Assembly (NCBI GenBank): GCA_025738555.1
Contig: JAOVFP010000003.1
Location: 5,952,001-6,016,000 of the forward strand
Source of the DNA: Cyathus striatus
Lineage: Eukaryota > Basidiomycota > Agaricomycetes > Agaricales > Nidulariaceae
Direction: 5' to 3'
DNA length: 64,000 nucleotides
Part shown: positions 1 to 64,000 of the stretch, one piece after another
Layout of the letters: every line of letters starts with the position of its first letter
How positions within the stretch are numbered: the first letter of the stretch is position 1
The notes under the pieces: model-generated
What the model saw: only the letters and a program-made list of their open reading frames with translations
Database searches by the model: none
Told to the model about the DNA's origin: nothing
Made by a program: the position numbers and the translations under genes

Positions 1-2128
1 ACTGTAATACAGTTATCCCTACAATCGCGAACAACCTCATACTCAATCTCCTTCCAACCCTTCATACTCTTCTCAACGAGGACCTGAGGACTGGTGGCAA
101 ATGCCTTGCTGCAGAGCGCCCTGAGCTGCGCTTCGTTCTGCGCAAACCCAGATCCAAGACCACCAAGTGCGTAAGCAGCACGAACGATAATGGGGAACCC
201 AATCTCTACAGCGGCAGCAATAGCCTCATCGACATTGGTAGCAGTGCAGCTCTGTGCGCACTTCTCTCCAATCTCCTCCATGGCACTAGCAAAGAGCTGC
301 CTGTCCTCGGTAGTGATGATAGTCTCAATGGGCGTACCGAGCACCTGCACACCGAGCTCCTTGAACTCATCCTTGAGCTTGATGCCGACATTGAGCGCAG
401 TCTGTCCACCGAAAGTGACGTAAATACCATCGGGTTTCTCGTACTTGATGATCTTGCGGACAAACTCCGGAGTGACAGGGAGGAAGTAAACCTTGTCCGC
501 GAGACCCTTCGACGTGGCGATGGTAGCAATGTTCGGGTTCACCATGATAGTGTAGATACCCTCCTCCTTGAGAGCCTTGATAGCCTGCGAGCCGGAGTAA
601 TCGAATTCACCAGCCTGACCAATAGAAAGACCACCAGATCCAAGAATGATGACCTTGCTGACCTTCGCGCGTGGGACGCGCTTCTCGTTGTCCTTCTTCT
701 TGCCACCGGGCATCTGGATGGGGACAAGAGAGTTGGTGGTAGCGCAGTCGACGATGTTCTGGATGAAGACGTCGAAGAGGAACTCAGTGTCGCGAGGGCC
801 GGGCGTCGACTCTGGATGAAACTGGACGGAAAAGAAGGGCTTGTCAACGCAGTAGATACCCTCGTTGCTGCCATCGTTTGCGTTCTTGAATAACTCCTTC
901 CATCCCGTCGGAAGAGAGTCGGTGTCGACTTGGAAACCGTGATTCTGGGAGGTAATGTAACACCGGCCAGAGAGCGCGTCAGTGCAAGGGATGTTATGTC
1001 CTCTGTTACCGTACTTCATCTTGGAAGTGGTCGCGCCAGCAGCCAAGGAGATGAGCTGATGACCCAGACAAATACCGAAGATGGGAAATTCTGCCTTTTC
1101 CATGGCCTTGGACAGGCGAGCGATGGTTTCCTTCACCATGGTGGGGTCACCGGGTCCATTGGAGATGAAAAGACCGTCGTATGGCTCTGACTCGGTGAGG
1201 AAATCGTAGTTCCAAGGGACGACCTTGAGCTCAACGCCGCGCTCAGTGAAGCAGCGGATCTGGTTGTACTTCATGCCAACATCGATGACGAGGACTCGTA
1301 TGGGACGACCGGAAGGGTGTAAACGAGGTGTCTTCGTGGGCGGGAACACACGAGGTGCTGGTATAGAGACGGCAGCGACGAGGTTATTTTGGTTAGGGTC
1401 AGAGAAAGGAATGTCAATGTACTCTTCGCGCCATGCATAAGGAGTGGATGGAACAGATGGGAAGGCGGAGGTGTGTGGGAGAACGCGAGTCAGGAGGTGG
1501 TTCTGGCGGGGTTCAGCATTGCGTGCGAGGACCTTGCCTAGCATGGAACCTTTTTCCCTGATCTTTTTGGTGAGGGCGCGAGTGTCGATGCCGTAAAGGG
1601 CAGGCACGCCATTTTCTTTAAGCCATGTGGAAAGGGAGGATTTTGCAAGGAAGTGGCTGAAGTCTTCAGAGTAGTAGCCAACGACGAGGGCGGCGATGTG
1701 GATCCTTGAGGATTCAAACTCAGCGGCAAGTGTGTCGAAGGTTTCGGGCCGCTCGGGGACACCGTAGTTTCCAATGAGAGGGTAGGTTAGAACGAGGATC
1801 TGTCCCTCGTATGATGGGTCTGTCAGAGACTCGGTATATCCCACCATGCCTGTTGACGGTTAATGAAGGCCGAGAAGGAAGAGAAGTTTTTTTTTTACAA
1901 ACCTGTCTGGAAGACGCATTCTCCAGCGATGCTTTTGCCTTCTGTACCGAAGCTGATGCCCCTGTATGCGGAACCGTCAGCAAGCTCAAGAACACCGTCG
2001 ACTGCATCTTCGCGTGCGGTGAGAATGCCTGAGGGGGGAGCGGGTAGACCGTTGGCAAAGTTGGTGGCAGTGGTTGTGAGAGTGGGCTGCAGGGTGTTGA
2101 GGGGGTCTGAGTTGGTGGGTTGTGCCAT
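1..2128 (-). CDS. URA2: Multifunctional pyrimidine enzyme (GATase-CPSase-ATCase), 5' part only
   Basis: First enzyme of de novo pyrimidine synthesis: glutamine-dependent carbamoyl-phosphate synthase, normally fused to aspartate transcarbamylase. Exons read complement(join(1..1849,1903..2128)), with donor CAG|GTTTGT and acceptor AACAG|G; the gene runs off the window start, so about 691 residues are visible. The small-subunit/GATase domain comes first: [17 protein letters not shown] is recreated exactly across the splice, followed by ISNGPGDP and the nucleophile Cys in GICLGHQL near residue 336, then VQFHPEST. It runs straight into a CPSase large-domain start ([28 protein letters not shown], a VEKS ATP-grasp element). 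The direct fusion separates it from the arginine-specific enzyme, whose subunits are separate in fungi. The start at 2128 is chosen because upstream in-frame residues look like 5'UTR; an in-frame ATG at 2245 is the alternative. It is divergent from the gene at 2600. Confidence 0.95.
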
Positions 2129-2599
2129 GTGGGTAATAGTATTGTATGATATGGTAGCAGTAGTCGTCTTCCTCTCCACTCGGATTAGAGGGGCGTCGAA
2201 TTCGAGTGGGGAGGAAGAGGAGAAGAGAAAAAAACATTTCCCCATCTAATCTACCAAAATTATTTGTTTGCTGCTGTTTGAATTGATCGATCGAGCCATG
2301 TCACCTCCCAATCCGTCACACACCATTCTTCCTGTTCAAACGTTCAGGAACCAGGAGACATGTCCTGCTAGCTGCCCTGTCCTGTCCTACTGCAGTCGTC
2401 GACTCTCGTTGTCAGTGTTCTGCTCGACTCAATTTTAGCTTGAAAAAGATCTACTTGCTGGAAATGGAATTTCATTAACACAAGCTATTATTAGGCCATC
2501 CTCGATCGTGTCCTATCGTGTGCCACCAATTGGCAATGTCAGCCTCACTCATGGCCTATATAACCTTTCCTTGCGCCTATTTCTTCTCTTTTTCATTGC
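2129..2599. promoter_or_regulatory. Divergent promoter region between URA2 and the 2600 gene
   Basis: About 470 bases separate the two divergent start codons. For the plus-strand gene a CCAAT motif lies near 2525 and a TATATAA box at 2557-2563, about 40 bases before the ATG at 2600. No clear TATA is seen on the URA2 side. Confidence 0.5.
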
Positions 2600-4094
2600 A
2601 TGCCACCACCACCTCTATCCGACATACCAATGGCTCCTCTCGCGTACGACCACCTCCCCACCTCTCATTCCCTTAATCCATCGTCCTTCACTATCGAGGC
2701 AGGCCCTCTCTCAACCATCCTCAGCCACCCTTTCGCTATTTCTGGCATTTGCATCGCTGTCTTCTGTCTCTTTGTCATCGTTGGCTACTGTTTGTACGGC
2801 CACATGCACAAGGCACCTCAAGGAACGTCTCCATTGCGTCCACTCCAGCTTCCTCGCATCGTGGCAGAGAGGGAGGCCGTCAACTCAAAGTCCAAGGCAG
2901 AAAAGATGGTCGGAGGAATGGTCAAGGTATGCTGATACACAGCTACTACTTCCTTCCGGCTCTCACTCCCGGCAGCCGCTTCTCTACAAACCGTCGTCCG
3001 CCAGCCCCAGAAAGGGATTGACTCAGTCCGCCTCCCTTCCAAATATAGTGATCCAGTCCCCGGCGACCCCTCGTGTGTCCAAGTGCTCCTCTTCCCCTCA
3101 GGTCATGCAAACTGGCCCATTTACTTTGGCTATGCAGACTGTCGACTTCCCATCTTCCAAATGTACAGAAAATCTGGCGGTTGGCGAAGCGGACTGTGCC
3201 CCTGAAAACGATCAAATGTCTCTTGTCTGCCTGGACTGCTGCGAAGAGACTTCATCTGCTCCGGAGCTTGCTTCTCCCAATAACTTGAGTGTTGACAAAA
3301 TCGATGCTCCCTGCGAAGACGCTGTGTTATCTCCTCTCTGCTTCAGTGTCTCCGATGATACTCCATCTACGTCTGTTCTGTGTACCCCCGTTGTGTTTAC
3401 GCGCCGAATATCCCCTCTCTCGGTTCCATTTGAGGATACAGTCGATAACCAAAGCGCGTCAGCTTCCCCCCGGCCAGACTCGAATGCCAATACCAAAGAA
3501 GAAACCGTTCTGGAGGAGATATTCCAAACTGACCCCCCTGCTGGCTTGCTCTTCCAAGCGGATCCGATATACCAAGACGATGTTTTTACTGGTGCTGTCT
3601 CCTGTGATACATCTCAAGCCTCAAATCCAGACGTGCTGATACCCACTTCTTCACCATCAACCTGCCCTATGGACATATTCCCAAACTTCGAATGCCCATG
3701 CAAGAACATGATCGAATCCATGTCTCCGAAATCTCCAGAAGCAGGCGGAGTCAATTCAGGCGTTATAGACGAAGTACTACAAAAGCTCTTAGATTCTCCC
3801 AAGCGACTACCTTCACGCCCGCGTCCCTCTTCCCTATCCTCAACTCCCTTCGTCCCTCTAGTAAAAATTGACGTATGGAACGAACCAATGGAGGATCCTG
3901 TGCATATTATACCCCTCCCCTCGCAGATGTCCTACTACCTCCCCAAGGAACGCCTGGAGAAGGACGATTACGCAATAGAAGCTGCTGAGATGGGGTTGTT
4001 GACACCTTGTGAGGGTTCTGAAGCACCTATTGGCGTTGTGGATCAGGTATTGAGGAGTCTTTGGATGGGTGGAAAAAGGAGGTTTTCAGTTTGA
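2600..4094 (+). CDS. Single-pass membrane protein, unknown function
   Basis: Exons join(2600..2926,2976..4094), 481 residues; a 49-base intron with donor AAG|GTATGC and acceptor GGCAG. The only strong signal is one hydrophobic helix near residues 49-71 (core SGICIAVFCLFVIVGYCLYG) after a short Pro/Ser-rich N-terminus. It is followed by a long, low-complexity, Ser/Pro/Asp-rich and probably cytosolic tail. A short conserved-looking pattern, GVIDEVLQKLLDSP, is echoed near the C-terminus as GVVDQVLRSLWMG. That may be a small repeated helix for protein binding (inference). A second ATG at 2630 has the better context and may be the true start. No family recognised. Confidence 0.75.
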
Positions 4095-4371
4095 TTTTTA
4101 TATTTCGACACGAACTTGGGACTCGTTTTATTTTATTTTTGGGACAGTTTCGCTTTTAATTTTCTATACATTTACTACCTTACATTTATACCCTTTAAAA
4201 TTTATTTGGACTCTGAGCCCGCCGCTCTTTCAAGGGCGCTGATGCTGTTTTGCGGGAAAATGTGTGACTGAGAGTGCGGGTAAAGTAAGTAAATTTAATC
4301 AAGCGCGTAAGTGGCTGGTTTAAAGCCTAGTGTCTGAGAAATATATGATTTGGAGTGTGGTGCGCATAGTA

Positions 4372-4766
4372 CACCTCAGACAGGCCTAAATCGGTTTCAT
4401 GTAAATATGGTACATCCCGATTTTTGTAACAATTAGAATATGCCATAAAATATGTAATGTGTCAGATGCATTAGAAAATTCTAAATTGGGTAATACATCT
4501 GCTTATTGTTCCAATTGTTTCGTGCCGATTTTACCTGTGCAACGTGAACCGAGCCTCCGAAATTTTTCCGATTGGCCTAGGAACGGATGGGGTCACGGAT
4601 CTTATTGAAAATATTGTGCATGGATCGGTCAGCTTTCCTATTCTTGCACATATTCTAGATTTGCCCACACATCGGTCAGATAACATATTTTAATAACTAT
4701 TCTAATTGTTAAGTAAATCGGGTTGTACCATATTTACAGCGATCCGATCCACCCTTGTCTGAGGTG
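4372..4766. mobile_element. 395-bp MITE with ~67-bp terminal inverted repeats
   Basis: The left end starts CACCTCAGACA and the right end finishes TGTCTGAGGTG. The arms pair imperfectly over about 67 bases (4372-4438 with 4700-4766), including a shared GTAAATATGGTACA core. The flanking triplet GTA occurs on both sides (4369-4371 and 4767-4769) as a 3-bp target duplication. There is no coding capacity. The 3-bp duplication recalls PIF/Harbinger-type elements, but the superfamily is inferred only. Confidence 0.75.
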
Positions 4767-4985
4767 GTATTGAATATGAATACTAATTCAAATGTTGTCT
4801 ACGAACCCCGTCCATTATTTCCATTTCCATTTCCATTTCAATTGATTCTATAGGTGGTACAGCTTTGATACAAGATCCTTATTCATTTTATTCATTTTTA
4901 CAGCTTCCATTGAATCTCAAATATAAATACGGATGTCTCGCAGTTGTCTTTCTTCCCAATTCGTTCAGCCACATTATCATCCAAA

Positions 4986-5340
4986 ATGCTCTCAGAATCT
5001 AAACTCACATCTAATTATAAGCCCACATCCAATTCTGAACGCACATCCGAGTCAAAACTCACAGCTGAGTCCGAGCGGCTGCTTAGAGAAGTTTTACGCA
5101 CTGCCAACGCAGAGGTAGTTCCATGGACAGCTTTTCCTGCATCGAACCCCTTGCGAACGTTGAAAACACTGCAAGAATTGCAATTGTCATATGATGAGCG
5201 CACTCGGGAAGCCTCTTCCTGCAGTGTCTCGGAGGTATGGATGATACTCAGGCTTAAGCTCCAGTTGACATGATTGTTAATCTCCTTGTCATTAGCTATT
5301 CCCGGTGTTCCCGCGATACGAGTATCCGAGGGAGCAGTGA
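4986..5340 (+). CDS. Small orphan protein, 97 residues
   Basis: Exons join(4986..5234,5296..5340). A TATAAAT box lies at about 4920-4926 and the ATG sits in a good context (CCAAAATG). The donor GAG|GTATGG and acceptor CATTAG join in frame and give a short acidic/aromatic C-terminus (ELFPVFPRYEYPREQ). The N-terminal third is Ser/Thr/Glu-rich with SESKLT repeated. No domain, signal peptide or membrane segment is seen. It lies between two transposon-like elements. It may be a real small gene or a chance model; support is the promoter plus consistent splicing. Confidence 0.4.
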
Positions 5341-6490
5341 CGTGACTGAGATATCCGAACGTTAGCTACAGCATGCATATTCTAGTAGCTAAGTAGAACA
5401 AACATGATATCAGGGGAAGACATGAAAGCGGCATCGGGTCCAATATCAACGGATATAACGGCGACAAGGAGTGACAGGTCCGAAGTCTATTTTTAACACT
5501 TGATCATGTACATACATACATCTGTACCACTGTCTACCAACCATCTGCTTCGTTCGGTTCGAGTCTTTGTGTCTTTCATCAGAATCTTTGCAGTTTTTTT
5601 ACAACTGAGCCCAGGCTAAATCCCTATTGCTAACTAAATCTTAGCAATTTACGATTGTAAATTTGATCCTGCGTACGAAGGATTATCAAACTTCGAAATT
5701 TGAGGCCTTAAGGCCTTATGGGTCGTAGCTGTAACCTTCAACAACTTTGGTCATACCATTTCATTCTCTCTTGGTTCCAGTGGTCATTTCATCACTGTTT
5801 TTACTAATAAACTTGATTTATTAACCTTGATGGGTCAAGCTATAGAAATAGAAGGAGAAGCTTCAGGGAAGAATTACCTGAGATGGTGGTCTGGCGGGTT
5901 GAAGTTGAGCAGTACGTTCATGTCAAATCTATATAGATGCTTTCAGCTTTGCTAGGAGGCACATACAGTCTGATACAGTACGCTTTCTTTAGACTTTATC
6001 CCGCACCTTGACCACATGTGTTCTAACTTACACTCCCTAATGTATATATGTTACGAGACTCATCACTGTCAGGCCTCAGGCCTCAAGCTTCAAGCTTCAG
6101 AACTCATCGTGATCAAGCCGATTCTACCAAAAGCTTTTTTGGGAAAAACCAGTCGTTCTCATCAATCAAGAAAGCAACGTTCCATCTAAGTAATAGCCAT
6201 TTGTAAAGGTACTTGAGGTGAAAAGCCAACACGCCAAAATACCCGTAATGATGTCCGGTTCTATCCACATGCTGTCGCTAGTATAGTATACTCCCTACCC
6301 TATGAAAGTACATGAGCAAGACAACGATGATTGAAAGTTCGTCCTCTTATACAACTCTTCAATTCAATGCATAATCAATACATAATTGTTGGGTATTCAG
6401 AGCGACTGGTCCCATTGCGAGTCAATGAGTACGTTCATGTTGAATATAGATTCCTTCAGTTTTACCAAATAATACATTTTCCCTCTCACT
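5341..6490. other. Intergenic, no gene seen
   Basis: No supported reading frame on either strand. Only short low-complexity palindromic bits occur (around 5700-5720 and 6070-6100, GGCCTCAGGCCTCAAGCTT). A phrase TACGTTCATGT occurs at about 5912 and again at about 6430, which may mark an old duplication. Confidence 0.5.
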
Positions 6491-7390
6491 AGCCACGCTC
6501 AAAGTTGAGCTACCACTTTGGTAGCTCGAGCTACGAAAAGTGGTAGGTGGCAGTGCACCTGCCTAAAGCGGTGAATTTGAGAGTCCGATGTGACAAAGCT
6601 GTGACACTCCGTGAAAATGATACGTCGTACCTCTTCCAGCACTCATCACGTTGTTAGGTCTGAACCACCGTACTACACGAGGGCATTTGTCTTTCCTTAC
6701 TATAGCAGATCTAGAAATACTTTTTGACTGTACGCTTAAATGCTGTTAAATCTGTTTGCATGAAATCTCACTAGCAGGTTAAAAGTGGGAATAAGCACAA
6801 TGAAGTAGACGGAGACAATGTGCTCATCACTGCATTATGAGACACAGGGAGAGCACCAGGCAAAACCGGAGATTCTTCTGTATGTCGCGAGAATTTCGAG
6901 ACAGCAGCAAGCGCCAAAGGAGAAGCAGTGTTCGACGAGCCGCTAGCAGTAGAGGAGGCAAGGGTGTAAGGTGTAACAGGCGAATTCTCAGCTTGATATT
7001 GACAATGATATGTCTGACCTTGTGCTCATTGGTACAGGCAATGTTGAGGACGGCAAGGTAGACGATGGCGTGTAATTATTGCCAGACACGAGCACAGTGT
7101 ATCTTTCATGTCACGAGCGTCAGGCACCGGGGCAAGCTATATTTTGGAATATGCATACCTGAATACATCAGCGCAAACTGTCTAAAGATCACCAAGTCCT
7201 TCACTACCTAAAGATATTTGCAACGTATGTGTATTATTGGCCAACCCAGATTTTGACCATTTCACATTCGGGGCAGTGTGACATTGAATGTGTCGGACTC
7301 TCAAATTTACCGCTTTAGGCAGGTGCACTGCCACCTACCACTTTTCGTAGCTTGAGCTACCAAAGTGGTAGCTCAACTTTGAGCGTGGCT
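6491..7390. mobile_element. 900-bp inverted-repeat transposon, non-autonomous
   Basis: Terminal inverted repeats of about 105 bases: left 6491-6595 begins AGCCACGCTCAAAGTTGAGC and right 7286-7390 is its near-perfect complement. The triplet ACT flanks both ends (6488-6490 and 7391-7393). Each terminus also contains an internal hairpin, GAGCTACCA-CTT-TGGTAGCTC. The inner 690 bases hold no transposase; the longest reading frame (6837-7061) is basic and unconvincing. It borders the accessory island on its left side. Confidence 0.8.
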
Positions 7391-7479
7391 ACTGTTCACA
7401 TGGACGCTAGTTATAAGACGGCCGACCGGTCTAATGTCTTTAATGTCAGAGCTTAGTATGTACTCCATATGCCGGCTGA

Positions 7480-7790
7480 ACTCCACCTCAAAAAAGTACA
7501 AGTACGTATACGTCCTTTTATCCCTGTCATACAGACACTGCTTATAAGATGGCTGATGTTGAATGCTCAGAACTCAGTATCAGAGCCATGTATTCCCACG
7601 TCATCTTTCCAATCCAGAAAAAGTACAAGTACGTATATGTGCTTTCTTTACTCGCGTCGCAAGGACACTACTTGTGGGACAACTGACTGTTCTACGTAAG
7701 ATTATCAATATGCCAGAATTATGTATTCCATGCTGAGGAATACACAGGATAATGTAAACAAGTACGTATGTGTGCTTTCTATATCCGAAT
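7480..7790. repeat. Degenerate direct repeats, ~130-bp period
   Basis: The phrase AAGTACGTAT, followed by a T-rich stretch (CTTTCT or CCTTTT), recurs at about 7500, 7627 and 7760. Surrounding text is partly conserved (TATTCCA/CTCAGAACTCAGTAT-like). It lies directly downstream of the precursor peptide gene (minus strand), so it may be decayed 3' sequence of earlier copies. Confidence 0.5.
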
Positions 7791-7837
7791 GGCAATCCTC
7801 TCTAAAAGGATTTGCGTAGATGTACATCTAGATTTTA

Positions 7838-8394
7838 CTAGTTTAGGATTTCCCGTCCGAAGTTTCCACGTTGCACTTCCACTTCACGGCCGAAGTTGCC
7901 TCTCTGTACTTCGGCTTCGCGTCCAAAGTTACCTCTCTGTACCTCTACATCGCGACCAAAGTTTCCGCGTTGGACTTCGGCTTCACGACCAAAGTTGCCC
8001 CTCTGTACTTCAACTTCACGGCCAAAGTTTCCGCGCTGTACTTCGGCTTCGCGTCCAAAGTTGCCTCTCTGTACCTCTACGTCACGGCCAAAGTTTCCAC
8101 GTTGGACTTCGGCTTCACGACCAAAGTTGCCCCTCTGTACTTCAACTTCGCGGCCAAAGTTTCCGCGTTGGACTTCGGCTTCACGACCAAAGTTACCCCT
8201 CAGCTGCTCGCTTTCTCGGCGGCTGTCTGGCTCATAGCTAAACTTGTATGGGGCTGCGATATTTTGTCAACCAGACAGTACTCGTAGCGATCTACGTCAT
8301 GGCACTTACCTGGAGCGGGAGCAGCAGAGACGATCGCTATCAATGGAAGGAGAAGAAGCGTAGCAACAGCGAGTGGAATATTTTTGAACATCAT
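7838..8394 (-). CDS. Secreted precursor with 11 tandem 11-residue repeats (candidate RiPP precursor)
   Basis: Exons complement(join(7838..8253,8310..8394)), 166 residues. Donor CAG|GTAAGT and acceptor TCGCAG; a minus-strand TATAAAAG box at 8456-8449 supports the start at 8394 (MM; 8391 is possible). Residues 1-24 form a clear signal peptide (core [17 protein letters not shown]), then APAPAP and a leader that includes an RR pair (residues 40-41). From residue 47 to the end come eleven copies of RGNFGR joined by acidic linkers EAEVQ, EVEVQ or DVEVQ, ending REILN. The linkers follow a four-unit order EA-EV-EA-DV, so the DNA also repeats every 66 and 132 bases. GNFGR is invariant although its codons vary (GGA/GGC/GGT, CGT/CGC), which suggests selection on the peptide. 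There is no KR Kex2 site in the repeats; each unit offers monobasic R. The EA/EV after R recalls Ste13-type trimming of yeast alpha-factor (inference). Confidence 0.85.
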
Positions 8395-9321
8395 AGTCGG
8401 GGTGAAATTCAAATGGTGTCTGAACAATTTAATGCGACTCCAAGATGGCTTTTATACATTATCATTTCCTCTAACTTCATAGCCATAGCCATAGTCATAG
8501 TACCTCCTTGAGTCAAGACCAAGTACAAAACGGTAAATTTGTGTTGTGATCCGGATCGGTATGCTCATGACACTAATGTATTTTTGGGACTTATTAAGTT
8601 TGATAAAAATTGATGAACGTGCGACGCTTCCATTGTAACTGCCTTCATCGCCCGTGCTTATTGTAATGCATCTCCGAGCCCTACCTACATGTAATCACTC
8701 TATGATAACCGTGCGTACTGATTCTTATCTAGGTGCTGTTATTTCATATCGTCTAAGTAGTTCTTTGCTCTACTGCTTGTACAGTAACTTCTTACTTCTC
8801 GTACCGGACAGACCGCATTATTGCCTATCATTGCATGCCACATGCAAAAAACGTGTCTTCTTCGTTCCGAAGGTGTCGGTGAACAAGGCAAATCCTTCCT
8901 TTTTGATGGTACGGACAAGGTACGGGTGAAAATATAAATCCTCGTGAACTTCCCGGCTAATTTTAATTCGAGTGGATACTGGTATCTAATCAAACTGTGA
9001 CAAGTCCTTGATGTTTCGCAACATACAGTATGCCCCGGAATATCCCCTCGATTGTGTTTCGCAGGTTATGACCTCGCGATCATTATCACCAAAGGCACTG
9101 TTATAATTAGTTGCGGATAATCCTGGACAATGAAGTACGTAGGTTAAAATTTCCTGATCCCAGCTGTCGGTAGAGTGACTGTCCCGTAGGCAGCGTACGC
9201 GTCGGTTATAACAGTAATTGGTTCAAGTTCTAGCTCCTTTAAGTGCCTTTATAGGTAACAGCTTCGCCATTTACGCCTCCCAAGTCATCTTTTGAGTTTT
9301 CTGGAGCTGTCTATTCATCAA
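8395..9321. promoter_or_regulatory. Divergent regulatory region between precursor and 7-TM gene
   Basis: About 930 bases with no supported gene. It contains the TATAAAAG box of the precursor (8456-8449, minus strand) and a short CATAGCCATAG repeat near 8478-8500. Short reading frames at 8654-8929 (+) and 8739-8993 (-) lack any recognisable feature and look like chance. Confidence 0.5.
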
Positions 9322-10782
9322 ATGCCAAAAAACAGAGGATCTATTGGCCTTGATGCTGTTACCCTGGTTTCTATATTCGTAGAATCAGTGTTATACGGTG
9401 CGTCTCGCAAACCTGTCTTCGAATATTTCAATATGATACCAACCATCAATTTCCTAGGTTTATTCATCTTTTTGTTCATATCTTCGACTATCGTATTGTT
9501 GCGCAAGTTTAAGAAATCGGCTCACCGAATCAACAAGATACTGTTAACAGTTTCAATAACAATGTTTATTCTAGCTACAATAGTACGTCTTCTATTTCAC
9601 GTGGTAATATTATGGAGTTAAGCATTGCAATATATTTCTAGCATGTCGGAGTTGACTTACGACGAATGTTGATCGCATTCTTGTATTCAAGCGATACAGA
9701 GGGTGGACCCATAGGATATCTTAGTCAAGTAAATGTCCCTATCTACGTCTTAAAGAGCACCGCATACGCCACCCAGACTCTTGTTGGAGATGCCTTCATC
9801 GTACGTCATAAAGTGTCTGCACGATTACTTCTTTGTGCCTAGTAATGACATATTATGTAGCTTTATCGCCTCTATTTTGTCTGGCTTGGTGAAAAGCGGG
9901 TTGTGATACCTATCTCAATCTGTTTCATTGCGAGTATTGGTAAGACCCTGGTTTGCGTCTTTTGAACTTTACCTGTTAACATTTTCTAGGTGTTGGTATC
10001 GGCGCCTTACAAGCATTTGCTAGGGCTGCACCGGATGAACAAGTGTTCATTTCAAAACTTCAGAACTGGATTGTTTCGTTTTTTTCTTTGACACTTTTTA
10101 CAAACTTCAGCTGTACAAGTATGTGCATTTTAAATGGACCTTATACACTTCATAATACTTTTTAGCCCTTATCGCCGGACGCATTTGGTGGACTCACCGA
10201 AGAACTATCGGACTAGTTGGCGGTCGAAGTCTTGTACCTGCCGCTGTTGTCATCGTCGAATCCGGGGCTATTTACTCTGCTTGCCTTGTAATTCTGCTGT
10301 CTCTGTATCTTAGTGGGAGTTTTGCCCAGTATATTGTTCTGGATGCGGTACGTTATTTAAATTTCCTAACGAAGCCGTCGCCATTAACGTTCTTATTCTT
10401 TCATATAGGTCACGCAGGTTATTGTAAGTTATTATTATTATTTTGGAGCGTTCTTTGAAGTAGACGGTAACCTGCGAAATTTCAGGGAATCGTATTCTCA
10501 CTGGTAATTGTCCGTGTCGCCCTTGGAATATCCAGTGATAACGCAATCACAAAAACACGTCTTACGATGTTTGTTGCTGCAGAGATCGATCCCGAACAAG
10601 CAACTGTCACGGTCCCGGATGGTCTTACTGCACGACGCACTTCCAACATGAAAGTTTTGAACATTGGGCATCATAGCTCTCAATCCGTGCGGCCAGATGG
10701 AGGCAAGTTTAGCAATAGTTATGACACGGACCTGGAATTATCTCGGATCGATGATGAGGAGTATACAGTAAACGAGTCTTGA
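9322..10782 (+). CDS. Seven-TM fungal membrane protein
   Basis: Eight exons: join(9322..9397,9458..9582,9642..9800,9861..9939,9990..10118,10166..10347,10409..10423,10486..10782), 353 residues, all with standard GT-AG borders and phases that match. The protein has about seven hydrophobic helices. The first pair reads VTLVSIFVESVLYGLFIFLF; a middle element TQTLVGDAFILYRLYFVW and a C-terminal cytosolic tail of about 75 residues rich in Ser/Asp follow. The order matches a large 7-TM family expanded in Agaricomycetes with no known ligand (established family pattern, from memory). Exon 7 is only 15 bases and codes VTQVI. It lies between the precursor and the oxidase. A role in peptide sensing or export is possible but unproven. 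Confidence 0.85.
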
Positions 10783-11204
10783 GACCGCTCATATTGAACT
10801 ATGTTGTATATTTTGTAGTAATAATTATATCTGTAAAGTATTTTTTGTGGATGCAGCAATCAGACTGATTATGATCAAAGTTGGTACTTGTAGTTGTAAC
10901 TTGTGGTAGCTTGCTATCGCCGCGATTGGCCCCCGCAGCTCAACATATTCCTGTGCTTGATTGCTTCTACAGTAAGTTTTAGTTTCCGGGAGCGAAGAGC
11001 TAATCTTATTCCAACAGGCACATGAGCAATCCATGGGCACGTTTTGATAGGACAGCCCGAAAGCTGTTCCCTTGCCGTACGATGTCTATCATCAGTTGAT
11101 CAAGTCCAAAGATCCACCAACTTCGGGCTTCGAGATAATCTTAACGTATAGCCGCCCAGGTGTAAAACAAGTCCAATAACGCAGGTCAGGCATTCCTTCT
11201 CAAA
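10783..11204. other. Intergenic between 7-TM and UstYa genes
   Basis: 422 bases presumably carrying the 3' end of the 7-TM transcript and the promoter of the oxidase. No gene or strong motif seen. Confidence 0.4.
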
Positions 11205-12254
11205 ATGCCCTCCTTAGCTGTGAGTTACAGTCCAGTTCCAGATTCCGAAGAGAGAGAGGGTATCGATTCGCTAAACGGCTTACTACACGCGAAGCGGACT
11301 CGATTGCAGCTAAAACGACTGCTCCTTGTTAATATACTCTTGCTTGTCTTGTCTACCAGCTTTCTAGGCATCTCGCTACGCTTAAAGTCAAATAAAAGGA
11401 CCTCAGAATGCTTACAAGGAGTCAAGGAACCGTCTAATGCGATTTATTGTAAGTGGTGTATAAAATGAAGATTTCATTATTTAAAATGCTCTTTGTATAG
11501 CACCTGCACTCGAGGCAGTCGAATACGAAACTGTGACCTTCAACGGGTCCTTCCTGTATCCGTCAATATATCGAGGGCCTCCAGGACCAGAGGTCGACCT
11601 TGCTTGGAATCGGGTTACACATGATAGTAAGCATTGGTCGGGAAGTTTCTGCCACTTCAAATATAATAACATCTTGTCTACCAGTTACACCAATTCGTAT
11701 CTCAGAAGAGATTTACAAAAGAACTGGCAAACCTCCCCGGCCATCTTCTGTTAAGTTCCAGGATGAAGATGGAGGGGGCTATATGGCCACTCTTGAAGTG
11801 AACCACCAGCTACATTGTTTGGTAGGTGTGGAGGTCGGAAAATTTAAAACGTTTGCTTATCAAAACGTTACAGAATATGTTAAGAAAGTTCACTTATCGA
11901 GATTACTATAAATCCGATGATATGTTTGATAGAAAGCCAACTGAGTTGTACCATCATCTCGGTGAGTATCAGATGATATGGTAAAACAGGACACAACCAC
12001 TTACACATTAGACACGAAACGTAGACCACTGTATCGAGATGCTTCGTCAAAGGCTAATGTGCACGAGCGACGTAAATATCATAACCTACGACTGGGTTCA
12101 AGGGTGGGATTTGGCATACCCTAATTTCAACACGGCCCATGAATGCAGGAATTTTGACAAGATTATCTCGTGGAATAATGCCCACAGTGTCAGGATTCCA
12201 GTAGACCATGTGGTACGTTTCGGAGACGAAGTCGATCTCCCTCACCCTCCTTGA
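11205..12254 (+). CDS. UstYa-like (DUF3328) membrane-anchored oxidase
   Basis: Exons join(11205..11448,11501..11626,11685..11821,11874..11961,12025..12254), 274 residues, the usual size for the family. A short cytosolic N-terminus is followed by one membrane helix (about residues 39-59, VNILLLVLSTSFLGISL), a lumenal WNRVTHD segment and PIRISEEIYKRTG. Both family-defining HxxHC motifs are present: HQLHC at 164-168 followed by LNMLRKFTYRDYY, and HLDHC at 197-201 followed by IEMLRQRLMC. The C-terminal AHECRNFDKIISW is also typical. The second motif is built across a splice (CTCG|GTGAGT to CGTAG|AC), which confirms the model. UstYa proteins catalyse oxidative cyclisation or hydroxylation of ribosomal peptides in ustiloxin, phomopsin and asperipin pathways. 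Here it sits 2.8 kb from the repeat precursor, so the precursor is its natural substrate candidate (inference). Confidence 0.92.
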
Positions 12255-12759
12255 GGAAGGTCTTGCAATTCCTTGCAGTGCCAACTACATAGCCCTAGAA
12301 TAGAACTGAATAGATGATACAAAATTATAAATGGCATTAATGACATCTATTTACAGAGCAATTTCTTTATTGCAGAAACTTATGCCAAGTTCCAATACCA
12401 GATACAACAGCACGCTTTCAGCGTTCGGTCAGGAAAGGCAAGGTGGAGACGTAAAAATAGCCACAGAACATGAGTATGTTATGTCTCCCTGCGACCACGG
12501 AACAGGGATAAAGAAATCTGACATAGACTCAGCAGAAGAAGGTATGATGAATGGTATACGTACTTTCCAATTGCCAAATAGGTAAACGAGGGTTTGACCG
12601 CTCCGATCTTGCGAAGTTGCAATGGATCCGCTGGGCTATATCGGACGTTCACATGGTACGATGGTGTGCATCGAGGGTGAACGTGACTTGGGAACTTTTG
12701 ATGATAAAACGATGAGCGCGATAGTAGATCTATTGATAACTGCACACTTGATCCCAGCC
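12255..12759. other. Spacer between UstYa and RidA genes
   Basis: About 500 bases without a convincing gene; an 84-codon frame at 12331-12585 shows no domain and no splice support. Probably terminator and promoter sequence. Confidence 0.4.
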
Positions 12760-13254
12760 ATGAAGCAAATGGTGTATACCCCAGAGGCAGTGCCTGCTTT
12801 ACCAGTCTTCAGTCAAGCAGTGATTTCGGACGGCCGTGTGTTCTTGTCAGGAACAATCGGTTGCACAAAAGAGTTCAAACTGGTAGATGGTGGCATAAAG
12901 GCGCAGACAGTAAGCACAACGCTTTCTAAATGTGATGACACGAGGTAGATCATAGTAAACCCAGCGGGCAGCTTTGGAGAACATGTCAATCGTTTTGAAG
13001 GCGGCAGGATCTGGGTTAGAACATGTCGTTAAGGCGAACATATACATGGCAAACATGCAGGGAGAGTTCCACCTCATGAACGAGGTTTACAGCGAAGTAA
13101 GGACCCATTTTCTGAACAATTTATCAGCTTCTGATCGGATGCATAGTTCTTCGAAGCTGGAAAAATGCCTGCTAGGACGTGCGTAGGAGTCGCCAGCCTT
13201 CCGTTCGGAGCAGCCGTAGAGATCGAGTGCATTGCAGAGGTTCCGAAAGCCTAG
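12760..13254 (+). CDS. RidA/YjgF-family 2-iminobutanoate/2-iminopropanoate deaminase
   Basis: Exons join(12760..12909,12965..13096,13147..13254), 129 residues, the normal full length. Family landmarks are in order: PVFSQAVISDGRVFLSGTIG, then ALENMSIVLKAAGSGLEHVVKA, NEVYSEFF, and PARTCVGVASLP with the catalytic-position Arg at residue 104, ending VEIECIAEVPK. RidA proteins hydrolyse reactive enamine/imine products of amino-acid chemistry. The start ATG has good context (CAGCCATGAAG); an upstream in-frame ATG at 12622 would add an unlikely extension. It lies 0.5 kb after the UstYa gene on the same strand. In this neighbourhood it could scavenge dehydro-amino-acid by-products of peptide oxidation, though a general housekeeping paralogue is equally possible. 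Confidence 0.92.
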
Positions 13255-13383
13255 ATGAAACCGAGTAAATGTACCAAAAATCAGAAGAGCTTTTCGTAAG
13301 AGAAGTCATACATAAGTAGTATCACTGGCATGGAACAGCAGTAAGTAAAATAAGTAGCAGAAAGAGAGAGAAAGAAATCGGTT

Positions 13384-13667
13384 TTTACAACTAATTGCAA
13401 ATCGATGTAGCACCCGGCTTGACGCGCACACATAGTTGAGCTTCTCGGCTTATCCATCCGGACCCAGGGACATGGCGCACCTAGCTAGAATTCCTCAAGG
13501 AGGATATGGCGCCATGGGGACTGGTTCTATGGACGCCGCCAGGCTCCAGCTGCGGCTGAAGGGGTGGGAGACGTCACAGCAGACTGGCTTGGTGCTCGGC
13601 AGCACCAATCGGATCAACTCAGCTATGTATGTGCGTCTTGCTACATCGATTTGCAATTAGCTGTAAA
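13384..13667. mobile_element. 284-bp inverted-repeat element with GC-rich core
   Basis: Arms 13384-13412 and 13639-13667 are inverted copies matching at 28 of 29 bases (core GCAAATCGATGTAGCA). A second inner inverted pair lies at about 13421-13440 and 13616-13636 (GACGCGCACACATAG-like). The core between them is visibly GC-richer than its surroundings and keeps one open frame. Target duplication not clear. Confidence 0.55.
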
Positions 13668-13676
13668 TAATGTTAG

Positions 13677-13833
13677 CACCGCGGGAAATTGCTTCTATAA
13701 GCGCGAAGATATGAAGAAAATATGATGAATATATTTTAAAATCGATAATAGTGAGAAGATATGACGAAAATATTTTGATTTCATCATATCTTCACGATAT
13801 CATCAAAGGAAATAGAAGCAATTGCCCGCGGTG
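13677..13833. mobile_element. 157-bp inverted-repeat MITE
   Basis: Ends CACCGCGGGAAATTGCTTC (13677-) and the complement ending at 13833 pair at 21 of 22 bases. The inside is AT-rich with repeated GAAGATATGA. It abuts the previous element and ends about 80 bases before the WD40 gene, so it may affect that promoter. Confidence 0.6.
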
Positions 13834-13913
13834 TAAACATTTGCAAATATTAAAGAAGTGATAAATCGATAAGCAGCCAATCAACGGAAGCAAATACTCG
13901 ATCGTGTACGCGC

Positions 13914-15252
13914 ATGGCTTCAGACGCAGCGTATCCTTCCCTTCCTACATCCACCACCAACCCTTGGTTTTCGAACTTAGACCCACCACATATTTCTGTT
14001 CCAACTGGCTCCTCTGTAGTAACCCGGCTCCTACTTACCCATGACCGTATTGTCACTGCATCTGACGCTTTCCTCGACGGCATTGGTGTATTTTCTGCAA
14101 CAACCGGCGTACAAATACATCACCTAAGGGGCCATCAAGGTGGTGTGTGGTGTCTCGCAGTATTTGAAGACACGCTTGTCAGTGGTTCCACGGATCGCAC
14201 AGTTCGCGTTTGGGATTTGAACACAGGGAAATGCACGCATGTTTTTGCTGGTCACAATAGCACGGTGCGAGCGTTAGTTATCGCCAAACCTGAACTGGTC
14301 CATTTCGAGAGTGGAAGCGGCGAATTAAACAAGGAAATGTGGCCAGAGGCTCCTTTGATTATCACGGGAAGCCGAGATCATACTTTGCGGGTGTGGGCAC
14401 TTCCTTGTCCAGGGGATTCAGAGTACAAGAGCTTGGATAACTTGGATGCAGAATCTGAAGAGCTTCAGGTGTGTGTACAGGGTTATTGATATCGACGTGA
14501 TGCTTACAACATCTACAGAAGGATATAGACGAAAACCCATTCCATAGGTTATACCTTCAAGGTCATGATCAAGCCGTAAGGGACGTGGCTGCATATGGCA
14601 AAACCATTGTCTCGGGAAGCTATGATTCCACTGTACGTATATGGGACACCGTTACAGGGAAGTGTAAGTTCATCCTGCGAGGGCATTCTGACAAAGGTCA
14701 GTTGGCCATGTTCTCTTTAGAAATTGCGTCTAACAGCACCGAGCAGTGTACAACGTTGCCATTGACCCTATACGCCCACAGGCCTACTCCAGCGGTATGG
14801 ATCGCACGGTTCGAATCTGGAACCTGCGCACGGGAGATTGCGCCTACATACTCACAGGCCATACTTCCCTAGTCGGCTTGATTTCGATTTCCCAAAGGCA
14901 TCTCATCTCTGCAGGAGCAGATGGAAAAGTGATAGTCTGGAATCCGGAGACTGGCGAACTTATACACACACTCGCATTTCATGGACCTTCTCATGCAGTG
15001 ACTTGCTTTGAACACGATGATACCAAGGTTGTCAGTGCCTTTGGCGGAGAGGTACTTTTGTGGGATATAAAAAACGGGAAGCTCGTGAAATCATTGCTGA
15101 AGGGCGTGACATGTGTATGGCAGCTGGCGTTTAACGAGAGACGATGCGTCGCTGCTACCAATGTGGACGATGCTACATCCATACTTATTTGGGATATTGG
15201 TTCGGGAGCTGCCATTGAGAAGTCTGATACGGCTGCACGTAATGTAAGGTGA
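13914..15252 (+). CDS. Cdc4-like WD40 propeller protein lacking the F-box
   Basis: Exons join(13914..14468,14519..14696,14747..15252), 412 residues. The whole protein is one beta-propeller. Blades carry clear WD signatures: LRGHQGGVWCL, SGSTDRTVRVWDLNTGKCTH, GHNSTVRALVI, TGSRDHTLRVWALP, SGSYDSTVRIWD, SSGMDRTVRIWN, GHTSLVGL and SAGADGKVIVWN. Blade order and the phrase KCTHVFAGHNSTVR match the propeller of the SCF substrate receptor Cdc4, which binds phosphodegrons. The N-terminal dimerisation and F-box regions of Cdc4 are absent, so it cannot dock Skp1 in the usual way. It is either a truncated paralogue or a decoy propeller (inference). The last codons (AAG|GTGAGT) could also be a splice donor, so the C-terminus may differ. 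A decayed duplicate follows. Confidence 0.85.
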
Positions 15253-15466
15253 GTGGGCGTCAAGGTTAAGTATTTCAAATATTGCTGGTACTGCCATCTG
15301 ATTCATTAATTATATCTCTATGTACGAGAAAGTGTATATGAAGAACCAACATGTATAGTTTACCTTGACGTTCACCATCTAAGAAGCTTGCTTATGACTT
15401 ACGATAACTGCCAAATCAAGTTACCAACGGAAGCACTGAAATAAGATATTCGATTGTGTACTATGC

Positions 15467-16690
15467 ACATGGCCTCAGCTCCCTCTCCCCTCTTCTACTC
15501 CAGTCTGCTCCTCCTTCCAACACCGACCCTTGATCTTCGAATTTGGATTCGCCAATTTCTTTTCCAATTAATTCTTCTGCTAGTAGTAACACAAGTTCTG
15601 CTTTGACTGTACTATCACCGCAACGAGTGCTTTCCTCGATGACTTTGGAGTAATGTTTTCTGCATCGACCAACGAACCAAGTTATATCGTCCTTGGGCCA
15701 TCGTGTGGTGTCCTGCAGTATTTTGGAAACACGCACATGAGTTTGCTGGTCATAATGGCACGGTGCGGTCGTACGTTATTGCCTTGAATGGAGACGGCGT
15801 ATTGAACAAGGAAAGTCCGGCATTCTTTTGATTACACAGGAAGCCGAGATCATACTTTGCGCGTGTGGGCACTTCCTCTTCTAGGAGATTTTGAACACAA
15901 GTGCCCTGATAGCTTGGATTCAAAATCTGAAGAGCTTCAGGTATGAATCCAGGGCTAATGGATATCGATGTGATACTTACAAATGTTTACAGAAGGATGT
16001 AGATGAGAACCCGTACGATAGATTTCACCTTCAAGGGATCAATCCGTAAGAGAGATAGCTGCAAATAACAAAACCATTGTCGTAGGAACCTATGATTATA
16101 AGTTGTACTTGTGTAGGACATCATTACAGGGAAACGTATGTTCATCCTGCGAGGCCAACTGACATGCTCTGTTCCCTATCAAATTCGTGTCTAGCAGTTC
16201 TGCAGTATTACTATTGACCTTACCCACCCACAGACTTACTTCAGCGGCATGGATGACAGCGCACATGTGATTGCAGGGCCCGTCATACTCAGGCTTACTC
16301 CCCTGGTCGGTCGATTTCCCCCGGTCATCTTATTTCTGCTGGAGTAATAAAGAAGTCGCAGTCTGGCATCTGGCTACTGGTGAACTTATACATACGCTGG
16401 TATTTTCTGGCGATTCTATTCCAGCGTCGTGTGTTAACTTCATGATAACAAGACAGTTAGTGCCTCCGATGGGAAGGCATAATTTTGACAGGATACTTGT
16501 TTGTAAGGCCACTGCCGAAGAATATAAGTACGCTGGATGTATGTGAGCTAACGTTTAACGAGCTACGATGCGTCACTGGCTCTTTCACTCAAGTACACAT
16601 AGTGGGAAGTCCCTATCTAGAGGGGAGTGAGCCTGGTTACATACACTCCTGGCCCTCTTACGAGGTGCACCGAGTTACTATATAATTGAT
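15467..16690 (+). pseudogene. Decayed tandem copy of the Cdc4-like WD40 gene
   Basis: The stretch aligns by eye along most of the gene at 13914. The start (ATGGCCTCAGCTCCCTCTCC versus ATGGCTTCAGACGCAGCG) and the upstream CCAACGGAAGCA...TCGAT are shared. So are GGAAGCCGAGATCATACTTTGC, AGCTTCAGGTAT with its intron, and AAGGATGTAGATGAGAACCC. It is cut by many small deletions, frameshifts and stops, and much of blades 1-2 is lost. No product is expected. Confidence 0.8.
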
Positions 16691-16817
16691 GCCTTACCTA
16701 CAAAAAGACAACTAGACTTTGCAATTAAAATTAGACATTACAGTATCGTGGCATACCTACAGGCTACCATGTGACCAATATAAAATGAAAGGATTCCAAG
16801 AAAGTCCATTTCTAAAT

Positions 16818-18069
16818 CTATTGTACTATGGAATGACGCGAAAGAAGATCATTACATCGGATCAAGTTTCTCCTTATTTTCTGAATGAGCTGCTGCGTCT
16901 CGTCTATACCAGTATCGTCGGTTCCTTCTGGAAACAATACTCTGTCACCTCGTTGCAGTTTCTGATTGATGATACTCTTTGCGGATGCCTTCGAATCGTT
17001 CCCCCATTCAAGCCCGTTGATGCATGCTAATGCACGGTTTTTGCTAACGGTGGGGTGCTGCATTGAGTTACGCGTCTCCTTCATAGGCCCATATATTTTG
17101 AATACGTCATTTGCAAGGATTTCAAAATCTTCATCTAAATGCGCCATGATTCTTTTGCAAAGGTTTCCTTTGACGCCATCCTCATTTTGATATTGTAGCA
17201 CGTGCTCGACTGCAAATAAGTTCGGAATGATCAGCTTGAAATGCAAAACAGAAAGAATTAACTTACTGTACGAAATATCGAATTTTTTTTTGTCGATAAG
17301 ATCTTGCGATGTCAGCTCAGGGGGCGGGTCATTCAGTTTCCTGTCTAATGCTGTAAAATGACAAACCATGTTTGAGATATACTAATTCAAGAAAATGACA
17401 GTACATTACCAAGCAGAAGATTTTCGAGCGTCGAAAATTTGGAAATATAAACTTTTTTTTTCATATCTTGTTGGAGGAAACTGAGAATGAGTTCTAGCGT
17501 TTCTTTTTGAACTTTAATGATTGAGAGTGTATCTTTTTTATCCGTTTTCAAGTTCTCGACTTCTGCTTTCAATTCGTCAATTTTTGCTTCCGACTCGTTA
17601 ATTTTTGCTTCCATTTTTGCTTTCGATTCGTTGACTTCCATCCGAAATGAGGCTTGTTCGTCGATAATTTTAGCCAACTGACAATGTATCGACGATTGTT
17701 CGTTCGTTTTGGCTTGAAGCTGATCTTCCAAACTGAAATGTCCAGAATGACTCATGAGTGAGTTTATGAAAGGAAACAGAAGAAAAGAAAAACATACTCC
17801 AATATCATTTCCTTCCGCTTTGCGGCTCTTGCGTTGGGTGGTGGGCGGCGTATCTCGTATATGGGGGCGTGACTGGTAGAATTGACTAGTGTAGCCAGTC
17901 CCGTGTCCCAGCTCGACGGGGACGGGAGGTTAAGAGCTTCTGCTCCGCGAACTAAATCGCGAGATGAAGGTTCGGGGCCATCAAGGTGAGCCCAGTAAAT
18001 ATTTTGCTTCTTCTTCTTGAAACTGCTAGGCATAATGTAGTGGAGTTGGGCGTTAGCTAATGCGCTCAT
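16818..18069 (-). CDS. Coiled-coil orphan protein
   Basis: Exons complement(join(16818..17209,17267..17350,17410..17732,17798..18069)), 356 residues; every junction is GT-AG and keeps phase. After a basic, Ser/Pro-rich N-terminus (SSFKKKKQNIYWAHLDGPEP) comes a long charged helix of about 70 residues with repeats such as NESKAKMEAKINESEAKIDE. That is a typical coiled coil. The C-terminal half is a mixed alpha domain (HVLQYQNEDGVKGNLCKRIM, RNLIRCNDLLS) of no family I recognise. An ATG 12 codons downstream (18033) is an alternative start. It converges on the WD40 pseudogene. Probably a lineage-specific gene; function unknown. Confidence 0.7.
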
Positions 18070-18109
18070 GGCGGGGCACCGTACTACCTCGTACCACCCT
18101 TATCAAACT

Positions 18110-18420
18110 AATGACGTCAGCCTGAAGCTGTAACAATCCATCCGTAATGAAGACTTACGAGGTAGCAACAAGATAGTCGAGTTGAAAGAGAAGTGGCACA
18201 GTGGCAGCAGTGGCAGCGCGATGAGACGAATACTAGAGTAGTGAAAAGTCTACCAAATTAACAATGTCAGCCCGAAGCTGTAACAATCCATTCATAATAA
18301 AGACTTACGAAGTGGCAGCGAGATATTCGAAACGAAAGAGAAGCGGCAGCAATGACAGTGCGACAAGATGGTGTCGGGTGATGGTTTGGAATAGAGTAGT
18401 GGAAAGTCTGTATTATTATC
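18110..18420. repeat. Two degenerate ~145-bp direct repeats
   Basis: Unit one starts near 18118 (GAAGCTGTAACAATCCATCC) and unit two near 18273 (GAAGCTGTAACAATCCATTC). Both continue through AAGACTTACGA, GAAAGAGAAG, GGCAGC and GAGTAGTG(G)AAAAGTCT. They lie just upstream of the coiled-coil gene start on the minus strand, so they may be duplicated promoter sequence. Confidence 0.6.
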
Positions 18421-18436
18421 TCGATAACAGATTTTT

Positions 18437-18514
18437 ACCATATAAGGAAGGAAGTGGATTGTTCCGAGTCAGGGTCATCAAAGGGTTGTGCCACGCCAGC
18501 TCAGAAGCACGCCT
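18437..18514. repeat. Dispersed repeat shared with 53500-53563
   Basis: A block containing GCCACGCCAGCTCAGAAGCA, preceded by ATTGTTCCG and TCAGGGT, occurs both here and within the broken copia region at about 53500-53563. The copies differ by a short insertion here. It is probably the end of an unrecognised transposable element. Confidence 0.5.
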
Positions 18515-18879
18515 AAGTATGATAATTGGACCAGAGCCCCCCGCCTTGCACCTGCAATCACTTTAGGAGCCTGCGAATCAGCAAGAACCGCCGGCAACTG
18601 CTGGTGCAGCCGAGCCTCCCCCATTTGTCGACGGAAGACTAGAACCTATGGACCCCACTCAATTCGTTGGTTCATATACGACGTTGCACACATGCAACAA
18701 TTTTTGATTTCTCATGCGGCAATATGCAAGTTCCATGAGTGCCCCTGACGAGCCTTAGATTCTCCTACTCATTGAGATCACGCAATGAATAAATGTTTTT
18801 GATGGTACAACATCGAAGGATATCTTATCGGTATAAGTATTAGTTACAGTGTATCTTTTTATATCTCTACAGAAGCCCT

Positions 18880-20235
18880 CTACTTGTCGGCATCCTTGCA
18901 ATCAGGGAACCCAAGAGATCCCCAGCCAGTCCAGTCAGGGTGGCAAGCACGGAAGTGGTGCGTCTTATCAATGGCATGGAGCTCATCGATATCCTCCTGT
19001 GCGATGTCAATGACCTTAAGGTTGGCTAGAAACAAGCCGTTAGAAATAAAGTACTCGAGAGCAATGGGATGAGGCGACGTACTCTCAATGCGGGCGGGGG
19101 TAACGGACTTGGTGAGGACGTTGACACCGGGGCGATTGGCTTGGAGGGAGATGAGAATGTTCGCGGGAGTGACGTTGTACTTTTTGGCAATCTTGTTCAC
19201 GACGTCATTTTGGAGGAGGGGGGAGTTGTCAGAGCCGAGAGGAGAGTAGGCAGTGACGACGATGCCCCTCTCACGGCAGTAGTCAACAACATCCCGCTGT
19301 GGGCAAGATCTGAACAGTATCGATGAATCAGTAGAGAGTAACGATGGGGATATGAAAGACTGAAAATGGGAGCGATGTATGAATACTTACGGGTGGAGCT
19401 CGATTTGGTTAACAGCAGGAACAACCTCGGCTACCTTGAGCAGACGCTCGAGGTACTCGACAGAGAAGTTGGAAACACCTGATTAGATCAAGGTGTAGTG
19501 TTGTTGATGCCGAGAGAAATAGACATATGTTGAGGAGGATTATAGAAACGTTAAGAACAAGATAGACAAAGAAGGGATGAATCTCGGTCAGAACAGAAGT
19601 TATCTTGTGGATCTATTTGGGACGACTAACCAATAGCCTTTAGCTTGTTGGGGTTCTCCTTGAAGAGCTTCTCCATGCTCTTCCAGGTATCAAGCCAGTC
19701 AACCTAAAAACAGATCACGTATGAGCGTCTGTACGCGAGTGGCAGGTCAGAACCGTTACGTACCGACTTGTCAGCCTTGTACGCAGGAGTCATGGGTGCA
19801 GGCCAGTGCATGAGCCCTTTTATTTCAGATTAGTCTTCGCAATAGCAATATGTAGTGGAACGCAGCTTACAGAGATCGAGATAGGACGTCTCGAGCTTCT
19901 TCAAGCTGTCATCGAGAGCCTCAGCAGCGTGGGTGTGGTCGGGGTTGTTGAGCTTGGTGGTGAGGAAGAAAGACTCGCGGGGAACGCCGGAAGCCTTGAT
20001 ACCATGGCCGACCTCAGCTTCGTTGCCGTAGGCAGCGGCGGTATCGATGTGCTTGTAGCCTACTTTGAGGGCAACCTCGACGGCTTTTTCAACGGCGCCT
20101 GGCTGGGATTTCCAGGTACCTTTAGTAGATCAGATGATGAGATATGAAGAAGAACAGGAGTGGGTATTTCGTACCGAGACCAACAGTTGGCATCTCAGCG
20201 CCGGTGTTGAGCTTAACGGTGGAGCTGGCAGGCAT
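18880..20235 (-). CDS. Aldo-keto reductase (NADPH-dependent)
   Basis: Seven exons: complement(join(18880..19025,19083..19309,19391..19478,19631..19703,19764..19816,19871..20119,20175..20235)), 298 residues. The catalytic tetrad is complete: D46 and Y51 in [12 protein letters not shown]76 in FLTTK, H107 in WLMHWPA. Further family marks are [33 protein letters not shown] and the C-terminal WGSLGFPDC. This subgroup (GCY1/YPR1-like) reduces aldehydes and small ketones such as glyceraldehyde in the cytosol. A minus-strand TATAAAA box at 20329-20323 lies about 90 bases before the start. The last intron removes an in-frame stretch, giving ARIETNLKVIDI, which fits the family. Exact substrate is not predictable. 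Confidence 0.93.
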
Positions 20236-21834
20236 GATGTGGTTGTGGATGGTAGAGATGAGTGGATGGATTGAAGAAAGGAAGAAAGACACAGAAGTCG
20301 AAGAAAATGTACCCTTCCTGGGTTTTATAGTGAATTCAAAGGTCCATCCGCGCGGAACGCCTGCCCCGCAGTGATGCAAGAAAAAGTAGATTAAGTGCTC
20401 GATATAACACGATAAGAAATCAGGATAAGAAACGTTGACCTATCAGAGCATCAGTGGCTTGGGCTCTGTAATGCATATCCATCTGTCCAGAGTAAAATGG
20501 GAAGACGCGCATGAGAACAGTCCTGGATTGGTTGACCATAACCGGTTATACATTCCAACGGACTTTTCTCGGATTCTTGCGTAGGATCGCCGGCCCGGAC
20601 TATTTAGAAGCTTTTAGGAACCGTTGAAAACAGGGGCACGCCTCCGCGATGGGGGGAAGGAGGGGAAAGAGCGGGGTAGTACTGCCCATGGGGAAGCCTG
20701 GCTGCAGCTGGCTGGCTATCTCTGGCTATCCCAAGACGACGCGTCGATGTATGTGGACGTTTCAATCAACGATGTCCACAACCTCTCAGAACATTCTATA
20801 GCAGCGGGCGAAAAAATCAGCCCCTCTCTGACGCGACTAAAACGCGTACATTCTGGCTAGTCATCCTGCGTATCCGATCGCGAGTCGTACAGCGAAGAGA
20901 CGGAAAGGTACGAAGATACGGAAAGGGGTGACGAAGAGGAAATCACAAGAATATATGGAAAACTCTTTCCAGGCAGTTTTCGGGAAGCATGTTGAAGGTA
21001 AATTTAGAGCATTATAGATATCTCTGTGGGGATTACAGCCTCTGAATCGTGAGTAGATCCTACGTAGTCGATGCTGCAGACTCCAATAGATCATGTAGGC
21101 AGAATACGTCAGAGTCAAAGTTAGGGTCACCCCGGCCACATGTAGTCAGTACTTACTACTTACGAAAGCCTACGAAAGCCGACCCGGATATTCAGGGGTA
21201 TAAACATTTCATATGTAGTGTGGATAAAATATATCCCCTTCACTTCCAGGGTACAGCTGCCACCAGGTTGCGATAGGTTGCGACTCGATGAAAGTTTGAC
21301 GTCGACTCGGAAGAACAAACTTGAATCGGATAGGACGCTGATAGTTTGACATCATGTCACGTGCTACGCGTTTAAAAGATCATTCGACCGCCCATTGCCA
21401 ACTTGAGCCAACGACCGTCGCCGATGTTCAGAATTGCGATATTGAAGGCAAAACACGTCAAATGGCGTACATCTATACCTAGGTAGCTAGCAGGTCGTGT
21501 TCCAATACCGTACGTATACAATAGCTCTCAAACCCTTGGAAAGTCGTTCAACGGACACGTCTGACAAAAATTGAAGAAAAATTGAAGGCAACTCTGTAAG
21601 CGGCATGGAAAATGTTCTGAACATAGCGAGAGCTGGCGATCGGTGATGGAGCTCGGAGTCCCAGACCCAAATGAATTGTTGCCGCTCGCCGTCCGCGCCG
21701 TAGACTGTATATGACGATACTGCGCATCCTACATCGAACGGTGACTCGTGCGCGTGAGGTACCAGTGAATCGCAGGCCACACAAGAGCGATTTGCGTACC
21801 TCGTACCGCTCCTCTGATCATCTGAGTTGTGGTC
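20236..21834. other. Intergenic, no gene seen
   Basis: About 1.6 kb. Besides the reductase promoter, nothing is supported. A 118-codon minus frame at 21487-21843 overlaps the start of the next gene and has no recognisable feature. Confidence 0.45.
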
Positions 21835-24816
21835 ATGGCTCACAAGGTATGTCGTATTCTTTCTATGTTTTCTGAATTGTTCATCAAGTTGTTTCCAGGT
21901 TCCTGCAGATGACCACTTTCATCAACGTGTTTTGTTCAGCGGCTTATCTGCTCTACAGATACTCCGAGAGACGGGGCCACAATCATCCTCCTTTTTCCGT
22001 GCGCCTGCCAACTCACGCGTAGCTTTGCCAAGTAATAGTACATCTCAGAATCGTACATTTGAGCTTACGCAGGCTATCTCATTTATCTTAGCTGGGTGTC
22101 ACGGGTGGAACAGAGGCATTTCAGTGGCTATTGAGGCACACGCTGGCGGAGACAGTTCACCTAGCGTCGATGGAGGAAATGGCCAAGGACCAGTTGCTGA
22201 AGGGGAAGCAGCCCTCAGGCAGAAACTACAGGAAGCTATTAACACGGAAGACGTGCGGGATCGCCTGGAAGCACAGGTCTTCAAGAAACCAAAAATCGAT
22301 GAGGACGCTAGCTGCGAAGATATCAGCGCTGAAGACACCGCTATCATTCTGGATTCTTTGATGAGTTCTCATCCCACTCCTTCTTTTATGGATCCGCCGT
22401 CCCTCACTCCGTCGTTGTCGTCTTCGTCCAGTGGCGAAGCATCTCCGTTGTCCACTGGATCTAAATCTCCTCCAAGGGTAATTATCAAAGATGGTCACAC
22501 GGAATATCATCGGAACCCTGCAAAAATATGTCCCTCGTCACTACTCCCCACTTTCATTGTAAGGATGGCGATGGACGATGATTCCCCCTCTAACGAAGAA
22601 GAAGATGTAATAAGCAAATTACGTGAAGTATTAGAAAGTGTGATGCACTTTGTAGGAGGTCCCGAAGGCGAAAAATGGAGAGGTATATTATTGATCATGA
22701 TTGCTTTCGTTTGCACTAATTATCTATCTCTTCAGAGACTATACGTTCGACGCACAACCGCCCAGCAGCCCTCGGGTTTCAGGCCTTGCTTATCCGAGAC
22801 TTTGCAAATGGTGCACTTCTGTCTCGGATTATCGGATGCCATGAACCCCACCTCTCTAAGATGGTGGCTTCCTTTGCACGATACGCCATTCGTGCTTGGG
22901 AGGCCATGAAGGGACCTCTGTTGGACATCGAAAGACGGCGAGAAGAGATCATTCTTCAGCGCATCGTTCAGGATGAAGAAAAAGCAGAGGTAGAGCAACT
23001 AGAGTTGTCACCCATGAAAGAACGAGAAGATCCCATACATGAGCAGCGGCAAAACAGAGTTAACACTGAGCAAGTGGACCAGCCAAGTGCAAACCCTCCT
23101 TCCCGAGCTAGCCCACCACCTCCACAGCCGCCACCGTTACCACAATCCACGGATTTTCCTCCTCTTTCAGCGTCAAACCCTCCTCCGGATTCGTCTGCAA
23201 CCCAAATACCATCTTCAGATAACAGTCGGGAGCAGACGAACGTGGATGACAATTCGGACTCGTTATCATTCGACTCCGATGAGTCTCTTCTGCCATCCGA
23301 GGGCCTCTCTTCCGTGATTGATGAGTTGGTCGACGACTTAAAGATGCTTGTTCAGGATGCAGTCAACGATGGCTTAGATCCCAGTGATCCCAGGAAAGTG
23401 AAGCCATTATCTTCGGATGCAAGACACGAACGACTTCTGCTTTGTGTTTGGGCATCTGTGCTCTGTCTGCGCCATCGCGAAGGGGGTATAGCCGATCTAG
23501 AAGATGTTTGGAACCATCTTACACTGCAATACCCAGGAGTTTATGAACCAGACGAACCAGAAGCAGGCGCAGATGATCCCTCTTCTATTTTGGATTATCA
23601 ATACAGGGCTTCTGACATCCCTTCGACCTGTCCACTGGTTAGGCTGATGCTGCGCCTCGCTCGATATCTCACTGCAGGGATAGCTGTGACTAAATATCTT
23701 CTTCAGGCGTCAGCTGGTCTGGAGCATTTCAATATTCGCGTTGAACCTGTGCATGGAGGCGGAGGGGTCCTCAGATCTAGGGATCTAGGGTATGGGTGTA
23801 ATGCCATGAGAAGCTGGGTAGGGATGTTGACTGAAGCCGGGATTATTGAGCCAGTTGATCATGCTATATTGAAAGAAGATGGTTCTGCTGACGTACACCA
23901 TGAAGGGAAATGTACGAGGAGGACAGATGCTGGGACCTTTCCGACGGAGATGCTCGATATACTTGAAAATAGATGGCGCAGCATGTTGAAGGAAGGCAAG
24001 ATGTATTTGCATGCTCCAGTGAAGCTTGCGATGTTTTACGCCACCAATCCTTTCGTATTGCCCATTTCTGGTGTGATTGGTGTTACAAGGAGTTTGTGTA
24101 TGGGATGTGACGCATTTTTACAGTACGCATTTCTGGTATAGTCTCTAAGGAGTTGCTAACCATGACCTTTGTCCTCCAGACTCGCACAATCATCGGATGG
24201 ATTGTTTAATACCGCACAAACAGGCCCACCTATTGAACTTTCATACGTTCTAACAGTGGCCATTCCGGATCCTACATTCCTCTTTCCCAACTTGAATACT
24301 TGCCTGGATACGCGCCAGAAGTTACCACCGCTAGAAAGGGAGCGCATACAGACGCGTTTGGATCTCATATCTCGTAGAATGTCGGACGAAATCAGAAAAG
24401 GGGTTGGTGGGATGCTACTGAAGCTTTACGCACCCATTCCCCACATTTCCGCTCCTGGGGATACCCAGACACAGGTGCCCCAGGGGGACACCCAGTTCCA
24501 AGAGAACGAATATTCCCCCCCTGACACAAACCCGCAGTTTGTGCCTACTGGGCACGACGGTACGTCTGCTGCTGAACAGACATCGGACGAGGACATAATC
24601 GTACCTCCAGCTGACGAAACAGACCCCTCCACGACAATTCTAGGAAGGGCAGAGGAGACGTTTCCTCAGTCGTTAGAAGAGCACAATGTTAAAGTTGAAA
24701 GCGAAAATGCAAGTCTCAAACACAAAAAGGGTTCATCTGAGCCAAAGAAGCTCAGAGAAAGACTGAAGCGATGGGGTTTGTGGAGGAATATGAAGAATGA
24801 GCACGGTCGCCGATAA
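21835..24816 (+). CDS. Large protein with deaminase-like domain, unknown function
   Basis: Exons join(21835..21846,21899..22682,22736..24122,24180..24816), 939 residues; the first coding exon is only 12 bases (MAHK). The N-terminal third is mixed alpha with low-complexity Ser/Pro stretches, then a helical region (ALLIRDFANGALLSRIIGCH). A Pro-rich linker PPPPQPPPLPQ follows, then a folded domain with LLLCVWASVLCLRHREGG. Near the C-terminus, YLHAPVKLAMFYATNP...GVIGVTRSLCMGCDAFLQ resembles the HAE...CxxC zinc site of fungal nucleic-acid/nucleotide deaminase-like domains (OTT_1508-type). The catalytic Glu appears to be Pro (HAP). If the match is right, the domain is probably inactive or divergent. 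The tail is acidic then basic (EPKKLRERLKRWGLWRNMK). Assignment to that family is tentative. Confidence 0.75.
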
Positions 24817-25255
24817 GTTTGAGCAAGCAACATCAGGACTGTAAATATGTACTGTAAACAATTTGTGTACAACGTAACTGTATGAGAATTGAAGATGTAT
24901 TCGTAGCAAATTCGTAGCATTTCGATGTACCTCATGCTATGCGGCTATGTTGCACCGAGGCCGTGTACGAAGTGTATCATGTCTTGACACTCCGCCTCAC
25001 ATGGGGCAATAAGATAATCAGGGGACAAGGGGGAATCATATTTGCCTGCGTGTTACTGCGCATGATACCGTATTAGACGATACTGGACTTCGTCAAGGCT
25101 GTGATAAGTTATAACAAACCATATTTATATTGATAGTTGATTTTACAAAATCTACGCTCTCCACTCTGTCCACCACTTGTATCCCATTCTTCCGTCTTCT
25201 CAAAGCACGCTACTCTACCACACCTCGACCAGTGGCCACTAAGCCAACTTCAGAA
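24817..25255. other. Intergenic spacer
   Basis: About 440 bases holding the 3' end of the preceding transcript and the promoter of the inhibitor gene; no coding signal. Confidence 0.4.
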
Positions 25256-25688
25256 ATGGGTGATCGTGAGTGCCAACGTGTTTTAATATGATCAGGGAAG
25301 CTCAGAGATAGCGCAAAGGCTATATTATCGGATTCGAAGATCATGTTACGCAAGAGCAAATCGACAACTACGTGAAGGACGTCGAAGATAAGGGTGGGTC
25401 ACACATTTCTGATATACGTTAATCGGCGAGAATGACGTCCCTCTTTGTAGGAGCTGTCGTATCGCACAAGTTCGACTTCACCAAGGTTAGCCGGATTTCG
25501 ATTAGTGGAGTCGTCTCTAATACTGTTTCTAGTCGTTTGCAGCAAGCATTCCAAATGAAGTCATGGTGTCGCTGCAGAGCTTGCAGTCCGATGGTATTGT
25601 TAAATATATCGGTATGCAGCGAGCACTGCGTTACTCGTACGATATTAACACGTTTACAGAACCCGATGGTGAGGTGAAGATTCAATGA
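25256..25688 (+). CDS. Cytosolic I9-type (POIA1-like) serine protease inhibitor
   Basis: Five exons: join(25256..25265,25319..25393,25451..25485,25533..25611,25660..25688), 75 residues without a signal peptide. The fold signature of the subtilisin-propeptide/Inhibitor_I9 family is intact: YIIGFEDHVTQEQIDNYVKD, GGAVVSHKFDFTKSFAASIP, then VMVSLQSLQSDGIVKYIEPDGEV. Stand-alone I9 proteins such as Pleurotus ostreatus proteinase A inhibitor 1 and yeast Pbi2 have the same size. They inhibit subtilases (proteinase B class) and may act as chaperones. Each tiny exon joins in phase, and the first ends after MGD plus one base. It is neighboured by the deaminase-like gene and converges on eL18. Confidence 0.88.
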
Positions 25689-26047
25689 AGGAAGGAACGC
25701 TCCCTAGTTATGTAAAGTGTGAATAGTGTATCCCTTTCGAAAACCACATTGTGATTATAAAGAACTTCTGCTTATTCCGTGCGGACCATTGAAAACTTAA
25801 GACGTTCGAGGAAGACTCACTAACACCAACTGTTGCCATATAATCCCAAACACCATTAGAGCTCTTACAATTTCGACCCGTATCGATATCAAGGCGTGTA
25901 AGATGGGACGAAGTGCATACAACGTAGCAGTACGTAAGAGCATTGGCATACAGCATAAGAAATCCGGCAGAACCACCACCGGAGCCAGAACCCTCGTCAT
26001 GCTCCAAGGTTGCTCCCCGCATAAGGATGTTTTTGGTGCGGTTTCGT

Positions 26048-26865
26048 TTAGACCTTGAAACCGCGGGACTTTCGGCGACCACGAGCACGCTCGACCTAAT
26101 GGACACTAGGTTAGAGGCGAAGTAGAGGATAACACGAACATATCGTACCTTGCGACCCTTGGAGATGGTGTAAGGCTTCTTGTGCTTGTGGGGGCCCATA
26201 CCGAAATGCTTGTTGGCCTCACGGGAGTTCTTCACACCGCGGAGAAGGACGGTGTTGGCACCAGTGGGTGAACGGAGTGCGAGCTGGTCAAGGGTGATGA
26301 CCTCACCGCCGGCGTTGAGGATACGCTCCTTGGCAGCGTGGGTGAATCGGAGGGCGGCGATGGTGAGCTTGGGAACCTCAGTGAGACGGATGTCATCGGT
26401 GACAGTTCCAACCTGGACGATGATCTTGGAGTCACGGTCGGGGGTTTTCTCAGTCTCCTTTGCGATCTTGGAGAGGGAAATAGGGGGGCGGTTGGTCTTG
26501 GAGAGGAAAAGACGGTGGAGGATGACCTGATATTAGACAAAGTTCATATTAGCGCGACAGTTCGGCATGGGTGCATTTGAACGCGGAAAATGACCTTGTT
26601 GAACTTGGAGTCAGTGCGGCGGGCGAGGAAGCGGTAGAGCTGTAAATTGGCAAGAACCGTCAACGATTTGAAATGGTAGATATGACAATATAATTTGAAC
26701 GCACCTTCACGAGGAGGAGAAGGTAGGGATCCTCGCTCTTGGGGGCGGTACGGTTACCCTTCTTGACGTGGTGGTGCCTGATATCAATACCCTAGCAAAC
26801 GCATAGGCAGCATCAGCGTCAGCGACATACGGCGTGTCGACCGCTAGCAACGACGAGCTCACCAT
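26048..26865 (-). CDS. RPL18: 60S ribosomal protein eL18
   Basis: Exons complement(join(26048..26095,26149..26526,26595..26639,26705..26791,26863..26865)), 186 residues, the normal length. The protein starts [15 protein letters not shown] and continues [34 protein letters not shown] and [21 protein letters not shown], ending [12 protein letters not shown]. It is a structural component of the large ribosomal subunit. The first coding exon is the ATG alone, followed directly by the intron (ATG|GTGAGC). The third intron uses a weak donor, AAG|GTCATT. The sequence after the stop, down to about 25700, is 3'UTR of convergent genes. Confidence 0.96.
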
Positions 26866-27207
26866 CTTGGTTCTTGCCGGAATATGTGTTTGGGGTTGTT
26901 TTCGATGAACAGGAGGCTTGATGAACTGTGCAGTCGCGGATTTGAGTTCAATCTCCGCTTAAAGTGAAACTTCGCTTGTTGTCGTTCTCAAACTCGTTCC
27001 TCAAAGCAAAAATCGACACAAATGCTTGTGGATTGTGGTGCTGTTCTGTGCGTAGATTGTGCAGTTGTTTCTGTATTTTTACTGTAGAGATTGGATGCAC
27101 ACTGGAATTATAAGGGGTTCATTTGAGCGCCACAGCTTAGACGCCTGTGGGGTCAAAATAGGAGAAGATAGCAAACAAATGTCAACAATTCTTGTTGAAC
27201 AACCATC

Positions 27208-28303
27208 ATGGTGAGTCAACCCCCCCTCCAGTTTTCCCCTCTGCCCTCCAATCTCACTTCCATCCCCACTATGCAGTACGGTGATTCTGCCTCTACCGCC
27301 GCTGTCGACCCCTACTCCGACGCATACAATGCTCCCCCTGCCCCTCCTCCTGCAGACAGAGACCCTGCTCCCCGCGGCAGGTCTCGCTCTCGCAGCCCAG
27401 GAGCCCGCAGCAATGCCAATGGGGGAGGCTACAGGAGTCCTTACCCCCGTCGCTCTCCCGCTCCTCGCAGGCCTCCCCATGCCCCAATTGTCAGTTCACT
27501 ATCATTCCTTGTTGTACTCCACATGTGTATACTTACAAGTCCCAGCAGGCACCCAATCCCTCCAACGTGTTGGGAGTGTTCGGTCTGAGCATTCGCACAC
27601 AGGAGCGTGACCTTGACGAGGAATTCAGTCGTTTCGGTCGTGTTGAAAAAGTCACGATTGTCTATGATCAAAGGGTGTGTCCTGTTCTGTTTCGTCCTAT
27701 CGAGTATTTCGGCTTACGTATTATCTTCGACCCTGTGAGCAGTCTGACCGCTCTCGTGGTTTCGGTTTCATCAAGATGTCAACTGTCGAAGAGGCCACTC
27801 GTTGTATTCAAGAACTTAATGGTGTTGTACGTGCTCCTTATTTATTGTTGTCCACGTCATTGTCTTACGTATGCACACAGGAACTGAATGGACGTCGTAT
27901 CCGCGTGGACTATTCCGTTACTGATCGCCCCCATGCCCCAACACCGGGAGAATATATGGGACACCGTCGCTCTGGTCATCGCGATTCCTACCGTAGGGAG
28001 CGTGGTGGTGGTGGTGGCGGCGGCGGTGACTACAGGGACTCCTACCGGGATTCTCATCGTGGTGGTGATCGTGAATTCCGCCGTGATGATCGTAGGGAAC
28101 GAGACCCCTACGGCAGGGATAATCGCAGTGACTGGCGTGATCGTCGCAGCCCTCCTCCTCGTAGCCGCTATTCCCCCGAATACAGGCGGCGCCGAAGCTA
28201 CTCCAGGAGTCCTCCCAGAGGAAGCAGCCCAGCGGCCCGGGCCAGAGACTATGAACCTGCGCCTGCCGGGGGTAACGGTGGCGAAGCTGCCAGAGGCTGG
28301 TAA
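27208..28303 (+). CDS. Tra2-like SR splicing factor (RRM + RS/RGG)
   Basis: Exons join(27208..27210,27277..27489,27549..27674,27743..27826,27881..28303), 282 residues. It has an N-terminal short RS region (RGRSRSRSPGAR) and one RRM: LGVFGLSIRTQERDLDEEFSRFG gives RNP2, and SRGFGFIKM gives RNP1. ELNGRRIRVDYSVTDRPH follows. A Gly-rich run (8 Gly) comes next, then a long Arg-rich RD/RS tail (RRRRSYSRSPPRGSSP). This is the layout of Transformer-2/SRSF10-type factors that bind exonic enhancers in the nucleus. The coding start is an ATG-only exon. The third exon has a tandem CAGCAG acceptor (27543-27548), so a one-residue Gln variant is expected. Confidence 0.9.
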
Positions 28304-29460
28304 AGGTACGAGTCATAGTTGGCTTGTGTCTTTTTGGCTACGCGGCCTACGTCGATTTCTCTTTTATTCTAACTTTGTTATCGGTGTCGAAGCGCAGTTG
28401 GTTTCAATGGGCTGAAGGATCCAGGTGATGAAGGTTTTCGGATGGGGTCAATCATCTCAAGTTTCCCTCGTGCTTCAGTTTTTTTTTTTCTACTTCTACG
28501 CTCTGTTTCTCTCTCTCTCTCTCTTGCCCTCACGTCCCGTGAAGATGGAAGAAAGAAATGAACATCTCTTGGACCTCTAGTATCAATAGTCAAGTTGTCA
28601 AGTTTATCTTTCGTCGTCCTCTAGTACACCGTCGCTACCGTTCTTGAAAATGTTTGCAAGTTGTCCAAGTACCAGACATCAGGTCAAACCGTAATTCAAA
28701 TTCCGAGCGCTTAGGTATACTTTTTACGTGGGAGCCCGAGAAAGTTACAAACGTGAAGCAATCATTTACAATTTTGTTCTGTGATAACGTGAAGTCCAGA
28801 AGGAACCGCCACTGGTAAGTTTCTTTGTATGAAATATAGGGTTGCGGTGCCCTGTTTCCTCGTCTTGCCCTAGGGCTCATTTCAAGTACATTGCGCGGAC
28901 AGGAAAACTGTAATATTCAAAAGTGTCTTTCTTGGTGGAGCATGGAATCCGCATTTCTTGATGGTCTGATGTAAGTATCTGATATCTTCGTTGGTGGGGG
29001 GATCGCCGAGATCATTGTATATATATGTTAACGTGTAGACGGATACGCTTGTTGTAGATAGAGCTCAATACATGCTTGTGCTGTTTAGAATCTTAACGGT
29101 TATGGTAACCTTTAACTTCAATTTCGAAGTTGGTCTAGAACTGACGAGTTCGAGCGTGCGTTACACAATAATTCCCACAATCATTGTTGAGCGAGTAACT
29201 CCGGTGTCACGTTTATAGCGTGGCTGTTGTCCAACTCTTCACCAGCACATCCATTAGGATTTTATAGCTGAAAGTGTCTTGACACAAAATCTATTCGTCC
29301 ATGCGCTTTCCGTTTTCTTACGAACTCACAGATGAAGAGTATCACTTGCTCTAATACCAACCGCCGGCGGAAGATACACAGAGACCAAAGGAGAGTAGTA
29401 CTTGGAAACAGAAGGGGCACTCTCGATCTGGGAAACACAAGCTCTTTGGATTCCAAAGCT
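28304..29460. other. 3' flank and gene-poor spacer
   Basis: Downstream of the splicing factor: a T tract near 28480-28490 and a CT run near 28507-28524. No gene is supported. A minus-strand open stretch around 28910-29035 has no start codon and no recognised domain. Confidence 0.4.
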
Positions 29461-29469
29461 TAGTTAGGC

Positions 29470-29990
29470 TTTACATGGACCAAATTCGAGCGTTGGGCAA
29501 TGTGAGCGCATGTCGAATATTAATTCTTCTTTCCTTTTGTCAACTAAACTTAACAGGGGACGCAGGTACTGTAGTGGGATGAGATTAAGTGAAGGCCGGA
29601 AGATCAATGGGAAGTAATGAAAAGAATCCTCTCGATCGACTCTGTACAAAGTTTGGCAAGGACCAAACGTTGGCTTGGCAGTGTACGGCGAGTCGCTATG
29701 GACATGAATTCTCTCTTTTTGTTAACTAATACTGAACTTTAGACCGGGGGACAAAAGTACTGTTCGCGCAGCACCCCCGAGGAAGATGAGCACAAGTAAT
29801 GGAAGGCAGTGCGATAAAAAGATTCCCCCCGGCCCAAGATATACGGGCTCCGTATAATGTTTGGTGGGGACCAAATGTTGGGCAGTGTTAGTGATGGGTA
29901 TGTGAATTCCTATTATTTCTTTTTATGAACTGACTATACCTGGGTGTAGACGTACTGTTCGCGCAGCAGCAACTTAAACGCTCAGAATAT
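29470..29990. repeat. Degenerate tandem repeat, ~190-205 bp unit, about 2.5 copies
   Basis: Units start GGACCAAA(TTCGAG)CGTTGG at about 29477, 29660 and 29867. Each continues through GAATTC/ATTCTT, a T-rich run with AACTAA, GTACTGT, GAAGATNNNC, AAGTAATG and TTTGG. The second and third also share TACTGTTCGCGCAGCA. Non-coding. Confidence 0.6.
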
Positions 29991-30498
29991 CGTCTCCGAG
30001 CATGTTTAAGGCTCGACATATCAAAATCCAACTGTAGCGGTGCAGGTACTATTGTAAATCATGACCTAAAGTCAATCTAAGAATATCTTGAGCAGCGCTG
30101 CGGAAGATTAGAGGGATTATTTTCACCCTAACCTTCAATCGGCGTTTAACAAGGCCGACAATGCTGTGGAAACTGTTGCTTCTATTCGATGGAAGTGAAC
30201 ATCGGACGATTAGGCAAGTGCTGCTTTTGGTGGTAAGTATCATTTCTCTCATGCATGCTGGTGCTATATACTCAATAGTTTTTGTGTGTAATGCAGATAC
30301 CTGTCTTGCGATTCTCGATGATAGCTGCATATAGTGTATGACTGCGCAAATCACACAACGGTGATCAACCTACTGAGACGCTGAAGCTATTTATGATCAT
30401 CCTTAAGCAGGTGGGCGAAAGTAAGGCATTGTTCTAATGTATAGTGTAAGTCACATTTTTTATTTTTAACACTACCGATTGTTGAACTATTGCACAAG

Positions 30499-30810
30499 GT
30501 TTTTATTGGCTCTCTCAGCGTTCGGAGGACTATATCATCGCCATCACTAATGACGGACTGTATATTTCAGAGGCTATTCTCGGAGAAAAACACTTAGTTC
30601 ATTGGTACATCAGAGACCACGGCTTACGCGGGCTAACGAAGAGAATGTTAGGTTTTTATTGTCTTGGCGTTCGGTGGACTATAGCATCGCCATCGCTCAT
30701 GACGGACTGGATATTTCAGATGCTATTCTTGGAGAAAAACACTTGGTCCATTGGTACACCAGACACCACGGCTTACGCGGGATAACGAGGATAATGCTGA
30801 AAGTCACAAG
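30499..30810 (+). repeat. Tandem duplication, 151-bp period, formerly coding
   Basis: Copies start AGGTTTTTATTG at about 30499 and 30650. Both read, in one frame, an approximately 45-residue unit containing DGLYISEAILGEKHLVHWY and DGLDISDAILGEKHLVHWY, then HGLRG. The second copy continues open to 30823. The frames do not connect, so this is a relic of a repeat-containing gene. Confidence 0.55.
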
Positions 30811-31139
30811 ATTCGCTCATTAGAAACAACACATCACTGCGGACCAGAAGGATATTTGTTGTCTTTAAGAAATTATTCTACACCTTGGAAAGCTAACGAC
30901 TCGTTGCTTTTGGAGAGCCGTGCAATTGGTATCATGGTATCAGACTTCTGGTCGATCGTACTCCAAAATCAAATGTGGAGTTCTTCACTCCCTTACACAA
31001 AGTTCTTGAACGTAGAAGCTTTACGAGTCAATTCTGCAAGACTACATGTGAATTTCACTAGATCTTCCCACTATTGGTGCTTCCCGCCATTGTACAGTGT
31101 CCTTGAGGGTGGAAGCTATTCTAGTCAAATCTGACTAGT

Positions 31140-33205
31140 ATATATTGGTGTTTTCACGATTGGGAGGCCAGAAGAACGTGTATGATCAGCGCCCGGATGA
31201 AAATGTTCAGAATCGACTTTCGATCTATGACTGGAATTCCGTAAAACAGGCGTTGGATAATTCTGCCTAATGGAACACGAGGAGCTCCTGCGGATGGAAG
31301 CATGTACACGGAGCGTACGGTGCATCGATTATATATGCGCCGCCGACAAGCACGATGTCTGGAATGAGGCTGGACTTCAGATATTCATGTCACATGAACT
31401 TTTACTGGAATGAAGAGGCTTCCTGGTAGAGGTTACTAATGATTATCTAGGAAGAGAGACATACATGGCTCCATTGAAGATGATGATGGATGACTCGGGA
31501 GACTAAGAAACTTCCCAGAAACTCCGCCGCCCCTCACCGTCTCACCGCCTCATGTAAACAAAAGCGGAATCCCAGCCCTGATAACATCCGCGTCGCCTGG
31601 CCATACGAGGTCCCTTTAGCTACGGAGCCTGCAGGGTCTTCCCGATGTTTGTTGAGCGCGAGTCATCAAATGCGGTCGCCACCGTTAAATCCGCAGTCGA
31701 TGTACCTACGAAGTAACGAAGCATATAAATGCTATCCTCGCGAGATCCTCCGCGGAAAAGAAGAGAATTTTTCAAAGGTCAATGAAGTGTATAAGCACCA
31801 GTGGACGATATGAAAGGCTGCGCTAGAGAGGCTTTCGAGTTTGGTAACTTCTTATGGTCACATCCTGTACACGTGCCTACCAAGTCAGGCGCCTACGAAT
31901 TCGATTCTTAGCTTCGTGCCGCACAACATCGGGAGTCCCAGTTGACGTTGGCACTCGGACGTTACTGTGCTAATGGGATACTGTACCTCGATCCTGACAC
32001 CGGTTATGTGACTCTCTGAAGTACTCCTGAAACTGTATTTCCTACTCCTGTGTTTCCTGGCAGTTTCTGTACGAGTAACATGCCCCAGTTCACGCTCTTT
32101 AGCTCTATTCTCCATTTAAGACCTGACGAAAGTGAGGCGGTGAACCTGTTAAAGAACAATGCGAAGCTGGGATAAAGGATCCGCCGTAACAATTTCGGGG
32201 ACAATAATGAAATCAGAAACTTTTAGGCTGAAGAACATGTGTACATCTTAGGGTGAATCTACCTTTACGTAGGTGTGGTAAACTCACGACAATAAATGTC
32301 AGGACGCATGTTCGCTCCTTATTACCATAGATACTATGTCTGTCTCTTCCTGCCTTATTATATCTCTGTGGTCGTCTGGGTGCAGGAGCTCGAGCGCCCA
32401 AGCCACACCAGTTCTTGCAAGTTTTGACATACGAAACTTCTGCGCCGTGTCGGATTCGACTTGCGATTGTATTCCGTAGAGCCTTAGAGGGAATTACCTG
32501 ATGCTTATTTTAAGTTTCTATATACAGGTCACGACAGAGGGTTTAAGGCCCTGTAGGCTGCGATTTCGTACAGATCGCAGATCATTTAGCTAACGAGTTA
32601 CGACAGCGTTTTGACCATCCAATGAATCAGGAGTTCCAGCAAAAATGATTACTAGAATTACGAGGTTCATGACGTTTCCAGGTTGCATATACGTTCGGTA
32701 ATGATAGGTCAGTGGTATTTGTTTTTTACGTTCTGGGCACACGTATGAAACCCTACGCAATCACGCTGGCAGAGCATGCTCGTTTTGGCAGGACTATTAG
32801 TAACCGAAGTTAATTATCCGCAAAGGGATGTCACTAGCGTTCCGTACAGTAAAACGTAAGCTAGCATAAAAGTATGCGAAGTCTTATTATGCGAAGCCTT
32901 ATTTGAGCTTTGTTGCAACCTTGTTGTAGCTATACAAGTCCAGTGCTCTATTTTTATCTTTGTGGGACCTGGTGCTTCAGAAGCTTCAAGATCTAAAGAT
33001 GACGGCTTCTATGTTTCCCTGTACAGTATGTATGCGGAACCAGGAAGACGGACTGCGCCACGATTATTTGGAGTGGACTTAGTATGACGCTTTTTAAAAG
33101 GGAGGCCCTCCTCTTTAGTGCAACCCTATTCTCCTGTTCTTCTTAATACTTTCTAGCGTGAGCTCCTTTTATTTCTACAGATTTCTCAGCTAATCGTATT
33201 ATTTT
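31140..33205. other. Gene-poor region, nothing recognised
   Basis: About 2 kb. Frames at 31490-31813 (+) and 31885-32115 (-) have no domain or splice support. A TATA-like AAAAGGG and pyrimidine run near 33095-33150 probably belong to the next gene's promoter. Confidence 0.4.
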
Positions 33206-33210
33206 TCAGT

Positions 33211-34730
33211 ATGCCGGTTCATAGATCCATTCATGCTTTGGAGGAATCCTTATCACGACTGTGCAGCTTATCCCATGTTCAACGCTTAAAGAATTCTTCA
33301 CTTTCGATAGATGAAGTATGCACGAGTATTCATCACGCGTTGCACAAATTCTAACGTCCTCCTAGCAGGTTTCATCCACATACATTCCATCTACAGGTTC
33401 TCCGACATTTGAAAGCTTACCGGTTGAATTGCAGATTGAAATATTCGTTCATTGTTCACCGACGTACCCTAAACTGTCTAAGCAAGCATTCCCATTGCTA
33501 CTATTGAAAGTTTGCAAAGGCTGGAGGGCATTGATTACCTCGACTCCTAGATTATGGTCATCCTTCGAAATTGAGGTCAAGGGATCGCCAGTTAACACCT
33601 TCGAGTACGATATGAACATTTTAGCAGCCCTAGAAATGTGGTTGAAGCGTTCGAGATCATACCCTCTTTCGTTCAAGATTGTTCATCAGCCCTATACCAG
33701 CGGGCTGTTGCCCGATATGCGCTCTGCAAGGATAATGGAGATGCTTGTATCTCATTCAGATCGGTGGAAACATGCACATATTATTGTTCCCAATATTTGC
33801 CTCGCTGTAGCTCAGCCATTGGTGCCACATCGGTTTCCAAGCCTGCTGTCTCTTACACTCCAAACGAATGGTCCATGGGAACCGGAAGTACCCTTCGACA
33901 TTCATTCACTTGGTGTTTCATGGTCACAGCTCACGTCCCTCGATTTACAGCCCGACTACAATCATTTGTTGACTTTGGACGATCTGTTATGGATTCTCTC
34001 CGAAGCTGTAAATCTGAAGTCGTGCACTTTGGGCGCTGATTGCATTCTTAGTGCAGATGCAAGGAAGATCGACTGTATTCACAGGCCAGCATTAGAAGAC
34101 CTCAAAATAGTCTTCCAGGGGGGACTTAACTCTGGCGATGGTGAGAGACCGGAGCAACACATGGTGGACTTCCTTACCCTTCTTATGCTTCCGTCTATAC
34201 GCAGCTTCCAAATGGAGTGGCTGGTACAATGGAATGGCATTGGTGGTTTGGACAGCTGGTCTCCTATTCACCAATCCCAATTCGCGTCATTTCTTCGGCA
34301 CATTGGAAACACCGTCGAAACACTGGGTCTAATATATCTTCCTCTTGGAAGAGATGTCGTATTGCAGTGTATCAAGCACGTTCCGAATGTCAAGTTGCTT
34401 GACATTCGAAGCTCTTTTGCGGAGGAACGGAATGATCCAGTAACTGATGACTTTTTCCGAGCTCTTACTGTCAATTCTTCGGCCCTGGACAGCCGTTCAT
34501 CTACGGCCTCTCTTCCAACACTCCAAGAAATATCTCTCATGTGCAATGGCAGCTCCTATCACCCCGCTACGTTGTTGACAATGATACAATCACGCAGGGA
34601 GTCTGGAAAGCAGCTAAAGAAAGTTCACCTTGTCACCATGACGTCAGTACCAGATGTGGTGTACGAGAGTCTCAATCTTTTCAGGATAGATGGATTAGAT
34701 GTTACTATTGACACTATTAATATTCGATAG
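33211..34730 (+). CDS. F-box protein (Agaricomycete type, LRR-like C-terminus)
   Basis: Exons join(33211..33315,33369..34730), 488 residues; donor GAA|GTATGC, acceptor TAGCAG. After a short helical N-terminus the F-box begins FESLPVELQIEIFVHC and continues LLLLKVCKGWRALITSTPRLW, the usual pattern of the large F-box family in mushrooms. The rest has leucine-rich-repeat-like spacing (SLTLQTN, SLDLQPDYNHL, TLGLIYLPLGRDVVLQC, VKLLDIRSSF). The protein should act as a substrate receptor of an SCF ubiquitin ligase. Target unknown. Confidence 0.88.
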
Positions 34731-35324
34731 GCGCTTCCAAATCTCCGAGTGCATAAGGAAGCTCCGAGTACAGGACATTGATAATCAGGTTTCGGATTTA
34801 TGGGAAATCAAGGACAGACTTCATTTGGACATTTGGACATTTGGACTACATATTTTTGGATGATCTACATAGGATACTTAAGGATACATATCACCTTACA
34901 TGCACGTTACTTATACATACTTAATTACATGTACTACATAGTACTAGTGTTTAGCACAAACTGCCACACTGAGGTTGATTTGATGTCGTCTTCAGACTTC
35001 TAAGTCTTCGAAGACAACAATAAACATAACAAGAAGCCAATAGGCAATGCATTGATTGTTGACGTGGACGGGCGGCAGTATTATTACATTTGACACTATT
35101 TTAGTACATAGCTATTAGCAGCTACGCGTAACACTCGAAACTTAAGTAGACGCGTCAATCACAATGTCACGAGTTCTGAGTGTCAAAATCACGTGTGTCA
35201 ATTTTGCGATGAAGCGCTTGAAATTGTGAAGCGCGTTAGCTTGCTTCAAGTTTACTTCGTCTTCAACTTTTAAGTTCGCTTTAACTATACCCATTTTCTA
35301 ACCTCCCAACCAAAACAGAACATA
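34731..35324. other. Intergenic spacer
   Basis: About 600 bases with AT-rich TACATA-type sequence near 34850-34950 and the NOP9 promoter; no gene seen. Confidence 0.4.
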
Positions 35325-38286
35325 ATGCCGAGAGAAAACCGGAAAAGAGGAAAGAAACATAAGAAAAATACTGAAGAAGCGTCTCAATCTCATTCATATG
35401 ATCACCCAAGTGCAGCGCTTGCGGAACCAGAACTAGAGCCAATTGGAGAGCCCTCATGGATGATCAATTCGAAGGATCGTGAAGAGTTTAACCCAGAAGC
35501 TCCCTTTGGATATGTTGATACCGATTTGAAGGCGTATTTCCGGACTGTAGACGTCCAACTTCGAGACTGGCAAGAGGGCCAGGATGAAGAGCCTGTGGAT
35601 GAGGATGTTGACCCAAACGAACGTACGTTGCTCACTTTCTTTCGAGGAAGCTGTTCATAATCTGTGCGGGATAGAAAGGCATATGTTCTTTAGCGCTGCG
35701 TTAACAGAGATGCGCGGAAAGGAAAAGCAACTGGCAACCGATCCCGACTGCTCCGTCATTTTGGAGAGAATGTCGTACTCCATGGATGATACCGTTCGTC
35801 GCGTATTTTTTGACAGCTTGACTGGCTCGTAAGTAAAATGAAATGCTTTCACAACGAGTAGCCCACTTACCGAATGCGCGTATACAGATTCAAAACACTT
35901 TCTATGCATCGGTTTGCATCACATGTCTGCCAAACCTTCTTTGCCATTGCCAGAGATACTGTATCAAGAGAGGCATGTATTTACACTGTTTTTTTATGGC
36001 TACTAGCTTATGAAACCACCCAGACTAAAGGAATTTTCCCTTCAGTGCTGACGTCTGATGATCAGGGAGAGCTGCGAACTGTGACCCAGCTTGTGTTGGG
36101 CGCATGTGAGGTATGTGTCTGGAATTAAAATTTGAATCTTGCTTTCTGAATTCTCTGCAGGAGCTGTTGCCGTATTTGTCGACATTGATTATGGATCCAT
36201 TTGCTTCCCACGTTATACGAAGCCTTCTTGTCCTCCTTTGCCCTAATCTTTCGGTAGCGGAAGATAGCAGCCACTCAGCAATGCGCTCCAAAAAAAGCGC
36301 TACGTGGAAAGCGAAACAGGGCCCCATGAAATCAGTTTTCGCTGACAGCAAGGGCAAGAGTAGAGAAATGCCTATCAAAAGTGTTCCTCCTGAATTTTCC
36401 CGGATGGCGCGTCGTTTCGTCGAAGCGCTCGCCGAACAACTTGATGACAACGAAGTCCGCGCCCTTGCGGCCAGTCGGGTCGCAAGCCCGTCTCTGCAGG
36501 TAATTTTTGTGTTGTTATGATGACAGTCGCTAATACGTTGTGTTCAGTTAATTTTGGAAGTTGAAGCTGACCAAAACCTATCGAATGAGGCCAGGTCATT
36601 GATGGATCGGGTAATGGTTGGAATCATAGCTTTATGTCGTACGTCGTGCTCGTTTCAACTGCACACCAATGCTCACCGTGTAACAGGGGAGGACCCTGAT
36701 GCATTACCCGAGGAGTCTGATTACCTTGGGACTCTCCTTCGCGATACTACTTCTTCTCACCTCCTGGAAACGATCGTTTTACGTTGCCCAGAAGATGCCT
36801 TCAAAGTTTTATGGGCAGTTTATTTCAAAGGAAAGTTACCGCGCTTGAGTATACATCCAGTGGCCAATTTCGTACTTGCAAAGGCGCTCGAAAGGATTTC
36901 GGCAGAGCAGTTATCTGAAGCATGCGCTGAGTTGGATGGTTCGTGGGGTAAAATCATAAGTGAATCGTGTTCATTGTCGTCATGGAAATGCTTCTGACCA
37001 CAACTCCAGAGGCATCACGGACTGGTGTTATCCGAGCGTTTATCGACAGAGCAGCAACTTTACAGACGCTAGGCGATGCTATAATTGAGGTGTGTGTGTT
37101 GCAGACCATATAGACTAGGATGCGTGCTGATATTCTATTGAGGCTGTATGCTCTAGCTTCGAGCTTACGACTCTCGATGACAAGCTGCTACTCGTGCCAT
37201 GTGTTTTATCCTTGTTGCCCATACAGGCGAGTTCTTTCCTTTACTTTTCAGTTCATCTTGTGAATATGTATCATAGGAGTATAAGACGACGAAAGCATCT
37301 GCAAAATCCGCCAATAAAGCAGAAAAGTCTAATGGTCATCGTGATCGCCAACCAAATACTCATGATTACCTTGAGCCGAAAGTCCAGGGTGCTGTACTAC
37401 TCCAGTCCTTACTTCGCCTTCCGGACCCACACCACTTGTTAATTATTGAGAGGTCAGCAATTATAGATAGTCACGCTCCTCCTTAATTAACTTTTGCAAC
37501 AGCATCAAGTCGTTGCCAGTGGAGGAGCGTATAAAAATGGCACACAACCCCTCCGCTTCACGGGTTTACGATGTCCTACTAGAATCTCCTACCGTTTCAT
37601 CCAAAAATAAGAGACAATTCGTAATGGACTTTATAGACCACTATCACGAACTCGTGGATGATCGAATAGGAAGCCGTGTAGGGGATCGCTGCTGGGCGTT
37701 TGCTGATACCTACCTTAAAGTTAGTATTCGCCTTCCTATCTCGCGTTCGAAATGTGTCTGATGCTAGAGTACACAGGAAAAAATTGCACGCTCACTATTT
37801 GCCCATGAACTTACATTGGCCGGATCTTTCTACGGAAAATACTTTGCACGTAATCTTAACATGTATCTCTTGAAACGCAAGCCCGATGAATGGCGCAGTA
37901 TGCAAGCAGAGCGCAAGAACCAATCGACTATGGAACCACTTTCGAAGGCGGTAAAAGCTCTATCGACAGAGCCAACGAAATCTGAAGCTGTAGCTCTACC
38001 ACCTATGTCAGAGAGCAAGAAACGCAAGCGGAAGGCCCATCCGGAAGACGAGATTGATGCTCTCTTTGACAGTGCTCTGGGTAAAAAGGTCAAAAAGGCT
38101 GCCTTAGGGGACCATGTGGATATCCCTAAGCCTGACGCCACTTCGAAAACTAAAACTGAAAAAGACGAGAAGTCTAAAAAGAAGAAGGAAAGGCGGAAGG
38201 ATGATGATGGCTTACAGGATGTTTTGGGTGCGATACGCGCAGCGCCCAAGGACGACAAGTCGCATAAAAAGAAACGTAAGACTTAG
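35325..38286 (+). CDS. NOP9: Nucleolar pumilio-repeat protein Nop9
   Basis: Twelve exons: join(35325..35622,35675..35828,35888..35976,36046..36110,36161..36499,36548..36638,36687..36959,37010..37089,37143..37226,37277..37452,37503..37719,37777..38286), 791 residues. It has a basic nucleolar N-terminus ([13 protein letters not shown]), then pumilio-like repeats ([106 protein letters not shown]). A Lys-rich tail (KKKRKT) ends the protein. Nop9 binds the ITS1/D-site region of pre-rRNA and times 18S maturation. The exon 9 donor is GC (CAG|GCGAGT); the GT alternative would shift into a stop. The exon 3 end (GGCAT|GTATTT) is the least certain junction. Confidence 0.92.
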
Positions 38287-38441
38287 TAGAAGTAGTGCTA
38301 TGTTATATATTTCTTATTATGTCGTGGAATACATCTACTCGAGCAATTGTTCTGATTCGAAAATCTCCGGCGGTCGAGTATGGTCGAGTTCAGCCTGCTC
38401 AAGTCGCGATGCGTGACAGTGTGACATACTTCCTTTGCCCG

Positions 38442-39458
38442 ATGCATTCCATTACCCGCCTTCGGGCTCTCCAACCACAATTCCGTTCGTGGCAACCCTC
38501 ACTTGCTTTTCCTCGTAATGTACATAGGTTAGCGTGCAGGTCATCAAGGACGAATTCCTTACAGGCTCCGCAAGTCATGCGAAGGCCTGGTGTCAAGGAA
38601 CAGCTGCAACGAAGAGGATACTCGGCTGAACGCGACCGTGCAGCAGTCGGGGTGAGTTATTAAAGGCTCTGGACTCTGCTAACGAGGAGCTCATACCGTA
38701 TGCAATAGGTCTTTACACCATTGTCGGCTGCCCTCTTCGTAGCCGCCGGTACAGGACTGTTCTTCTACTTCCGCTATGAAAAGGCGAGATTGATCGAGGA
38801 ACGCGGTGTGTCCTGCCTTATTCATTGGTCTGGCACGCGCATTAACGTTTTCCAGAGAAGGAACGCGCCAGCAAAGCATATGGTCGGCCAAAACTTGGTG
38901 GTCCCTTCTCTCTGGCAACGCATGATGGCAAAACTTTCACCGAAAAGGATCTCGAGGGCAAATGGTCATTGGTATACTTCGGATTCACAAACTGTCCTGA
39001 CATCTGCCCAGCAGAGATGGACAAGGTCACCGAAATAATGAACACAGTTGGTGGGTAGTGCATTTCTCTCGTTCCCGATACATGTATTTAATGACACAAC
39101 AGAGAAGGAGTACGGCAACATCTTCCAGCCTGTTTTTGTTACGGTCGACCCTGCACGTGACACACCAGCGCGTGTTGCTAAATATCTCGAGGATTTCCAT
39201 CAACGTTACATTGGCCTTATAGGCGACTATGATACGACGAAGGGCGTATGCAAAGCATACCGTGTGTACTTCTCTACCCCACCTAATGCCGATCCCAATG
39301 GCGATTATTTGGTCGACCATTCCATATTTGTATATCTAATGGATCCTGAGGGCAAGTTTGTGGATGCATTCGGACAGAATGTCACGGCGGAGGACGCCAT
39401 ACAAAAGATACGCGAAGCTGTTGTGGATTGGAAGCAGGAAACCGGAAACGTGGTATGA
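38442..39458 (+). CDS. SCO1: Mitochondrial copper chaperone Sco1
   Basis: Exons join(38442..38651,38709..38805,38856..39050,39103..39458), 285 residues. The N-terminus is Arg-rich without acids, as for a mitochondrial presequence (SITRLRALQPQFRSW), ending RRGYS. One membrane helix follows (LSAALFVAAGTGLFFYF). The thioredoxin-like domain has the copper-binding Cys pair CPDIC (149 and 153) and the distal His 240 (YLVDHS), plus PVFVTVDPARDTP. Sco1 delivers copper to the CuA site of cytochrome c oxidase subunit 2 at the inner membrane. In-frame upstream ATGs (38409, 38319) exist; 38442 gives the best presequence. It follows NOP9 by only 155 bases on the same strand. Confidence 0.93.
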
Positions 39459-39638
39459 TCTTTCACAGAATAACTTTTGTAATACAAAGAAACAGTAATA
39501 TATACACCCCCTCTCACAATGGCTCTGGTACTACATTCCTACAGGTACTCATTCATTATTTCTTTAACATGGTGATGTTTCAGTAACTATTGCTAGTTGA
39601 TGTCTAGGCCTTGTGGTAACTTACATGCTCAGTTTCGC

Positions 39639-40851
39639 TTACTGGCACAAAATGGTAAACGCTCTGCTAATAACGTTCATTGTATCTCTGGTTATTCCTT
39701 TGTGCTCAGCTGCAAGAAGAGACAAGTCTGTTTCAGCATCACTCGCTCCAGCAGCACGTAAACTGATTGCCCCTACTTCCACCACTCGTTGTTTAGAAGC
39801 CTCATCTTTGAATCTCTGCGGATAAAACCCGACACCATTCACCAGCTCCCGTCCATAGGAAACCAATAATCTCCTTTGAAAGCTTAGTGAAGGGGGCTCC
39901 TTTAAAGCGTTTCGGAATGCCGCGAGCATGGAATTGGTAAATATTTCCACTCGCTTTGAACCCTCGACGGGTGTAGCTGCATTCAAAATATGTAGGTGAA
40001 GATGCGAAACTGTTATCATTGATTACAGTTATTCAGAAGCGATCATAGCTGGTCCACTTACTGAACATTCCTAATTCAGATGATGCCGAGGAGATGCTGA
40101 AGTATTCCCAATCAATCAATGTGACGTTAGCCATGGCACCCACGAGAACACTCCCTGGCCAGAAGTCCCACATTCCAAATCGGTCATCCCCCTCATTCTC
40201 CTGTAACATCGAATGTAGGATCCTCTCGGAAAGTTGCAATGCGTCAGGCATCATTTGTCTTGATGACATGGCCTCCTTTGCAAGTCCAGACAAATACTTC
40301 GCAATATCCGATCCAACCTCGCCGCTGGATACGGTGTTGATTACATCTTCAGGTGGAACCCCAGTATCGTGGTACAGTGCTGCATGGAGTTTTCCCAAGT
40401 CTGTTGCAATAGCTTCAACCTGACCATGGTCTCCATCATCCGACAAAAGGTACTCCTGCAGAGCCTTCATGTTTCCAAGGTCCGATATCCAGAGTACTCG
40501 ACTCTTCTCGTCGAATAATATAAGCTCTGGCACGCTAATCCTATCAAACAGCTTCAAGACAGTTGACATATCGGTATATCGTGGCTCTAGACCATTGATA
40601 ATATCAAGTGCCTTTGCTTCGACGAATTGCCGGTGCACAGATAAAGGGTGGGAAGGATCTACGGCGACATATGGTGGTGCGTACTTAAGAATCGCGGATT
40701 TCAGGGTTCGGGATTGAAAAGATACGGGTGGGTTGAATGTCACGCGAGCGGTATGGTTTGTATAACCTCCCGTAAGGACCTCGACATTACATTGATTAGT
40801 GGATAATGATAGGATGGACGCGATATAAGATGAGAAGTCAAATTGAGTCAT
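39639..40851 (-). CDS. Phosphotransferase (APH/choline-kinase fold) enzyme
   Basis: Exons complement(join(39639..40009,40062..40851)), 386 residues; donor TTCA|GTAAGT, acceptor AACAG. Features of the aminoglycoside-phosphotransferase superfamily are visible. A glycine-containing nucleotide loop (VEVLTGGYTNHTARV) is followed by a Lys-bearing strand (SAILKYAPPYVA) and an acidic helix. Where the catalytic loop is expected the text is MWDFWPGSVLVG, and the metal site reads VTLIDWEYFS. The usual HGD in the loop is replaced by WDFWPGS, as in some fungal members. The C-terminal half is helical. Such enzymes phosphorylate small hydroxylated metabolites, for example methylthioribose or choline-like compounds; the substrate is unknown. 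It converges on SCO1. Confidence 0.8.
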
Positions 40852-41193
40852 AAAGGATGTAGTAGGCTGGGACCGACGATTACATGCAGTCCTTCATGAG
40901 AATCAAGGTCAACGTCATCCACACGCCAGTGGTGATCTTTAAATAAGTAGACTCCCACTCGAGTCTCGTTCGGATTGCATCCGGAAGCTTCATTTTGCCT
41001 TATAACGCTGTAAGTGAACCATGTACACATTTAAACGAGTCTGATAATATTTTGCGTCTCTCCAGAAATATGCGTGCCTGTTATTTTCAGTATAACTTTA
41101 AGTATGGACACGTCGAAGTAACGTGGAAGTAACTCATCATGTTGCGCAGATCAGGGAAGGCCTAATAAATGTATCCTCTGACTACTTTTACAA

Positions 41194-41273
41194 GGCAACA
41201 TGGCCGAGCGGTCTAAGGCGCCAGAATCAGGATCTGGTCTTTCGGGGCGTGAGTTCGAATCTCACTGTTGTCA
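41194..41273 (+). tRNA. tRNA-Leu (anticodon CAG)
   Basis: Acceptor arms GGCAACA and TGTTGTC pair with one G-T wobble, followed by discriminator A. The D-arm contains the A box TGGCCGAGCGG. The anticodon stem CCAGA/TCTGG encloses the loop ATCAGGA, giving anticodon CAG. A short class II variable arm comes next, then the T arm GTGAG-TTCGAAT-CTCAC (B box). No intron. Confidence 0.95.
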
Positions 41274-43831
41274 TTAACTTTTGACCTAGTAGTTTTGAAA
41301 TTCGTTGGAAATGACTACCTTTTTCATGAAGGATATACAACATAAGATGAGAGCCAACTACTAGCTTGAAGTACGTCGACGTTAGTTCCGAGGAAGCTGG
41401 ATTATTTTTACTCTTATCCAATCTTCACACTGTGCGACAATAATGCAGCTGTTCGTGTCATTTGAGTGGGCAACGAACATCAAGAACCACGAAAGTTTCG
41501 GAGAGTATGAAGAAATGGTTGCGAGCGTCATGGGACATGCAGTAAGGTAATATGAGTCTCAGGACGCGCAAGCACCACGAGGTGTTGGGGAGGTAAGTAC
41601 ACATACATGGCACTGTATGAGTACGTGCACACCATGTTACTTATCTTGGTGAATGTATTTCAAGCTCTAGGATTTCCTCTTCATGGTGGACTAAGGCTCA
41701 TGCACAAACTTCTGATGAACAGCCACAAGTTAATTATACGTCTCCGAGTCGCGAGCCCCTATCTGGTCCCCTCAGCCTAACAAACTCTGAGAATAGGTAG
41801 TTCCTGAGAACGACATACATAAAACTTCATGAACAGCCACCACGTGGAAATCCTCGGTGCCAGTCACCTATTCTTCTCCAAGCCATCCCGAGACTTCGGG
41901 GCCAGCTTTGCTGCGCAAAGGTTATATAGGAAGAGTGTACACGATCGAGGTTTGTGTACCGCGAGATTCACGGAATTGAAGTAGATGAGGTACGACCTAT
42001 GGGACAGTGAGAGGCCGAGTTCCGGTATCGCTATTATATCAGATAGTTGCTTTGATAGCGGAAGGAGGGTGTACCATCTTTGAGAGGAGTGAGAACTGTA
42101 GCATTCGGCTACGCTATCACTGCCCGAGGAACCATCCTCGGGTGAGAGAGGCTAAGAGAAAGCGCGAGTTGCTGAGTTATCAAGATGCATCAAACGGACA
42201 GGGAATGAAAATGAAGTGTCTATTGGGTTCTCAGGAAAGTGCGAGAGAGAGGTAGAAACAAATCCCGAGTGATCTACGTGTATACGAGAAGAGTCTTGAG
42301 ATGCTTCCTGTGCAAAAAGTTCGTTATGAACTTCCCACTCGAAGTATTATCAGTGGCCATTCGTCCGATGTTGCAACTCACGAGGCAAGGGTAACTACGC
42401 ATTAGAACTTGATAATATACCATACGCGGAGCAGTTCAGCAAGATAGCCAGAGTCCAGGATCGGCCCTAGAAAATTTTGCGTCTCATTGTGCAAGACGTA
42501 CACGCAGCTTCAGTACCAGGCCTAGTACCGCGCTCTGCTTCTGCTTCTTTTAATACCGTGTCATTGGAAAGCACGAGACAAGAGAAAGAAACGCGATAAG
42601 CCAGCTATCCTTGAACGTGCGTAGACCCTAACATTACGCGACGGCAGCGGTATGAGCATGGGGAACAAGCAGAACTTTACAGTAACCGCAGATCTTTAAC
42701 CAGGATGCGAAATGAAGTGTTCTTGAAAGTATTTGATCAGATTATCGTGTTTCTTCGTACATATTGCAGAGAGTAATGAGAATTTCAGGGGCAGTGATCA
42801 AGTCCCTGATCAGCAATTGCGTACCAGGACAAGGAAGAAGAATGATCTTGAAGAATTGGCAGAACATGAGGGGATGGAAGGAAGCGTTTTTGCAGAAGAC
42901 TAGGGTACTGATCTGATTTTGATATGTCAGGGTCAGCATTGAGAACACGACGGATTTTTAGACCCTTGAAGAGCATGCATGTTTTGTAGTACTTACGTTG
43001 GGCTTGGTGGTTTTACAGTGCACACGAGATAAAACATGCTGCGAAAGATCGCGGTGGAACGCACTGGAGTCTTTGCTGGGCGAATAAAAAGTCGTGAGAG
43101 TGGAGAATGCGCCTACAGAACGCCTACATACATAATTTGAGGTGCTGGTGCTGGCAGCGGATCGATACGATGCTGTAGGATGCTCTGCGGTTCTGCATTC
43201 TCAGACGCAAGTAACGTTTCACTTGGACTTTCTTAGCGGATATAGGCCCCATTCGCTCGATCCCTGGTTTCCTTCTGTGGCCAAAACAAGCACTTGAGAG
43301 TTTGAGTGGGAGGTCCATATTTGGGTTGGCTATTTTGTGATATTGAAGGAGGACGGGAGTGGGTACTTGTCTGTGCTTGTATGTGCGTGTAGAGTGCCCG
43401 ACGGAGATGGCTTGGGCAGTTTGTCGACATGTGAACAAGAGATATCGGTCTCGTTTAGAAGCAGTAGGATTATTTTATGTTCCCCACAGTTGAATTGCGA
43501 AATGGAGATGGATGCTGGGCACTGAGTGAGAAAATTAACGGTTCTATAAATGAGATATGAAGATGAGAAGTTCGGGAAATGACATCCGACGTAACACGTG
43601 TGAATGAAAAGTAAAAAATAAAATGGCAACAAATGTGAGACGACGAGCTGCCTTTGATAACCAGCATATATTATTTTCTTCAAATACGTATCATCTTGTC
43701 TAATATCCTTTCTTTCTCCTCCAGTCCTATCCCGAAACAGGTCCGACCAGTCTACGTCCTTCCCGCCACCATCGGACGTCACCCAGTCTTTCCTTTTAAC
43801 CATCACCTCCCCCTACCCCCCACCACTCAAA
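41274..43831. other. Gene-poor region, nothing recognised
   Basis: About 2.5 kb without a supportable gene. Frames at 42007-42255 (+) and 43124-43438 (-) show no domain, splice consistency or codon regularity. The last few hundred bases are pyrimidine-rich and belong to the EMG1 promoter. Confidence 0.4.
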
Positions 43832-45221
43832 ATGCCTACCACCGTCCCCCTCCGCCGTCGCAGACATTCAGGCTCCATCGACAATACTGATCGCTCGCCC
43901 TCCATCTCCACCACCACCACTCCCCGCGGCATCATTCCCCCACCCCGCCCCAAAAGCACACCAGGCGAGCGCCCGACGCAACGACGACGACAAAAGAGCC
44001 CAGGGCACACGAGCAGCGACAGCGAAGACGGGGGGATGCAGGTGGACGCAGAGGATGTGGAAGACCCGGATGGGACAAAGTACGAGCACGCGCATCAACA
44101 AATAGAAAATGTCGATCGGGAAGAAGGGCCTACACCACTTCCTATTGCATCTCCACAACCTGTCCTCAAAATGTCAGATACAAACTCTGCTCTTTCCCCT
44201 GCCGACAACGACCGTCCCACTCGTCCACTGCCTGCTTCCAAGACACGCAAAATCGTCTCCAACCCCGCTGGCCCCAATCCTGTCATCGCCAATCCTGCTA
44301 TGCTTCCCGTTCAAGCTCAGGTCGCACGCAAAAATGATCGCAAGCTTTATGTTATCCTCGAACAGGCCTGCTTGGAGGCTTATAGGATAAGCAGTGGGGG
44401 CAAGGGCAGGAATGGAAAGGAGGGCGAGGTCAAGTACACTTTGCTCAACTGCGACGATCATCAGGGTATTTTGGCAAAAACTGGCAGGGATATTGCCGAT
44501 GCCAGGCCAGATATCACCCACCAGGTCCGTTTTATCGCTGATAAGTCTCCAGATCGCTGATCGTCGTCGTTTATCTATTGCAGTGCCTATTGACCCTTCT
44601 TGACTCTCCGCTCAACAAGGCCGGCCTTTTACAAGTCTACATTCACACTGCGAGGAACGTTCTAATCGAGGTCAATCCCCATGTCAGGATCCCGAGAACG
44701 TTCAAGAGATTCAGCGGCTTGATGGGTGAGCAACTCCCTTTCGTCGTTATCTCGCTCTCCTGGCTGATCTATTTTAATCGCAGTCCAACTCCTTCACAAA
44801 CTCTCCATTCGTGGTGTCAACGGCCCCGAAAAACTACTCAAGGTTGTCAAAAACCCTATAACGGATCACCTACCCCCCAACACCATCAAAATCAGTATGC
44901 AGTTTCCTCTCTTTAGCGATCATCTACAGCTACTTATATCTAATAGCCCTCTCCGGTGACGCACCCGTACAACGGCTGTCCCGGTACCTTCCTACCTTGC
45001 CTACAACGCACAACATCGCAGTGTTCGTTGGCGCTATGGCGCGCGGAAGAGACGACTTTGCCGACCAGTGGGTGGATGAGAAGATTGGTATTAGCGATTA
45101 TCCGTTGAGTGCTAGTGTTGCTTGTGGGAAGGTGCGTTGCTTTCATCTCATCCATCGCTATATTCTGACGCCTTTCTTATAGTTCTGTTGCGCCCTCGAG
45201 GATCTATGGGATATCGTCTGA
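43832..45221 (+). CDS. EMG1: 18S rRNA pseudouridine N1-methyltransferase Emg1/Nep1
   Basis: Exons join(43832..44524,44584..44725,44784..44894,44947..45131,45183..45221), 389 residues. The first 150 residues are a disordered, Arg/Ser/Pro-rich extension. The SPOUT-fold enzyme follows: [89 protein letters not shown] and the C-terminal [17 protein letters not shown]. It methylates the hypermodified pseudouridine of 18S rRNA in the nucleolus and is needed for 40S assembly. The N-terminal extension is longer than in yeast; a later in-frame ATG is possible. Confidence 0.93.
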
Positions 45222-45339
45222 TCCGTCCTCTCCCTAATCTGTGTACTCATTATTACCCCATCAAAATTGTACCTCTGGACTCTCTAAAACACTTCCTTCT
45301 TTATCTCGGTTGCCTTTTCATCTCTCCCTCTCTCTCTAG

Positions 45340-45475
45340 CACGCACGACCAGCCATCTGCACTTCAACTCGCAGACCTACTGTACTTCTAGCAATCCGCA
45401 CGACATATAAAGATATAAGATAAGATATATATTACTTTTGTTTTTAGCTATGATACCTACACCTTTAGACCCACC
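45340..45475. repeat. Segmental repeat, copy A (EMG1 3' flank)
   Basis: Text running from CACGCACGACCAGCCATCTGCA through CACGACATATAAAGATAT, a TTTAGCT bridge and ACCTACACCTTTAGACC is found again at about 46590-46702. Copy B has an internal deletion of about 35 bases. This shows the EMG1 downstream flank was duplicated. Confidence 0.7.
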
Positions 45476-45684
45476 CACCCCCTCCTCTCACCCCCACCAG
45501 GCTTCGCTAACACACGACAAGTGTGCTATACCATGACTCTCACCACACACGCGACTCAACTCGCGTATTTGCTGGCTGGTCTCTTGGTTTATTCTTTTCT
45601 TCGTTTGATTAATGCCTTTTTTTGGATCGGAACGTAGGATCAATAGTAGGATTGTACGATTGTACGCATGTACGCTCACGAAAA

Positions 45685-46140
45685 ATGAATTGGATTGATC
45701 CCGTTTTTGGTGATCTTTTGAGATGGTTGTGGATTCAGGTATGTATTCTGTTCGATGCTTGGTGTTCAGTAGAGTTTCGCTGTGGAATCGTGGAGAGATG
45801 TCTGGGTATTTGTTTTTATTGCTTACCACCGTTCCTTTTCTGCTGTTCACAACTTCTCTAATGTGATTACAGATTATAGACTATTTGATCACTCTGCCGA
45901 ACGAAATCAACTACATATGAGGCGGATCATATTCTTCCTGACGCGGTATTCGGCGTTCGTCGACTCTTTCAGCGCTTTGTAAGTTATTCTGGATTTTTGT
46001 TGCGCCGCCATTACTTAATCTCGTTGGATGCAGATCAAATTGAATTGCAAAAAAGTTACGTTTCGTTGTTCCGCGTAATGAGACGTGAGTTATCATCTCT
46101 CTTATATCGCACACCCTCTTCAATTTTATTCTTCAAAGTG
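45685..46140 (+). pseudogene. Truncated copy of the DUF6533 7-TM gene
   Basis: An intact-looking first exon (45685-45738, MNWIDPVFGDLLRWLWIQ) ends CAG|GTATGT. The next exon, from 45873, starts IIDYLITLPNEIN and then reaches an in-frame TGA where the other copy reads KYTWNGSW. An internal deletion of about 20 bases and frameshift follow. Sequence continues to match the 47733 gene through exon 2 and its intron up to about 46130, then diverges. Confidence 0.75.
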
Positions 46141-46317
46141 CTCGCGAGCAACTTGCGAGTCTTGACCGAAAGTTGAAGAAATAATGACCCTGATCTCGCT
46201 CTCATCTTGCTCTAACTCAGTACTCACTCATCGTCACCTCGTGTGATATAATTATGCGAAGTGGCAGCTGTCGTTATTCTCTGTATGTGTCTTACCTCAG
46301 ATACTAACTCTTTTCCA

Positions 46318-46560
46318 GCTTCCTCACCTAATGTACCCCGGCGTGGTAAGCACACTACCCTCAGTCCGCGTCGACCTCTTTAACCTCATCCTTGTAATGG
46401 ATATCTTAAAACTCGAAAGCGTGAACTTCCCCACAGGTCCATTTGCAACCATCATGGAACTTAGCCTTGAGCAGAGAATCGTACGACGCGGGCAAAGAAG
46501 TTCGCGAGGTCATTCTATTATATCTTTGAGAAATTTGGTAGAAGAGCGATGAGCTTCCTG
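46318..46560 (+). pseudogene. Fragment of UDP-glucose:glycoprotein glucosyltransferase (UGGT)
   Basis: One frame reads STLPSVRVDLFNLILVMDI, matching the conserved LPSVRxNLFN-LVLVLDLS element of fungal UGGT, followed by SVNFPTGPFATIM. A second fragment in another frame reads FYYIFEKFGRRAMSFLKN, matching the next conserved stretch. The two are out of frame and short, so this is a gene relic brought in with the surrounding duplication. Confidence 0.6.
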
Positions 46561-46589
46561 AAGAATGTCTGCCGTATCTCTCTCATCGC

Positions 46590-46702
46590 TCTCTAGCACG
46601 CATGATCAGCCATCTGCACGACATATAAAGATATCGGATAGGATATATATTACTTCGGTTTTTTAGCTGTGAACAGTGATATGTACCTACACCTTTAGAC
46701 CT
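46590..46702. repeat. Segmental repeat, copy B
   Basis: Second copy of the block at 45340-45475. After it, sequence also resembles the first intron of the 7-TM pseudogene (GTATGTA...GATGTTTGGTGT...CCGTGG), indicating that the duplicated unit ran through that gene. Confidence 0.65.
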
Positions 46703-47605
46703 ACTCTCCCTTGTTTGTAGAAGGTATGTAAATATTCTCGATGTTTGGTGTAGTGTCTCACCGTGGATGGCCGTGGTTGTTGACAACGCCGTATCGCACG
46801 TCGTGGTGAAACGTCTCGGTGTCTGTTTCTATTAAGTATGTATGTTCAAATTATCTTTATCAGTCTTCGCCCCTTAGGCCCGAGGATGGTTGGAGCTTTG
46901 CATTGCTCGACTGTTAGCTGGGGATAAGTAAGTTGGCAGATGCAGATCAGCTGGCTCGGATCTGTCGCTTGCAGACTTGTTGCAATTGACTTTCAATAAT
47001 TGCTTTGAAAATGAACGGTTTTGGTCGTTCATAAGCTGCACTATTACTCTTTTTCCAACTAATATAAAGTAACAACTTCGTTTTCAGATCTTTGTGCAGT
47101 ATTTTGTGCAAGAGTTTCCGGGGAGTAGCGCAGAAGCGCAGAGCGGCGAGTATTATAATTTATAACCCCGTCCCTCGAGCGCCCCGGATCATAGGACCGA
47201 AAATCCTCACAACGCCGCGACTCTACGCGCGACTTTTCTCAACACTTTTGGATTTCTCAGTTCTCGGCCACTGTGAATCAGCTGTGGAGTTTCATTTAGT
47301 ATGTCAGCTTCTCTCTATCTCCTCCAATCATATCTAGGCACCCTATCCTGATGCGAATATCACTGTGGCGCTGGCTACCTTAGAGATCGAGGCGGACAGG
47401 GATGTCCTCGATACGTTATGAAGGGTATAGGACTGCGGGCTGGGATGAATCCTGCTTTTCTTTTGTTCTTGCATACTTTATACCTTTTGGATGGATGCCT
47501 CTACTATCGAGTCGTTGTATAAGTTGCAGACGGTCACGGTGTGTTTTTATGTTTTGGGCCATGTTACTTCTTTCGGAGGCTGATGTGAGGACCTGCAGTA
47601 TCTTC
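46703..47605. other. Duplicated flank, no intact gene
   Basis: Mostly unassigned sequence. A short open stretch near 47160-47280 (PRAPRIIGPKILTTPRLYARLF) and another near 47340-47420 (PYPDANITVALATLEIEADRD) look coding in composition but connect to nothing. They may be further relics. Confidence 0.35.
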
Positions 47606-47732
47606 ATGGTATGAATCTACCTCGCTGTATTTTGACTATGGAGCTGATTACGGAGCTGTAAAGTTTCTGGGACTGCGCTTCTTGTAATATCTTCCTATTC
47701 TGTTGTGTACAACTTTTCTAATGTGATTGCAG

Positions 47733-49011
47733 ATTATAGACTATTTGATCACTCTGCCGGACGAAATCAAGTACACATGGAATGGATCATGGAATCTGGG
47801 GAAAGTGCTGTTCTTCTTGACGCGATATCCAGCGTTTGTCGATTCTATTTTAACACTTTATCGTATGTTTATTCTGAATTTTTGTTGTGCCATTATTCTC
47901 ATGCGTTGGGTGCAGATCAAATTGGATATCATCTATCTGCAAATAAGTGTGTTTCTTTATTCCGCGTAACGGGATGTGAGTTATCGTCTATCGTATATTG
48001 CACACCTTGTTCAATTTTAATCTTCAGGGCTTATTATCATCGGAATTGTTGTCGCTGAAGGTCAGACAATTCTCTTATCTCGTTCCAACTTTCATCTCAC
48101 AGTTGATTCCGCAGTCATCTTACTCGTTCGAATATGGGCTCTTTACCAACGGCGCCGTGCAGTCGGCATATTTCTCATATTTATCGCCATTTCTGCCCTT
48201 GTTAGTTCAGCGGTGGGATTTGCCAAGTTCCATGGGTCGCAAACATGTAAGTTATGCATTCCTATCCAATGGTTAGGTACTGACTGTATCGGAAGTTATT
48301 GCAATGGACGATATATCACCCTCTATCCCCGGCTGCTTCCCGGACGCGGGCACAAATATTGTGTATGTTGACTTTTTGGTGTTGGTTATATTGGAGTCCA
48401 GTGAGTTATTTTTGCTCGTTCAGAGCGAAGAGCGAATGGAATTTATAACTTGGCATAGTTTTGCTTGCCATGACTATCTGGAAGGGTATCCAGCACTGTA
48501 CGTTAGCTATGTCTCTGGGTATGCTCGTCGGCGTCGATTTAATCATTATCACAGTACGGCGAGGCTCATCGTCGTTCGTTTATACCTTCTATAAAGATGG
48601 TATACTCTATTATGCAGCGCTCACCGCAATTTCGCTGGTGAACGTGGTCGTTTTATTCTTGCATATAGTATATATATATCTTCTCGTCTTAAATACGTCG
48701 CCTGATACCAACTGTTATTAGCGCGAATATACGAACCTCGTTACATCGTGAGTACCACTTTCAATTCTATTATCATGCTCTCTCTCATCTTCATCCGCAG
48801 ACTGCAACGGTCTTTGCATTCCATCCTCTCCGCTAGAACGCTTCTAAGTCTTCGACGAGAAGCAGCCAAAAATGCTATCAGCGCGGATGTTCGTGAGGGG
48901 ACAATACCTGTGGGCGAACTGGTGTTCGCTACGGTGAGAGTAAGTAGATGGGGCGGTGATGCGACATGGTTTGGGGAGGAGAGTATGCCAGACAGTGAAG
49001 AGAGCGATTGA
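47733..49011 (+). CDS. DUF6533 seven-TM protein (5' exon unresolved)
   Basis: Exons join(47733..47862,47916..47975,48028..48060,48103..48246,48296..48400,48459..48497,48555..48667,48722..48747,48801..49011), 286 residues as read. The DUF6533 signature opens the model (DYLITLPDEIKYTWNGSWNLGKVLFFLTRYPAFVD, split here only by my reading). It is followed by helices LIIIGIVVAEVDSAVILLV, VGIFLIFIAISALVSSAVGF, VDFLVLVILESILLAMTIW and LTAISLVNVVVLFLH, then a cytosolic tail starting QRSLHSILSARTLLSLR. Nine junctions keep phase. The initiating exon is unclear: an ATG-only exon at 47606-47608 (ATG|GTATGA) would fit, but the pseudogene copy at 45685 has an 18-codon first exon not found here. The copy may therefore be 5'-damaged. 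Function of the family is unknown. Confidence 0.75.
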
Positions 49012-49431
49012 TGGAGCTGTACTACAAAAACTGGTAGGGAATTGGGTCTGGCTTTGACCATATAATATCTTTGGATGTATTTTTATTGCTTATTTACTCA
49101 CTTATTTATAGTTCTGGAGTTTCAAAAGTTATGGATATACCATACGGGCAACCAGTACCAATGAGCCGTTGGGGGTGTTCGAGCCACGATGTCAGCGTTC
49201 AAACGTTCATGAACATGCCAAGCGAATATTACGCAATCAATTCTCACGCGTCAGTCAACTGCTCTCCCAGCTGACATCCAAGGACCTACTCTAACTTTGA
49301 GCGGAGGAAAGTGCTCTGGGAGTCGGACAAAAGTCGGACGTACAATCTGACATCATTCGTTCGCAATCCATAATGGATAAGAGTACGAACCCCATCTATC
49401 CTCTTCTATCTCACCCACTTCAGCTGATATC
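49012..49431. other. Intergenic spacer
   Basis: About 420 bases with the promoter of the next reductase gene; no coding signal. Confidence 0.4.
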
Positions 49432-50528
49432 ATGACCAGCATTCAAACATTCAAGCTCAATGACGGAACCGCTATTCCCTGGCTCGCATGGGGAAATGGT
49501 ACCGGAAACGCACAGAAAACTGCTATCGAAAGCGGATCTAAGGCCTTACAGGATGGAATCATACACATCGATACAGCGCAGTTATATCAGAACGAGACTG
49601 AGACTGGAGAAGCAATTAAGAAGGCTGGATTGAAGAAGGACGATATTTTCGTCACGAGCAAAAGTTGGTATTTCTACATCGTTGAATCGAGTGTCTACAG
49701 GTATCTGACTGCTGCTGTGTCTAGTTTCTTCTCTGCCAGATGGAAAGCCTGTCCCTATTTCCCAGGTTCGCGAATCAGTAGAAGGATCCCTCAAGCGCCT
49801 TGGTTTTGTTCCGGACCTCTACCTCATCCACAGCCCTTACGTGGCGGAACCTGGTAAACTTAAGGAATTCTGGAAAGTCCTCGAGGATCTTAAAGACGAA
49901 GGCAAGCTTAAGAGCATTGGCGTGAGCAACTTCCGTCCACAGGATCTCGAGGCCGTTTTGGATGGAGCTAAATACAAGCCCTCCGTGAATCAGGTATGTA
50001 AACCATTTGTTTTATTTCAACGGTATCTGCTAACGCCAGATGCAGTTCGAGTTCCACCCCTACGTACTGGAACACCTGCAACCTCTTCTCGGGCTGCAGG
50101 CGAAACACGGCATCGTCACCGAATCCTATGGTCCCCTTACCCCAGTACTCAGACATCCCACTGGTGGTCCGCTTAAGCCCATTCTCGAGCGCATTGCTTC
50201 TCGCCTCTCACAATCCACTGGAAAGCCTATAGATCCGGCTGCTGTTCTACTTCTCTGGACACGTGCCAAGGGAGTAGTGGCTGTGACAGCAAGTGGGAAT
50301 CCTAAAAGAATGGTATGGCTAGCTGAGATTTCCAGGCTGCCTGAGGGGCTCTTGACAGCGGATGAGGTGCTGGAGATCGATAATGCTGGGAAGAAGGTTC
50401 ATTTTAGGCACTACGTGAGTTCACAGTTGTTCCAATCTCACATCGCAGAAGTAACTGATGCTGGTACTGTATAGACCGAGCATATGGAGAAGGATTTCCC
50501 GCTTCCAGATCTCCCAAGTGACGCTTAG
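49432..50528 (+). CDS. Aldo-keto reductase (second, distinct subfamily)
   Basis: Exons join(49432..49663,49725..49993,50046..50414,50475..50528), 307 residues. The tetrad is D47 and Y52 (HIDTAQLYQNE), K77 (FVTSK) and H113 (YLIHSP). Other landmarks are LPDGKPVPISQVRESVEGSLKRLGF, SIGVSNFRPQDLEAVL, NQFEFHPYV, ESYGPLTPV and AVTASGNPKRM in the cofactor-binding loop. It lacks the C-terminal motif of the 20235 gene and resembles the YDL124w/NADPH-dependent alpha-keto amide reductase group. Both introns before the NQFEFHP block fit GT-AG. Soluble cytosolic oxidoreductase; substrate unknown. Confidence 0.92.
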
Positions 50529-51177
50529 GGATATCAGTGTAATTGAAGAAAGGAAGTAATCACTGGAACGAAATACATACTGACCACTGTAGCATAAACA
50601 TCCAAATATATAACATTTGTATTCCCTGTCTTGATTATCGACCATTCAGTCGATAGCACCTTAGGATCATCTCCCTTATAGGCGCTAGCAAGATTACATT
50701 TCGTGCATTTACTTATTTAAATCACATACTAACAAACCCATGCTTCGCACAGTATCTACCGGTTTTCAAAACTTGCTACTTGAATCAAAGATCATCTTCG
50801 CTCTCCAGACTTTTTCTCCAAAAATACGGCAGTTGGCTCCTGACTCTTCCTCAGGCTTTCATAGATGAAATAATCCTTTTGCATCTTTGGTTCCGTGACG
50901 TTATGGCTACAAATTGAAGTTAGTGTTGTTATTCATGACGGAGCTGGAAGTACATGGCTTACACTGATACCAAATGGGTTAGAACTTCTTCTTTAGTGCA
51001 CCACTCATCTCGTTCAGCGAGGTCAAAGCAATGGTTGCAGGTCCAGCAGCTTTCTGAGGCAGCCAAGTCTTCACCTTCATACTCAAGTCCCTTAGTTTCT
51101 GAATCAGTCAGGACCTTCCACTCTACACTGTGAGTGTCAGAGACAGCGTGTTCAATCTATAGGCCGTCAAATCAGTA
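50529..51177. other. Convergent intergenic spacer
   Basis: About 650 bases between convergent genes. A minus-strand piece around 50940-51140 might be an extra 3' exon of the F-box gene, but the stop at 51178 closes the model; nothing else is seen. Confidence 0.4.
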
Positions 51178-52851
51178 CTATGCTGTCGTGTTAAATAAAG
51201 GATGTACCGCAGAGCGCCAGCTATGAGCAATTCTCCTTTGCATGGTGTTGTCCGAATGGTCCAAAGGTGCGCACTTGAGGCAGATAACCCTCATTCCACG
51301 CCTGTCCATAGCCAGAGGCGTTTGACGTTTTGGATCAAGTCCGGCTAAATTTATGAGACCTCTGGCTACCCGAGCTCCTTCATCGTCAATATCAAGCTCA
51401 CGCTTTGATCCATCGCTGTGATCTTGGAAGAAGCATTTGTGTACAAATGCCTCATCCCAGCCAACTACCACCCGCTTGTTTCTAGCATCACCAGTGCATA
51501 GTTGAGGGGTAGGACATCTATAGACACTCACTGCAAGCTTGGTTAGATGTGCACCAGTAGGATCATATTGAACGTAATCCGGGCCTTCATGTAGTGGCGT
51601 TGGTATATCTACATCAAATTCATCATCCTTGGGCAAGATGCCTCTGTACGATACTGTCTCTCGCATCTCCATAACTAGGAATTCAGTTTTGATGTCCAGC
51701 CACGGCTGAATATATCGAGGCAGCTCATCGAATACCTTATTCAACCAATTTGCTGACATATGGAACTTCTCTACAGGCATTGTGGGATTGGAGCACAGCA
51801 CCCTGGTGATTTCCTCCAAATGACAGACCTCTATTAAAGGCGGTTGATATGCCTTCTGGCGAGATGGGAGGGTCTCGAGGTAGAACTCATAGGTGGGCTG
51901 GAAAAGATGCATTCGCTCTTTAATGATGATCTTGTTGAGTCTTTCATTGAAGTAAAATATATCTGTTCTAATGCCGGATTGTAGTGTATGCGGACAGTAG
52001 GCATTTCAACACTTACAGTTCCTTCTTCCTCTCGAGCTTTCTCGAGTGGCTCCAACTTCTGTAGTCGCTTTTTTTCTGTAAAAAACTTTGCTTCAGAAAT
52101 CAACAATCTGGTGTTTAAAATTCTTAACCTCAGCAACGGTCTTAACGAAGTCTCCCTGTTTCTTTTTGAAGGCTTTCTCCATTTCTCTGGAGTCCAATAG
52201 AGCAAGCTTATCAAGGTAACTTTGAACGTCTCTCTTCATATAGAATTTGTCACCTTCTGTATCACCCCGGACTGGTACGAGGTAGGGAAGGCCTTCTTTA
52301 TATTGTTTGGGGAACATGGATTGAAGCTGCCCATTGCTTAATTTTCTAGTACATGCTTAGCAACAGAACTTTCTGCCAGAGAACCACTTACTGATTGTTG
52401 AAGCATGTTTCACACATATTCACCATGAGGCCAAATTCCGGTTGGCTTGAATCTTTCTTGCCACATTCCTGTTGTGGATTGGCATCTGCTTTATTTATGA
52501 AGAAGTAGCGCATACCTGGCAATAGTCGGCACATATGAGTGATGCCCATTTGGGCTCGGGGTATCCTTCTGGAGGCTCTGGACACCCTACATGTTTTCGA
52601 GATACAATCCACCAACTTTCTGAATGTTTACTCATGAATCGGTTATATATGACTTTATTGCTCCATGAAAGATGCAGAAGGTCGTCTGGAGCAAGGACTG
52701 AACAAATCTAGAAACACAAAGATTTCAGCTTTGCTAACCTGGCGAAATGGGACATGTATACTTCATAAATGACATCAAAGGGGAGTTCTGGAAACACTTC
52801 TCGTCCTGGTTTTATAGGCTGATTGACACCAAAAGTAAGTGCCCCCTCCAT
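51178..52851 (-). CDS. F-box protein with C-terminal zinc-finger-like tail
   Basis: Six exons: complement(join(51178..51967,52017..52075,52129..52345,52392..52468,52516..52707,52762..52851)), 474 residues. The F-box spans the first splice: FPELPFDVIYE|ICSVLAPDDLLHLS and then NKVIYNRFMSKHSESWW. A Cys-rich segment follows (ICADYCQECGKK, MCETCFNNQ), as in the Agaricomycete F-box family. Next come a charged helix, a large uncharacterised domain, and a tail with CLKC...RRIAHSWRSAVHPLF that looks like a zinc-binding C/H module. Phase fits only with donor GAA|GTATAC and acceptor CATTAG|AAC for the last exon. Likely an SCF receptor with unknown target. Confidence 0.82.
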
Positions 52852-53268
52852 GTTGCAGTAAAATTTTAACCTTCCTTCCAAGCCAAAAACATACTTATAG
52901 ACTGTTTAATTGAATTGCACTATTCAATAATATGAATGGCTAGATCGTGTATACTGAATTACTTGCTGTAGCAGTTGGCGCAATAAAGAAGGGGGAAAAA
53001 TACTAAAGTATCGCATTGAATATTCTACTGCTTATATGCACATGTAGTAAGTAGCTAGAATGATCTACTATGTACTTGATTTCCTTTCTACATCATTCTA
53101 CAGTAGTCTAATATATTCTACAATCTTTGTGAACTGACTGGTTGTCTGCTTCTTTGCACTCCAGGCAACAGCACCTCCTCCTACTAATAGGAATATGTAG
53201 CCGCTGATTGACTTACGATGTGAATTTGATGCCCAATTGGCATCTGAATATATGGACAACTCGTGTGT
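52852..53268. other. Spacer and boundary of the transposon region
   Basis: AT-rich sequence with TTCTACA/TCTACTATG-like short repeats (53050-53130). Decayed copia RNase H sequence begins at about 53130-53268 on the minus strand. Confidence 0.4.
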
Positions 53269-54747
53269 TCAATCTTCTTCTGTACCGCCGTAAGTTAGTT
53301 GATACTGGCGCGTGCCTTTGAGATATCGAAATACCCGTTTAACAGCAGTCCAATGCATTGCTTTTGGATTCTTCGTAAATTGTGCTAATTTGTGCACAGC
53401 ATATGTAATATCTGGATGAGTACCTGTAGAAATATAGTTCAGTGCGCCAATCATTTGCACGAGTCTGTAGTCCCCTGTTATATCTCGATAGTGGATCTGT
53501 ACCATATGCGGAAGCGAATTGTTCCGGCTCAGGGTTGCGCCACGCCAGCTCAGAAGCATGCCAACAATAACTGAGCCGGCGCTCGCCTTATGTCTAATGT
53601 TAATAAATAATGACCGCTCTCGTGTATAGCAGGCTAAAAATGTAGTTGACTATGAAAAAAATAAGTACATTGCCTCATAGTTCACAAGCACCAATTACTA
53701 GCACATACTATTATTACAAACTGACAAGAATATATATTATATTTACGTGAAATATTATCGAAATAACCTGGTAGTGTATGTATTTATTTTAGAATAGTAG
53801 TGAATACTAATACAGTATATTAACGAGGACTATCATACTGAGCTCAGCATGAGCTTGTTAGTGCTACGACAATTTAATCAAAGTGAAATATTTCTGCAGC
53901 CATTCTAAATTGTGGTTTAAGAAATAATTAGATATTCACATCTTGAACATCCAGTAGTATTAAACAATTGTTACCATAGTCTCCTCCGCTAATACTCTAT
54001 TTAAAACCACTTGATGACAGGATACTTACTTCCTATTTTACTTAATTTGTCTCTCTCATCATCTACTTATATACTATAGGCATGTTCCATCATTGAATTA
54101 AATTTACATTAGTACTTGCTGCGTTCAATATTCAATAATGCGTAATTCATATTAAAAGTGATTAGAAGTTTTTATTTAAGGAATAAATTATGTTTTAAAG
54201 TACTTGCAATTAAAAACACCCCAAGAATGGTAGAAACAACGCTGAAGGTACTGAACTGGTGCTGAATTTGTTGCAGAAGTGTGCATTTCCCACGCACAGC
54301 TCATGGGTAGACGCCTGAACCAGAGGTGAACACGCATTCAGCTCTGTGGACTAGCCTGTGGGAGGTCATGTGCTCATGTGAAGATCCAATCGAGATATAA
54401 CAATCGACACAAGACCGCATTTGCACATACCTGTTCAAAATGTGTTGGTCTATTTTTGTCTCCCCCTGTTCTGTTTCAGGGTCCTCCAAATTGAGATTGA
54501 CATTTGGATCAAGTGGGGTATGGACAGAGCTGGCGTTCTCAAGGCCAAATTTCTTGAGCAGAGTGTCAATATAGTAAGTTTGAGATATAGAGATAATTCT
54601 TTGAGTGCAGTCGCATGCTATTTTGATACCTAGAAGTGTCTTGGGTTCGCCGATGATCTTGATTTTAAATCTTGCACTGAGTTGTTCCTTGATTTGCTTG
54701 CATTCAGTGATATCAGACATACTGTAGCTGACCCTGAAAGTGGCCAC
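53130..54747 (-). pseudogene. Ty1/copia polyprotein remnant, 3' part (RT end, RNase H)
   Basis: Minus-strand frames give CKQIKEQLSARFKIKIIGEP, KTLLGIKIACD and YYIDTLLKKFGLENA (54747-54420). After a break they give YRLVQMIGALNYISTGTHPDITYAV, LAQFTKNPKAMHWTAVKRV and FRYLKGTRQYQLTYGG (53510-53280). A frameshifted RNase H with AKKQTTSQ lies below 53250. The order is that of the copia reverse transcriptase/RNase H. It is interrupted by stops and an approximately 0.9 kb insertion (about 53500-54420) that contains the dispersed repeat. Confidence 0.85.
53500..53563. repeat. Dispersed repeat, second copy (see 18437)
   Basis: Shares GCCACGCCAGCTCAGAAGCA and the upstream GGAAG-ATTGTTCCG-TCAGGGT with 18437-18514. 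It lies at the edge of the insertion that splits the copia remnant, which suggests it is a terminus of the inserted element. Confidence 0.5.
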
Positions 54748-54749
54748 CT

Positions 54750-57660
54750 ATAGTAAGTAGCCATTGAGTGATTTGAGTGACCAGAGCACCAAATTGAGCT
54801 CAGTTTTTTTGTGACATATATAGAAATATACCGTAGCTACATATATTCGAAGTTTTAACTCTAACTAGGCTCAGTGTGTAAAGATATGGTAGCAAGAAGT
54901 GGTAAAAATGTCGATGCAGCCTCAATTTGCTAATGGTTCACATGCTGTCTCAAGAGTCATCCTGCTACTCCCCCACTCTAACACCACAAGAGGCTGAAAT
55001 AAAAATACAGTTAGGTATATAAATTGGTTGTACTGATATCCTGGGTGGTAGAAATTGCTGATATGGTCCCAGTATTTGTAGATTTGGAATGCAACTGACA
55101 CATATATGGTATCTACCCACCTGCACAGGCCCGTATTTGCATGAAGCTCAAAGGCCATAAAAAAATCCTTTTACTTAGATTTTTTGGGAGGTTACAATAA
55201 ATGATTTTATCTTTAGGAATATGTACTTTGCTTATTTTATATCATTTTATTTGGTGCATAAAAGGTGCATCTTTATTTATATGCCAAATTTAGTGGTGTC
55301 AGATGCAGTCAGTTGTTTGCAATATTGAGCAAATATCGGGCTTCAAAGAAGTCAGGAAAGTACTTAATAGGTTCTGAACAACATATTCTCGCAATTTTAT
55401 GTGCAGAAAGTTCCCTGTCATTGAAATATTGTCTTATTAGTAGGACAGGATCTCGGCAGATCAGTCCAGGTGAAGCACATGCAGCCGAGTTTGCTTTGTC
55501 AGCAGCCCAAGAAGTCTTAGCTTATTGTAGCTTATAGTGCGATCAAGGGACATTCAAGTTCCTAGGCGTGGCAGGTTTCCCTGTAAACCATAATTTGGAG
55601 TCCTTGTAACAAATAAATTCATTCTGAGCTAGATACTTCACCTAAAAATCTGAAACTCTCAGAATATACAGATGAATAATATGCACACAGGTCTGCAAAA
55701 CAATTTCGGGCATAGGGCAACCTGAAAAGGTGCACACAGTTACACAAGTTGAAATGGCCACTTTCATGGTTGGCTACAGTAAAAGTGATTAAGTCATTGA
55801 CCTAACTTGATTTATCTCCATTGACGCGCTTGAAGCAGCAATACTGTACTATTACAATCAATTTGGCACCCTGGTTTGAGTGTGAAAACTTGAACTGGGT
55901 ACACTATTCAGCACCTCAACCAAGACAGTGTGACAAGGGAAATTTTTCAGCACTTTGCAATCAAAGCTGGGCTCTGTCCTTGATAATTGGTTAATAATTG
56001 ATCATGTATGAGTAGATAATATGCATTACATACTTGGTATTGTAAAGTAGATTACTGGTGAATCAGTTGATATAATTGTTCAGATTGAAACATTTAACAA
56101 AGGTGGGGATTTCAATGACAATACTTGCCTATGCATTTTATTATTTCCTCTTTTTGAAAGATACTAAGTAGTAAGTAGTTCTACACTACAAATCTCATTG
56201 TGAATTTGTAATAAGTTTAAATAAATACCATACTTTCCATCACTTGGTGATTGAGCTCCCAAAATATTTTAACAGTGAATGCACAGTAATTCTACATTGT
56301 TTCTTGCTTTGAGATAATAAAATAAGGTGGCACCTGAAATCATGAAAAATTTGGCACTTGGGCTTGTGACGATGTGACATGTGACTGATGAATTGATCAT
56401 AATAGTACAGTAGTCACTCTTCAACTTTTCAAAACCTATTTCCTTCATTGCTCCGCTAAACTCTGTTTGAATACGAGAGACAACCATATTCAAATTGTAG
56501 AAATCCTAGAGTATAATACTCAGTGTTGTGAACAATGGCTAGTATATTGAATAAATACCTAGAGTATAATACTAGGTAATTGTAAGTAAATAGTACAGTA
56601 TATACAAGTAAGAAACTCACCTCAGCATTGTGAACAACAGCTGAGGTGTACTAGCTAAAGTACATGGTATATATATGTTACAAGTCCTTCACTCCAGGAT
56701 AAAGAAGTAAGCTACATAAGAGGGAAAGTATGTGCCACAGAGCACATTGTGCAACACAGTAGCAGTATAAGACAATTAAGTATTAGTACAGAAACAAGGG
56801 TGGCATAGTGAAACATAAAGAATACAATATGTACAATATATTACCTTGCCATGCAATGAGTGTATGACCTTGGTGGCTGCTGAATGAATACAAGTGGGCA
56901 TGGTCTAATGGAAAGTGGGGCAGAGCAGATTGGACTTGGAGGCATTTGATAATCCAATACAAATGTCTCAATGATCCCCACTTGTGCCACTATATGTTTC
57001 ATGTATGTCTTCCATTTTATTCTATGCTGCCTAACTATGCCTTTTATGTACTACATATTTTGTATTTAAATTTGTACATTACATCATTTACCATGTGCAT
57101 TTACCCTCACAATATATGCTATCACCTGAATTTATTATGTCATGAAAGTCCAATTTATCTTGGAAGGCATTAAGCCTTTAACATCAGAGTAATGCAACAT
57201 AAGGTAATTATAAGATACTACTGAAGATATTACCACATGTACACAAGGCACTGTAAGGTATGGGAGGTCCCATAAGAACACTCTAAGATCAAGGCACCAT
57301 TGCAAAGCAGTGGTAATATTACTTTAGTCTTGTATTCTATTGCAATATGTCTATGGTATAAATATTACATGAGTGCATTTATTGACTCCCAGGCGGCCCC
57401 TAAATATATTGGTGGCTTCAGTTTACTTGGCTTTCATATCATTATCCAGGAAATAAATAAGTTTTAGAAGGTTGAAAAATAACTCCATTACTATGATGGT
57501 TATCTTTTATAAGGTTTGTGACATGGATAAACATTACGAAGTGTTGAATCCTATTTATAAGTAGAACTAGACAGAACTGTGGATAAGTCTAGTTCAACTG
57601 GACACAGCTCAGAACTTAGAGCCAAGGTAGTCCAAGATCTGGCTGAGCACTGACTAAAGC
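54750..57660. other. AT-rich, CpG-poor insertion inside the copia remnant
   Basis: About 2.9 kb with no recognisable coding sequence on either strand; short frames (54922-55158, 55265-55537, 56269-56493) have no family signature. Together with 57664-58740 it separates the two halves of the copia reverse transcriptase. It is therefore inserted or rearranged transposon DNA. Confidence 0.45.
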
Positions 57661-57663
57661 AGC

Positions 57664-58273
57664 TGTCACATCCTGTTCTATTCCACTAGGGACAAGAACC
57701 TTGGAGTAGATAGTCTAATAGCAGAGTAACTTGTACAACATTAGTAGGGTGTGTGGAGATAGTGAACAAGTACGGGAGTAGTGGAATGTTGGCTTCAACT
57801 TGTGTGTTGTGCCTCTTGGACTTCCAGTTCCGTATTTAGAACAAAGTGGAGTAAGTGGCAAAATGGCGGAGTTGGCTCAAGGCCCAAGTGGGAGAAGGGT
57901 GTAAATGTAGTTGATTTGAAACTAAAGTATGTCTACATTACAGGAGTAGTTTATATAGTAAACTACTTTGTCCGAATGTGTATGGAGTAATGCCCATGGG
58001 TATGTGGCATCCTAGGGTTAAGTAAACTCCATGAAATGTAGAACATGGTAAACTAGTAGTACGCCTCTAGATTATAGTCATAGGAGAAATGGCTGTGGCC
58101 AGAGAATGAGGTAGTAATATTAAAGGGAAGGAACAAGTAAACAGTTACAAGTAAACATTAGTAAGGAAGAGTTTGATATATAACAAGTATACATAGTCTG
58201 GAGGAAACGTACTAAAAGCGGAGTAAACCCGGAGTTGACTCCAATGGTACAGAGATTGTCATGGATATGACAG
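57664..58273 (+). mobile_element. Solo LTR, family X (610 bp)
   Basis: Starts TGTCACATCC and ends GATATGACA, a TG...CA LTR with short inverted termini TGTCA/TGACA. A perfect 5-bp target duplication GCAGC flanks it (57659-57663 and 58274-58278). Two more copies of the same LTR occur at 61804-63026. No internal region is adjacent, so it is a solo LTR left by recombination. Confidence 0.9.
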
Positions 58274-58743
58274 CAGCTGTCTGAGATGTATAAAAGGGCA
58301 ATGCAGGTAAGAGCTTCATTTTCATTAAGGCTTCAAGAGCTGGCTTAAGATTTTTAGATAAGTAACATAACTTAAAGGTAAGTGTTCAGTTAATTTGGTA
58401 AGTACTGTTAGTTCTCGGTGTCATTGTACTAACATATGTTAAGTACTTATTATACCTACTACTACATAGATAGTAGTTCTTGTTGCAATGCATGTATATT
58501 AGATGAAGACATCATATGTTCACGTTAATTCTCAGCGATAAACTACACATATATCATCAAATTTATTTTATTTTTTGGAACAATATTACACAGGGTTATA
58601 AGCCATTGTATGATGTGGATTTCGTTGTAAGATTCAGTAGTAAGCTTTACAAGTCATTGCATTTGTTACGGGGCATTATAGGCCACTCAGCAAGTCTCTC
58701 AATGATATCTAAGATTTCGTCCTCTTGGGGGGCACCAAATGCC

Positions 58744-59757
58744 TTAAGGCATTAAAGTGCACTGTAATGTGTTGTGTGGCAAACTAGGTTTTCGTGACAT
58801 AGAGCCTTCAACAAACTCTTTGTTCCATGTGTTCCTGGCTTGCTTTAATCCATACAGGGCTTTCTTTAATTTGCAAACTTGGCCAGTTCCATCTTCAAAT
58901 CCTGTGGGTTGTCTCATATACAAACTCCTCTGTGATGTGTCCATTCAGGTAAACTGATTTCACATCCATCTGTGTCATTTCCCAATTTTCAATTGCTGAC
59001 ATTGCTAATAGTGCTCTTAATGATTCAAATCACATAACTGGTGCAAATGTTCCAGTCTCACTGAAGTCTTCACCTGGTTTCTGGCTAAAACCTTGGGCAA
59101 CAAGTCTGGCTTTATACTTCACTGGTGTCTCTGGATCTTTGTCTTTTCTAGTGAAAACCCATCTGTTTCCAATTGCTTTTATACCTGTTGGTAAGTCTAC
59201 AAGTTCCCATGTACCTATTTCTTCTAACTGGCTTAGTTCTGAGTTGATTGCCTCTTGCCATTCATGTTTCTCAGTACTGCTTAGTGCTTCTTCCACAGAT
59301 TTCGGAGTTTTGACACCTAGGCCTTCATTTAACATCCCAGAATGCAATTTATCAAGTATTTCTTCAAACAAATGATCCCTGGTGCTAAATGCAAGATTGG
59401 TAGGTTGTTTTTGTGTCAATTTTGTGGCTAACAATGTTATCTGTTGAGAAACATCTTTGGGATCATTTTCTGGTCTAAATCTTCAAGCAGGTTTTTGTGC
59501 ATCTGGATTATCAAGCTTCTTGTAATCTATGTTTTTCTTAGGTTGTAGATTTCATTTTCCTGGCTGTGAAGAGGATAATTCTGGTGTGTTCTCTTCACTT
59601 TCTGAGTCTTGTTCTTGTTCTGACAGAGTTTCTGCACTTTTCAAGCTGGAATCTTGTTCTGGCTCCCCCTCAGCTCATAGACTCAGTTGTGTGGCCTTAA
59701 TTTCAAGTTCCAAAGGTTCATTGTTCTCATTAAATGCTAGCATTAGCAAGTACTGAT
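58744..59757 (-). pseudogene. Ty1/copia polyprotein remnant, 5' RT part
   Basis: Minus strand, 59434-59030: VKTPKSVEEALSSTEKHEW, QEAINSELSQLEEIGTWELV, GNRWVFTRKDKD and YKARLVAQGFSQKPGEDF, the start of the copia reverse transcriptase. 58944-58744 carries VCKLKKALYGLKQARNTWNK. The linker upstream to 59757 is Glu/Ser-rich with stops. Integrase and gag are missing, so the element is truncated at about 59757. The RT then resumes at 54747 after a 4 kb interruption. Confidence 0.88.
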
Positions 59758-59960
59758 TATACTACACAGTGCTACAGTAGTGCTACAGAGCATTGTATAA
59801 TGCCATAGCACCATAACAAAGGTGTTCATTTATGTAGTACTACAGAGTTATCACTACATGCTATCAAGCACTACAGAGACATGGTAGCATGCTATGGAGT
59901 ACTATACAACACTGTGGAGGCTTGGCAGTATGCTATGGAAGCTTTAGAATATCCAGGATT
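59755..59960. repeat. Degenerate CTACAGAG/GCTATGG short repeats
   Basis: The motif (A/G)CTACAGAG or TACTACAGAG recurs about five times between 59770 and 59880. GCTATGGA(G/A) and AGTACTA variants continue to about 59960. It marks the truncation edge of the copia remnant. Confidence 0.5.
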
Positions 59961-61803
59961 ACAGCAGGTCCTGTAGGATTTCCTTCATCAGGAAGAACCC
60001 AAAGTTCTAATTATGTCTCATGGAGGTGAATTTATGATAATAGGGATAATGGGTATCATGTATGTATAACTGTACCATATTCTTCATCTTGTATTTTGGT
60101 TAGGCCAAGATTAGGCATAATTATACATACTGTATCTCTAGCTTAGAACTCAGGTAATGGTACTTTAATACAAAACATTTTTTCAAAGTAAATACATAGT
60201 ATGTACAACAGCTAGGTTAAAATCTGATACAAATGTTTGTCTGTGAAGCTATTTACAAAAAAGTAGTTACATTTGTCCAAAACATTGCTGCTAAGCCAAT
60301 TATTTGGGGCTGAAGGGCCAAATATTGGGAAGAGATGAACACTGCACTGAATCTTTTCAACAGGGATAATTTGACATGAAGATGGATTACCACTCTCATC
60401 TTGAAGCTTTGATATCTTATACATAAGATGTTTTGCATCAGGCAACCTTGGAAATTTACTATACCACTCAACATATGCCAAGTGTTGAGGTACATTCACA
60501 GGATCCCTGAATATAATATCCTGTACCCTAGGTGAAATGGAAAATACTACTCAGATATGTCCTACTTGGTTGCCTATACATTTAACCAAATTAGAGTGAA
60601 TGGAAGGCTAGTTGTAAGTTGAAATATTCACCTTCAATTCCTGTTATTCCAGTGTTTGTTTCATTAATAAGAGCTGTATCAAAATGGCCAGGAGTTCCAT
60701 GCCTTCCATTATGAGATCCAGGATGCATATGTATAGAATCTGCAGTTGATATTTTTTCAGTAAATGGATCTTGTTGTAAAAACTTAATACAGTGCCACAT
60801 ATGAAAGTTGTTAAGTGGCATATGAATACCCCATATGGCATGCTCAATTTCTGCATCATGTGAAAGACCAGGGTTTTTTTCAATTGCTACAAATTGTGCA
60901 AGAGCCTCTCTGAAGTATGTTGCACCATATTTATGAGTCAAGTCTTGAAGTGAAACCTTTCTTGCTGAGGGAAACTTTGAAAGGTGCATAGTATGATGAA
61001 GTTCAAGTCCAGGAGGTGACCATACTTTCTGTTCTGGTTGTGGTTTTCCAGCCTGCCACCATAAAATGTATTGCTCATGTTGATTTACTTTCTCTTTCTG
61101 CTCCAACCATACTGTCATTTGTAGAAATTCATTCTTATGGTTTGTTGCCTTGTATGCCTCCTTTGCAAAATCAATGTGTAATCTTTCTGTGTACTCTGTA
61201 TTGAAATTGTCAGTTGTGCCAAATAGTTTTATTTTTTTAACATAATGAATTGCAAAGTGAAGTTTAGGAAGATTGAAGTGATCCCTTATACCTAAATCAA
61301 CAAATATCTTTTTGTTTTCATGAAATCGCTGGAGTGATTCTTCCAGTATTACAAGAGTTTCATCTGTGTGTACTGGATATTGAGCAAGATAAAGGAAATC
61401 TAAAAGGGCCCAAACACTGCAAATAAGCCATACAGAAGACATTCCATTTGGAAGAGGAATGTCAATAATCAAACCCAAAAGAATCTGAGCCATTTGATGG
61501 TGTTCCTGCCCAGTAACATGAGACAAGCTACTAATTCCTTTCATAAATAGACAAATATTATGATTTGGAGGAAGTCGGTGACATTGAGTATCAATTTCAA
61601 CAGCACCAAATGCACTTACTACCCAGGAAATAAGATGTTTTATAATACCCTGATAAAGTTGATGAAGTATGTCAGGTGTGATGGATTGGTAAATATTGAC
61701 ATATGGAAGATCCTTCCAAAAAGGTTTAATAACTGGCTTAATTCGCACATTTTTGCATGTCTGCAAAAATGCATCTTCATTGGTATCAAATGATTCAAGT
61801 GCT

Positions 61804-63026
61804 TGTCATATCCATGACAATCCCTGTACCATTGGAGTCAACTCCAGGTTTACTCCGCTTTTAGTATGTTTCCTCCGGACTGTCATGTCCTGTTCTTTTC
61901 CACTAGGGACAAGAACCTCGGAGTAGATAGTCTAATAGTGGAGTAACTTGTACAACATTAGTAGGGTGTGTGGAGATGATGAACAAGTACGGGAGTAGTG
62001 GAACATTGGCTTCAACTTGTGTGTTGCACCCCTTGGACTTCCAGTTCTGTATTTAGAACAAAGCGGAGTAAGTGGCAAAATAGCAGAGTTGGCTCAAGGC
62101 CCAAGTGGGAGAAGGGTGTAAATGTAGTTGATTTGAAACTAAAGTATATCTACATTACAGGAGTAGTTTATATAGTAAACTACTTTGTCCAAATGTGTAC
62201 GGAGTAATGCCCATGGGTATGTGGCATCCTAGGGTTAAGTAAACTCCATGAAATGTAGAACATGGTAAACTAGTAGTACACCTCTAGATTATAGTCATAG
62301 GAGAAATGGCCGCGGCCGGAGAATGAGGTAGTAATATTAAAGGGAAGGAACAAGTAAACAGATACAAGTAAACATTAGTAAGAAAGAGTTCGATATATAA
62401 CAAGTATACATAGTCTGGAGGAAATGTACTAAAAGCAGAGTAAACCCAGAGTTGACTCCAATGGTACAAGGATTGTCACGGATATGACACAGACTATGTA
62501 TACTTGTTATATATCAAACTCTTCCTTACTAATGTTTACTTGTATCTGTTTACTTGTTCCTTCCCTTTAATATTACTACCTCATTCTCCGGCCGCGGCCA
62601 TTTCTCCTATGACTATAATCTAGAGGTGTACTACTAGTTTACCATGTTCTACATTTCATGGAGTTTACTTAACCCTAGGATGCCACATACCCATGGGCAT
62701 TACTCCGTACACATTCGGACAAAGTAGTTTACTATATAAACTACTCCTGTAATGTAGATATACTTTAGTTTCAAATCAACTACATTTACACCCTTCTCCC
62801 ACTTGGGCCTTGAGCCAACTCTGCTATTTTGCCACTTACTCCGCTTTGTTCTAAATACAGAACTGGAAGTCCAAGGGGTGCAACACACAAGTTGAAGCCA
62901 ATGTTCCACTACTCCCGTACTTGTTCATCATCTCCACACACCCTACTAATGTTGTACAAGTTACTCCACTATTAGACTATCTACTCCGAGGTTCTTGTCC
63001 CTAGTGGAAAAGAATGGGACGTGACA
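61804..63026 (-). mobile_element. LTR family X in minus orientation, interrupted by a second copy
   Basis: Outer copy: 61804-61880 plus 62490-63026, which rejoins to 609 bases once the inner 5-bp duplication is removed. Its ends are TGTCATATCC and GACGTGACA. A perfect 5-bp duplication GTGCT flanks it (61799-61803 and 63027-63031). It lies inside the transposase reading frame, between codons reading ITAL and LESFD. Confidence 0.9.
61881..62489 (+). mobile_element. Solo LTR family X nested in the outer LTR
   Basis: 609 bases, starting TGTCATGTCC and ending GATATGACA, on the plus strand. It is inserted into the minus-oriented copy at a CCAGAC site. The 5-bp duplications are CGGAC (61876-61880) and CAGAC (62490-62494), differing at one base. 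It creates a long palindrome with the flanking outer LTR. Confidence 0.9.
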
Positions 63027-63257
63027 GTGCTGTGATAACTGCATCAAGATCTCTAACTGATGTGGGGACACTATGATTATATGATCCTAGTTCCTTGTTT
63101 TGTGTAGAACAATCAGCACAATCCATAGTGTAAACACATACTGTAAGTACTTGCTCTGGATAGTCCCCAATGAATGTTGCAAACAATGGATGTGTATGAT
63201 ATTGATGTCCATATGCAGTTGACATTCCCACACCTTGTTCACCATATCTTTCAAGTG

Positions 63258-63560
63258 TTGAGATTATCTTATCTCGACAAAGCGGATCTTAGCGGATCTT
63301 ATCTAATCATGGAACTCTGTAGCTTATACTAGAACCTTCTAGTATGTTTATTCTTAGGTAGATGTAATTATAGTAGCACTATATATGGTACTGCTGTACT
63401 CAACAGCATAACAGCTTAACAGCATCTTTTACAGCAGTAGATATTTATATACACCTCTTGTACAGTATATAAACCCCCAGTTTTACTGGATAACAATAAG
63501 AAAGTTTCTACTCTTCTTACAATCACTCCAAGCCTCTATCTACACACTCTACCTCTCAGG
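63258..63560. mobile_element. Probable short LTR or MITE insertion in the transposase
   Basis: About 300 bases with no transposase coding interrupt the Plavaka frame. It starts TGTTGAGATTATC (copia LTR-like) and contains a TATATAAACC promoter-like box near 63466, then a pyrimidine-rich end (CTACCTCTCA). The exact right end and the target duplication are uncertain (CCTGA/CTTGA is possible on the minus strand). Confidence 0.5.
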
Positions 63561-64000
63561 TGAGCCTGTACCCAGATCAGCAACTGTCCTGTGCAGAGTC
63601 CTTGCTGTTTCTACATCAAGGGGTTTCAAAATCTTCCCCATGCATGCATGATACAGATTTGCAAGCATATGGTGCCGAGATGCTTTATTAGTTACATTCT
63701 CAAGATGGGTTGTTGGAAGATATCCAAGAAGAACATAAGCATGTGCAGAAGGCTTACATCATATTTCCTTTGGTATATTTCCAATAAATAGATATACTGG
63801 ATATGCTGGCTTATTTCAGAACAATGTCGATTGTGTTTTGTCAGTTGATATGATGATAGGAACAATGGTAGCACCAGGAGCATGTTGTTCAAGAGCCTTC
63901 TAAATACATTATGTGATATTAGTATTTATTGTATATTAAAGTAAGATGATAATGATTACCTGAGTTTTCCACCAAGGGTGCACATGGATTTTAAAAAAGA

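Follow-up and report, generated by a model that had tools for sequence, protein, structure and literature searches.

The window (the whole 64,000-nucleotide stretch of Cyathus striatus DNA that was analysed) contained, at positions 7838–13254, genes for a repeat precursor, a seven-helix membrane protein (7TM), a UstYa-type (DUF3328) oxidase and a RidA (YjgF/UK114) protein. The precursor gene was located on the minus strand, with its ATG at 8394, one intron and its stop at 7838, and encoded 166 amino acids. Exon 1 (8310..8394) encoded a signal-peptide-like sequence and ended in phase 1, as did exon 1 of a related precursor gene on contig C9. The intron (8254..8309; 56 nt, GTAAGT ... TCGCAG) was predicted from the sequence as one of several frame-keeping splice choices and was picked for its consensus donor and acceptor. 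Exon 2 (7838..8253) encoded a leader with RR, followed by 11 units RGNFGR[ED][AV]EVQ. By gene coordinates, a divergent upstream region (8395..9321) separated the precursor gene from the 7TM gene on the plus strand (9322..10782; 353 aa, eight exons: 9322-9397, 9458-9582, 9642-9800, 9861-9939, 9990-10118, 10166-10347, 10409-10423, 10486-10782). Further along the plus strand were the UstYa gene (11205..12254; 274 aa, five exons: 11205-11448, 11501-11626, 11685-11821, 11874-11961, 12025-12254), which started 2.8 kb from the precursor start, and the RidA gene (12760..13254; 129 aa, three exons: 12760-12909, 12965-13096, 13147-13254).

All four proteins had been proposed in a sequence-only reading of this DNA. 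Its DUF3328 protein with both HxxHC motifs was recovered by profile search (PF11807, E 4.3e-66, 223 bits, profile positions 6–220 of 220; motifs HQLHC and HLDHC). The full-length RidA was likewise assigned by profile match (PF01042, E 3.6e-34, positions 4–121 of 121).

Core peptide of the precursor

The N-terminus of the precursor was hydrophobic in both the window and the C9 gene, as judged by eye. Eleven contiguous RGNFGR copies were found at a spacing of 11 residues, in agreement with the secreted-type precursor of eleven 11-residue units described earlier. The number of tandem near-identical cores was 11 in the window, 19 in a second copy of the region on contig C10 and 17 on C9. Codons differed among the window units while the amino acids in the R, G, N, F, G, R and Q columns were constant (pN 0.00, pS 0.84; 10 full units), and on this coding pattern purifying selection is acting on the peptide.

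The core had been placed around GNFG. It is probably QRGNF instead, because the C9 precursor reads Q-x-x-x-F followed by RR or a stop, and because a classical repeat protein at C3:5130107 reads GAPNW-KR-EAEA with the same 11-residue period. The QRGNF-GR reading applied to 10 of the 11 window units, the first being LRGNF-GR. KR sites had been reported missing, which held for the repeats, whose units carry GR and no dibasic Kex2 site, but not for the leader, which has the only RR (DSRR-ESEQ). In half of the full units (5/10), V replaced A in the spacer. NF-G-R resembles the animal C-terminal amidation signal; the genome gave no match to Cu2_monoox_C, on which control genomes were silent too. Relatives of the precursor in the protein database numbered zero at E ≤ 1 (7,999 candidates scored, of 5.8 billion proteins), a weak negative since such genes may be unannotated.

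Copies of the cluster and its relatives

The copy on C10 matched the gene stretch at 99.2% identity (5,192 aligned bases), and the duplication was sampled at window positions 1–22 kb and 50–53 kb. It may have arisen by segmental duplication in recent times, or it may be a haplotype stretch that escaped merging. A two-haplotype assembly was rejected as the explanation, as adenylosuccinate synthetase, taken as a single-copy marker, was present at one place in the genome. In the C10 7TM gene a one-base gap shifts the frame in the tail, which we counted against a peptide signal with the 7TM as its receptor or sensor.

The cluster on C9 was more diverged (7TM 74%, UstYa 54–61% identical) and had the same gene order and orientation, including the divergent precursor/7TM layout (C9:325017-326721). 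Because the order is repeated there, a chance neighbourhood of these genes was rejected. UstYa–RidA pairs within 10 kb were seen twice, with <0.02 expected by chance (15 UstYa and 5 RidA loci, the C10 copy left out); by our own grouping of matches, 16 and 6 such loci, C10 included, are present in 107 Mb. The two pairs probably represent one old duplication. Three C9 proteins were 96–98% identical to annotated C. striatus proteins, each of which lies on a contig 807,947 bases long. An S9-peptidase-like gene beside the C9 precursor was considered as a cluster peptidase and rejected; the next gene is SAICAR-synthetase-like, and the peptidase-like gene was read by eye as housekeeping.

For the C9 precursor gene, a series of 27-nt microexons is predicted (C9:326722-328465). 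Sixteen of 18 FRR-motif matches were kept as microexon cores, the other two lying in introns with no AG before them. RR followed all 16 cores and belonged to the search motif, so that the F, R and R columns have a pN of 0 by construction; Q, which the motif did not impose, was kept in 16/16. A strict microexon pattern matched 14 of the 16. A looser pattern matched 33 places genome-wide (reversed control: 4), 14 of them being the C9 array; among the 19 others, 12 were one dispersed repeat and two were 0.4 kb apart on C13. Neither other microexon-built precursors nor mushroom UstYa-7TM-RidA clusters appeared among the listed matches in the open-access literature. Functional microexons in filamentous fungi had earlier been undescribed, according to a 2024 paper (PMC11121469).

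Outside Cyathus, 7TM and UstYa relatives were found on contigs of equal size in Crucibulum laeve (679,224) and Lanmaoa asiatica (2,043,153; locus tags 2266 and 2268). Together with the diverged C9 copy, these sequence relationships support the maintenance of the cluster. For Galerina, Gymnopus androsaceus and Gyrodon, the UstYa matches listed lay on contigs of other sizes than the 7TM matches, which weighs against a peptide signal at this locus.

The association of precursor, 7TM, UstYa and RidA in both clusters also bears on the possibility that the precursor yields plain linear peptides, as in Coprinopsis, while its three neighbours act on something else. The architecture is like that of linear Ste13-type peptides, with C3:5130107 as an example in the same genome, and by subtraction a DUF3328 neighbour is lacking for 1,577 of the 1,680 repeat proteins surveyed in basidiomycetes (PMC7329392). 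Since the four genes have stayed together twice, we regard this explanation as improbable.

A stronger competitor is a dikaritin-type RiPP pathway, in which UstYa would cyclise the secreted peptides to a defensive product and the 7TM would be a neighbour or a pathway-control sensor. As in the ust-RiPS (dikaritins) ustiloxin, phomopsin and asperipin-2a, a secreted repeat precursor lies beside a UstYa-family oxidase, here full length with both motifs. DUF3328 proteins have been described as indispensable for the cyclisation step of ustiloxin-type pathways, and a DUF3328 gene lies within 15 genes of 103 of the 1,680 basidiomycete repeat proteins (PMC7329392). Nine of the 15 UstYa loci besides the window were read (18–30 kb each, except 10 kb at C4:3.03 Mb); a repeat precursor was found at three (C10, C9 and C4:3.05 Mb) and not at the other six. 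One is a canonical dikaritin candidate (C4:3059 kb), where the repeats read ATHEYGIDEDEALSKR and a UstYa gene lies at a distance of about 4 kb. The cores of ustiloxin, phomopsin and asperipin-2a contain Tyr, and ustiloxin and phomopsin carry a phenol-ether cross-link. In contrast, Tyr was absent from all 11 window units and all 17 C9 cores, so this cross-link cannot be assumed; the window repeats lack KR sites, no tyrosinase or methyltransferase was seen by eye at 7.8–13.3 kb (flanks sampled: 10 of 13 long ORFs), and the 7TM adjoins the precursor in both the window and the C9 cluster. We consider such a pathway somewhat unlikely. The sequence-only reading is partly supported: a secreted repeat precursor lies beside UstYa in an Agaricomycete, and the cluster is maintained, but the core is probably not centred on GNFG.

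The seven-helix membrane protein

The window 7TM was 97.6% identical to P0095 (293 aa) and 74% to Cyathus P0096, a homologue that models with seven long helices, consistent with the earlier description, which had given the protein no role. Two homologues, 33% identical to each other, were modelled from overlapping alignments. For both models, the alpha-factor receptor Ste2 ranked first by Foldseek (E 2e-3 and 6e-3; TM about 0.5) and by VIA-align; further Ste2 entries scored no better than several unrelated receptors. In these models the predicted seven-helix fold is nearest Ste2, a Class D GPCR. Because the models are closest to Ste2, peptide signalling appears no less likely than RiPP chemistry of the toxin type.

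At the sequence level, Pfam gave no family for the window 7TM at E 0.1 (gene model with one intron retained) or for P0096 at E 1. Neither STE2 nor another GPCR family was among the best 25 of 34 families listed for 94 7TM members, and a profile of these 94 sequences did not retrieve Ste2 from PDB sequences at E 10. A whole-genome search with PF02116 (STE2) gave only one sub-threshold place, on C20. The DUF6533 and DUF6534 models did not match P0096 at E ≤ 1, nor were they among those best 25 families. One survey counts 141,666 7TM proteins without a known class in 1,357 fungal species (PMC12842992). Both the lack of a sequence match to Ste2 or another GPCR family and the abundance of class-less 7TM proteins weigh against a receptor. 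Clear relatives of the window 7TM occurred at 11 further places in the genome (own grouping), and no repeat precursor was found in the 5 kb upstream of each of four of them.

Alternatively, the 7TM might act on the peptide as an exporter or scramblase or provide self-protection against it, as its sequence offers no proof of G-protein coupling. Against this, Ste2 headed each VIA-align list, which re-ranks Foldseek's own matches only, and the best 50 of each were all GPCRs, designed GPCR-like folds or microbial rhodopsins. We consider this role very improbable.

A candidate peptide signal and its known counterparts

Several known systems share parts of this arrangement. Kex2-processed repeat proteins (KEPs) with Ste13-type spacers in Agaricomycetes (e.g. 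C. cinerea KEP 490115, PMC9769878) have a signal-peptide-like start, tandem short cores with Q at the start and an aromatic end, and acidic/Ala spacers. The window precursor differs in having GR instead of KR/RR, V for A in the spacers noted above, and UstYa, RidA and 7TM neighbours, and its C9 relative in the predicted microexons. With ascomycete alpha-factor/Ste2 it shares the precursor logic and the fold ranking; the host here is a basidiomycete, sequence similarity is lacking, and precursor and 7TM genes are adjacent. Basidiomycete mating loci likewise place peptide genes beside a 7TM receptor gene, but are characterised by farnesylated short pheromones and Ste3-class receptors. Ste2-class receptors are reported absent from basidiomycetes (PMC12842992). 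SNB1 (DUF6533) and DUF6534 proteins are also orphan seven-helix mushroom proteins (PMC10949477, PMC12842992), whereas the family in the window is linked with a peptide precursor.

The arrangement suggests that a peptide signal and its receptor are encoded side by side. We hypothesized that the locus is a peptide-signal module, combining a processed, oxidised peptide with a 7TM receptor or sensor, and give this a probability of just under one half. One survey counted 7,878 repeat-peptide precursors in fungi (PMC7329392), and for most such precursors no role is known; the present locus links a candidate ligand to a candidate family of receptors. If the hypothesis is true, UstYa oxidases would also act on signalling peptides, a ligand would be found for an orphan family of Agaricomycete 7TM proteins, and filamentous fungi would have a precursor gene whose microexons are each the size of one peptide. 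More tentatively, mushrooms may possess an alpha-factor-like hormone system apart from lipopeptide/Ste3 mating, with clustered ligand, UstYa and Ste2-fold receptor; duplicates would diverge in ligand (QRGNF versus QSNAF/QGKAF/QGVSF) together with receptor, and splicing of the C9 27-nt microexons could set peptide number and mix.

From the gene content, repeat coding constraint, repeated gene order and fold ranking, we infer processing, modification and ligand–receptor pairing as follows. The precursor would enter the secretory pathway and be cut by a Kex2-type protease at arginine, which is a single R in the window precursor and RR in its C9 counterpart. Trimming by a carboxypeptidase and loss of the acidic/Ala/Val spacer would then yield many short Q-x-x-x-F peptides (QRGNF or QRGNFG in the window; QSNAF, QGKAF, QGVSF, QANAF and QDKAF on C9), probably with a pyroglutamated N-terminus. 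Calculated [M+H]+ values were 621.310 for QRGNF (604.284 as pyroGlu), 678.332 for QRGNFG (661.305 as pyroGlu) and 566.257 for QSNAF (549.230 as pyroGlu); loss of 2 H would lower them by 2.016 and hydroxylation would raise them by 15.995. The membrane oxidase UstYa may oxidise the peptide around Phe, RidA may clear reactive imine/enamine by-products, and the divergently transcribed 7TM with its Ste2-like fold would be the receptor or sensor. Receptors for Ste13-type basidiomycete peptides have been put forward as speculation (PMC6339444). When repeat proteins of Coprinopsis were expressed in yeast, pyroGlu peptides were obtained, XA/XP spacers were lost and cuts possibly fell at single arginines (PMC9769878). 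Kex2-type (PF01483) and DPPIV-type (PF00930) domains were both present in the C. striatus genome.

The window cluster and its second copy

The sequence-only reading had placed a repeat precursor, a UstYa (DUF3328) oxidase, a RidA (YjgF/UK114) protein and a seven-helix membrane protein (7TM) within 7838..13254, and re-examination of the window bore out all four genes. The precursor gene (8394-7838, minus strand, one intron) encodes a product of 166 aa, in which a hydrophobic leader is followed by a pro-region with RR and by 11 units of 11 residues each. The 7TM (9322..10782), UstYa (11205..12254) and RidA (12760..13254) genes are on the plus strand. Across the 10 full units the core varied by synonymous changes only (synonymous differences, pS, 0.84; nonsynonymous differences, pN, 0.00). 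The spacer (pS 0.64, pN 0.10) was EAEV in five of these units, EVEV in three and DVEV in two; the eleventh unit ended in EILN. Directly downstream of RidA was a short element (13384-13667) with 29-nt inverted ends that were 97% complementary. A fragment of a Plavaka-type transposase was located at 60594-61805.

Contig C10 of the same genome carried a second copy of the gene region, with 99.2% identity over 5,192 aligned bases. Its precursor had 19 units. Compared with the window, UstYa differed by seven synonymous and two other changes and RidA by three synonymous changes and one other, while the 7TM, modelled with one intron retained, had zero substitutions and a one-base gap causing a frameshift in the tail. 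The region was doubled on C3, where the window spans C3:5952001-6016000, and C10, with 96–99% identity at both sampled stretches (window 1-22102 and 50000-53000 against C10:4260001-4281662 and C10:4227769-4230760). Adenylosuccinate synthetase was found in a single place in the genome, whereas the C3/C10 region occurs twice. An element of about 0.9 kb with long terminal inverted repeats (window 6490-7391), which looks like a non-autonomous DNA transposon, was missing from the C10 copy, where the empty site was visible.

A diverged cluster with a predicted microexon precursor

The genome (107 Mb, 24 contigs) was searched with the 7TM and the UstYa and RidA families. It contained 16 UstYa loci, and contig C9 had a group of four genes on the same strand, in the order 7TM, UstYa, RidA, UstYa. 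The C9 7TM was 74% identical to that of the window and the UstYa proteins 54–61%; three C9 proteins were 96–98% identical to annotated Cyathus striatus proteins, so the genome is probably that of a Cyathus or a near relative. Divergent from the 7TM, the same arrangement as in the window, was a predicted secreted-peptide precursor gene (C9:326722-328465) with one peptide copy in each of sixteen predicted 27-nt microexons. It had escaped the ORF scan because it consists of nearly nothing but microexons.

Exon 1 (82 nt; 85 nt in the window precursor) ended in phase 1 in both genes. After exon 2 (24 nt) came sixteen phase 1-1 exons of exactly 27 nt, bordered by AG and GT, or GC in one case; these borders were imposed by the script, and 2 of 18 motif matches failed and were dropped. 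Every 27-nt exon encoded [DE]Q-x-x-x-F-R-R-[DEG], in which F, R and R belong to the search motif, so that their pN is fixed by construction; the leading Q was present in 16/16. The final exon encoded EQGKAF-stop. The 15 introns separating the 27-nt exons measured 52–83 nt, and the joined reading frame was open end to end (558 nt, 185 aa), with 17 cores (QSNAF 7, QGKAF 5, QGVSF 3, QANAF 1, QDKAF 1). From the sequence we infer that the microexons are spliced. A genome-wide search with the exon pattern matched 14 places, all in the C9 array (14 of its 16 exons), and the reversed control had zero matches genome-wide. This array was the only one of its type returned by two genome-wide patterns. Two matches to a looser form of the microexon pattern (TAGARGATGCAAAACCGTATAGGAGAGAAGGT) lay 0.4 kb apart at C13:1622817-1623294.

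Core peptide and proposed pathway

In the C9 precursor the core reads Q-x-x-x-F, with RR or the stop directly after it. A classical Kex2/Ste13 repeat protein (GAPNW-[KR]R-EAEA; C3:5130060-5130700), with no UstYa nearby among the matches listed in the genome-wide search, has GAPNW, then KR or RR, then EAEA at C3:5130107, and the window unit shares its 11-residue layout. Because of these two layouts, the window core is most likely QRGNF, with GR standing where the dibasic pair would be, and we prefer it to the earlier proposal of a core around GNFG. Textbook Ste13 sites are XA or XP; the EV and DV spacers of the window fall outside them, so products longer than QRGNF, for example one of 10 residues, are possible. 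When repeat proteins of Coprinopsis were expressed in Pichia, their XA/XP spacers were removed and pyroglutamate was seen at the N-terminus; the authors considered cleavage after a single arginine possible (PMC9769878).

Most likely, the precursor would be secreted, cleaved by a Kex2-type protease and trimmed; UstYa would then oxidise the peptide, pyroglutamate would form, and the neighbouring 7TM would perceive the product. Since the substrate lacks Tyr, hydroxylation, desaturation or a Phe cross-link should be considered for UstYa. The RidA family acts on reactive imines and enamines, and RidA may remove these here. The main rival explanation is that the window locus makes a defensive cyclic RiPP. 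A candidate canonical dikaritin-like locus was recognised by sequence elsewhere in the genome: a repeat protein with a signal-peptide-like start, Tyr and KR sites (repeats ATHEYGIDEDEALSKR; C4:3059085-3059816) lies about 4 kb from a UstYa with HQLHC and HTEHC (C4:3054816-3055340), the layout expected from ustiloxin. In contrast to the window cluster, it has Tyr and no 7TM relative nearby among the matches listed in the genome-wide 7TM search.

Occurrence and relation to known systems

For the proposed pairing of 7TM and UstYa, six named species had matches in both protein lists (94 UstYa matches from 430 candidates; best 120 of 136 7TM matches). Three of the six had both on equally long contigs, which were taken to be one contig: Crucibulum laeve, Lanmaoa asiatica (with locus tags 2266 and 2268) and Cyathus striatus, whose pair is the orthologue of the C9 cluster and thus not an independent case. 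For Galerina, Gymnopus androsaceus and Gyrodon, the contigs of the listed matches differed in length. A quick 71-row tree provisionally placed the window 7TM with the JGI protein P0095 and the C9 7TM with P0096 from Cyathus.

That UstYa genes can neighbour repeat proteins in basidiomycetes is already known in broad terms: UstYa lay within 15 genes of 103/1,680 basidiomycete repeat proteins, and of 17/76 of those homologous to putative basidiomycete pheromones (PMC7329392). Receptors for such peptides have been put forward as speculation (PMC6339444). As far as seen, the recurrent receptor-like partner with RidA, the GR units of the window and the predicted precursor with one peptide per microexon are new; a search of open-access literature gave no case of them among the entries listed. 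An STE2-like candidate distinct from the cluster 7TM, with a weak STE2 Pfam match (21.5 bits against a cut-off of 27.2), was observed in this basidiomycete genome at C20:854063-854470.
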